Shown piece by piece: positions 1 to 35,898 of a stretch of DNA of 35,898 nucleotides. The translations under genes were made by a program, and so were the position numbers. The notes beneath the pieces are model-generated. The model was not told where the DNA came from. It did no database searches and saw only the letters and a program-made list of their open reading frames with translations. Each line of letters begins with the position of its first letter. Position 1 is the stretch's first letter. Source of the stretch: a virus; IMG/VR virus record IMGVR_UViG_3300013101_000041, positions 1 to 35,898 of that record; one strand, given 5' to 3'.

Positions 1-357
1 CTCCACGAAGAAAAAGGGGAATACACAACAATCGCAGGCGAACTGTCACCATGGCAACGCTTGCTCAAACACATACAAGAAAACAATCTCACAATAACGT
101 CGCTCTCTTTGTGTACCAAAGAAGGGCGACGTTTTCATTTACCGAGCGCCGGAAACAACCCACGTTTCAAGGCATTTGTGGAAGCAGAAAAACCAGCATC
201 ATACAAGATGTTTCGTCAAATTGGAGTCGATATAATGAATGGAAAAGCTGGAAGCCAAGAACTCTACACAGTGATTGAGGCTTTTTATAATGAAAATTTT
301 GGGTTGCAAATATGGGTATGTGAAAAAACAGGTCATTCTTGGAGTCTTATTTTGTGA
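1..357 (+). CDS. Hypothetical protein, 5'-truncated
   Basis: The frame is open from the first base and ends in TGA at 355-357, so the start codon lies outside the window. The visible 118 residues have ordinary soluble-protein composition and I recognise no catalytic motif. The next gene begins 1 nt after the stop, so the two are probably cotranscribed. Its place between capsid-side genes (if the right end joins here) and the fibre-like protein suggests a virion or accessory role, but that is inference. The TTG at 61 could serve as an internal start, but the open frame upstream argues for a truncated longer gene. Confidence 0.6.
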   Translation, partial: LHEEKGEYTTIAGELSPWQRLLKHIQENNLTITSLSLCTKEGRRFHLPSAGNNPRFKAFVEAEKPASYKMFRQIGVDIMNGKAGSQELYTVIEAFYNENFGLQIWVCEKTGHSWSLIL

Positions 358-358
358 T

Positions 359-2770
359 ATGAAATTTATAGATGATAAAATAATTTTTTATAAAGAAAAA
401 ATTTCATCTTTTGCTCGTCATCTTGAAATTGAAGTAGGAGATATAAAAGAACCGGGGCGTTTCCTTCCACAATTCAAAACAAAACATTGGGGAAACGAAT
501 GTAATTTTTCAATTCGTCTTCTTGATGATGATTATGATTCGGGTGTTGTAAGTGAAATTGGAGATAAAATTCAGTGGGAGCGTGCCGGACGCAAGGTACG
601 AATGTATGAAAAAGATTCAGATGATGAAGATGGAGCTTTTGAGTTTGAGGTTGAACTTGCAGAAAAACCTATAGATAATGTTCTTCGTTTTTCTATTCAA
701 AGTAAAGAATTTAGATTTCTTTATCAAAGACCGCTTACGCAAAAAGAGATTGATGATGGAGGCTCACAGCCAGAGAATACTATTGGATCATATGCTGTAT
801 ATCATAAAACAAAAAAACACAATCTTACTGGTGGTAAACACTACAGGGCGGGAAAAGCTTTTCATATTTACCGGCCTTGGGTTGAGGATTCAGAAGGTAC
901 TAGAGTATGGTGTGACCTAAGGATAGATGATGTAAGTGAGGAATTAACAATTACTATTCCACAGGAATTTTTAGATACTGCTGTTTATCCAATTCTTGTT
1001 GACCCTACTTTTGGTTACACAAGTGTTGGTGCAATTACAAATATCTATATAGCTAATTTTATTGCAAATCGTTCTATAATGATTGGGAGAGCAGCTACGT
1101 TGTCAGAAGATGGTACGCTTGATTCTCTTCATGCCGCTATTTCTTCTGGGGCACCTGATTCTGACTATTACGTTGCATTATATAGAGAAGATAGTGCTGG
1201 GAGCGGTTCTCATGATAAGGTGGCTGGCTATGAAAAGAGTTATAATCCTGACGGAACTTTTGAAACTTTTACTGCTGGCGATGAAGAGATTGTTGCGGAT
1301 GATTATGTTTTTGGAGCAGTTGGTCATGGTGACGATTCGGGTATTGGACCTCCTCCGCAATTTGCTGGAATTTTAGCTGATACGGGTGGGGCTAGTTCAA
1401 ATATTTATTCTGAAACTACTAGTGAGGCGGGTAGTTATAATACGCGAAAATCAGAAGATCCATGGACGGAGACTGCCTCCACTTCAACAACTGAATATTC
1501 TCTTTATGCTACTTATACCGTTGGCGAAACCACGGCAAATGATTCTCGAGATAGTGAGATCACAGGGCAGGATAGCGCAAATTCAAATCGTGATGCGGAA
1601 ATTTCAGGTGAAGCAACAGATAATGATAACAGATCGGCTGAGATATCTGGTGTAGATACCACAGAGGACGCCAGGAGTGCCGAAATAAGCGGTCAAATAG
1701 CAGATAATGATAGCAGAGATGCGGAGATCACGGGAACTCTTGGGGCTACAGATAACAGAGCTTCGGAGATGCACGGAGTCGCTACAGACAATGATTTTCG
1801 TGCGGCAGAATTGACAGGATCACAAGAGGCAAACGATGCAAGAGCTTCCGAAATAATTGGAGAGGCCCCGGCAAATGATTCACGAGATAGTGAAATTACC
1901 GGTGAGATATCAATAACAGATAATAGAGATGCAGAAATAACGGGAGTCGCTGGCGCAACTAATTCACGAGACACGGAGATATCCGGAGTCGCCACAATAA
2001 ACGATGCCCGGAGCGCGGAAATCACAGGACAGTTGTCGGCAAATGATGCAAGGAGTTTTGAAATTACAGGGCAGGTTGTTATTACAGATTCAAGAGATGC
2101 GGAGATCACGGGTGAAAATGTAGACAACGACGCAAGAGGAGCAGAGGTCAACGGTGAAGCAGTAGCAGAGGATAGCAGAGATGCCGAAATTTCTGGTGAA
2201 ATTATATCGAACTCAAACAGATCGTCGGAGATCACGGGAACTCTTGGGGCTACAGATAACAGAGCTTCGGAGATGCACGGAGTCGCTACAACAAACGACG
2301 TCCGGAGTTCTGAAATTACAGGAGTCGCAACAATAAACAGCTCGAGAAGCGCAGAGATTTCCGGTGAAATAAATCAAAACGATTCAAGAGATGCGGAGAT
2401 CACGGGTGCAACCTTAACAGGCAATAGCAGAGGCGCAGAAATTTCTGGTGGCTTAATTGTTACCGACACCAGAGCAGTCGAGATTATTGGTGAGGCAATT
2501 ATAAATGATTTTCGATCTGCTGAAATCAATGGAACTGAGCAAGCGGTTGATTCGAGGGCTTCTGAGATCACCGGAATCGAGACAGTTTTCTCATCTAGGA
2601 ACTCAGAAATTACTGGTATTCTGGGAAGTTCATCATCCAGAGGGGCCGAAATCAACGGACAGAGAGTAAATCCGTACTGTCCCCTACCCTCTCCTTATAC
2701 CCCGAAAACTTCCCCGTACACTAGGAAAGAGGGGATATATAGCCCGTATCCTAAACGAAACTGCAATTAA
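359..2770 (+). CDS. Fibre-like structural protein with 27 tandem 14-residue repeats
   Basis: A protein of 803 residues. I chose ATG 359 because it follows the previous stop directly; an ATG at 275 would overlap that gene by 83 nt. Three parts are visible: an N-terminal region (about 1-225) ending in a VDPTFGY motif, a beta-rich region (about 226-390), and 27 exact-length 14-residue repeats (394-771) with consensus NDSRDAEITG followed by four variable residues. A short tail follows, rich in Pro and Tyr, with three SPY motifs. The constant length, Gly at position 10, and alternating acidic and polar residues suggest a repetitive beta-solenoid or fibrous shaft. It lies just before the head-tail joining genes, so a virion fibre or adhesin is the likely role. 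No enzyme motif is seen. Confidence 0.75.
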   Translation: MKFIDDKIIFYKEKISSFARHLEIEVGDIKEPGRFLPQFKTKHWGNECNFSIRLLDDDYDSGVVSEIGDKIQWERAGRKVRMYEKDSDDEDGAFEFEVELAEKPIDNVLRFSIQSKEFRFLYQRPLTQKEIDDGGSQPENTIGSYAVYHKTKKHNLTGGKHYRAGKAFHIYRPWVEDSEGTRVWCDLRIDDVSEELTITIPQEFLDTAVYPILVDPTFGYTSVGAITNIYIANFIANRSIMIGRAATLSEDGTLDSLHAAISSGAPDSDYYVALYREDSAGSGSHDKVAGYEKSYNPDGTFETFTAGDEEIVADDYVFGAVGHGDDSGIGPPPQFAGILADTGGASSNIYSETTSEAGSYNTRKSEDPWTETASTSTTEYSLYATYTVGETTANDSRDSEITGQDSANSNRDAEISGEATDNDNRSAEISGVDTTEDARSAEISGQIADNDSRDAEITGTLGATDNRASEMHGVATDNDFRAAELTGSQEANDARASEIIGEAPANDSRDSEITGEISITDNRDAEITGVAGATNSRDTEISGVATINDARSAEITGQLSANDARSFEITGQVVITDSRDAEITGENVDNDARGAEVNGEAVAEDSRDAEISGEIISNSNRSSEITGTLGATDNRASEMHGVATTNDVRSSEITGVATINSSRSAEISGEINQNDSRDAEITGATLTGNSRGAEISGGLIVTDTRAVEIIGEAIINDFRSAEINGTEQAVDSRASEITGIETVFSSRNSEITGILGSSSSRGAEINGQRVNPYCPLPSPYTPKTSPYTRKEGIYSPYPKRNCN
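1538..2671 (+). repeat. Tandem repeat, 42-bp unit, 27 copies in frame
   Basis: Twenty-seven uninterrupted 42-bp units each encode 14 residues. Nearly invariant are Arg at position 4, Glu at 7 and Gly at 10; position 8 is usually Ile. DNA units differ mostly at third positions and in the last four codons, so the array is old enough to diverge but has kept its length exactly, which implies selection on protein geometry. Position 1538 is the first base of the first NDSRD unit and 2671 the last base before the PYC tail. Confidence 0.9.
2226..2290 (+). repeat. 65-bp exact duplicate of 1722-1786
   Basis: These 65 bases are identical to 1722-1786. The offset is 504 bp, exactly 12 repeat units, so the duplication is in register. 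Neighbouring units have diverged, so this is a recent internal copying event (unequal recombination or gene conversion) in the fibre gene. Confidence 0.9.
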
Positions 2771-2772
2771 GT

Positions 2773-2780
2773 GGTATAAT
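2773..2780 (+). promoter_or_regulatory. Extended -10 promoter, leaderless start
   Basis: TGGTATAAT gives a perfect -10 hexamer at 2775-2780 with an upstream TG. Eight bases separate it from the ATG at 2789, so transcription would start at or next to the start codon. Confidence 0.6.
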
Positions 2781-2788
2781 ATAAACAT

Positions 2789-3412
2789 ATGGCACAAAAA
2801 GGCTACACGACAAAAGAGGATATCGAAAATTATATACTGTCAGATATCGACAGTTCTTTCGACGATCAAATTGATGAATGGATCGAGGCAGTTGAGAACA
2901 TCATAGACAAAATGACAAACCGCAATTTTATCGCTGATACGGAAGCCACCGCACGTCTATTTGATGGTGATGGTTCAGAAAAATTGATTATCGATGAGGC
3001 CGTAGAGATCACCAAAGTGGAAGTTGGCAACGATGATTATGGTGCGAGCTTTTCAGAAGTATCGGCAAGCGGAGCTGGTAGATATTTTCTCGAGCCGTCA
3101 AATTTTACAGTGCGAAACTTACCTGTCTATATGGTAACTCTAAGATCGCAAGTGTTTGTCTGTGGAAAACAGAATCAACGCATCACGGCAAAATGGGGAT
3201 CTTTTGTGGCCGTCCCGGAAGATATCAGCTTTGCTGCGACTGTATTTGTTGCAGGTATTTTAAATCAGAGCAGACAAGGCGGGGATGAAATCAAGAGTGA
3301 GAAGATCGGAAATTATCAGGTCACATATAACACCGACAAAGACGGGAATTCCTGGGCGGATTTTTCAAGAGCGATGGCGATTTTATCAGTAAACAAACGC
3401 ATTCTGATATGA
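2789..3412 (+). CDS. Head-tail connector (adaptor) protein, gp6-like
   Basis: A protein of 207 residues. The N-terminal helical part resembles phage connector/adaptor proteins of the HK97 gp6 and SPP1 gp15 type: a start like YTTKEDIENYIL, then a helical segment ending IIDKMTNRNF (about residues 5-47). Such proteins form a ring under the portal. Position supports this: it opens a run of four neck genes before the tail tube gene. It has its own TATAAT box and no Shine-Dalgarno site. Its last four bases overlap the next start (ATGA), so translation is probably coupled. Confidence 0.7.
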   Translation: MAQKGYTTKEDIENYILSDIDSSFDDQIDEWIEAVENIIDKMTNRNFIADTEATARLFDGDGSEKLIIDEAVEITKVEVGNDDYGASFSEVSASGAGRYFLEPSNFTVRNLPVYMVTLRSQVFVCGKQNQRITAKWGSFVAVPEDISFAATVFVAGILNQSRQGGDEIKSEKIGNYQVTYNTDKDGNSWADFSRAMAILSVNKRILI

Positions 3413-3723
3413 GCATAGAGAGATTTTTCACGACAACTTTCGCAGTCACTCGGATGAGTTGGTCAAATGAAAGTTCGGCCGAAGTATCCGCAGGCTCTTT
3501 TATTGGTCATATTCAACAGGCCCGGCCAGAACATGCAGAATTCGTCGGTGAAGCGTGGGGCCAGACATTCCTTGTGTGGTGCGCGCAGGATACGGACGTA
3601 CAGGCCGGTGACACGATCACTATAGCGTCAGGGGACTATTCCGGCACATATTCAGTAAAGAACGTACAAAACAACGCCACAGGCTCAAATGACCATCTTG
3701 AGGTTACTATAATCAAGGACTGA
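3409..3723 (+). CDS. Probable head-closure (stopper) protein
   Basis: A protein of 104 residues, starting inside the stop of the connector gene (ATGA overlap). It is mostly beta: a middle part with GHIQQARPEHAEF and a C-terminal AGDTITIASGDYSGTYSVK segment. Size, fold tendency and place between connector and gp10-like genes match head-closure proteins such as SPP1 gp16. Assignment rests mainly on gene order, since motifs in this family are weak. Confidence 0.55.
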   Translation: MSIERFFTTTFAVTRMSWSNESSAEVSAGSFIGHIQQARPEHAEFVGEAWGQTFLVWCAQDTDVQAGDTITIASGDYSGTYSVKNVQNNATGSNDHLEVTIIKD

Positions 3724-3724
3724 T

Positions 3725-4174
3725 ATGCCAGCTTCTGCTTTAAAAATTGAGATGATAGGGAGGAAAGAACTGGAAGCGGCCATAAAACGTAATCCGCAGA
3801 AGGTATTGAAAGAAGGTAGGCTGTATATAACACGAGGCCTCGCAGTTTATAAGCAGGGAATTTTGAGGAGCCCATGGAGAGTAGGTGGGAATGGTGGGGG
3901 TGCGCCAGTATCAAATGATTCTCGTTTTCCTAGATCAAACCAAAGACAGAGATCAGGCAATTTGAGAGACTCGCATCAAACGACTATCAGAGGCCTTGTC
4001 GGGCGTATAGGACCAAACAAATCGCTCTCACCGTATGCAAATTTTGTCCATGAAGGGACTAGAAAAATGAAAAAAAGACCATGGCTTGACCATGTCAAGA
4101 AAACGAAGGATGGGAAAATCACAAAACTTTATAATCGGATGCTCAAAAATATAGTAGCCGACCTAGCAGAATAA
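3725..4174 (+). CDS. HK97 gp10-like neck/tail completion protein
   Basis: A protein of 149 residues. Family-type features are the N-terminal MIGRKELEAAIKR, a central SGNLRDSHQ segment, and the YANFVHEGTRKMKKRPWL motif (about 105-122), which is typical of HK97 gp10-family proteins at the head-tail joint. Rich in Arg and Lys. It starts 1 nt after the previous stop and ends 3 nt before the next gene, within the neck-tail operon. Confidence 0.75.
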   Translation: MPASALKIEMIGRKELEAAIKRNPQKVLKEGRLYITRGLAVYKQGILRSPWRVGGNGGGAPVSNDSRFPRSNQRQRSGNLRDSHQTTIRGLVGRIGPNKSLSPYANFVHEGTRKMKKRPWLDHVKKTKDGKITKLYNRMLKNIVADLAE

Positions 4175-4177
4175 TAT

Positions 4178-4597
4178 ATGTTCGCAGCAATCAGATCAAA
4201 AATCGACGCAACCCTCGCAGCAATACCAGAAATAAAACAGTATTCATCTTCACCAAAAACGAAGATATCTAACTATCCCTATGTGTTTTATTTTCCTTCC
4301 GGATTTGAAAATTCATATGAAACAAACCAGGAAAATTTGAAGGTGTATCGCTTTCAAATGTTTGCGATAGTGGGAACAAAACAGACAACAGAAGCCTCGG
4401 CGTCCGATGTTTTGGCTGGGGTAGTGGATGCAATCATTACAAAATTTGATGAAGATTGGAATCAAGGACTTATCGATAATCATAGAGTCTGGATGACAAT
4501 GGACTCTGGGGACTCATGGGAAATGTCAGAAGAGCAGGACGGGCTTGAGATATACGCTCCATTGTCGCTAGAATTCCGCTTGTTGACAGACGTATAA
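4178..4597 (+). CDS. Probable tail terminator protein
   Basis: A protein of 139 residues with an alpha-beta pattern: an N-terminal helix (AIRSKIDATLAAIPEI), then a PYVFYFPSG strand and a C-terminal strand ending SLEFRLLTDV. This is the size and plan of tail terminator proteins that cap the tail tube (lambda gpU, SPP1 gp17 type). It precedes the tail tube gene, as usual. Function is inferred from order and fold pattern. Confidence 0.6.
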   Translation: MFAAIRSKIDATLAAIPEIKQYSSSPKTKISNYPYVFYFPSGFENSYETNQENLKVYRFQMFAIVGTKQTTEASASDVLAGVVDAIITKFDEDWNQGLIDNHRVWMTMDSGDSWEMSEEQDGLEIYAPLSLEFRLLTDV

Positions 4598-4609
4598 AAA
4601 TGCTATAAT
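4583..4609 (+). promoter_or_regulatory. Promoter for the tail tube gene
   Basis: TTGACA at 4583-4588 and TATAAT at 4604-4609, 15 bp apart, with an extended -10 TG. The start codon at 4639 leaves a leader of about 22 nt. A strong separate promoter fits a highly expressed structural protein. Confidence 0.65.
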
Positions 4610-4638
4610 ACATATATCAATTTTAAAGAAAAATCCAT

Positions 4639-5625
4639 ATGGAAATAATAGGAAGACAAATAGAGTTCGGTGTCGCTACAGAAGCAGTCCGAAGTGTCGC
4701 GGAAAGTTCCGCAGACAAATGGATGCGTAAAGTGACCGCAAATATTGTCGAGCGTGCAGAACATGCACTTGACGATACCACAAGAGGCCGCCTCGAGGAT
4801 GGGGAAGGTCGAAGAGTAGTACAGAAATTTGTAGAAGGGGATCTCGAGGGAGTGCTACATGCCGACGTACTCGGGTGGTTTCTCTCAAATGTTTACGGGG
4901 TAGTTGTATCTTCAAATGTCGTTGGATCCGTTTATTCGCATGTGTTCACACTCGGTCAGAATATCCAGCATCCGAGTCTCACACTTTTTGCAAAAGACGG
5001 ATCTGTTCAACAGCTCACTTTCGCAAATTCAATGATAAGCACGCTTGAAATGAGCGTCGCAATCGATGAGCTTGTGCGTTTTACAGTTTCGTTTATCGGA
5101 GGAGTTGCAGCAGATGATACAGATACACCGTCCTATGATACGGAGTACGACTTTATTGCTCGAGATGTAGAGGTGAAAATTGCAGATTCAGAAGGAGGAT
5201 TAGCTGGTGCGACCGCTACGAAAGCAAAAGATTTATCTATTACATGGGATCAAGGACTTATCAGAGATCATGTAGTGGGATCGTATGACCCGGATGATAT
5301 CTACAATGCAAAATTGATGATCGAAGGAGAGCTAACTCTCAATTTTGCGGACGAGGCTCTAAAAGATTTGTATCTTAGTGATGATGCAAAATATATGAGC
5401 ATCACAATACAAGGTGCAGCAGATATCGGAAGCGGTAACAATCCTACTATCACAATTCTTTTGAACAAAGTGCAGTTCATGGATTGGAATAGAGAAGGCG
5501 CCGCAAATGAACTCTCCACAGAGACCGTCACATTCCAAGCATTCTACAACCCAGCAGACACACAGCAGTCACAAGTGACTCTCCAAAACTTGACAAGTTC
5601 ATACGTGAACGTGCCAAGCAGCTAA
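4639..5625 (+). CDS. Major tail tube protein
   Basis: A protein of 328 residues, beta-rich and without membrane segments. It begins IGRQIEFGVATE, has repeated SLTLFAKDGS-like strands and a TITILLNKVQF segment near the C terminus, followed by an ETVTFQAFYNP strand. Position between the terminator-like gene and the tail assembly chaperones is the standard place for the major tail protein. It has its own strong promoter. Length is at the upper end for the family, which may mean an extra decoration domain; I cannot define one. Confidence 0.75.
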   Translation: MEIIGRQIEFGVATEAVRSVAESSADKWMRKVTANIVERAEHALDDTTRGRLEDGEGRRVVQKFVEGDLEGVLHADVLGWFLSNVYGVVVSSNVVGSVYSHVFTLGQNIQHPSLTLFAKDGSVQQLTFANSMISTLEMSVAIDELVRFTVSFIGGVAADDTDTPSYDTEYDFIARDVEVKIADSEGGLAGATATKAKDLSITWDQGLIRDHVVGSYDPDDIYNAKLMIEGELTLNFADEALKDLYLSDDAKYMSITIQGAADIGSGNNPTITILLNKVQFMDWNREGAANELSTETVTFQAFYNPADTQQSQVTLQNLTSSYVNVPSS

Positions 5626-5658
5626 AAAAAACACGGGCCGGCACAATGTCGGCCCGTG
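5624..5658 (-). terminator. Terminator for the reverse-strand TM2 gene
   Basis: A 9-bp GC-rich stem (5632-5640 with 5650-5658, 9-nt loop) borders an eight-base A run at 5624-5631. Read on the minus strand this is a stem followed by eight T, a textbook intrinsic terminator just after the TM2 stop. In the plus direction no T run follows, so it should mostly stop reverse transcription. Confidence 0.8.
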
Positions 5659-5668
5659 AAATGTTGTT

Positions 5669-5869
5669 CTATGCGTACTTTTTTTCAAAGTCCTCTTGCT
5701 TTACCCCAGCCCATCGGATAATATCCACTATCGCAATGACAGAGGGTATCCCAGTCCAGAAAAAAACGCAAAGAAGCACTCCGATGCCTATCTGTCCAAC
5801 ATAAAAACGCTGGACACCAAAGGCCCCTAGAAAGAGTGCAAGCAACATAGCGACAGTCTTGTTTCTCAT
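5669..5869 (-). CDS. TM2-domain membrane protein (moron-like)
   Basis: A 66-residue protein covering a whole TM2 domain. An N-terminal hydrophobic helix (about 6-20) ends in GAFGVQRFYVGQ (17-28), the family signature; a second helix follows (about 29-50), with the late polar VDIIRW. It is the only clear reverse-strand gene. It sits inside the tail operon with its own terminator and an upstream AT-rich divergent promoter region, the usual build of a moron cargo gene. TM2 proteins are widespread in bacteria but their molecular role is poorly known. A host-envelope effect such as superinfection exclusion is possible, but this is inference. Confidence 0.85.
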   Translation of the reverse strand: MRNKTVAMLLALFLGAFGVQRFYVGQIGIGVLLCVFFWTGIPSVIAIVDIIRWAGVKQEDFEKKYA

Positions 5870-5924
5870 ATGTACGTATTAAGAATTAAATCATACAATC
5901 ATACTATAACATAATATAGAAAAT
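5870..5924. promoter_or_regulatory. Divergent promoter region with AATCATACAA site
   Basis: This 55-bp AT-rich gap separates two divergent genes. It holds AATCATACAA at 5889-5898 followed at once by an overlapping AATCATAC (5897-5904). The same 10-mer recurs at 13830 and 20951, also in promoter regions. A TAATAT box at 5912-5917 lies 7 nt before the plus-strand ATG, and CTTAAT lies 8 nt before the minus-strand ATG. Confidence 0.5.
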
Positions 5925-6242
5925 ATGTCAAGACCAGTACGAACAATCAAACTTGCAGAGTGCGAAGTAGATATCGTCACAGAGCTCACGTGGGGAGAAA
6001 AAGAGAGATGTCAAAATGTACTTTTGAGTGGTGCAAAAGTGGACTCAAAAGGTCTGAAAGATTTTGACGCCAGTTCTCTGTATGAAGCAAAACTTTTTCT
6101 CATGGAAATTGGAATTATTGAGATACGAAAAGGTGAAGTCAAAAGCAAATTTAAAAAAGAATGGGTCGAAAATTTATCGGCAAGTGATGGTGATTTACTC
6201 TACGATGAACTCGATAAGCTCAATAAAAAAAAAGAAGCTTAG
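5925..6242 (+). CDS. Tail assembly chaperone, short form (gpG-like)
   Basis: A protein of 105 residues starting MSRPVRTIKLAECEVDI and ending KLNKKKEA. Position between tail tube and tape measure, size, and the frame-shifted extension that follows mark it as the first tail assembly chaperone, equivalent to lambda gpG. These chaperones hold the tape measure during tail tube assembly and are absent from the virion. The last codons include a run of nine A (6225-6233) in which a ribosome can slip back by one base. Confidence 0.75.
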   Translation: MSRPVRTIKLAECEVDIVTELTWGEKERCQNVLLSGAKVDSKGLKDFDASSLYEAKLFLMEIGIIEIRKGEVKSKFKKEWVENLSASDGDLLYDELDKLNKKKEA

Positions 6243-6448
6243 AGGATGAACATCTAAAATGGCAAATTCAAGGCAAAAAAGATCCCGGTGTGGATGTAGT
6301 AATGGAGTCGCTAAGCGAAAGATATGGGTGGACACCAGATCAAATACGATCTATGCGGTGGGAGGACGTCGATAATTACCTTGAAATAATCAGGATGAAA
6401 AATAGACTTGAAAATGCAAGGGCAAAAAAATCAAAAATGAAAAAATAG
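6230..6448 (+). CDS. Tail chaperone -1 frameshift extension (gpGT-like)
   Basis: The -1 frame is open from the A run to a TAG at 6446-6448 and has no suitable start of its own. It reads KRSLEDEHLKWQ, then SLSERYGWTPDQI and RMKNRLENARAKK, a helical protein typical of the T part of G-T tail chaperones. Slippage on A AAA AAA at 6225-6233 would give a 174-residue fusion with the short form. The T part contacts the tape measure protein in lambda. The tape measure starts 3 nt after this stop. Exact slip point and frequency cannot be read from sequence. Confidence 0.75.
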   Translation, partial: KRSLEDEHLKWQIQGKKDPGVDVVMESLSERYGWTPDQIRSMRWEDVDNYLEIIRMKNRLENARAKKSKMKK

Positions 6449-6451
6449 CAT

Positions 6452-7897
6452 ATGCCAGATAGTCGAGAATTACAATTATTACTAACACTCAAAGACAAGG
6501 CCAGCAAACAGCTCGCTGGTGTTTCTAAAAAATTTGAGCAAAATGCAAAGAAAATCGGCAAAGCGATGACTGTCGCAGGTGTGGCAATCACCGCTCTCGG
6601 TGTGACGAGCATCAAGGCTTTTCAGGCACAAGAACGAGCTGAAACCCGTTTGACTCAAATTGCAAAAGAAGTCACGGGCGCAACGGATGAACAGATCAAA
6701 TCCATGAAAGATCTTTCGGCCGAATATCAAAAACTTGGAGTTGTCGGCGATGAGGTTCTTATTTCCGGACAATCTCAACTTGCATCATTTTCATTGACGT
6801 CAGATGAAATTGGCGTATTGACCGGAAGCATGGCCGATTTATTGGTCGCGAATAAAGGTGTCAATGCAACACAAGAAGACGCTATCACTTCGGCAAACGC
6901 CCTCGGCAAAGCCGTAGCAACTGGACTTCTCGGACCTCTCCAGCTTTCAGGTGTTTTATTGACAGATCAACAAAAAGCATTATTTGAAGTTGCAGACCAA
7001 ACAGAGAGGGTAGCTATTTTGAATGATGTGCTACAACAAAATTATGGGGGTTTGAATGAAGCCATGCGACAAACGTCGGAGGGTGGAGTACAGGCACTGA
7101 AAAATAGTTTTGGTGATCTTCAAGAACAGATCGGAGCTCAGCTCGTGCCGATGCTTCAAAAAATTGTTGATAAACTCAAACCTATTATCGACAATGTTAT
7201 GGCTTGGATCAAAGAAAACCCGGAACTAACACAAAAGATCGTCATGGTTGTTGCCGCACTTGGTGCATTTCTACTCATCATGGGACCAATACTTATGGCA
7301 ATCACTGGGCTCATTGCGGTTTTCGTATTCCTCTTCTCGCCAATAGGGTTAATTATAATCGCGATCGGCTTGCTCATAGCAGTTGGCGTATTCTTCGCTC
7401 TCAAATGGACGGAAATCAAAGAGGATTTGTTAGTGATATGGAATGAACTTGCAAAAGTCGGAGGACAAATAGCAACAAAATTGAAAGAAGCTTGGGCGAG
7501 TTTTACGGGTGCAATTAAATCGGCAATCGTCGGTGCTTTCGAGTCTGTAAAAAGTGTTATAAAGTCCGGGATAAATTGGATTATAAACAAACTCAATAAA
7601 TTTGTCCGGGCGGCGAATGCAATTACTTCAAAGATGAATATTGTACCAGGTGTCAATATTCCAAATATTCCGGAAATACCACATCTCGCGAAAGGTGGAA
7701 TTGTGACACAGCCTACCACGGCGCTCATCGGAGAGGCCGGATCCGAGGCTATCATACCGCTCGACAAAGCAGGCGGATTTGGCACTACAATCAGTATCAC
7801 TGTCAATGGAGATGTAACAGGTATGGAACTCGTCGGAAAAGTAAAACAAGCAATTATGATGGAGCTTGGGCAAAATACACGCTTTGCCACAGGATAA
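6452..7897 (+). CDS. Tape measure protein
   Basis: A protein of 481 residues. It starts with SRELQLLLTLKDKASKQLAGV, the usual opening of tail-length proteins. A long helical part follows, then a strongly hydrophobic block (about 260-320) with two or three predicted membrane helices, and a C-terminal part with VTQPTTALIGEAGSEAIIPL, a motif common in siphovirus tape measures. It sets tail length and is thought to take part in DNA passage. At 481 residues it is short; using about 1.5 angstrom per residue the tail would be some 70 nm. It follows the chaperone frameshift pair, as expected. Confidence 0.85.
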   Translation: MPDSRELQLLLTLKDKASKQLAGVSKKFEQNAKKIGKAMTVAGVAITALGVTSIKAFQAQERAETRLTQIAKEVTGATDEQIKSMKDLSAEYQKLGVVGDEVLISGQSQLASFSLTSDEIGVLTGSMADLLVANKGVNATQEDAITSANALGKAVATGLLGPLQLSGVLLTDQQKALFEVADQTERVAILNDVLQQNYGGLNEAMRQTSEGGVQALKNSFGDLQEQIGAQLVPMLQKIVDKLKPIIDNVMAWIKENPELTQKIVMVVAALGAFLLIMGPILMAITGLIAVFVFLFSPIGLIIIAIGLLIAVGVFFALKWTEIKEDLLVIWNELAKVGGQIATKLKEAWASFTGAIKSAIVGAFESVKSVIKSGINWIINKLNKFVRAANAITSKMNIVPGVNIPNIPEIPHLAKGGIVTQPTTALIGEAGSEAIIPLDKAGGFGTTISITVNGDVTGMELVGKVKQAIMMELGQNTRFATG

Positions 7898-7905
7898 TTT
7901 TTTCT

Positions 7906-9408
7906 ATGATAACAGTCGAGATCAACAGCGTCGACGTTACCGATCAAATAGAACAGAGGACTTTGCAGGTCACACAGAATCTCACATATCAGGTTGACAC
8001 TGCGTTTTTCAACGTCAGAAAGGGAGGATCAAAAACGCTCGTCCCTTCTTACGGAGATGAGATCGAAATATACGACGGCTCTGAAAAAATACTTGGCGGT
8101 ACTATTCTATCCGTCAACATAACACCTATCGCAGGCGCAGAGGGTGAATTTTTTGTTGTGAATTGTGTTGATCGTACATATGAAATGGACAAACTCATGG
8201 CGGCCAAGACTTATGAAGACGAAACCATCGAGGATATCATTGCAGATCTTGTCACTACATATGCGTCAGCTTTCACGACCGTAAACGTAAACTCAACCCT
8301 TCTCATTGAAAAAATTGTCTTCAATCAAGTGCCTCTATCGGTATGTATAAAGAGACTCGCCGATACTGTTGGCTATGATTGGTATGTCGATTCAGACAGA
8401 GATATACATTTCTTTTCAAAAGATGCAAATTCCGCGCCGTTTGGTATCACTGATACGAACGGAAATTATGTATATAATTCACTCAATCGAGTTGTAGACG
8501 GTAGCCAGGTGGTCAATACGGTCAAAGTCAGAGGTGGCGAATACAATGGAAATACTTATAGCGATCAAATAACCGTATCCGGAAATAATACCAAATCTTT
8601 CAAATTGCCATACCGTTTCGCAAATCTCACAGTCACACTGGACACCGGAGGCGGACCAGTCGCACAAACAGTCGGGCTCGATTTCATTGATGACTTCACG
8701 AGCAAAGATGTACTCCACAATTTTCAGGACAGGATGATACGATTTGAAACCGCACTCTCTAGTGGTGATATTATTGCGTTCACAGGAAACCCAAAAGTCA
8801 GAGTGTTCACTATTGCCGAAGATCCTATATCCAAAGAAGCATACGGGGTAATAGAAAAATTGATACGAGACGGCACAATAGAGAGTAATGCTATTGCTCG
8901 AAGACGCGCAAGCGCCGAATTGTTCATCTATTCGGAGCCTATTATCGACGCAAAATTTACTACCTACACAACAGGGTTGCGTACTGGTATGATTATGACA
9001 GCACAAAGTGATATACAAGGCTTTGAAGAGGAATTGATGATAAAATCTCTCACTTTCAAAATGCGCGATCACGACAATTTTCAATATGAAGTGAGTCTCG
9101 TGTCTACACGACGTTATGATTTCATTACTCTTTTACAGCAACTTATTGAGCCGGACGCACAGCCTTCGGATGAAAATGAGACTAGCGAACAAATATATGC
9201 GGATACACAAGTCGTCACAGTACAAGAAGAATATGAAGTCGTTGCGCCTTTTGAGGATGAGGAGGATATCACAGTATCAGAAAATTATATACTAAATCCT
9301 CTCGGTGCAGGCGTGGACGCTCTTTATACCTTGTCACCATACACACCGTCCGGTCAACTAGACACAAGAAGACCGGGACGTCTAGGGATTTCCTTTAGAG
9401 TCTATTGA
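7906..9408 (+). CDS. Tail hub / baseplate-like protein
   Basis: A protein of 500 residues. The N-terminal region (MITVEINSVDVTDQI, then GDEIEIYDG at about 44-52) and the middle (PLSVCIKRLADTVGYDWYVD, about 143-162) match the hub family related to gpD and gp27, which join tube end, tape measure and fibre. The next block (ANLTVTLDTGGGP) is beta-rich. The C-terminal 90 residues are acidic and end with SPYTPSGQ, like the SPY motifs of the repeat protein at 359-2770. It follows the tape measure gene. I see no protease or muramidase motif. Confidence 0.7.
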   Translation: MITVEINSVDVTDQIEQRTLQVTQNLTYQVDTAFFNVRKGGSKTLVPSYGDEIEIYDGSEKILGGTILSVNITPIAGAEGEFFVVNCVDRTYEMDKLMAAKTYEDETIEDIIADLVTTYASAFTTVNVNSTLLIEKIVFNQVPLSVCIKRLADTVGYDWYVDSDRDIHFFSKDANSAPFGITDTNGNYVYNSLNRVVDGSQVVNTVKVRGGEYNGNTYSDQITVSGNNTKSFKLPYRFANLTVTLDTGGGPVAQTVGLDFIDDFTSKDVLHNFQDRMIRFETALSSGDIIAFTGNPKVRVFTIAEDPISKEAYGVIEKLIRDGTIESNAIARRRASAELFIYSEPIIDAKFTTYTTGLRTGMIMTAQSDIQGFEEELMIKSLTFKMRDHDNFQYEVSLVSTRRYDFITLLQQLIEPDAQPSDENETSEQIYADTQVVTVQEEYEVVAPFEDEEDITVSENYILNPLGAGVDALYTLSPYTPSGQLDTRRPGRLGISFRVY

Positions 9409-9411
9409 TAT

Positions 9412-9419
9412 GCTATAAT
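9412..9419 (+). promoter_or_regulatory. Extended -10 promoter, leaderless start
   Basis: TGCTATAAT gives a perfect -10 hexamer at 9414-9419. Eight bases (9420-9427) separate it from the ATG at 9428, the same spacing as at 2789, 26756 and 32291. Confidence 0.6.
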
Positions 9420-9427
9420 GTATATAT

Positions 9428-9982
9428 ATGAATGTTTACAAAAACAAAGAAAACATCGGAGTCATTGGCGAGTACACATGTTTTTCGCTTGCGCCATGGA
9501 TAAAAAAAGGCGACAAGGTTCTCGATGATTTGCGCCGAGCCGCGCGCACAAACAACAAAAGAATAATTGACGCACTCAAAGCGACTGGTATTATTCTTGA
9601 AATAAAAGAAGCAAAAAATCTCATCCCTACCACGGGGCGCAATGTACTCGCAAGGTTGCTCACAGGGGATCCCACATATTCCGGAGAGGTCGACTGGGGA
9701 GCTCTCGGAAGTGGGACGACACCTTTCACGAACGCATCCACACAGCTCAACACAGAGGTATTTAGAAGCCAGGCAGATTCGCAAGCATTCGATGATAATA
9801 TTGCATATATTGACTGGTTCATTGCAGCCGGAGATGTCGCAGATCAGACATTTGAAGAATTCGGAGCTTTCATTGATGGTTCGGGAGCAGCAGACAGCGG
9901 GCAGGCTTGGTCATTGCTTATCACCGGGGGATGGGTGAAGAGTGGAGCCGTGTTCATAAGTGGAAAATATACTTTTATATAA
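9428..9982 (+). CDS. Probable tail-tip structural protein
   Basis: A protein of 184 residues. The N-terminal 60 residues are helical and basic. The rest is beta-rich and Gly/Thr-rich, with NLIPTTGRNVLARLLTG (about 64-80), WGALGSGTTPF and IDWFIAAGDVADQTFEEFGAF (about 126-146). I know this second part as a recurring piece of phage tail-fibre-associated proteins in metagenomes, but cannot give it a defined activity. It has its own leaderless-type promoter and sits between the hub and the next fibre-like gene. Confidence 0.5.
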   Translation: MNVYKNKENIGVIGEYTCFSLAPWIKKGDKVLDDLRRAARTNNKRIIDALKATGIILEIKEAKNLIPTTGRNVLARLLTGDPTYSGEVDWGALGSGTTPFTNASTQLNTEVFRSQADSQAFDDNIAYIDWFIAAGDVADQTFEEFGAFIDGSGAADSGQAWSLLITGGWVKSGAVFISGKYTFI

Positions 9983-9986
9983 AATT

Positions 9987-10700
9987 ATGAGTGATACAGC
10001 TAGACCAAAATCAGGAGGGGATCTTGTAGACGAGGACGAAGTCAATGCAGACTTTCCTATTGTTTTGGATGCAGGGGCCACAATAAACGGTGCGACATTA
10101 CCCGTACCTGTTTATGTGTTGGTAGCGGACGGCGAATTATATCCTTGCGATGCAAACGATACCGCAAAATTAGATTTCATTGGATTCGTAGTAAATAATA
10201 CAACAGACGGAAACCCGGCCACGCTTCAAAAAGATGGTGTTGTAGATGGTTTTTCCGGTCTCACGATTGGCGCAATGTATTATGTGCAAGATGCCATCGG
10301 CACAATAGGATCTACACCCGGCACATTTTCCATACCAGTCGGCCGTGCCGTTTCTGCAACTCAAATTGCTATACAAAAAGAGGAGTTCGGTGTCTATATA
10401 GGCTCGGAAGCAATAAGCACAAACGAAGGATCACCGACAGATAATTTGACAATCCCAGCCGGCGCTAGAATGGCAATTATTTCCGTTTCACATAATGATG
10501 GTGTATCTGGTGCGCGAAACTCTCCACAAATGATAGTAATGCGAAACGGAATTACGGACACCGGTGCAATAACACCATCATATCAACCCCAAAACGATGA
10601 CTATACACATCGGGCGCAATGGAACGCAACCCTTGATGTAACACAAGGCGGGACCGACGCAACCCACACGATGGCAGGCACAGCTTATTTTTATAGATAA
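9987..10700 (+). CDS. Probable tail fibre or decoration protein
   Basis: A protein of 237 residues. I chose ATG 9987 because it lies 4 nt after the previous stop; the earlier ATG at 9960 would overlap that gene. It is beta-rich: a GVVDGFSGLTIGAMYYVQ segment with a following FSIPVGRAVSATQIAIQK is a widespread phage fibre pattern. The C-terminal half contains QWNATLDVTQGGTDATHTM, which looks like an outer beta-sandwich. No catalytic motif seen. Likely virion surface. Confidence 0.5.
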   Translation: MSDTARPKSGGDLVDEDEVNADFPIVLDAGATINGATLPVPVYVLVADGELYPCDANDTAKLDFIGFVVNNTTDGNPATLQKDGVVDGFSGLTIGAMYYVQDAIGTIGSTPGTFSIPVGRAVSATQIAIQKEEFGVYIGSEAISTNEGSPTDNLTIPAGARMAIISVSHNDGVSGARNSPQMIVMRNGITDTGAITPSYQPQNDDYTHRAQWNATLDVTQGGTDATHTMAGTAYFYR

Positions 10701-10702
10701 AT

Positions 10703-11062
10703 ATGTTGGAGGAAAAAACACCAAAACAAAGAAGTGAGGATCATGATCTGCTTATAAAATTGGATACACGATTTGGGATATTTGAAAAAACGATGGCAGA
10801 AATGACAGCGACGTTGCACGCAAAATTTGAAAAAGTATTTTCGCTTATCGAAAAAAAAGCAGACAAAGAGGACGTGCGGGAAATCAAAAAAGAGATAAAA
10901 TATATTGATACCAGGGTCAAATCTGTCGAAGATAAGCAGGAAACACAAGAGGCCAAAAAACAAACATTGATCGATATAGGAAACATGGGAGTGAAAGGAT
11001 GGGGTATTTTAATCGGAGGAGTGAGCTTTTGCATAATGATCATTGAGTGGATTAAAAATTAA
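10703..11062 (+). CDS. Coiled-coil protein with C-terminal membrane helix
   Basis: A protein of 119 residues. Residues about 10-85 are highly charged and predicted coiled coil. A hydrophobic segment at about 98-115 (GWGILIGGVSFCIMIIEW) ends the protein. This tail-anchored plan resembles XhlA-type haemolysin/holin accessory proteins and some phage spike anchors. Since a holin-like gene lies at 13466, a role in lysis is possible. It starts 2 nt after the previous stop. Confidence 0.45.
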   Translation: MLEEKTPKQRSEDHDLLIKLDTRFGIFEKTMAEMTATLHAKFEKVFSLIEKKADKEDVREIKKEIKYIDTRVKSVEDKQETQEAKKQTLIDIGNMGVKGWGILIGGVSFCIMIIEWIKN

Positions 11063-11071
11063 ACAAAACAT

Positions 11072-12469
11072 ATGTCAGTATACGACCCAAACGATCTAGA
11101 AGAAAATGAAAAAAATCTTGATTCTCAAACACCCTCGTCAGGCAGGATGATAAGAGAAGATTTCACTATTGCAAATGAAGGCGACACAATAGAGGGACCA
11201 GTAGGGAAAAAACATGTTAGATCTTCTATTCAAGCAGGCGACTCGCCGAGTATTGATGCCTTCGGACGCTGGCGTGTTTCAAATCCACAGACTCTTTTTG
11301 ACAGCAAAAATATTTTCAATGATGAAGGGATATCGGATAGTTTAGAAAATGAGCCACTATTTTATGATAATCAAGAAGTATCCGGAGGTGGCACGAGCAC
11401 ACTTTATAATGCAAATGAAGCATCACAATCAATCTCTGTTTCTTTGAACACCGCTGGTAGACGGGTACGTCAAACAAAAATGCGTTTCAATTATCAACCT
11501 GGAAAAAGTCAATTGGTTTTTTTGACGTATAATCTCGAGAGATTGGATGAGAATATCACAAAAAGAGAAGGAATTTTTGATGATGAAAATGGTCTTTTCA
11601 TGGAAGCAGTAGGCGAAGCGGTCGGCTTTGTTCGGAGATCTTTTGTTACCGGCTCCGCCGTGGATGATCGAATTGAACAAGAGGACTGGAATATCGATCA
11701 AATGGATGGCAACGGAGTGTCCGGAGTTACTCTTGACTGGACCAAAACACAAATTTTGATTATAGATTTTGAATGGCTTGGTGTAGGTCGTGTCAGAATG
11801 GGATTTGTTGTGGACGGGAAAATCTATTATGCACATGAATTTTTGAATGCAAATAATCTCGATGTCGTGTACATGTCGACACCAAATTTACCACTGCGAT
11901 CTGAAATTTCAAATGACGGAAGTGGTGCAGCATCCATATTGACACAGATTTGTTCTACAGTAATATCCGAGGGAGGATCGCAAGACCTTGGTATGATAAG
12001 ATATGCGTCCACGGAAGGCACTCATCTTGTCGCGACAACAGAAAACACACTGTATGCGTTGATGGGCATAAGATTGAAATCCAATTATATCGGGGCGACA
12101 ATAAAACTACTCAACACCGCCATACAAATACAAACGGCCACAGATAAAATCGAGTGGGTACTAAAATTCAATCCGACAGTCGCCAGCACTTTTGCATATT
12201 CAGGACTTTCAAATTCTGCAATAGAGGTCGCAAAAGGTGTCACAGCGAATACGGTCACGGGTGGTATAGACATTACAGGAGGCTTTTTAGAAACTGGAAA
12301 TCCGGCGACAGGAGCCGCAAAGTCTTTGGAAAAAGATTTGAAAAATGCTCTTTTACTCGGTTCTTTAATTGATGGAACTGTCGACGAATTGGTTTTATGT
12401 GTACGTCCTATTGCAGGATCGACAAGCGTGTCAGTTGAAGGCTCTATGTCTTGGAATGAATTAGTATAA
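11072..12469 (+). CDS. Large virion protein, possible receptor-binding
   Basis: A protein of 465 residues, beta-rich, without signal peptide or membrane helix. A notable segment is SIDAFGRWRVSNPQTLFDSK (about 58-77), which recurs in phage structural proteins of unknown function. The middle part (FEWLGVGRVRMGFVVDGK) looks like a jelly-roll, and the C-terminal part is Ser/Thr/Gly-rich. It is in the tail-tip gene group and so may be an adhesin or fibre. Function not established. Confidence 0.5.
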   Translation: MSVYDPNDLEENEKNLDSQTPSSGRMIREDFTIANEGDTIEGPVGKKHVRSSIQAGDSPSIDAFGRWRVSNPQTLFDSKNIFNDEGISDSLENEPLFYDNQEVSGGGTSTLYNANEASQSISVSLNTAGRRVRQTKMRFNYQPGKSQLVFLTYNLERLDENITKREGIFDDENGLFMEAVGEAVGFVRRSFVTGSAVDDRIEQEDWNIDQMDGNGVSGVTLDWTKTQILIIDFEWLGVGRVRMGFVVDGKIYYAHEFLNANNLDVVYMSTPNLPLRSEISNDGSGAASILTQICSTVISEGGSQDLGMIRYASTEGTHLVATTENTLYALMGIRLKSNYIGATIKLLNTAIQIQTATDKIEWVLKFNPTVASTFAYSGLSNSAIEVAKGVTANTVTGGIDITGGFLETGNPATGAAKSLEKDLKNALLLGSLIDGTVDELVLCVRPIAGSTSVSVEGSMSWNELV

Positions 12470-12480
12470 TAAAAATCTAT

Positions 12481-13461
12481 ATGGAAAAAACAACGGAAGA
12501 AAATTTATATGGACTAGGTTGCGAGCTCGTAGAGGATGATGAGCGGAACTTTGGATATCACAATATTGCAGTAGGCGGTGTTATTGATTTGCCGGACGAG
12601 TTTGAAGTTGAAACGCCACACACTTATCAAGGTTCGATCGACAGTTGCGTCGGCCAAGCTGTAGCAGGTGCAAAAAGCACACAAGAAAATGATCCAAAAT
12701 CACCACGCTTTCTCTGGTCGCTTTGCAAAAGAGCACAAAAGTATAAAGGTTGGGGCACGAATGTACCACTTGCTTTGAAGATGTTGCAAAAAATAGGTGT
12801 ACCGAAATTGTCTACAATATCAGAAGATCCTAAACTACCGCGTGAAACATACATGCGTGTAAGTGATAATTCTGCGCAGTCTGTATATGATGAAGCCGCA
12901 GAAGCGAAGTCAGATAGTTATTGGTACGTATATAGCAAGAATTTGCAGCTTGTAAAACAAGCGCTCTTCACAGAGAAAATTCCGCTCGTAACAACAATGA
13001 TGTGGTACAAAGAATATAATCAACCTATTGACGGATTTTTACCACGGCCAAAAAATGAAGCAGCAGGACATGGCTTTCGTTTTGTAGGGTGGAAGAAAAT
13101 AGGGGATCGCTATAGATGGAAATTCAAAAATTCTTTCCGCGAAGAATGGGGAGTCGAAAAAGGATGTTTCTATATTTGGGAAGATGAGTTGAATTCGATT
13201 TATAATATCGGCACGTTCTTTATTACGGTTGATATTCCAAAAGAAGAGGCGAGCATCATGGACAAATATGCTGGTGAATTGATAAAGAATGCAGACGATG
13301 CGAAAGTGTTTTTTGTGCAAGGTCGTGATATTGTCTGGATCCAGAGCGAGGATACTTTCAACTTTGGGAAAAATAAAATGTGGGGAGATTGGAATGACAT
13401 TTTGACTGTACCGGAAGAACTCAAAGAAACAAAAAAACTATCTCTTAATTCAGCATCATAA
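12481..13461 (+). CDS. Papain-like (C1 family) cysteine peptidase
   Basis: A protein of 326 residues with all catalytic landmarks of papain peptidases in order: YQGSIDSCVGQAVAGA (oxyanion Gln50, nucleophile Cys56), AAGHGFRFVGW (His197) and WKFKNSFREEWGVEKGCFYI (Asn217). No signal peptide or pro-domain is visible, and about 80 extra residues follow the peptidase core. It sits between tail-tip genes and a holin-like gene. It might process virion proteins, help entry by cutting a host surface protein, or aid lysis. C1 peptidases are uncommon in phages, so the target is open. Confidence 0.8.
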   Translation: MEKTTEENLYGLGCELVEDDERNFGYHNIAVGGVIDLPDEFEVETPHTYQGSIDSCVGQAVAGAKSTQENDPKSPRFLWSLCKRAQKYKGWGTNVPLALKMLQKIGVPKLSTISEDPKLPRETYMRVSDNSAQSVYDEAAEAKSDSYWYVYSKNLQLVKQALFTEKIPLVTTMMWYKEYNQPIDGFLPRPKNEAAGHGFRFVGWKKIGDRYRWKFKNSFREEWGVEKGCFYIWEDELNSIYNIGTFFITVDIPKEEASIMDKYAGELIKNADDAKVFFVQGRDIVWIQSEDTFNFGKNKMWGDWNDILTVPEELKETKKLSLNSAS

Positions 13462-13465
13462 ATTT

Positions 13466-13696
13466 ATGGAATATCTCATCGGTGTCGTCGTCGCGCTTAT
13501 TGTGCAGGTGGCAAAAAAAATATCAAATACTACGACGTTTGGTACATATGTCTTTCTGCTTGCAATGTCGCTCGTGGGAGCTGGGATATATTATATGCTT
13601 TCTGTATCCGCATATTGGGAAGCAACGTTGCAAATCGCAGCAATCGCAGCAGGTTTTCATAACTTGGTGATCCGAAGATTTGAAGAAACAAAATAA
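13466..13696 (+). CDS. Holin-like small membrane protein
   Basis: A protein of 76 residues with an N-terminal hydrophobic segment (about 1-14), a second and third one at about 25-43 and 48-65, and a charged C terminus (RRFEETK). It starts 4 nt after the peptidase stop and is the last gene before a terminator. Size, topology and place next to cell-wall-acting genes fit a holin. Small membrane proteins share little sequence, so this is by topology and context only. Confidence 0.55.
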   Translation: MEYLIGVVVALIVQVAKKISNTTTFGTYVFLLAMSLVGAGIYYMLSVSAYWEATLQIAAIAAGFHNLVIRRFEETK

Positions 13697-13771
13697 AAAA
13701 AACCCCCTTTTTATTTGGTCAAATGAGGTACTTCATGGGTACTCCTATTGTCCGGATAAGAGGGGTTTTTT
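13697..13771 (+). terminator. Intrinsic terminator with long structured loop
   Basis: AAAAAACCCC at 13697-13706 pairs with GGGGTTTTTT at 13762-13771. The 55-nt loop contains its own imperfect hairpin around GGTACttcatgGGTAC. It begins at the stop codon of the holin-like gene and ends the long tail-lysis operon. Confidence 0.7.
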
Positions 13772-13780
13772 ATTACAAAG

Positions 13781-13789
13781 TTATCCACA
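13781..13789 (+). promoter_or_regulatory. DnaA box (consensus)
   Basis: TTATCCACA, a perfect DnaA box, 10 bp upstream of the -35 of the next promoter. Others lie at 16928 and in the likely origin at 20277-20527. Here DnaA, or the phage DnaA-IV protein, could affect transcription. Confidence 0.6.
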
Positions 13790-13798
13790 GCAGGTGGG

Positions 13799-13827
13799 TT
13801 GACAAATACTTATTTGCATGATATAAT
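13799..13827 (+). promoter_or_regulatory. Consensus sigma-70 promoter
   Basis: TTGACA (13799-13804) and TATAAT (13822-13827) are both perfect and 17 bp apart, with an extended -10 TG at 13819-13820. AATCATACAA at 13830-13839 covers the expected start point, a good place for a repressor. This is the best promoter in the window and serves the genes from 13855 on. Confidence 0.85.
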
Positions 13828-13854
13828 ACAATCATACAAATAAGCAATCAACAT

Positions 13855-13962
13855 ATGGACAACGAAATCAAATGTACCTCTTGCGAAAAGATGTACGAAG
13901 CGGACACAATAATCATTGTCGCGACAGAGCCGTTTTGCATCGGTTGCGCAGAAAGGGAATAA
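13855..13962 (+). CDS. 35-residue zinc-ribbon protein
   Basis: ATG 13855 to TAA 13962, directly downstream of the consensus promoter. Two CxxC knuckles (CTSC at residues 7-10 and CIGC at 28-31) are 17 residues apart, as in compact zinc ribbons. No Shine-Dalgarno site, but the usual catATG context. Such tiny zinc proteins often bind nucleic acid or inhibit host RNA polymerase; which applies here is unknown. Confidence 0.65.
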   Translation: MDNEIKCTSCEKMYEADTIIIVATEPFCIGCAERE

Positions 13963-14026
13963 ATTATCACCACCGGCGCCCGCAGAAGTAGAGTCTCAAA
14001 AAAATAAACATAAAAAGACCTGTCAT

Positions 14027-14599
14027 ATGAAAAATTATAAACAAGGATCCTATATACATTTGAAAATCACACTTCAAGATATCGCTTTCATTGTTATGGT
14101 ATTTGTGGCCATAATCGCAGTAATCATCGGTTGGATCAGTACCGAGGTTGTAAAAGCAGAAGAAACACCCTATGAGATCCAAATTGATAGTACCGAGAAG
14201 CAGGACAGGGTCATCGAAGAGGAGAAAAAAGACAGCAAGATGGTACTAGCGAATACAGGGATGGTCGCCTCTATATCAGACAATACAGTGGCGTCGCAAA
14301 ATATAAGAGAAGTGACTGCCTATAACGTCGGAGACGTTGCGCAGACAGATGACACGCCGTGCATCGGTGCATGGGGTGACGATCTTTGTGAGATGCTTGA
14401 CTGGGGTATAAAGGTGTGTGCATCAAACTCATTTGCCAAAGGTACACATTTGAATATCAAGCATTACGGAGAGTGCATCGTATTGGACCGGATGAACTCA
14501 CGATATACGAATCGGATCGATATTGCGATGAAGCTCACAGAAAAAGAGCGCGCCATAAAATTTGGTCTTCAAAAACTTGAGGTGACAGAATTAAAATAA
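14027..14599 (+). CDS. Membrane-anchored 3D-domain cell-wall hydrolase
   Basis: A protein of 190 residues. ATG 14027 puts a membrane helix at 19-37 close to the N terminus, followed by an acidic linker (45-90) and a 3D domain (94-186). The three conserved Asp are D108 (TDDT), D154 (VLDRMNSRY) and D165 (RIDIAM). This fold is shared with the lytic transglycosylase MltA, RpfB and YabE; it cleaves or binds peptidoglycan. Two Cys pairs (C112/C121, C131/C150) may form disulphides. Type II anchoring places the domain outside the cytoplasmic membrane, so with the holin-like protein at 13466 it is the best endolysin candidate. Confidence 0.8.
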   Translation: MKNYKQGSYIHLKITLQDIAFIVMVFVAIIAVIIGWISTEVVKAEETPYEIQIDSTEKQDRVIEEEKKDSKMVLANTGMVASISDNTVASQNIREVTAYNVGDVAQTDDTPCIGAWGDDLCEMLDWGIKVCASNSFAKGTHLNIKHYGECIVLDRMNSRYTNRIDIAMKLTEKERAIKFGLQKLEVTELK

Positions 14600-14649
14600 T
14601 TCACAAGGTATACTTTTTGATAATAGCTCTTTACAATTTGATTTTTCAA

Positions 14650-14781
14650 CGTGGGGGTGGCGGAATAGGTAGACGCTATAAATGGTTATCCGTAAATACG
14701 GAGCTATGCAGGGTGACAATCTCAGGTAAGATACAGAACTATAGATAACTGTATTCTATGAGCAAATCCCTGCCCCTCACG
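14650..14781 (+). ncRNA. tRNA-Leu-like RNA with an insertion in the T loop
   Basis: An 8-bp acceptor-like stem (14650-14657 with 14774-14781) is followed by a D-arm matching tRNA-Leu (GCGGAATAGGTAGACGC, 14660-14676). At the 3' side a 6-bp T-stem (14708-14713 with 14768-14773) abuts the acceptor strand, and CAAAT (14763-14767) fits the end of a T loop. About 47 extra bases (14715-14762) sit inside that loop and fold as a hairpin, with ATACAG at 14731-14736 pairing to CTGTAT at 14749-14754. CCGT-AAAT-ACGG (14690-14700) could be a class II variable arm, but I find no normal 5-bp/7-nt anticodon arm and no encoded CCA. So it is either an interrupted or degenerate tRNA, or a tRNA mimic. A 64-codon frame from ATG 14758 runs through it and is not taken as a gene. 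Confidence 0.45.
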
Positions 14782-14800
14782 CTGAGAGATCAACAATTAT

Positions 14801-14869
14801 CTTTTTCCAGTCAATCAGAAATGATTGATTGGTGCAATCACAGTCAACCTTCGGGTTGGCTGGAAGGAG
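14801..14869 (+). promoter_or_regulatory. Three-way-junction RNA that masks a Shine-Dalgarno site
   Basis: Three helices can be drawn. P1 pairs CTTTTTCCAG (14801-14810) with CTGGAAGGAG (14860-14869) including two G-U pairs; its 3' strand contains the AAGGAG ribosome site of the gene at 14875. P2 is a hairpin of TCAATCA and TGATTGA with a GAAA tetraloop (14811-14828). P3 is GTCAACC and GGTTGGC with a UUCG tetraloop (14843-14860). The alternative without P1 extends P2 to 11 bp (14807-14832) and P3 to 9 bp (14841-14862), leaving the site free. This is the logic of a translational switch. Ligand or trigger unknown. Confidence 0.55.
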
Positions 14870-14874
14870 ATAAC

Positions 14875-14952
14875 ATGAAAATAGTCAAGATCATTTATTT
14901 CTTGTTCGCCGCTCTTTTCAATATTCTAGTCAAGGGGGAGAGAAATGTATAG
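14875..14952 (+). CDS. 25-residue membrane peptide
   Basis: The frame MKIVKIIYFLFAALFNILVKG and four more residues is one hydrophobic helix with Lys at both ends. AAGGAG lies 5 nt before the ATG, one of few clear Shine-Dalgarno sites in the window, and is buried by the RNA fold at 14801-14869. The stop overlaps the next start (8 nt, ATGTATAG), so the two are translationally coupled. It may be a real small membrane protein or a leader peptide that controls the next gene. Confidence 0.55.
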   Translation: MKIVKIIYFLFAALFNILVKGERNV

Positions 14953-15142
14953 TGTATTACCACAAAGGCTCGTTCTGACAGTCAAGCAGATCAGGGTGGG
15001 TGCGCCCATCCACTGCAAGCGCTGTAAGAGCAAAGATGAGAAGGGGGTCATCTCTCTCATCCTTCGGGACAACGCCGGCTACAAATGCCAGTGCCAGTGT
15101 GGGAACATGATGTATGTTTCCGCCGGAGGACGGATCACTTGA
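14945..15142 (+). CDS. 65-residue zinc-binding protein
   Basis: The sequence has CKRC at residues 24-27 and CQCQC near 48-52, two Cys clusters that could hold one zinc ion in a ribbon. The start overlaps the previous stop and follows GGGGGAG, an acceptable Shine-Dalgarno site. It is followed by hairpins that look like terminators. Predicted cytoplasmic. I do not recognise the family. Confidence 0.6.
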   Translation: MYSVLPQRLVLTVKQIRVGAPIHCKRCKSKDEKGVISLILRDNAGYKCQCQCGNMMYVSAGGRIT

Positions 15143-15143
15143 A

Positions 15144-15200
15144 CGCATGGCTAGCGTCCAGTTTTTTCTAGGGATTTTTGCTGGCAGATAAAAAATCCCT
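15144..15200 (+). terminator. Double hairpin terminator
   Basis: First ACGC-ATGGCTA-GCGT, followed by CCAG and six T (to about 15167). Then a perfect 10-bp AGGGATTTTT (15170-15179) with AAAAATCCCT (15191-15200), 11-nt loop. They separate the RNA/zinc-protein unit from the next gene. Confidence 0.55.
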
Positions 15201-15251
15201 TCTCAATTAGTCAATTAAACTCATTCTTATAAGAAATAATTATAGAAATAT

Positions 15252-15584
15252 ATGAGTCTAGATTTTAGCCTTGAATATGAGTGTGATGGAAATAAAATTG
15301 AAGTATTTGATAGAAATATTACACATAATTTAGGAAAAATGGCTGCACAAGCTGGTATTTATTTTGCTTTATGGAGACCAAAAGAAAAAGGTTGGGAGAA
15401 AGGAAAAGATATTATCGAAACACTTGAAAAAGGGTTAAAAAAACTTAAAGCAAAACCTGTCTTTTATAAAAAATTTAATGCTGAAAATGGATGGGGTATG
15501 TACAAGTATTTTGTTCCTTTTGTCGAAGAGTGTTTAAATGCTTGTAAAGAATATCCCAATGCAAAAATAATTGTTTCACGTTAA
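15252..15584 (+). CDS. Conserved phage hypothetical protein
   Basis: A protein of 110 residues, soluble. Segments such as NITHNLGKMAAQAGIYFALWRP (first 20 of them at about 23-42) and NGWGMYKYFVPFVEECLNACKE near the C terminus belong to a small family I have seen in phage genomes without known function. Its upstream region is AT-rich without a Shine-Dalgarno site, unlike the genes on either side. No catalytic motif recognised. Confidence 0.6.
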   Translation: MSLDFSLEYECDGNKIEVFDRNITHNLGKMAAQAGIYFALWRPKEKGWEKGKDIIETLEKGLKKLKAKPVFYKKFNAENGWGMYKYFVPFVEECLNACKEYPNAKIIVSR

Positions 15585-15597
15585 AAGGAGCCCAACG

Positions 15598-15756
15598 ATG
15601 AAAGTAACAGTCAAGACTAAGGAGCCAGAGGTCGTTATTTGCCCTCTGTGTCGTCGGCTAACTGGGTGGAATAAGAAAATGCTCGTGTTCAAACTGATCA
15701 CAAAGGAGTGTGCAGAAGGCGAATGTGAACCCATCAACCTGAGCATGGAACTGTGA
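15598..15756 (+). CDS. 52-residue Cys-rich protein
   Basis: ATG 15598 follows AAAAGGAG with 8 nt spacing, a good Shine-Dalgarno site. CPLCRR at residues 15-20 and two more Cys (about 38 and 43) could bind zinc. The upstream TTG at 15571 overlaps the preceding gene and was rejected. It ends with a second GAGGAGG after the stop, directly before a short leader of the methyltransferase gene. Confidence 0.6.
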   Translation: MKVTVKTKEPEVVICPLCRRLTGWNKKMLVFKLITKECAEGECEPINLSMEL

Positions 15757-15823
15757 GGAGGTATGTATCTCTCGGTCTGCTCGTGCCGAGTTACCAATGC
15801 GAGCCTTCCTTACCAATAAATTT

Positions 15824-16705
15824 ATGAAATATTTATCATTATTCTCTGGCATTGGAGGTTTCGAGCTAGGAATTGGAGGCAAAGCAGAATGTATCGGATA
15901 TTCTGAGATAGATAAATATGCAATCCAAATATATGAAAAACACTTCCCAACTCACACTGCCTTTGGAGACATCACAAAAATCGAGGCAGCGACACTACCG
16001 AATTTTGATCTCTTGGTGGGTGGGTTCCCGTGTCAATCCTTCTCTATTGCTGGGAAACGAGGAGGGTTTTCTGATACGCGTGGTACGCTCTTCTTTGAAA
16101 TCGCTCGGATTGCTCGGGAAAAACAACCACGCTTTTTACTCCTTGAAAATGTCAAAGGGCTTTTATCTCACGACAAAGGACGTACGTTCTACACCATCAT
16201 CTCCACGCTTGATGAATTGGGGTATGACTGTCAATGGCAAGTGCTTAACAGCAAGAATTTCGGCGTCCCACAAAACAGAGAGCGAGTGTTCATTATCGGA
16301 CATCTTAGAGGAACGCGTAGACCCCAAGTATTTCCTTTCGGAGAAGATGACAAAATATATCCTATCAACAGTAAAGGGACAAAATCAAAAACCAAACATA
16401 CTTTTTCAACTATAGCGACCAACACAAAAAGAAAAGAGAGTAATTATATTAGGCAACCACTTCGATTCCTCACAAGAAACCAAAAGAATATAGAGGGTGA
16501 TTATTCCTTCACAGTGGATGCGAGCCAAACGAGCGGGATAAGAAAAGGTGATAAAATTCGCAGACTAACTCCCACAGAGTGCGAGCGATTACAAAGCTTC
16601 CCGGACGACTGGACCGAGGGCGTGAGCGACACACAGCGCTACAAATGCCTGGGAAATGCTGTGACGGTGAACGTGGTGCAGGCGATTATAGAAAAATTAT
16701 TGTAA
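15824..16705 (+). CDS. DNA cytosine-C5 methyltransferase (orphan)
   Basis: A protein of 293 residues with all hallmark motifs: I (SLFSGIGGFELG, 5-16), IV with the catalytic Cys70 (GGFPCQSFS), VI (ENVKGL, 108-113), VIII (QNRERVFIIG, 150-159) and X (GNAVTVNVV near the C terminus). It transfers methyl from S-adenosylmethionine to C5 of cytosine. ATG 15824 puts MKYLSLFSG at the start, as in the family; ATG 15797 would add nine unusual residues. No restriction enzyme lies nearby, so its job is probably to protect phage DNA. The target site cannot be read from sequence. The upstream 67 bp hold a 5-bp hairpin (15771-15790). Confidence 0.9.
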   Translation: MKYLSLFSGIGGFELGIGGKAECIGYSEIDKYAIQIYEKHFPTHTAFGDITKIEAATLPNFDLLVGGFPCQSFSIAGKRGGFSDTRGTLFFEIARIAREKQPRFLLLENVKGLLSHDKGRTFYTIISTLDELGYDCQWQVLNSKNFGVPQNRERVFIIGHLRGTRRPQVFPFGEDDKIYPINSKGTKSKTKHTFSTIATNTKRKESNYIRQPLRFLTRNQKNIEGDYSFTVDASQTSGIRKGDKIRRLTPTECERLQSFPDDWTEGVSDTQRYKCLGNAVTVNVVQAIIEKLL

Positions 16706-16710
16706 TCATT

Positions 16711-16896
16711 ATGAGTTTTTGCACTAAGAGATCCTACAAAAAGAAAAAAGACGCGGTGACAATGCTGAATTATGCGCGCAAAACAAGATACCGGAGGAAG
16801 AAAATACCGATACGGATATATAGATGTGAGAAGTGTGACGCATGGCACTTGACCAGTCAAGAATCTCACAAAGACGAAAAATGGCCCTGGAAATAA
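16711..16896 (+). CDS. 61-residue zinc-ribbon protein
   Basis: The frame starts at ATG 16711, 5 nt after the methyltransferase stop; longer versions would overlap it by more than 100 nt. Basic (many Lys and Arg), with CTK near the start and YRCEKCDAWHLT at about 37-48. The RCxxCxxWHLT pattern recurs in small phage zinc proteins. One Cys near the N terminus and the two in CxxC plus His could form a zinc site. Function unknown. Its stop codon lies inside an intrinsic terminator. Confidence 0.65.
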   Translation: MSFCTKRSYKKKKDAVTMLNYARKTRYRRKKIPIRIYRCEKCDAWHLTSQESHKDEKWPWK

Positions 16897-16909
16897 AGGG
16901 GCTTTTTTT
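16884..16909 (+). terminator. Intrinsic terminator overlapping the zinc-protein stop
   Basis: GCCC (16884-16887, extended by T) pairs with GGGGC (16898-16902) and is followed by seven T (16903-16909). The TAA of the preceding gene is in the loop. It isolates the recombination operon. Confidence 0.65.
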
Positions 16910-16927
16910 ATCCATAGATTGATATAG

Positions 16928-17018
16928 TTATCCACATATTGCACGATTGTACTATTGCATAGTGTGTAAAGATTGTGTATACTTTGTGCAGAAAGGTCGG
17001 ATACTTTACTTATATAAT
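16928..17018 (+). promoter_or_regulatory. Control region of the recombination operon
   Basis: It holds a consensus DnaA box TTATCCACA (16928-16936), a perfect 5-bp palindrome ACTAT-TGC-ATAGT (16951-16963) that could be an operator, and TATAAT at 17013-17018. Nine bases separate the latter from the ATG at 17028, so the mRNA would be nearly leaderless. No clear -35 at 17 bp is seen. Confidence 0.5.
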
Positions 17019-17027
17019 AAATTGAAT

Positions 17028-17957
17028 ATGACAAAAAATATAGTCATAAAAACCGAAGGAGATTTGAAACTTGTACTACACAATGAGTACATGAAACAGA
17101 TCAAAAACTTTTTCGGTGACGACAAAAAAGCAATGAAATTTTTGTCTTGCGTAATTGGCGCGGTACAGAAGACGCCGAAACTTCTTGAGTGTGATGGTAA
17201 AAGTCTCGTGAACTCTTTTATGAAGATGGCACAGCTCGGACTTATGCCGAGTGATGTGAGCGGCGAGGCGTATGTATTACCCTACAAAAACAAAGGGGTG
17301 CAGGAGGCACAATTTCAACTCGGATACCAGGGTCTTATTACTCTATTCTATAGGGCAGGAGGCCAGCGCTTGCGTGCGGAGATCATCCGCAAAAATGATA
17401 CATTCTCTTATGAGAATGGAGAGATCAAACACACCGTCGACATCTTCAAAACAAAGAAGCAGAGAGGTGAAGCGGTGGGCGCGTATGCCATTGCTACTCT
17501 TGCGAGCGGTCACGAAATTGCTCACGCAATGAATGCAGAAGATATCCTCGACTTTGGGAAAAAATTCTCAAAATCATTCGGATCAAAATATACACCATGG
17601 GCAGAAGACAATGACCCGGAATTGTGGATGTGGAAAAAGACGGTGATGAAGCAGCTCGGGAAACTGTTGCCAAAAAATGAGACGATCAACCGTGCCATTG
17701 CAGAAGATAACGAAGAGAGCCGAATGAGTGATCGAATAAAAAAAGCAAGCGAAGAGTCCGAAGGTTTGAAAATCAGCGACATTGTCAAAGATCAAGACGA
17801 GCCGGAGTCGCAGGAAGGCTTGATCGAGGATGATGCGGAAGAACCGCCAGAGGCGGAGTGTAATGGTTGTGCTGGTCCGATATCAGAAGAGGAGAAAAAA
17901 TACTCACTTGATAAATTCGGGAAATCTCTTTGCAGAGGTTGCCAGGAAGGCCAATAA
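17028..17957 (+). CDS. recT: RecT-family single-strand annealing protein with zinc-ribbon tail
   Basis: A protein of 309 residues. The core (about 20-210) has RecT hallmarks: a helical start, NSFMKMAQLGLMPS (about 64-77), GEAYVLPYKNKG, FQLGYQGLITLFYRAG (about 97-112), and WMWKKTVMKQLGKLLPK near 200. RecT anneals complementary single strands in phage recombination and replication. The C-terminal 90 residues are acidic and then carry CNGC and CRGC (two Cys pairs), an unusual zinc-ribbon end. ATG 17028 was chosen because it lies 9 nt after TATAAT. The nuclease partner follows after 3 nt. Confidence 0.9.
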   Translation: MTKNIVIKTEGDLKLVLHNEYMKQIKNFFGDDKKAMKFLSCVIGAVQKTPKLLECDGKSLVNSFMKMAQLGLMPSDVSGEAYVLPYKNKGVQEAQFQLGYQGLITLFYRAGGQRLRAEIIRKNDTFSYENGEIKHTVDIFKTKKQRGEAVGAYAIATLASGHEIAHAMNAEDILDFGKKFSKSFGSKYTPWAEDNDPELWMWKKTVMKQLGKLLPKNETINRAIAEDNEESRMSDRIKKASEESEGLKISDIVKDQDEPESQEGLIEDDAEEPPEAECNGCAGPISEEEKKYSLDKFGKSLCRGCQEGQ

Positions 17958-17960
17958 TAT

Positions 17961-19952
17961 ATGACTAAGAAACTAAACAAAGTCCCGAAGGTCAAGAAGG
18001 GTGTAATGAGATATCGGTCTAATAATTTTCCGGTGAAATATTACTCGTATTCATCGCTAAACCTCTTCGCAACTAACCCCTTGATGTTCAAAATTAGATA
18101 TGTCAACCTTGACCGTATAGATTCCACGAGAAGCATATCTGGTGTAATAGGTACCGCCTTTCACAAAGCAATGGAGGTGTACTTCGGTGGAAACCCGGAC
18201 ATGAAACCGAAGGATGAGGAGGATGCGATCAAACTCGGGCTTGAGACCGGCATGGATTTTCTGAATAAATATCAAGAGGGCTGGATCGAATATTCAAAGA
18301 CAGTTCCGGCAAAACAAAAAGCGCTCGAATTATTGAGCTTCATGTACACCTCATACGTGAAGGAGAAGCCACACAAGAAGGATGAAGAGCTTTTAGGTAG
18401 TGAACTTGAGATAAGTGTACCCATAGACATAGAATGGCGCGGAAAAACGCTCGTATTGCCGATCCCGCTCAAGGGGTTCATGGACAAAGTGATTCGTGTT
18501 GATGGGAAACTCAAGATTGTTGATTATAAGACGTGTCGATCTTTCTCGAACCCGGACAAAATTGATGGCAGGAAAATGCTGCAGGCGATTCAATATTATT
18601 TTCTTGTGTACGCATATTTCGGAGAGGAGCCATACTCAATGATCTATGAAGAGGTGAAGAGCTCAAAAAATAGAGACGGAAGCAAACAGGTGAAGGAATA
18701 CGAGATCGTATTTGCGGAAAATGATTTGTATTTTGATTTTTATTTGCGCTTATATGATGATGTAACGCGTGCACTAGCAGGCGAACAAGTCTATGTACCG
18801 AACCTTGATACCTTTTTCGATAATGAGGTCGGTATCATATCGTATATTCACCGCCTGGACATGTCAGAAGAGCAGGCGCAGATGATGAAAAAACACAAGG
18901 TCGATAATCTCACAGATCTACTCAAGCAAAAGATACAGACAGCCGGAAACATGCGACAGCTTATGAAGACGGTGGAAACAAAATTTGTATCTGCGAAAAA
19001 TCTAAACTATAGTCGTATGAAAAACGAAGAAAAAATCACAACCAAAATGATGGAGCATGGTATGATGATCCAGTTCCATGACAAGATAGAGGGCGCGACT
19101 GTTGACTTGTACCGCTACACGCCATCTATAGGGTTGAAAATGAGCCAGCTCAAAAACTATGCTGCAGACATAGAGCAGGTACTCGGAAAAACGGGCATCC
19201 GAATATTGGCGCCGATACCAAACTCGACAATGATCGGGCTTGAAGTACCAAAGGACGAGCGATATTTCCCGGCGCTTCCGGAAGCAAGCGGGGATTTCAA
19301 TATAGCGATAGGTCAAACAATTCTCGGAGAAACGAAGCGCTTTGACTTGAGAGACGCTCCGCATTTGTTAGTCGCCGGCGCAACCGGAAGCGGTAAAAGT
19401 GTATTCTTGAACAGTATGATTGAGCAACTTGCATGTATTGATAATATTGATCTGCATTTGTTCGATCCGAAGATGGTCGAGCTCGTACAGTACGAAGACA
19501 AGGCAATGCAATATTTCAGCGATCATGTTGAGATCAACGAAGCCCTCGAATACTTGGTCCTCGAGATGGAGGAGCGATACGAAAAAATGAAGAAAATAAA
19601 AGCCCGTAATATTGAGCAGGCCGGCAATATGAATTATAAGTTTGTGGTGATCGATGAGTTCGGAGATCTCACAGTCAACAATGACAGGGTACAGCGTAAC
19701 GTATTGCTACTAGCACAGAAGGCTCGAGCCGCCGGTATCCATATGATTATCGCCACACAGAGGCCGTCTGTCGATGTGATAAGCGGTACGATCAAAGCGA
19801 ACTTTCCTACAAAGGCAGTTTTCAGAGTAGCAAAAGAGGTGGACTCTCGCGTCGTTCTTGATATGGCCGGAGCAGAGAAGCTCGCCGGGAAAGGTGATAT
19901 GTTATTCTCAAGCGAAGCGGGCATCGAGCGCCTGCAAGGCTTTAATATTTAG
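17961..19952 (+). CDS. RecB-like PD-(D/E)XK nuclease fused to an FtsK-type DNA translocase
   Basis: A single open frame of 663 residues. Residues 1-300: RecB/Cas4-type nuclease with H68 (GTAFHKAME), D175 (LKGFMDKV), D188 and K190 (IVDYKT) and Q208 in a QAIQYY motif. Residues 330-440: the alpha-beta domain that precedes FtsK motors (IGLKMSQLKNYAADI, then RILAPIPNSTMIGLEVP). Residues 455-663: FtsK ATPase with Walker A GATGSGKS (473-480), Walker B FVVIDEFGDL (561-570), ATQRPSVDVISG, and GAEKLAGKGDML. The membrane and gamma (KOPS-reading) parts of cellular FtsK are absent. Directly after RecT, so it would make single strands for annealing while moving along DNA. This fusion is new to me. Confidence 0.85.
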   Translation: MTKKLNKVPKVKKGVMRYRSNNFPVKYYSYSSLNLFATNPLMFKIRYVNLDRIDSTRSISGVIGTAFHKAMEVYFGGNPDMKPKDEEDAIKLGLETGMDFLNKYQEGWIEYSKTVPAKQKALELLSFMYTSYVKEKPHKKDEELLGSELEISVPIDIEWRGKTLVLPIPLKGFMDKVIRVDGKLKIVDYKTCRSFSNPDKIDGRKMLQAIQYYFLVYAYFGEEPYSMIYEEVKSSKNRDGSKQVKEYEIVFAENDLYFDFYLRLYDDVTRALAGEQVYVPNLDTFFDNEVGIISYIHRLDMSEEQAQMMKKHKVDNLTDLLKQKIQTAGNMRQLMKTVETKFVSAKNLNYSRMKNEEKITTKMMEHGMMIQFHDKIEGATVDLYRYTPSIGLKMSQLKNYAADIEQVLGKTGIRILAPIPNSTMIGLEVPKDERYFPALPEASGDFNIAIGQTILGETKRFDLRDAPHLLVAGATGSGKSVFLNSMIEQLACIDNIDLHLFDPKMVELVQYEDKAMQYFSDHVEINEALEYLVLEMEERYEKMKKIKARNIEQAGNMNYKFVVIDEFGDLTVNNDRVQRNVLLLAQKARAAGIHMIIATQRPSVDVISGTIKANFPTKAVFRVAKEVDSRVVLDMAGAEKLAGKGDMLFSSEAGIERLQGFNI

Positions 19953-19956
19953 TCTT

Positions 19957-20274
19957 ATGGAAAAAGTACCAAAACAAATTATAAAACTTGAAATGTTGGT
20001 CGCGGACATTATGGATATAGATATTCCGGGGATGAGGTCTCCCAATAGAGAAAAATTGTGTTCAGTCGCACGATCTATTGTTTGGTTCGTTGCACACAAA
20101 GAGCTAGGATATACATCTACATTTCTCGGAAGGCTTTACAACAGACACCATTCTACAATTTTGGCAGGAGTCAAAAAAATAGAAAAAATTCAAAAATTGG
20201 AGAATGCGCAAACATTGTTAAAAAACATGAAGAAGGAAAATAAGGATATTTTCGAGCTTATTTTTCCTCTCTAG
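19957..20274 (+). CDS. Stand-alone DnaA domain IV-like DNA-binding protein
   Basis: A protein of 105 residues. ATG 19957 starts 4 nt after the translocase stop. Residues 29-76 match DnaA domain IV: SPNREKLCSVARSIVWFVA, then FLGRLYNRHHSTILAGVKKIE. The DnaA signature RDHST is here RHHST (63-67), so the Asp is replaced by His. The AAA+ and other DnaA domains are absent. It probably binds DnaA boxes in the origin directly downstream and may recruit, replace or compete with host DnaA. The exact effect is inference. Confidence 0.8.
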   Translation: MEKVPKQIIKLEMLVADIMDIDIPGMRSPNREKLCSVARSIVWFVAHKELGYTSTFLGRLYNRHHSTILAGVKKIEKIQKLENAQTLLKNMKKENKDIFELIFPL

Positions 20275-20276
20275 CT

Positions 20277-20527
20277 TGTGGATAAGTATGTGGATAACTT
20301 GGGGGTAAAATTTTAACGCCATTTATTATCCCCATTTCATCCCCTGTTTATCTACAGCCATTGTGGATAATTTCGGGGATTTGGGGATAACAAAAAAACA
20401 AATTGTCTCAAGTAAAACATCTCTCCGTACACAATGTTTACACATGTTATGTACTCTATCCACAGGCTCTACTACTACTACTATTTATATAAATAAATAT
20501 AGTAATAATAGTAGAGCCTGTGGATAA
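20277..20527 (+). other. Likely phage replication origin (DnaA-box cluster)
   Basis: In a 267-bp gap between the DnaA-IV gene and RusA there are TGTGGATAA boxes at 20277-20285, 20289-20297, 20362-20370 and 20519-20527, plus one-mismatch boxes at 20348-20356 (TTATCTACA) and 20456-20464 (CTATCCACA). An AT-rich stretch (20371-20455) and the AT-rich centre of a palindrome offer unwinding sites. Together with the neighbouring recombination genes this is the expected look of an origin. Two further boxes flank the module at 16928 and 20928 (TTATCCACG). Confidence 0.75.
20457..20526 (+). repeat. Long palindrome capped by DnaA boxes
   Basis: Arms of 28 bp (20457-20484 and 20499-20526) are complementary except at two positions; the outer 18 bp are perfect. 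The 14-bp centre is all A and T. Each outer end carries a DnaA box in inverted orientation. It could extrude as a cruciform or fold as an RNA/ssDNA hairpin, for instance as a single-strand initiation site. Confidence 0.85.
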
Positions 20528-20541
20528 GTCATCAAATTTAT

Positions 20542-20925
20542 ATGAAAAAAGAAATATTACACTTCACCATTCAAGGAGAGCTCACGGAACTAAACACATA
20601 CACCAAAAAAAATAGGAGTAGCAAATTTGCCGGGAGTAAAATCAAAAAAGAGGAGACCGACAGGGTCGCGCTCGAGGCGAAAGCAGCAAGGATCAAGCCG
20701 GTGGTGAATTATCCGGTATTTATTCAGTACCGCTGGTATTCAAAAGACCGAAGAAAAGATATAGACAATGTGGCGTTTGCAAAGAAGTTTATAAACGACG
20801 GCCTTGTAGTTGCGGGTGTGCTCAAAGATGATTCGAGGAAATGTGTGCGTGGATTTTCAGATTATTTTTTTATCGACAAAAAGAATCCACGAGTGGAGGT
20901 CTATATAATTTTTGAGGATATGTAG
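20542..20925 (+). CDS. rusA: RusA-like Holliday junction resolvase
   Basis: A protein of 127 residues, the normal length for RusA. Key acidic and basic residues are present: KDIDN (D73, D75), FAKKFINDGLV (K81/K82, D86) and VLKDDSRK (D96, D97). RusA resolves four-way junctions as a dimer with Mg2+, preparing branched phage DNA for packaging. It lies just after the origin and near RecT, in keeping with recombination-dependent replication. No Shine-Dalgarno site; atATG context. Confidence 0.85.
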   Translation: MKKEILHFTIQGELTELNTYTKKNRSSKFAGSKIKKEETDRVALEAKAARIKPVVNYPVFIQYRWYSKDRRKDIDNVAFAKKFINDGLVVAGVLKDDSRKCVRGFSDYFFIDKKNPRVEVYIIFEDM

Positions 20926-20950
20926 AGTTATCCACGGCACACTATTGCGT

Positions 20951-20975
20951 AATCATACAAACCATGATAACATGG
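20951..20975 (+). promoter_or_regulatory. AATCATACAA site and CCATG inverted repeat
   Basis: AATCATACAA (20951-20960) is the third copy of this 10-mer; the others are at 5889 and 13830. Next to it CCATG-ATAA-CATGG (20962-20975) is an inverted repeat with 5-bp arms. Both lie just before the small regulator-like gene at 20982, as an autoregulatory operator would. Confidence 0.45.
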
Positions 20976-20981
20976 CAATAT

Positions 20982-21200
20982 ATGAAAAATGAAAAAACAA
21001 AGCAGAAATATCGTAGATCTTATTCTATTGATGTGAAGTCTGCTCACAAACTAGCAAGAGCATCGTTTGAGATGACCGAAAGGCTTGTGAGTAAGACTGT
21101 AACACGTCAAGATATTCTCGATGCTCAAATTGAGATTATGGTCACAGACAGAAAATACTTTGAAAAAGTATTTGCCTACATCAAGAAAAATAAAAAATAG
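20982..21200 (+). CDS. Probable small DNA-binding protein, ribbon-helix-helix-like
   Basis: A protein of 72 residues from ATG 20982 (atATG context). An ATG at 20964 would lie within the inverted repeat and add six residues. The pattern is one basic strand (YRRSYSID) then a helix (VKSAHKLARASFEMTERL) and a second helix (VTRQDILDAQIEIMV), as in ribbon-helix-helix repressors, with a basic tail. No family is recognised for certain. If it binds AATCATACAA it could link its own promoter, the TM2 gene and the 13.8-kb promoter. Confidence 0.5.
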   Translation: MKNEKTKQKYRRSYSIDVKSAHKLARASFEMTERLVSKTVTRQDILDAQIEIMVTDRKYFEKVFAYIKKNKK

Positions 21201-21202
21201 GT

Positions 21203-21832
21203 ATGTCAGATTCAAAAACAGTCGCAACAAAAAACCTTTTTGATTTTGCTGATATTTTAGAACGGCTCGGTATACCTTTTTTTCTTGAAGGTGGCACACT
21301 TCTCGGTGCATATCGCGATGGTGATTTTTGTCTCGGTGATGAAAATGATATTGATCTTGGATCGTATGCAAAATATCAAGATAGGATCCCCGAAATAATC
21401 GAAGCAGCGAAAAAAGAAGGATTCAAACTGTATCACCACTGGACAGGAGATCCACGGGCGCCGGGCAAAGCACAAGAGATCGCCATTGTCCGTGGTACTT
21501 GTTTGATTCCAGAGTTATCAGTAGAAAAACAGATGAAAATAGACTTGTTTTTTTATGAGGAAAAAGAGGATAAAGCATGGACTTGCGTATACAAAAAAAA
21601 CAGATGCACACCGCGCGTCGTACCATTGGCAAGTATCAGAGACCTCGGAATTATTGCTTTCAAAGGACGCCCATTCAATAGACCCGGCAACATAGAAGCC
21701 TACCTCGAGCACACATACGGCGACTGGAAGACTCCAATACACAGGAGAGATTATAGCTGTTATAATCCGGATCAACTCAAAGCATTACAACCTGATTTTA
21801 AATTTTATGAAAAAGGAGACTCTGATTTTTAA
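21203..21832 (+). CDS. LicD-family phosphotransferase
   Basis: A protein of 209 residues. LicD hallmarks: LEGGTLLGAYRDGDF (28-42) and DENDIDLG (46-53), which provide the metal-binding Asp of the nucleotidyltransferase-like fold. LicD enzymes move phosphocholine or a similar phospho-alcohol from a CDP donor onto glycans. The next gene is a cytidylyltransferase that could make that donor, and the two overlap by 26 nt, so production is probably coupled. The target could be host surface glycan (to block other phages) or a virion or DNA-linked sugar. Soluble, no signal peptide. Confidence 0.8.
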   Translation: MSDSKTVATKNLFDFADILERLGIPFFLEGGTLLGAYRDGDFCLGDENDIDLGSYAKYQDRIPEIIEAAKKEGFKLYHHWTGDPRAPGKAQEIAIVRGTCLIPELSVEKQMKIDLFFYEEKEDKAWTCVYKKNRCTPRVVPLASIRDLGIIAFKGRPFNRPGNIEAYLEHTYGDWKTPIHRRDYSCYNPDQLKALQPDFKFYEKGDSDF

Positions 21833-22229
21833 CGCCGGAATTTATGATCTCATGCACAGAGGGCATTTGAATCTTTTGCGCAGGATGAGAGAACGATCCG
21901 ACAAATTGGTTATCGTCATACACGATGACAAATCTTGTTTTGAAATCAAAGACAAAATACCGATTCAAGATCTAGATCATCGCATAAACAATCTCACCAT
22001 AATCAATATACCGGACGAGATTTACCCTGCATATACTGCGGATCCGGCAATGATATTCGCAAAGATCATCCACAAATACAGCGATGAATATGATTTAATT
22101 TACATGCGTGGCGATGATCTTGTCGATGATTTTCCAGGAAAATGGCAGCTAGAGGAGCATGGCATAAAAATCGAATACCTACCCTACACAAAAGGCGTGA
22201 GTAGTTCGCAAATTAAAGATTCACTATGA
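21807..22229 (+). CDS. CTP-dependent cytidylyltransferase (TagD/CCT-like)
   Basis: A protein of 140 residues, the usual length for glycerol-3-phosphate cytidylyltransferases. It has the family motif GIYDLMHRGHLNLL with the HxGH signature (H17 to H20) and the C-terminal KGVSSSQIK, the counterpart of the RTEGISTT motif. It would join CTP with a phospho-alcohol (choline-, glycerol- or ethanolamine-phosphate) to give a CDP donor. Its start lies inside the LicD gene, its expected user. Substrate is not readable from sequence. Confidence 0.8.
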   Translation: MKKETLIFNAGIYDLMHRGHLNLLRRMRERSDKLVIVIHDDKSCFEIKDKIPIQDLDHRINNLTIINIPDEIYPAYTADPAMIFAKIIHKYSDEYDLIYMRGDDLVDDFPGKWQLEEHGIKIEYLPYTKGVSSSQIKDSL

Positions 22230-22570
22230 ATAACAATATGCAAAAACTACAAGAACTCAGAGAGATAATAATTAAAGCGGTTCCTGATATTGTAGGAAAA
22301 GAAGACTGTCCTTGTAACGGATGGAAATATGTAATAAGAACTGAGTGTAAGGAATGCAGAGGGCTTGAGGGCTTTAGATTAAAATATAGAAAAATCCGCC
22401 TCGTAGATGTTTTGTTGGCTGTAAAAAAGATAGGATATTCATCTACAGAAAAATGGAGACTTCAAAAAGATAATGTTTTTAAATTGGTAGAATTATGGAA
22501 CCTCAAAAAAAACGATCTCAATAATCAATCAGAAGAAACTATCAACTTTTTACACGGATTATTAAAATAA
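22226..22570 (+). CDS. Conserved phage protein with Cys pairs
   Basis: A protein of 114 residues, overlapping the previous stop (ATGA). Near residues 28-50 it has CPC and CKEC, which could bind zinc. The second half (KIRLVDVLLAVKKIG, then LWNLKKNDLNNQSEETINFL) belongs to a hypothetical family common in metagenomic phages, of unknown function. A later ATG at 22238 is a possible start. Confidence 0.6.
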   Translation: MNNNMQKLQELREIIIKAVPDIVGKEDCPCNGWKYVIRTECKECRGLEGFRLKYRKIRLVDVLLAVKKIGYSSTEKWRLQKDNVFKLVELWNLKKNDLNNQSEETINFLHGLLK

Positions 22571-22574
22571 CTAT

Positions 22575-22748
22575 ATGTTCAAAGACACACCAGAAGGGAC
22601 AACCCATCATGAGCATGATGATTGCAATGATGGAAAGGGTCATCCTATGCCCAAACAAGACATGTTAAAAGGTTCGATGCACTTTGGGGAGGATACGACC
22701 CAAGTGAAGATGCAGATGGGTTGGATAAAAAAACCAAAGACTTTGTAG
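22575..22748 (+). CDS. 57-residue hypothetical protein
   Basis: ATG 22575 to TAG 22748, atATG context. The opening FKDTPEGTTHHEHDDC is a pattern I have met at the start of small phage proteins, followed by a His/Cys/Asp-rich stretch that could bind metal. The second half is less protein-like, and in the -1 frame a better frame is open from about 22650, so this gene and the next may originally have been one, joined by a frame change. Confidence 0.5.
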   Translation: MFKDTPEGTTHHEHDDCNDGKGHPMPKQDMLKGSMHFGEDTTQVKMQMGWIKKPKTL

Positions 22749-22912
22749 TCCAAGAAATAAAAACAGCGTTGATAGAGGTTTTAGACGCAATAGATGAATA
22801 TGTTGAAAATAATAAAATGTTAGGAATGGACGACAAGGCTGACATTGAGAAATATATAGTAGGAATAAGAACGAGACCAAGTGGCTGGAATATAAACAAG
22901 AAGACTAACTAA
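22721..22912 (+). CDS. Hypothetical protein with uncertain start
   Basis: A helical, acidic protein (IKTALIEVLDAIDEYVENN) ending near RTRPSGWNINKKTN. TTG 22721 is the first possible start in frame. The frame is open back to 22631 and reads HVKRFDALWGGYDPSEDADG before this TTG, which looks like genuine protein, so the true N terminus is probably upstream and may be reached by a frameshift from the gene at 22575. No ATG or GTG is available there. Confidence 0.45.
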   Translation: MDKKTKDFVVQEIKTALIEVLDAIDEYVENNKMLGMDDKADIEKYIVGIRTRPSGWNINKKTN

Positions 22913-22919
22913 TAAATAT

Positions 22920-23093
22920 ATGGAAGAAGAAAAACTTTCTGGAACATCAACATGGACAATGTGCGATCATTACGGCTTTTATTTCAAGCACTGGCTAAAA
23001 ACACTTTTTGTCTGTACTAAGTGTGGAACAATTCTTACAAAGAGACAAATATCTTTTTACAAAAGGTACAACAGCCCAGAGGAGACTAATTAA
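22920..23093 (+). CDS. 57-residue zinc-ribbon-like protein
   Basis: ATG 22920 to TAA 23093. It has one CxxC (VCTKCG, about residues 31-36) and C14/H16 upstream (MCDHYGF), which could together bind zinc. The sequence around its start is nearly identical to that around the next gene's start (20 of 21 bases). Confidence 0.6.
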   Translation: MEEEKLSGTSTWTMCDHYGFYFKHWLKTLFVCTKCGTILTKRQISFYKRYNSPEETN

Positions 23094-23100
23094 TAAATAT

Positions 23101-23430
23101 ATGACGATTATAATGTTGCTTGTCCTCCATCATATCGCCGACGTTTGCACACAGCCCTCGTGGCTTATCGAAAACAAAAAGAAATATTCGTTTGCTATTT
23201 TTGAACACGTGATGATCTATGCCGGACTTATTGGCGGTGCGTTCTCACTCTTTTTTGATACTGGTATTTTTGTTTTCTTGTGGTTTTTTGTAGGCCATTA
23301 CATCACCGACTTTATAAAATATCTAGTCTTGCCAAAGATGCACGGAGGAGAGCACAAATACAAATGGATATACTTAGACCAGGCGGCTCACTACGCACAG
23401 ATTTTGATCGCCTTTTGTTTTTTTATATAA
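23101..23430 (+). CDS. DUF3307 membrane protein
   Basis: A protein of 109 residues with about three membrane helices. Family motifs are LLVLHHIADVCTQPSWL at the start, GHYITDFIKYLVLPK in the middle, and YLDQAAHYAQILIAF at the end; the His and Asp pairs in the helices (HHIAD, HYITD, DQAAH) are conserved in DUF3307. Function unknown; also found on other mobile elements. The ATG follows the stop of the previous gene by 7 nt. It lies between small genes and the methyltransferase-glycosyltransferase run, so an envelope role is possible. Confidence 0.75.
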   Translation: MTIIMLLVLHHIADVCTQPSWLIENKKKYSFAIFEHVMIYAGLIGGAFSLFFDTGIFVFLWFFVGHYITDFIKYLVLPKMHGGEHKYKWIYLDQAAHYAQILIAFCFFI

Positions 23431-23433
23431 CAT

Positions 23434-23961
23434 ATGCAAGCATACGAACGCATTGACCGTCGCAAAATATTCGACGGGAAGACAAGGGATAGTCACGAGA
23501 TACGCTATCGAATGGCTAGACAGTTTATCAAGGACGGTGACATTGTTCTTGATGCCTGCTGCGGGACGGGATACGGGATCCAGTTTTTGAAAACCCCAAA
23601 AGCTCTGGGCATGGTTCGGTGGATAGGTATAGACAAAAAACCAATACACGCCGATATCTCAGAGTACGATTTTGAGAGAGAAGAGAATATTGAGATTGAG
23701 CCGTTTGATGTATTTGTAGGACTCGAATGTATTGAGCATCTCAATCATGTTGGTGTTATAAATTTTGTAGGGTTGGCAAAGCAGGCAAAAAAATACATTG
23801 TTATTTCGACGCCCATCACACCAAACAGCAACCCTTTTCATGTGCAACAGTTTACACGAGAGGCTGTCTTGACCATGTTTAAAGGCGGGGGTTGGGAAGA
23901 TTACGCATATTTCGAGCAAGATGAAATATACGGAATATTTATTTTTAAAAAAACAGTATGA
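23434..23961 (+). CDS. SAM-dependent methyltransferase 1
   Basis: A protein of 175 residues. Class I fold: VLDACCGTGYG (38-48) is the SAM-binding loop, WIGIDKKP the acidic second strand, and FDVFVGLECIEHLNHVG (about 90-106) the motif IV region. The last strand (YGIFIFKK) completes the fold. Substrate unknown; the following methyltransferase and glycosyltransferases suggest a glycan or small-molecule target. It overlaps the next gene by 4 nt (ATGA). Confidence 0.8.
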   Translation: MQAYERIDRRKIFDGKTRDSHEIRYRMARQFIKDGDIVLDACCGTGYGIQFLKTPKALGMVRWIGIDKKPIHADISEYDFEREENIEIEPFDVFVGLECIEHLNHVGVINFVGLAKQAKKYIVISTPITPNSNPFHVQQFTREAVLTMFKGGGWEDYAYFEQDEIYGIFIFKKTV

Positions 23962-24431
23962 GCAATGAAATAAAGCTCGATATTGGGTCGGGTTGTGCAA
24001 AAAGAGAAGGGTATGTCACGATCGACAAAGACCCGAAGGTAGATGCAAGTTATTGTATGGATATTGAAAATTCAGAAGATCAAAATATATTGCTATACAA
24101 AAAACCTGTAGCAGAAATAAGAGCCTTCCACATCCTCGAGCATCTCGATCCTACAAAGAAAGTAGAGATGATGAAATTATTTTTTGATCTTTTGACGCCT
24201 GGCGGGATACTTCATATCGAAGTACCTATCGCAGGCACAGAGCAGTTTTGGCAGGACCCGACGCACATATCAGGGTGGACAGCACGAACATTCTGGTACT
24301 TCACAAAAGGCAATAATTTCGGGGAGGCATTCGCAAAAAGAAATAGTGATGCACGACTCTTTGAGAAGATCGAAGACGAGACACGTGACTGCTGGGCGTA
24401 TCGAATAATGTTTAAAAAACCACTCGTATGA
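23958..24431 (+). CDS. SAM-dependent methyltransferase 2
   Basis: A protein of 157 residues with KLDIGSGCAKREGYVTID (about 6-23) as SAM-binding region, IRAFHILEHLDPTKK (about 53-67) and LTPGGILHIEVP (about 79-90). This is the sub-family often found with glycosyltransferases in surface polysaccharide loci. Overlaps of 4 nt at both ends tie it to methyltransferase 1 and the glycosyltransferase that follows. Confidence 0.8.
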   Translation: MSNEIKLDIGSGCAKREGYVTIDKDPKVDASYCMDIENSEDQNILLYKKPVAEIRAFHILEHLDPTKKVEMMKLFFDLLTPGGILHIEVPIAGTEQFWQDPTHISGWTARTFWYFTKGNNFGEAFAKRNSDARLFEKIEDETRDCWAYRIMFKKPLV

Positions 24432-25087
24432 TAAGCGTTATATCCGTAGATTTTCATAGTGGACCATTCAAGGATATTCTTATTGATTCACTCAAGAGAA
24501 ACGCAGACCCAGACGGCCCCGAGTATGAAGTCTTGATCCACGACAATGGTGCAGGCGAGAATATGGGCCATGCGAACGGTGTGGAAAGACTCATTGTGCA
24601 GGCCAAATATAACACGATCCTTTTGCTAGATATTGACGCCCATGTCATGCTTCCGCATTGGAATACAATATTGATGCAACGGAAAAATGAGGAGTGGGAA
24701 AAGGGCGTGCGTCTTATCGCCGGAGACGGCGGAAAATTGAAGCCGGTGCGTCCATGCGTGATGATGTTTGAACGAGATTATTTCACAGAAAACAAGATGA
24801 CATTTTTGTCAAAGAATGTGGAAGGTGCGAAATTTGACGTGGGCGTCCTATTCTATTTTCAAGTATTGAGCAGAGGGGACGACGTCGGTTTTTTCACACA
24901 TGCAAAGAGCAGCTATCCGGACACGATAGGAAACGATTATTATTTTGACGGCAATCCTTTCGTTTTTCACCACTGGTATGGTACGAGATGGTTTAACCCA
25001 AAAGGAGAAAGGGTGCATGACAAGATCGATTCGCTCACGTGGGAAAAGTTCAAGCAGTCTCGAGATTCACTTATTTCACAATTATGA
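24428..25087 (+). CDS. GT-A-fold glycosyltransferase-like protein
   Basis: A protein of 219 residues. It opens MISVISVDFHSGPFKDILIDS like family 2 glycosyltransferases, and has LLLDIDAHVMLP (about 60-71) holding a DxD-type metal motif. The C-terminal half has HHWYGTRW, as in related transferases. It lies between a methyltransferase and a double glycosyltransferase, with 4-nt overlaps. Donor and acceptor sugars are unknown. Confidence 0.65.
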   Translation: MISVISVDFHSGPFKDILIDSLKRNADPDGPEYEVLIHDNGAGENMGHANGVERLIVQAKYNTILLLDIDAHVMLPHWNTILMQRKNEEWEKGVRLIAGDGGKLKPVRPCVMMFERDYFTENKMTFLSKNVEGAKFDVGVLFYFQVLSRGDDVGFFTHAKSSYPDTIGNDYYFDGNPFVFHHWYGTRWFNPKGERVHDKIDSLTWEKFKQSRDSLISQL

Positions 25088-26721
25088 AAAAAGTAACTGC
25101 GATAGTAATCAGTTTCCTACGTCCCGGATATACAAAAGCGTGCATCCGGTCTTTGCGTAAAACGTACCCAAAGATCAGAATCATAGTCGGTGAAAACGGC
25201 AAGAAGGATATCGGCCTTGCGCAGGTATGCAACGAGGTGAAGGCGAGATATGTGATGCTACCGTTTGACTCCGGTGTATGCGTAGGGCGTAATAAATTGC
25301 TCGAGCTAGTGAAAACAAAATATGTACTTGTTGGGGATGATGATTTTTTCTATACCGAAAAGGCCGGAGTGGACAAGATGAAAAAGTTTCTTGATAAGCA
25401 CGGGGAATACGATCTTGTCGGTGGTCGTGTGACAGTGGGCGGTGTGCTGCAAAATTATCAAGGTTATACAAAGAAAGTAGACAGGCATTTTGAGAGTACA
25501 CCTATCGATCCGGAGACAATAAAATATCAAACAGATGATATAAGATATTGCCAGGCAGATTTGACCTTCAATTATTTCGTTGCAAGAACGGAAAAAATAA
25601 GACCGACACCGTGGGACGAGAAAATCAAGGTCGCATACGAACACTATAGCTGGTTTTATGACTTCAAATGCGCCGGTGGCAAGGTAGCGTTTTCTCCGAA
25701 CCCTGTCGTCATACATAAACCCGAACATGTGAACCCGGAATATGCTGGGGATTATGCGAGTTTCCGGAATAGAAAAAGTGACCGTGCGCGCTTCTTTCAG
25801 AAATATGATATCGATTATTCAATCGATATGCGCGGGCATATCAGCTATTCGCCGTTATATACAAGGAAAAAAGAAATAAATATGAGAGCGACAAAATACG
25901 TTGACTTTTGCATCACCACATTCAAGAGACCCAAAGCATTGAGACGCTTGCTTATCTCAATCGCAAGGCATTTTCCGATGGCAAATGTTTATGTGGCGGA
26001 TCAAAACGAAAAACTAGATCGTGTATTCTATAAGAAAATGCGAAGAGAGTTGGAGAAAATAGGGTTATCAAAGAGGCTTTTCATTATAGATTTGCCATAT
26101 GACTGCGGGCTTGCACATGCAAGAAATTATCTTGTTTTGAACACACCAAACAAATACAAATTGATTCTCGATGACGACATGGCTTTTACAGAAGAGACGG
26201 ATATCGGAAAAATGGTCACGCTACTCGATCAACATCCGAAATGTGGTATTGTGGGCGGTATGGTTAAGCAGCTAGGACACGAAATACATTTTGAGTTCTC
26301 GCTCGAAATCATAGGAAACACTATAATGCACACACCGGACGGACAACCCACTAGGGATTTTGAAGGCATATCGTACAGAAAGACCGGGTGTGTATTGAAT
26401 TTTGCTATGATGAGAAAAGACATGTTCGGATATATTCAATGGGATCGCAATTTGAAAGTCACCGAGCATACGGATTTTTATTTACAGATGAAAAAAGTGC
26501 CGATGTATATACTCTATACGCCGGATGTGGTAGTCAATCATCCACCCGTAGAAAAAGATGAGCAGTATTCGGAATACAAAGCCTTGCGCCAAAGAAAGGA
26601 ATTTATGGTCAAGATGCTCAAAAAATACAAAGTCACCCGTGTCAAATATCTCAATGGACAAGTCACAGAGTTGATGCCAGACGGCGCACTCAAAAGATAC
26701 AAAGAGCTGCCAATACAATAG
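25084..26721 (+). CDS. Tandem double family-2 glycosyltransferase
   Basis: A protein of 545 residues from ATG 25084 (overlap of 4 nt with the previous gene). Two GT2-like domains follow one another. First: VTAIVISFLRPGYTKACIRS, DSGVCVGRNKLLE and GDDDFFYT (about 83-90). Second, from about 270: VDFCITTFKRPKALRRLL, DCGLAHARNYLV and LDDDMAFT (about 363-370). Both keep the acidic DDD motif, so both may be active, like polymerising or two-step transferases. The second domain starts with a Met after KKEI (about residue 267), so it may once have been a separate gene. Target is unknown. Confidence 0.8.
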   Translation: MKKVTAIVISFLRPGYTKACIRSLRKTYPKIRIIVGENGKKDIGLAQVCNEVKARYVMLPFDSGVCVGRNKLLELVKTKYVLVGDDDFFYTEKAGVDKMKKFLDKHGEYDLVGGRVTVGGVLQNYQGYTKKVDRHFESTPIDPETIKYQTDDIRYCQADLTFNYFVARTEKIRPTPWDEKIKVAYEHYSWFYDFKCAGGKVAFSPNPVVIHKPEHVNPEYAGDYASFRNRKSDRARFFQKYDIDYSIDMRGHISYSPLYTRKKEINMRATKYVDFCITTFKRPKALRRLLISIARHFPMANVYVADQNEKLDRVFYKKMRRELEKIGLSKRLFIIDLPYDCGLAHARNYLVLNTPNKYKLILDDDMAFTEETDIGKMVTLLDQHPKCGIVGGMVKQLGHEIHFEFSLEIIGNTIMHTPDGQPTRDFEGISYRKTGCVLNFAMMRKDMFGYIQWDRNLKVTEHTDFYLQMKKVPMYILYTPDVVVNHPPVEKDEQYSEYKALRQRKEFMVKMLKKYKVTRVKYLNGQVTELMPDGALKRYKELPIQ

Positions 26722-26741
26722 AAAAATATTATTTATTAAGC

Positions 26742-26747
26742 TATACT
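26742..26747 (+). promoter_or_regulatory. -10 box, leaderless start
   Basis: TATACT (26742-26747) lies exactly 8 nt before the ATG at 26756, the spacing seen at three other genes. It separates this gene from the glycosyltransferase run. Confidence 0.45.
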
Positions 26748-26755
26748 AAAAGCAT

Positions 26756-27265
26756 ATGGAAAAACAAATCACAAGGGAAAAAATAGATCACATCCACGTT
26801 CTCATGGACAGTATCAAAGAGGCGTCAGAGCTAGCGTCAGAGCTTTTGAGGACAGCCCAGGACAGGGGAAACGATATCAAACATAAGATGAATCGCGAAG
26901 GCCAGGAAATAGAGATCACCGAAAAGGTTATGTGGGAGGAAGTTTTTTACCACCCGAATGGTCCAAGCTGCCAGTCTGGGAAAATATTGAGCAAGAAGTA
27001 TCCAGAATTATTCAAAGCCTATGCGGACCAAGAGAAGCTTGCAGATGAGCTCAACAAATATTGTATTACAGAGATCGGAATCGATTATAGAAAAATGAGC
27101 CTATCCGATTACATGAAGATAACGGACGGGATATTTGATTTGAAGATGAAGGAGATGACAAAAATAACAGGAGGAGGTTCATCATCATGTGTCGCCGGAC
27201 CACCTGCACGCAAAGAAAAAAGAAAAGGCTTCATGGAGAAAATCATGGAGAGTCTAGGGAGATAA
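26756..27265 (+). CDS. Hypothetical protein, helical
   Basis: A protein of 169 residues, mainly helical and charged, no membrane segment. The first 45 residues may form a coiled coil. The middle has EVFYHPNGPSCQSGKIL and the tail a Gly/Ser/Cys patch (GGGSSSCVAGPP) followed by a basic helix. I do not recognise a family. Its own -10 box suggests separate expression. A short hairpin AACGG-TCCG-CCGTT (27267-27280) follows it. Confidence 0.55.
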   Translation: MEKQITREKIDHIHVLMDSIKEASELASELLRTAQDRGNDIKHKMNREGQEIEITEKVMWEEVFYHPNGPSCQSGKILSKKYPELFKAYADQEKLADELNKYCITEIGIDYRKMSLSDYMKITDGIFDLKMKEMTKITGGGSSSCVAGPPARKEKRKGFMEKIMESLGR

Positions 27266-27279
27266 ACAACGGTCCGCCG

Positions 27280-27481
27280 TTATGGGCTATGTAGTGAATA
27301 TGGACAAATTGGTGCAGGATGTTGCGGACGCGCATGTTGATAGCATCATTTGGGGTTAGCGCCCGAGGCGAACCGCGCAGGGAGATCACATCAAACGCGC
27401 AGGTATCTAGTACATATACATAAATGACGTTATGATAAGCTGCATTTCGGTCTCACTCCATATTCACTACATAGCCCATAA
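27280..27481. repeat. 202-bp element with perfect 25-bp terminal inverted repeats
   Basis: Bases 27280-27304 are the exact reverse complement of 27457-27481. Between them are 152 bp, richer in G and C than the neighbours, containing hairpins such as CGCC-CGA-GGCG near 27360 and a direct repeat of CGCGCAGG. The left arm carries the start of a 25-codon frame (ATG 27282 to TAG 27359); read from the other side the right arm also begins ATGGGC and stops after eight codons. It could be an invertible segment, a MITE-like insertion or a long-stem RNA. No transposase, invertase or reverse transcriptase is in the window. Confidence 0.8.
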
Positions 27482-27492
27482 TATATTTATAC

Positions 27493-28428
27493 ATGAAGAA
27501 TTTTGAAATTTCACAAATAAAAACATACGGAAAAAATGCAAAGAAGCATACCAAAAAACAAATTGAGCAGGTAGCGGCGAGCATAAAAAAATTTGGTTTT
27601 AATCAGCCCATTGTAGTAGACAAAAACAATGTCGTAATTGTTGGTCATGGTCGTTTAGAGGCCGCGAAACTTCTAGGGTTGAAAGAAGTACCAACTCTGA
27701 CCGTAGAGCTTACAGAGGAGCAGGCAAAGGCGTATAGGCTTGCAGATAATAAGCTTAATGAGAGCGACTGGGATATGGGTTTAGTGATTGAAGAATTGAA
27801 AGAGCTTAATATACAAAAATTTGATATTGAGATTACGGGTTTCTCTATGGATTTGATTATTGAGCCAGAAGACAAGGACGATAAAGTGCCAGATGTACCA
27901 AAAGTACCAAAGGCTAAGCTAGGAGATATTTATCAGTTAGGAGAGCATAGAGTGATGTGTGGGGATAGTACGAAGATTGAGGACGTTGAAAAGCTGATGG
28001 ATGGTAAAAAGGCAGAAATGGTGTGGACAGATCCTCCATATAATGTAGATTATACAGGTAAGACAGAAGATGCTCTCAAACTTGAAAATGATAAAATGAA
28101 AAACAGTAGTTTTTATGATTTTCTTTTTAATTTTTTCTGTTGTGCAGAACATATAATGAATAAAGGATGTCCAATATATGTTACTCATGCAGATACGGAA
28201 GGCATAAATTTCAGGAAAGCCCTCAAAGATTCCGGTATAGAACTCAAACAATGTATTATTTGGGTAAAAAATTCAATGGTAATGGGAAGACAAGACTATC
28301 AATGGCAGCACGAACCTATACTGTACGGGTGGAAACCGGGCGCAGCACATAAGTGGTATGGGATGTTTGATAAAACAACAGTCAATGAAACCAGTCGGGC
28401 TGATTGTAAAATTTTTGATGAACAGTAG
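27493..28428 (+). pseudogene. ParB-domain DNA methyltransferase, N-terminal part of a split gene
   Basis: 311 residues. Residues 1-110 are a ParB N-terminal-like domain (GHGRLEAAKLLG, 51-62). From about 142 a beta-class amino-methyltransferase begins (GDIYQLGEHRVMCGDST, catalytic DPPY at 180-183, HEPILYGW near 285). After FDKTTV (codons to about 28384) the frame runs out with about 15 unrelated residues to a TAG. The SAM-binding FGGSGST part is in the next frame (28385-28597). Compared with relatives about 15-20 residues around HPTMKP also look absent. Either a frameshift/deletion has inactivated the gene or the two halves work as separate chains. Confidence 0.7.
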
Positions 28429-28597
28429 TGCAGAAAGCAATATAGTATATGACGCATTCGGAGGCTCTGGATCAACACTCATCGCAGCAGAAAAACTAAA
28501 AAGAAAATGCTACATGATGGAACTCGACCCAAAGTATATAGATGTAATTATAAAACGCTGGGAGGATTACACCGGACAAACAGCAGTAAAATTATAA
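28385..28597 (+). pseudogene. DNA methyltransferase, C-terminal part in +1 frame
   Basis: From ATG 28385 the frame reads MKPVGLIVKFLMNSS, then YDAFGGSGSTLIAAEKL (SAM-binding motif I) and MELDPKYIDVIIKRWEDYTG, the standard end of beta-class DNA methyltransferases. It overlaps the N-terminal part by 44 nt in the +1 frame. Alone it has no catalytic DPPY. If translated separately from ATG 28385 the two chains might still pair. The stop is 1 nt before the terminase small subunit gene. Confidence 0.7.
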
Positions 28598-28598
28598 T

Positions 28599-29018
28599 AT
28601 GTCTGAGATAACTAAAAAAAAAGGGAGAGGGTCAGACAAGAAGAAAGATTTGAATATTCCAGAAAATGCAGGAAAGAAACAGGCCAAAAGAGATAAGAAG
28701 GGGCGTTTTTTGCCCGGCGCTTCTGGCAATCCAGACGGTAAAAAAAAGGGTACATTATCATTCAAAACAAAATGGGAGTTATTTATAAAAAAAATAGCAG
28801 AGCAGAATAACATACTTCCCAAAGACATTGATGACGAATTAATTGCGGTCGCATATCAGAAAGCACGTGGTGGTGACTATAAATTTTTCAAAGATATCCA
28901 TGATCGTGTTTATGGAAAACCTCAAGAGAGCATTGACCACACAACCGATGGGGAAAAAATACAGACAAATCAAATCACATTTGTAAAATTCAACAAAGAT
29001 GAATCAAAACGTGAATGA
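28599..29018 (+). CDS. terS: Probable terminase small subunit
   Basis: A protein of 139 residues. The basic N terminus ends in KKGRFLPGASGNPDGKKKG (about 33-51), a motif of DUF5681-type proteins that precede large terminases. The middle is helical and KDIHDRVYGKPQESID near 107-122 is typical of the small subunit or its companion. It overlaps the large subunit by 20 nt. It should recognise phage DNA for packaging. Confidence 0.7.
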   Translation: MSEITKKKGRGSDKKKDLNIPENAGKKQAKRDKKGRFLPGASGNPDGKKKGTLSFKTKWELFIKKIAEQNNILPKDIDDELIAVAYQKARGGDYKFFKDIHDRVYGKPQESIDHTTDGEKIQTNQITFVKFNKDESKRE

Positions 29019-30252
29019 GGTATATTCGTCGCTGTTTCTTAATCAAGAGGCTAGATATTTCATCATCATGGGAGGTCGTGGAGCCGGTAGGTCCACAGCA
29101 GCCAGTCAATGTGCCGCAGCAAAACTCATGGGATCCGATTATTTCCGGTGCGCAATAATGCGCTTTGCTCTTTCTGATATTCGCAAATCTATTTTTCAAG
29201 ATATACGAGATCGCCTCGAAGAAAATGAGGTAGACAATCAAGTCAAAATACGAGAACATCTTTTGAATTTTCAATATGGTGATAACAGAATCGACGGTAT
29301 AGGTTTTCGCAAATCATCATCCGACCAAAAATCAAAGCTCAAGTCCCTTGCGAATTATAATACCGTCATAATTGAAGAGGCCGACGAAACACCGGAAGAA
29401 GATTTTATGCAGCTCGATGACTCACTTCGTACAAAAAAATCAAGTGTCAGTGTTGTAATGCTTCTCAACCCCCCGTCGAAAAATCACTGGATAATCCGCC
29501 GGTGGTTCAATCTGATACAGGCGCCAGGCGCGCCAGGCTTCTATATCCCACAATTAAAGGCGTTACACAAGAAAGATACCGTCTTCATCCACACAAGCTA
29601 TCTGGACAACATACAGAACATCACAGCCAGCACACAGCGCAATTACGAGAATTATAAAACAACAAACCCAGAGCATTACTACAATATGATCCGAGGGCTT
29701 GTGAGCGAGGGCGCGCGTGGCCGTATCTTCACAAACTGGAAGCCGATATCAGAAGCGGAATACGAAGCACTGGAATATGACGAATATTACGGGCTTGATT
29801 TTGGCTTCTCAAACGACCCGACTGCACTTGTTGGAATCAAAGATCATAATAATCGTGTTTATTTGAGAGAGCTTATTTATGAGACAGGACTTACAAATCC
29901 CGATATATGCAAAAAATTAGATAGTGTGGGCATTTCAAAACAGGCTATAAATTATGCGGATAGTGCAGAACCAAAATCAATCAAAGAAATAGCGAGTGAT
30001 GGGTGGAATATACAGCCGGCTGTGAAGGGCCCGGACAGCGTGCGTGCTGGTATTGATATGATGCTCTCAAAAGAAGTCTTCTATGTTGAGACGAGTAAAA
30101 ATCTCATCAAAGAACAAGAGGAATATAAATGGGCGCTTGATCGAAACAAGAACCCGACGAATAAACCAATTGACAAATTCAATCATCTCATGGACGCCTC
30201 GAGATATGGCGTCTACTCGAAAAGCCAACAAGGCTTTATCGGTTTTGTATAA
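28999..30252 (+). CDS. terL: Terminase large subunit (PBSX/Terminase_3-like)
   Basis: A protein of 417 residues. ATPase: Walker A GGRGAGRST (25-33), where the usual Lys is replaced by Arg, Walker B NTVIIEEADE (about 115-124), and MLLNPPSKNHW. Nuclease: YYGLDFGFSNDPTAL (about 261-275), YADSAEPKSI, and HLMDASRYG near the C terminus, giving the acidic residues of the RNase H-like site. It cuts and pumps DNA into the prohead. Gene order with portal, protease and capsid is standard. Confidence 0.9.
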   Translation: MNQNVNEVYSSLFLNQEARYFIIMGGRGAGRSTAASQCAAAKLMGSDYFRCAIMRFALSDIRKSIFQDIRDRLEENEVDNQVKIREHLLNFQYGDNRIDGIGFRKSSSDQKSKLKSLANYNTVIIEEADETPEEDFMQLDDSLRTKKSSVSVVMLLNPPSKNHWIIRRWFNLIQAPGAPGFYIPQLKALHKKDTVFIHTSYLDNIQNITASTQRNYENYKTTNPEHYYNMIRGLVSEGARGRIFTNWKPISEAEYEALEYDEYYGLDFGFSNDPTALVGIKDHNNRVYLRELIYETGLTNPDICKKLDSVGISKQAINYADSAEPKSIKEIASDGWNIQPAVKGPDSVRAGIDMMLSKEVFYVETSKNLIKEQEEYKWALDRNKNPTNKPIDKFNHLMDASRYGVYSKSQQGFIGFV

Positions 30253-30255
30253 TTG

Positions 30256-30264
30256 TGGTATAAT
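30256..30264 (+). promoter_or_regulatory. Extended -10 promoter for the portal gene
   Basis: TGGTATAAT with the hexamer at 30259-30264. The ATG at 30296 leaves a leader of about 25 nt, AT-rich and without a Shine-Dalgarno site. Confidence 0.55.
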
Positions 30265-30295
30265 ATAAATACTTAAAAATCTTCAAAATCAATCT

Positions 30296-32266
30296 ATGGA
30301 TATCCGCAAATTTTTATCGTCCGCAGGAAAGAAACTGTCCGCGCGTATCAACGCAAAAAAGTATGTAGGCATTTTGCACGGTGGTGTACCTGTCAACTCT
30401 AGGACTTGGGGTTCGACAGATTTTATGAAGGCCTACGATATATCGCTCTACACAAACAGAGCTATCTCAAAACGTGCCGACAAGGTCGGTGAAATTGAGT
30501 TTTTATTGCAAGATAAAAAAGGGGATGAAATAAAAGATGATCCTATTTTTGCGTTGCTAAACAAACCAAACAAAGTTTTCACAGGTCCACAGTTTTGGTC
30601 TTTGTATCAGAAGTACATGGATCTTGTCGGTGAAGCATATATCTACATGCGATCTGAAAGTGAAATTTTTGAACCAAAGAGAGTGACAGAGATACACTTG
30701 CTTATGCCGACGGCAGTGACACACCAGAAGAACAAAGAGACCGGAGAGCTTGAATTCAAATACAGCACAGGGAATACCACTGTCACCTATAGTCAGGATG
30801 AGATTATCTATGTCAGAAATCCAGATCCAAAAAACCCACTGCGCGGACAGTCCATTTTGCAGGCCGGCATAAACGCAATCCAAACAGAAATACAAATATC
30901 GACTTATCACAGTCGCATTCTTGAGAATGGTGGAAAAATGGAGGGTGTTTTCAAATTCAAGACTCCGAATCTCACAGAAGATCAACTCACACAAATGAAA
31001 GACCGCTATCAAAAAGAATATGGAGCGGCCAAAAAAGCGGGGGTCCCTATGTTTCTTGGTGGAGATGCTGATTATGTAAATCTTGGCCTTTCACCTACCG
31101 AGCTTTCATATTTGGAAGCCAAAAAGATGACGTTTCAAGATCTCGCTATTTTGACCGGTGTGCCGAAGAGTATCCTTGCAACAACCGACGACGTAAAATT
31201 CGACAATGCAGACGCAAGCAAAGCGATCTTTTTGAGCGAGACTATTTTGCCACTACTCAAAACACTCACGATTTCGCTTGACAATAAATTATTTCCGGAC
31301 GACAGAACTCTCACCTTCGTCGACCCTACACCGGAAAACGTAGAGCAGATACTCAAACAGGTCGAGTCTGGTATCAAAAATTACTACATGACGCCAAATG
31401 AAGCGCGTGCAGTACGTGGCCTCGATCCTGTTGATGGTGGTGATGATATTCTTGTACCGTTCAATCTCATGCCACTTGGTGAAGAGGAGGAAACAAACAC
31501 AGAGAAAAGTATAAAAAAAAAAGAAATCAATCACCCACTGAAAGATGAAGGTGTCAGACGTCTATATTGGAATATGCAGATCAAGCGCATGACGAAGCGT
31601 GAGAAGTTATTTACTCGAGAGCTCAACAAATATTTCAAAGAACAATCAAAAAGAATCGTAGAAACACTACAGCCAAAAAAAACAAAAAGATTCAGAAAAA
31701 AGGGATTGGTTGATGAAGTTTTTGATCTTGAGCTAGAAATAACAATCGGAAAAGAAAAATTTATCCCGATTATAACGGAGCTTTTGAAGGACGCTGGTGT
31801 CGATGCGCTTGAATTGACCGGAAGCGAATTTGCTTTCAATGTCACTTCTGATATGTCAAGCTGGATTGATTCTAGATCTGCCATCTTCATGCGTTCGATC
31901 AATGAGACCACACTCAAGAAACTCAAAAAAGAATTTGCAGAAAGCCTTGTCGCCGAAGAGGGTAGAGAAGCATTGATCGGTCGTATCCAGACCACATACA
32001 CAGGAATCAAGAAATCACGAGCTGCACTTATTGCCCGCACAGAGGTACACAATGCGACACAGTTCGGCACAATGGAGGGATATAAACAAGGTGGAGTGAC
32101 AACAAAAATATGGGTTGCGGTTTTGGATTCTGCCACAAGAGACACTCACGCACAGGTAGATGGTGAAGAGAAGCCGCTCGATATGGCTTTCAGTAATGGT
32201 CTACTATTTCCAGGGGATCCGACCGGCCCACCGGAAGAGGTGATAAATTGCAGGTGCGTTATATAA
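30296..32266 (+). CDS. Portal protein fused to a MuF-type head morphogenesis domain
   Basis: A protein of 656 residues. Residues about 30-400 are an HK97-type portal (NKPNKVFTGPQFWSLYQKYM; QSILQAGINAIQTE; LTGVPKSILATTDD). A basic linker with KKMKRFRKK-like stretches follows. Residues about 565-656 are a MuF domain: LIARTEVHNATQFG, WVAVLDSATRDTHAQVDGE and the C-terminal INCRCV. MuF proteins are minor head proteins, usually encoded separately and brought into the head with the portal; here the two are one chain. The portal is the DNA entry ring of the capsid. Confidence 0.88.
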   Translation: MDIRKFLSSAGKKLSARINAKKYVGILHGGVPVNSRTWGSTDFMKAYDISLYTNRAISKRADKVGEIEFLLQDKKGDEIKDDPIFALLNKPNKVFTGPQFWSLYQKYMDLVGEAYIYMRSESEIFEPKRVTEIHLLMPTAVTHQKNKETGELEFKYSTGNTTVTYSQDEIIYVRNPDPKNPLRGQSILQAGINAIQTEIQISTYHSRILENGGKMEGVFKFKTPNLTEDQLTQMKDRYQKEYGAAKKAGVPMFLGGDADYVNLGLSPTELSYLEAKKMTFQDLAILTGVPKSILATTDDVKFDNADASKAIFLSETILPLLKTLTISLDNKLFPDDRTLTFVDPTPENVEQILKQVESGIKNYYMTPNEARAVRGLDPVDGGDDILVPFNLMPLGEEEETNTEKSIKKKEINHPLKDEGVRRLYWNMQIKRMTKREKLFTRELNKYFKEQSKRIVETLQPKKTKRFRKKGLVDEVFDLELEITIGKEKFIPIITELLKDAGVDALELTGSEFAFNVTSDMSSWIDSRSAIFMRSINETTLKKLKKEFAESLVAEEGREALIGRIQTTYTGIKKSRAALIARTEVHNATQFGTMEGYKQGGVTTKIWVAVLDSATRDTHAQVDGEEKPLDMAFSNGLLFPGDPTGPPEEVINCRCVI

Positions 32267-32273
32267 AATTTTA

Positions 32274-32282
32274 TGATATAAT
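32274..32282 (+). promoter_or_regulatory. Extended -10 promoter, leaderless start
   Basis: TGATATAAT, hexamer at 32277-32282. Eight bases (32283-32290) separate it from the ATG at 32291. Confidence 0.6.
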
Positions 32283-32290
32283 ATCTTCAT

Positions 32291-33292
32291 ATGCCAAAGC
32301 TCAAAAAATACAAAGTCATACTCGACGGAAAAGAGTGCCTAGTAGAGAAAGGCCAAAAGTTACACGCATCTATTCCTGTAAAAGTAAAAAGTATCGACAA
32401 GGAAAATCATAGCTTGACTATGGTCGCATCCACGCAGGACGTTGATCGTCAAGGTGATACTGTAATCCAGGACGGATGGGATCTCAAGCCTTTCAAAAAA
32501 AACCCGGTCATTTTGAATAGCCATAATTACAACGATGCGACAGAGGTGATCGCTCGTGCTGAAAATCCTCGTGTTGAAGGCAAGGGCAAAAAGTCAAAGC
32601 TCATCATGGACTGGATTTTTGCAGTTGAAGAAAATCCAAAGGCAAAAGTGATTTTCGATCTATATGCCGGTAAATTTTTACATGCTTCGTCTGTTGGCTT
32701 CATCCCTCGAAAATTTGCAGAAGATAAAGAAGGCAATAAAGATTGGTGGACAATCGAAGAGGCCGAGCTGCTTGAAGTGTCCGCCGTATCAGTGCCGGCA
32801 AACGCTCGATCGCTTGCAAAATCCAAAGGTATTGACGTTGATATTTTAAAAAATAAAGATGAATCATATGCCGATGACGAAATTCCAGAAGGTGATAAAG
32901 TACCGTCTACTGATGGGGAAGAGCCTACCGGAGACGACGACGATAGTGACAAAGACGGGGAAGACGAAGACATTGAAGATGTTGAGCCAGATGCCGGAGA
33001 TGGAGATGGTGAAGAGGTTGACACCGGGGAGGATGACGCCGAAGACGATGAGCCCGAACCTGTAGAAGAAAAGAAGATTGAGAAAAAAAGGTTTTCATAT
33101 CGGCAGAAGGTTGTAAAAGCAATCAAGAGGATTGAAACAAAGAAGGCCAAAAAATTGAAGAGTATCGCCAGGATTATAAAAAGTCTCATTGACGACGAGA
33201 TTCCTGGTGGAAATTTAGAAAACAAAACCAAAGAGCAAGTCAGAAAAAGAAAAATAAATCAGGCAATCAGATCTCTCAACAAAATCAAATAG
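32291..33292 (+). CDS. HK97-type prohead protease (S78)
   Basis: A protein of 333 residues. Protease part about 30-190: VDRQGDTVIQDGWDL, NSHNY (catalytic His near 77), FLHASSVGF (catalytic Ser near 133), and LLEVSAVSVPANA. It matures the prohead by cutting the capsid delta domain. After it come about 70 mostly Asp/Glu residues (195-265) and a basic helical end (270-333). The charged tail may act as an internal scaffold. The major capsid gene follows after a structured leader. Confidence 0.85.
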   Translation: MPKLKKYKVILDGKECLVEKGQKLHASIPVKVKSIDKENHSLTMVASTQDVDRQGDTVIQDGWDLKPFKKNPVILNSHNYNDATEVIARAENPRVEGKGKKSKLIMDWIFAVEENPKAKVIFDLYAGKFLHASSVGFIPRKFAEDKEGNKDWWTIEEAELLEVSAVSVPANARSLAKSKGIDVDILKNKDESYADDEIPEGDKVPSTDGEEPTGDDDDSDKDGEDEDIEDVEPDAGDGDGEEVDTGEDDAEDDEPEPVEEKKIEKKRFSYRQKVVKAIKRIETKKAKKLKSIARIIKSLIDDEIPGGNLENKTKEQVRKRKINQAIRSLNKIK

Positions 33293-33454
33293 CCATTCAG
33301 TGAAGCGATGATATTCGCATAGGTGAGTCCGAAAGCGGACTGCTCCCCAGACGATTTATCTGGAGACCATAATAACACCTATCATTTGTCGGACAGTCGA
33401 CACCCCGTGCGACGGGTATCTAAAAAACATATTCAACGTATAAACATATTTCAT
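33293..33454 (+). promoter_or_regulatory. Structured RNA leader of the capsid gene
   Basis: Outer helix ATAGGTG (33319-33325) with CACCTAT (33376-33382) encloses AGTCCG-AAAG-CGGACT (33326-33341) and CCAGA/TCTGG (33347-33363): a three-way junction. Then GTCG/CGAC (33388-33401) and CCCGT-GCG-ACGGG (33404-33416). CGGACAGTC at 33390-33398 can instead pair with AGTCCG or with GACTG of the inner hairpin, so two exclusive folds exist. After the last hairpin GTATAAA near 33439 may be a second, close promoter. No Shine-Dalgarno site. Confidence 0.6.
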
Positions 33455-34813
33455 ATGCTTACAAAAATTCTCAAACGTATCAATGCCCTCTTGGATAGTG
33501 GTTTTGCTTCAAAAGAAGCGAAGGAAAAACTTGCTGCAGATGTTTTAAAACTGAAAGCAGAAGATCAAAAGGCAGTAGGCGAAGACGTAGAGAAAGTCAA
33601 CGACTTGCCAGAGGACAAACCTGCGGAAGGCGACGAGGATAACGACGAGGAAAGCGACGATGATGTCGACGAAGAGGTAAAAACTCTTTTTGACCATCAC
33701 GCAAAACGGGTTGAAAAATCTGTTAAATCCGAAGTCAAATCTTGGCTCGCTGAACAAAAGGATCTCTCGGCAAAGAATGCCGGTATTTACGAGCCTGCGA
33801 TCAAGGAAAAGCGTAAAGCTCTTTCTGAACACATGCGCGAATTTACCAAGGCAATGCTTGCAGGCGACGACAAAAAATTGAAAGAGATGACGACTGATGC
33901 AACAGGTACACCATTTGCGGGTTATACCGTAGATAGTGAACTTAGCGCGGAAGTCCGTCACCTCGTCACAGTTTACGGAGTTGCCCGTCGTGAGATGATG
34001 GCGATCCCACTTTCAAAAGGTTCATACAAGGCTAACGATCTGGCGACAGACGTGACCGTGTACTGGGTTGATGAAGGTTCTGTCATTAAGTCGACTCAAG
34101 CCGTTCTCGGTCAAGAGACGCTCGAACTTAAAAAGCTGGGCGCTATCGTCACGCTTACAAGTGAGCTTCTCGAAGACACAGAGATCGATTTCGTTGCTTT
34201 CTTGGGTTCACGTGTTGCCGAAGGTTTTGCACAGGCAGAAGATCAAGCGTTTTTCATAGGTGATGGATCATCCACATATGGCGGATTTACAGGGCTGCTT
34301 ATAGCATCCGATGTGAATGAAGTCACTATGACAGGTACTACATTCGCATCTATGGACGCAGAAGATTTGCTCGATATGATTGATGCGACACCAAGTGGAG
34401 CTCTTGCTAATGCAAAATTCTTCTACCATCGCACAATCAAAAGCATTCTTCGGAAACTCAAGTCAACTGATGGTATATATGTCTATCAGGCGCCGTCCCA
34501 AACTGGGCCATCGACTGTATGGGGATATCCAGAGGTTCTCGTTGAGGCGATGCCTTCAAAAACGGACACAGCAGTGGACACTTCTTTCGTACTCTTCGGA
34601 GACTTGCGAAAGGCATGTATTCTTGGCTTCAAGGCTTCCGGCCTCAAGATGTCAAGATTCAATGCTGGGGTTGTTCGTAACGTTGCAGACAATGCTGATA
34701 TAAATCTCATCACTACAGACCGCGAGGCTGTACGATGGGTAGAGCGCACAGGTTACATCCGCATAATTCCGACTGCGGTCACAAAACTTACTACTGCAGC
34801 CTCCTCGGCGTAG
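33455..34813 (+). CDS. Major capsid protein, HK97 fold, with delta domain
   Basis: A protein of 452 residues from ATG 33455; the GTG at 33323 would translate the structured leader and is rejected. Residues 1-145 are charged and helical, the delta/scaffold domain removed by the protease upstream. The core begins near 150 (TPFAGYTVDSELSAEVRHL), followed by GSYKANDLATDVTVYWVDEG (N-arm and E-loop), LGAIVTLTSELLEDTEIDF (spine helix region), AFFIGDGSSTYGGFTG and a C-terminal strand pair (WVERTGYIRIIPTAV). Highly expressed in infection; codons and leader suggest special control. Confidence 0.92.
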   Translation: MLTKILKRINALLDSGFASKEAKEKLAADVLKLKAEDQKAVGEDVEKVNDLPEDKPAEGDEDNDEESDDDVDEEVKTLFDHHAKRVEKSVKSEVKSWLAEQKDLSAKNAGIYEPAIKEKRKALSEHMREFTKAMLAGDDKKLKEMTTDATGTPFAGYTVDSELSAEVRHLVTVYGVARREMMAIPLSKGSYKANDLATDVTVYWVDEGSVIKSTQAVLGQETLELKKLGAIVTLTSELLEDTEIDFVAFLGSRVAEGFAQAEDQAFFIGDGSSTYGGFTGLLIASDVNEVTMTGTTFASMDAEDLLDMIDATPSGALANAKFFYHRTIKSILRKLKSTDGIYVYQAPSQTGPSTVWGYPEVLVEAMPSKTDTAVDTSFVLFGDLRKACILGFKASGLKMSRFNAGVVRNVADNADINLITTDREAVRWVERTGYIRIIPTAVTKLTTAASSA

Positions 34814-34839
34814 TAGGTGCTCGATATAGTATTTTCACA

Positions 34840-34871
34840 AAGCGCCGGACTAATATAATGGCCCGGCGCTT
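34840..34871 (+). terminator. GC-rich hairpin after the capsid gene
   Basis: A 9-bp perfect stem AAGCGCCGG (34840-34848) with CCGGCGCTT (34863-34871) and a 14-nt loop. No long T run follows, so it may be a weak terminator or an mRNA end protector for capsid mRNA. Confidence 0.6.
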
Positions 34872-34886
34872 CAATGAAAATGATAT

Positions 34887-35270
34887 ATGCTGTTTCAAGA
34901 AAAAAAAATAAAAGAAGGGTACTGGTATAGAGTTCAAGACATTTTCGGTGAAGCGGAGATCCGCGCAAACAAACAACTCGACAAGGAAACACTTGATGAG
35001 ATCGTATCCGGACTACTCAAACTCGATATGAGCGCCGGTCTTATAGAGGGAAATGACAAGGACAAAAAGAGGGGTCTTGAAATAAGCTATCAATTTAAAC
35101 CCGCTCCAATGTGGAGCGATGATGATGAGGACGACAAATGCGAAAATATACCTACGTCGACAAGCGAACCGGAGAAAGAATATATACCGACAAAAAGATC
35201 AATGACAAAGATTATAAGCTGGTTACGTCGATTCGTGGTAGCGTTCCTCGAGGCATTCAAAAAAGCATAA
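34887..35270 (+). CDS. Hypothetical protein in the head module
   Basis: A protein of 127 residues. N-terminal part alpha-beta (EKKIKEGYWYRVQDIF; NKQLDKETLDEIVSGLLKLD), middle acidic (SDDDEDDK), and an amphipathic, basic C-terminal helix (IISWLRRFVVAFLEAFKKA) that could bind membrane or protein. It lies between capsid and a structural-like gene. I know no family for it. Confidence 0.55.
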   Translation: MLFQEKKIKEGYWYRVQDIFGEAEIRANKQLDKETLDEIVSGLLKLDMSAGLIEGNDKDKKRGLEISYQFKPAPMWSDDDEDDKCENIPTSTSEPEKEYIPTKRSMTKIISWLRRFVVAFLEAFKKA

Positions 35271-35308
35271 AAAATATTATTAAATTATAAACTTAAAAAA
35301 TAAAACAT

Positions 35309-35878
35309 ATGCCTACATTCGTATGGGAATTACAAGGGGTATCCCCCACAACAATCGACGCGGCTGATATCGTACAGTTCGCAGGTTCAGGCGGTTTTGA
35401 TACAAACATTGTAGTGGATGAATACAACGACACCACACACGTGAAATCTAGCGTCGGTGCAGACGATTCAGATGGAAACACGCCGAACAATGTCAAGTTT
35501 ATTTCACAAGCAGGCGGTGGTGGTGGTGATAGTGAAGCCGACTGGGGTGACGGAACAGAAGATATCGACGCAATCTTGCAAGCGGAGTGTACCTTGAAAA
35601 TCAACTTTTCAGATCCGTCAAGCGTCGCAATAACAGGTGCAATATTTTACGCATATGATGGTTCGACACCTGCTACTCCTCCGGCAAATGTGGATGTACG
35701 GGTCGCAGAGTTGGCCGACACGAACTTTACACAAGCAGAAGGCAGCGCTGCAGCTCTCGCTCTTACGGATCAAGGTGCATCGACTTCACACGATTATTAT
35801 ATCCTTGCATCCGCAAGTCCAGAGACGGTCGGGCTCAAAGATAGCTTTGCGTTCAGAATGGAACTCACATACAGCTAG
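35309..35878 (+). CDS. Probable virion decoration protein
   Basis: A protein of 189 residues, acidic and beta-rich, with Gly run (QAGGGGGDSEADW) at about 70-82, and AITGAIFYAYDGSTPATPP in the middle; the end DSFAFRMELTYS is a clean strand. Low Lys/Arg and high Thr/Ser/Asp fit an exposed virion protein. Proteins of this look often follow capsid genes in metagenomic phages. Function is not shown. 20 bp remain after its stop; they hold nothing recognisable. Confidence 0.5.
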   Translation: MPTFVWELQGVSPTTIDAADIVQFAGSGGFDTNIVVDEYNDTTHVKSSVGADDSDGNTPNNVKFISQAGGGGGDSEADWGDGTEDIDAILQAECTLKINFSDPSSVAITGAIFYAYDGSTPATPPANVDVRVAELADTNFTQAEGSAAALALTDQGASTSHDYYILASASPETVGLKDSFAFRMELTYS

Positions 35879-35898
35879 ATTCACTCACAATAAAACAG

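Follow-up and report, generated by a model that had tools for sequence, protein, structure and literature searches.

A PD-(D/E)XK nuclease joined to an FtsK-type motor beside phage RecT/Bet annealases: a putative one-chain, motor-driven DNA end-resection enzyme

In the stretch of viral DNA analysed here (the window, i.e. all 35,898 nucleotides of IMG/VR record IMGVR_UViG_3300013101_000041), the gene that starts 3 nt after the stop codon of recT encodes a nuclease and an FtsK-type DNA motor in a single polypeptide of 663 aa (17961..19952, + strand). This fusion probably acts as a one-chain, ATP-driven DNA end-resection enzyme for phage annealase-dependent recombination, although its activity, its assembly into a hexamer, its polarity and the handover of DNA to the annealase are inferred; what is established for it are its architecture, its conservation, the retention of its active sites, its linkage to an annealase and its predicted folds. 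On the likeliest reading, what is new is a module of the RecET/Red type whose exonuclease has become motor-driven, the activity again being an inference.

The frame at 17961-19952 opens with ATG and has no internal stop, and the Pfam models PDDEXK_1 (residues 28-252), FtsK_alpha (350-430) and FtsK_SpoIIIE (best stretch 443-557) match along it in this order, all above their gathering scores, so that the single unbroken frame from nuclease through FtsK alpha domain to motor that had been proposed is confirmed by translation and domain matches alike. PHROGs profiles identify an exonuclease in the N-terminal part (5.6e-15) and an FtsK/SpoIIIE-like protein at the C-terminal half (5.4e-72), and the GC content of the gene is even (0.40-0.48 per 300-nt step). 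The chain terminates at the motor, and no FtsK 4TM or gamma model is found among the Pfam matches up to E 1, in line with the proposed absence of the FtsK membrane and gamma domains. Capture of a whole host FtsK is ruled out, as there is no membrane or gamma part; the FtsK-like genes of the window's own assembly sit on other contigs. The full-length structural model has a mean pLDDT of 80.6 and a pTM of 0.47, with a linker (residues 299-347; 18855..19001, +) whose pLDDT is below 50 at residues 299-314 and 316-347 and which, judging by the model, is perhaps flexible. Each domain is well predicted, but with this pTM and this low-confidence linker the relative placement of nuclease and motor in the model is unresolved.

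Relatives of the fusion, at about 30-62% identity, are encoded by 14 further loci: 12 IMG/VR contigs (L001, L002, L008-L015, L034 and L035) and two GTDB genome contigs (L032, in a Patescibacteria-titled record, and L033, in a Bacteroidia-titled record). Together with the window this gives 15 loci, 13 of them complete and two ending at contig ends (L010, cut near the end of the motor, and L012, cut at residue 463, before Walker A), which is a lower bound because the locus searches start from short patterns. In the multiple alignment, 11 relatives share 52-62% identity with the window protein, while L013-L015 form a distant group (34-35% in that alignment, 30-32% by tblastn); all three Pfam domains are present in the window protein and in all five relatives scanned, the whole distant group among them. 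Three sets of matches were left out, namely L016 (undecided, matching only at residues 172-224 and cut by a contig end), L017 (matching at the same residues, with a 243-aa frame that reads as a plain nuclease) and L040-L043 (repeats of the contigs of L014, L015, L013 and L009). An assembly join, which according to the original prediction would have refuted the fusion, is not borne out: the independent loci, 14 in all, exclude it, since 13 encode nuclease and motor in one frame and the remaining one, L012, runs from the nuclease to its contig end.

In a tree of motor domains the 14 usable fusion motors lie on one side of a branch and 21 others on the other (support 89/84, not starred). This tree omits the truncated L012 and has long branches meeting, and as inferred from these sequences it leaves unresolved whether the fusion arose once or twice. 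No full fusion was recovered from the phage and plasmid collections: none of 246 matching INPHARED records covers 80% of the fusion query (0/241 with the distant query), and neither does any of 797 matching PLSDB records, while the nuclease half alone matched three phage records; very diverged nucleases would be missed by these searches. A library of viral structures yielded a 400-aa 'PD-(D/E)XK nuclease superfamily protein' of virus sp. ctkyY8 (442 columns, 25% identity), which might represent an incomplete relative that is already on record with this designation. The window itself belongs, as contig 5, to an assembly of 492 contigs whose contamination is estimated at 7%. A full-length match to the fusion was found in this assembly only, among 99 genomes of the related set, and a match to the nuclease at 1e-8 likewise in this assembly only, among 42 related genomes. 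Given the contamination and the lack of matches in the 98 and 41 other genomes, the host of the phage is not established.

The nuclease domain (residues 28-252; 18042..18716, +) matches PDDEXK_1 at 7.5e-17 (62.5 bits against a cut-off of 22), and H68, E148, D175, D188, K190, K205 and Y212 are identical in all 15 loci. Among the catalytic residues named beforehand, H68, D175, D188 and K190 thus hold throughout, but Q208 of the QxxxY motif is not invariant, being replaced by A in two loci. When modelled alone (residues 18-302), the nuclease reaches a mean pLDDT of 90.7 and a pTM of 0.88, and its best matches among solved structures are AdnA (Z 15.4), RecE (Z 15.1) and the putative exonuclease 3l0a (Z 15.0), followed by AddB (14.2), an Argonaute-associated Cas4-family protein (13.3), Dna2 (13.0) and MGME1 (12.9); lambda exonuclease (8.6-9.0) and RecB (about 7-9) score lower. 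Rows differing by less than 1 in Z were counted as tied, and a RecE-like and an AdnA-like nuclease can therefore not be separated. AdnA, RecE, AddB and Dna2 all work at DNA ends. A sequence profile of the nuclease, searched against PDB sequences, gave a single match at E 0.85, which was taken as chance, and hence no convincing relative; NurA has no Pfam match in the fusion protein up to E 1. Iron-sulphur nucleases of the AddB/Cas4 type carry four cysteines in the nuclease domain, and with only zero to three cysteines per domain in the 15 loci such a four-cysteine site is, on these counts, excluded.

Downstream of the linker, the FtsK alpha domain (residues 350-430; 19008..19250, +) matches PF17854 at 3.5e-12 (46.8 bits, cut-off 22.9) and the FtsK/SpoIIIE motor (residues 443-663; 19287..19949, +) matches PF01580 at 1.9e-29 (103.1 bits, cut-off 24). 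Walker A (residues 473-480; 19377..19400, +) and Walker B (residues 561-570; 19641..19670, +) are found exactly where they had been placed, with G473, G476, G478, K479 and S480 of the former and D565 and E566 of the latter kept in all 14 loci that include the motor. The same holds for D502, Q586, R589, Q600, K612 and K618, and R601 is kept in 13 of the 14; R601 and K612 would fall at DNA-contact positions of FtsK. Residues 352-663 of the model superpose on E. coli and P. aeruginosa FtsK (Z 33.4-35.5 over 310-312 residues, rmsd 1.8-2.3), including DNA-bound forms, and on HerA chains with a Z of about 16-21. The HerA central domain model (DUF87) stays under its cut-off in the window fusion (21 against 23.2 bits) and scores 25.1-34.4 bits in the five relatives scanned, with FtsK_SpoIIIE scoring far higher in each. 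Above cut-off, the motor region matches only FtsK_SpoIIIE and, weakly, Pox_A32 (25.9 bits, cut-off 22.8), and no helicase model from Pfam reaches its cut-off there. The NCBIfam equivalog model for FtsK gives the fusion 170 bits against a cut-off of 1566.

The gene upstream in the window encodes the single-strand annealing protein RecT (17028..17957, +; PF03837 3.8e-37, phrog_148 3.2e-61), which passes TIGR00616 with 138 bits (cut-off 52.65) and whose reading frame opens at a TTG at 16947, the likely start being the ATG at 17028. A gene of the PF03837 RecT family lies directly upstream of the fusion in all 15 loci, so that the proposed check whether such proteins cluster with recT comes out positive. 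If every frame is taken to begin at its earliest start codon, the two genes overlap by 1-143 nt in every locus except the window, where they are 3 nt apart. The partner is of the RecT type in 11 loci and of another, Bet-like type in four (L002 and L013-L015). The window RecT matches 10 of the 14 other partners at 41-60% identity and has no match at E 0.001 to those of L002 and L013-L015, whose matches are to different phage families, RecT-like and Bet-like. Of the two Bet-like partners scanned against NCBIfam, that of L014 passes the cut-off for lambda Bet (78.0 against 76.95 bits), and that of L002 remains below it (55.9 bits), though Bet is the sole NCBIfam model that it matches; the L013 and L015 partners share 65% and 85% identity, respectively, with that of L014. 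As a sequence-based assignment, the Bet label is therefore firm for L014 only, while that of L013 and L015 rests on their identity to L014. In the motor tree the L002 fusion groups with the RecT-linked fusions, so probably one of the two genes, annealase or fusion, was replaced while the other was retained. This apparent change of annealase type beside a retained fusion is the strongest argument tying the job of the fusion to annealing. Since the 11 loci with a RecT-type partner may all descend from a single operon, the 15 loci should not be counted as 15 independent events. As a separate observation, the C-terminal tail of the window RecT (17856-17957) contains two CxxC pairs that by eye resemble a small zinc ribbon and that were not seen in the last 40 residues of the 14 other partners.

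The window is a tailed-phage contig, with terminase, portal, protease, major head and tape-measure genes. A gene for a RusA-like Holliday junction resolvase (20542..20925, +; phrog_1682 1.3e-34) is located 0.6 kb downstream of the fusion, in the same recombination region. In all four loci tested, a small gene downstream of the fusion has only the DnaA C-terminal DNA-binding domain (PF08299; window 19858-20274, L002:8335-8664, L008:8025-8339, L009:6106-6378), and its product could compete with host DnaA or mark a phage origin. Further along, the window has a cassette (21203-26721) of LicD-like, nucleotidyltransferase-like, (weakly) methyltransferase-like and double glycosyltransferase genes, and by eye similar glycosyltransferase starts follow the fusion in L008 and L009. 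A gene for a ParB-N6/N4 DNA methyltransferase is split into overlapping frames (27493-28428 and 28358-28597) that match its first and its last part, respectively, which may represent a pseudogene, a programmed shift or a sequencing error; a second DNA methyltransferase gene (15797-16705) is whole and, by eye, of the C5 type. At 275-2770 a long protein is encoded with many imperfect NDSRDAEITG-type repeats and no Pfam match. On the L032 contig, cysteine desulfurase-like and NifU-like genes (by eye) lie upstream of recT, which is possibly a prophage junction and a clue to the host.

FtsK-class rings pull double-stranded DNA. By inference from FtsK, the alpha and motor domains of the fusion would form a ring around the duplex near an end, pull it in and present the DNA to exonuclease domains of the RecB/RecE type carried on the flexible linker. 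One strand would then be degraded, probably the 5' strand, an inference from the substrate that RecT and Bet require, and this would leave a 3' single strand to be bound by the RecT or Bet product of the adjacent upstream gene; such resection would serve the recombination-dependent replication of the phage, concatemer formation and break repair. Since the FtsK gamma domain is absent, movement should not follow the KOPS signals of the host, in keeping with a motor that sets off at DNA ends and not at signals on the host chromosome. In HerA-NurA, a HerA/FtsK-class translocase drives a nuclease at a DNA end and leaves a 3' tail (PMC9960219). Because the same two ingredients are found here in one chain, next to an annealase for which 3' tails are the expected substrate, motor-driven resection is the reading preferred here. 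It had been put forward for RecT originally, and it now finds support in the annealase neighbour at all 15 loci, the change of annealase type, the conserved active sites and the likeness of folds, with the activity itself inferred. A bolder version, possible but no more than tentative, makes the fusion a one-polypeptide phage counterpart of RecBCD, in which six FtsK motors would ring the duplex, drive it through the tethered exonucleases and hand the strand directly to RecT or Bet.

Whether the motor is needed for resection at all is less clear. To our knowledge, the well-known systems of the RecT/Red type use a motor-free exonuclease. Among 10 RecT/Bet control loci, hand-picked from 50 listed of the 681 and 62 phage records matching RecT and Bet, respectively, eight have an annotated exonuclease or YqaJ gene (208-377 aa) near the annealase, which in this small control upholds the earlier statement that RecT is partnered by a plain exonuclease in other phages; the other two (L047 and L049) have no gene named exonuclease or YqaJ, and in the stretches read around the 10 annealase loci no gene is annotated as FtsK. 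Since phages whose exonuclease is plain get by without a motor, that of the fusion may serve something else. It might merely be an accessory that clears bound proteins or delivers the enzyme to ends, with the nuclease resecting alone, like RecE or lambda exonuclease, and without coupling to ATP. The linker leaves tight coupling undemonstrated, and the nuclease fold is equally close to the motor-free RecE and to AdnA/AddB. That nuclease and motor are kept in one chain down to 30-32% identity, with all examined motor residues retained, speaks against an accessory, which we consider unlikely but which remains a serious rival. A split form (i.e. annealase, plain nuclease and a separate FtsK gene adjoining) was not found in the 15 public-record stretches read. 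Four human-faeces 'Bacteriophage sp.' records with FtsK (L036-L039; MT836147, MT835527, MT837090 and MT835572) were rejected as split versions, since by eye they resemble pieces of bacterial chromosome around ftsK. In Mycobacterium phage Bobby (L054), a stand-alone gene for an FtsK-like translocase lies near a gene for a Ku-like end-binding protein, with one small gene between them, and this proximity again hints that FtsK motors of phages are able to act on DNA ends.

The combination of a nuclease with a translocase motor would also suit an enzyme that moves along the host chromosome and degrades host or competing DNA, thereby freeing nucleotides or disabling the host, and the whole methyltransferase of the window might in that case mark the DNA of the phage. 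The annealase gene directly upstream in every locus argues otherwise, as does the lack of a gamma (KOPS-reading) or target-recognition domain among the Pfam matches, and host DNA degradation is an improbable, though not excluded, explanation. Similarly improbable is that the fusion takes part in defence or counter-defence in the manner of HerA/FtsK-capture systems (DndH/SspH, HerA-nuclease), or that it replaces or blocks host RecBCD/AddAB. Fusions of REase and HerA/FtsK domains are a described defence theme (PMC10853773), the PADLOC SspH models match the fusion at 5.9e-38, and a DruK nuclease model weakly matches the nuclease (0.0019); the strong matches are, however, confined to the motor (residues 464-648 and 395-659), the linkage to an annealase is constant, and the neighbouring genes look like phage genes wherever they are matched (in Pfam and PHROGs scans, PADLOC not having been applied to them). 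A motor for packaging, genome segregation or concatemer cutting is scarcely credible, for although FtsK/HerA-like ATPases package DNA in membrane-containing viruses (PMC7824862), this phage has its own portal, major head protein and terminase large subunit with a nuclease domain (28999..30252, +; Terminase_3 6.1e-29, Terminase_3C 1.2e-14), and a separate terminase makes such a role for the fusion unlikely.

With motor-driven resection as the preferred reading, the fusion would be a one-chain equivalent of HerA-NurA or AddAB within a RecET/Red layout, and it can be set beside known systems. With RecE-RecT and lambda Red exo-Bet it shares the adjoining genes for an annealase and a PD-(D/E)XK exonuclease as well as the RecE fold, but its exonuclease bears the FtsK alpha domain and a motor with intact Walker residues. 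AddAB, AdnAB and RecBCD similarly couple a nuclease of this fold to a motor, but their motors are SF1 helicases, whereas that of the fusion is a HerA/FtsK-class translocase. Cellular FtsK/SpoIIIE has the same alpha and motor domains, both above cut-off in the fusion, which carries a nuclease where the membrane part would be and lacks a gamma match. HerA-NurA likewise combines a HerA/FtsK-class translocase with a nuclease (PMC9960219), yet the fusion is one polypeptide, has an FtsK-type motor with an FtsK alpha domain and a nuclease of the RecB/RecE type rather than NurA, and is partnered by an annealase. DndH/SspH and other HerA/FtsK-capture systems also have a nuclease and a HerA/FtsK motor in one protein or operon, but are described as defence against invaders (PMC10853773), whereas the fusion sits in a phage recombination operon with a RecT/Bet-like annealase and the SspH match does not extend over its nuclease. 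The same source also notes, from a different neighbourhood, a HerA/FtsK protein to which a 3'-5' exonuclease domain is fused. The claim that no such fusion had been described beside RecT still stands for the literature searched (mostly without subscription papers): no exonuclease-FtsK fusion beside RecT or Bet is described in the accessible portions of PMC10853773, PMC5512222, PMC8190038, PMC7824862 and PMC9960219.

Single-residue changes can kill each activity separately, which makes the idea directly testable. The fusion would provide a simple one-gene model of motor-coupled resection and is a possible new tool for RecT-based DNA engineering. If the counterpart to RecBCD were real, it would mean a processive, ATP-powered annealase pathway that is not known in RecET/Red and that is usable with different annealase types. 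More generally, a motor-fused exonuclease occurring across diverged phages and annealase types would link the HerA/FtsK translocases to annealase-dependent recombination in phages.
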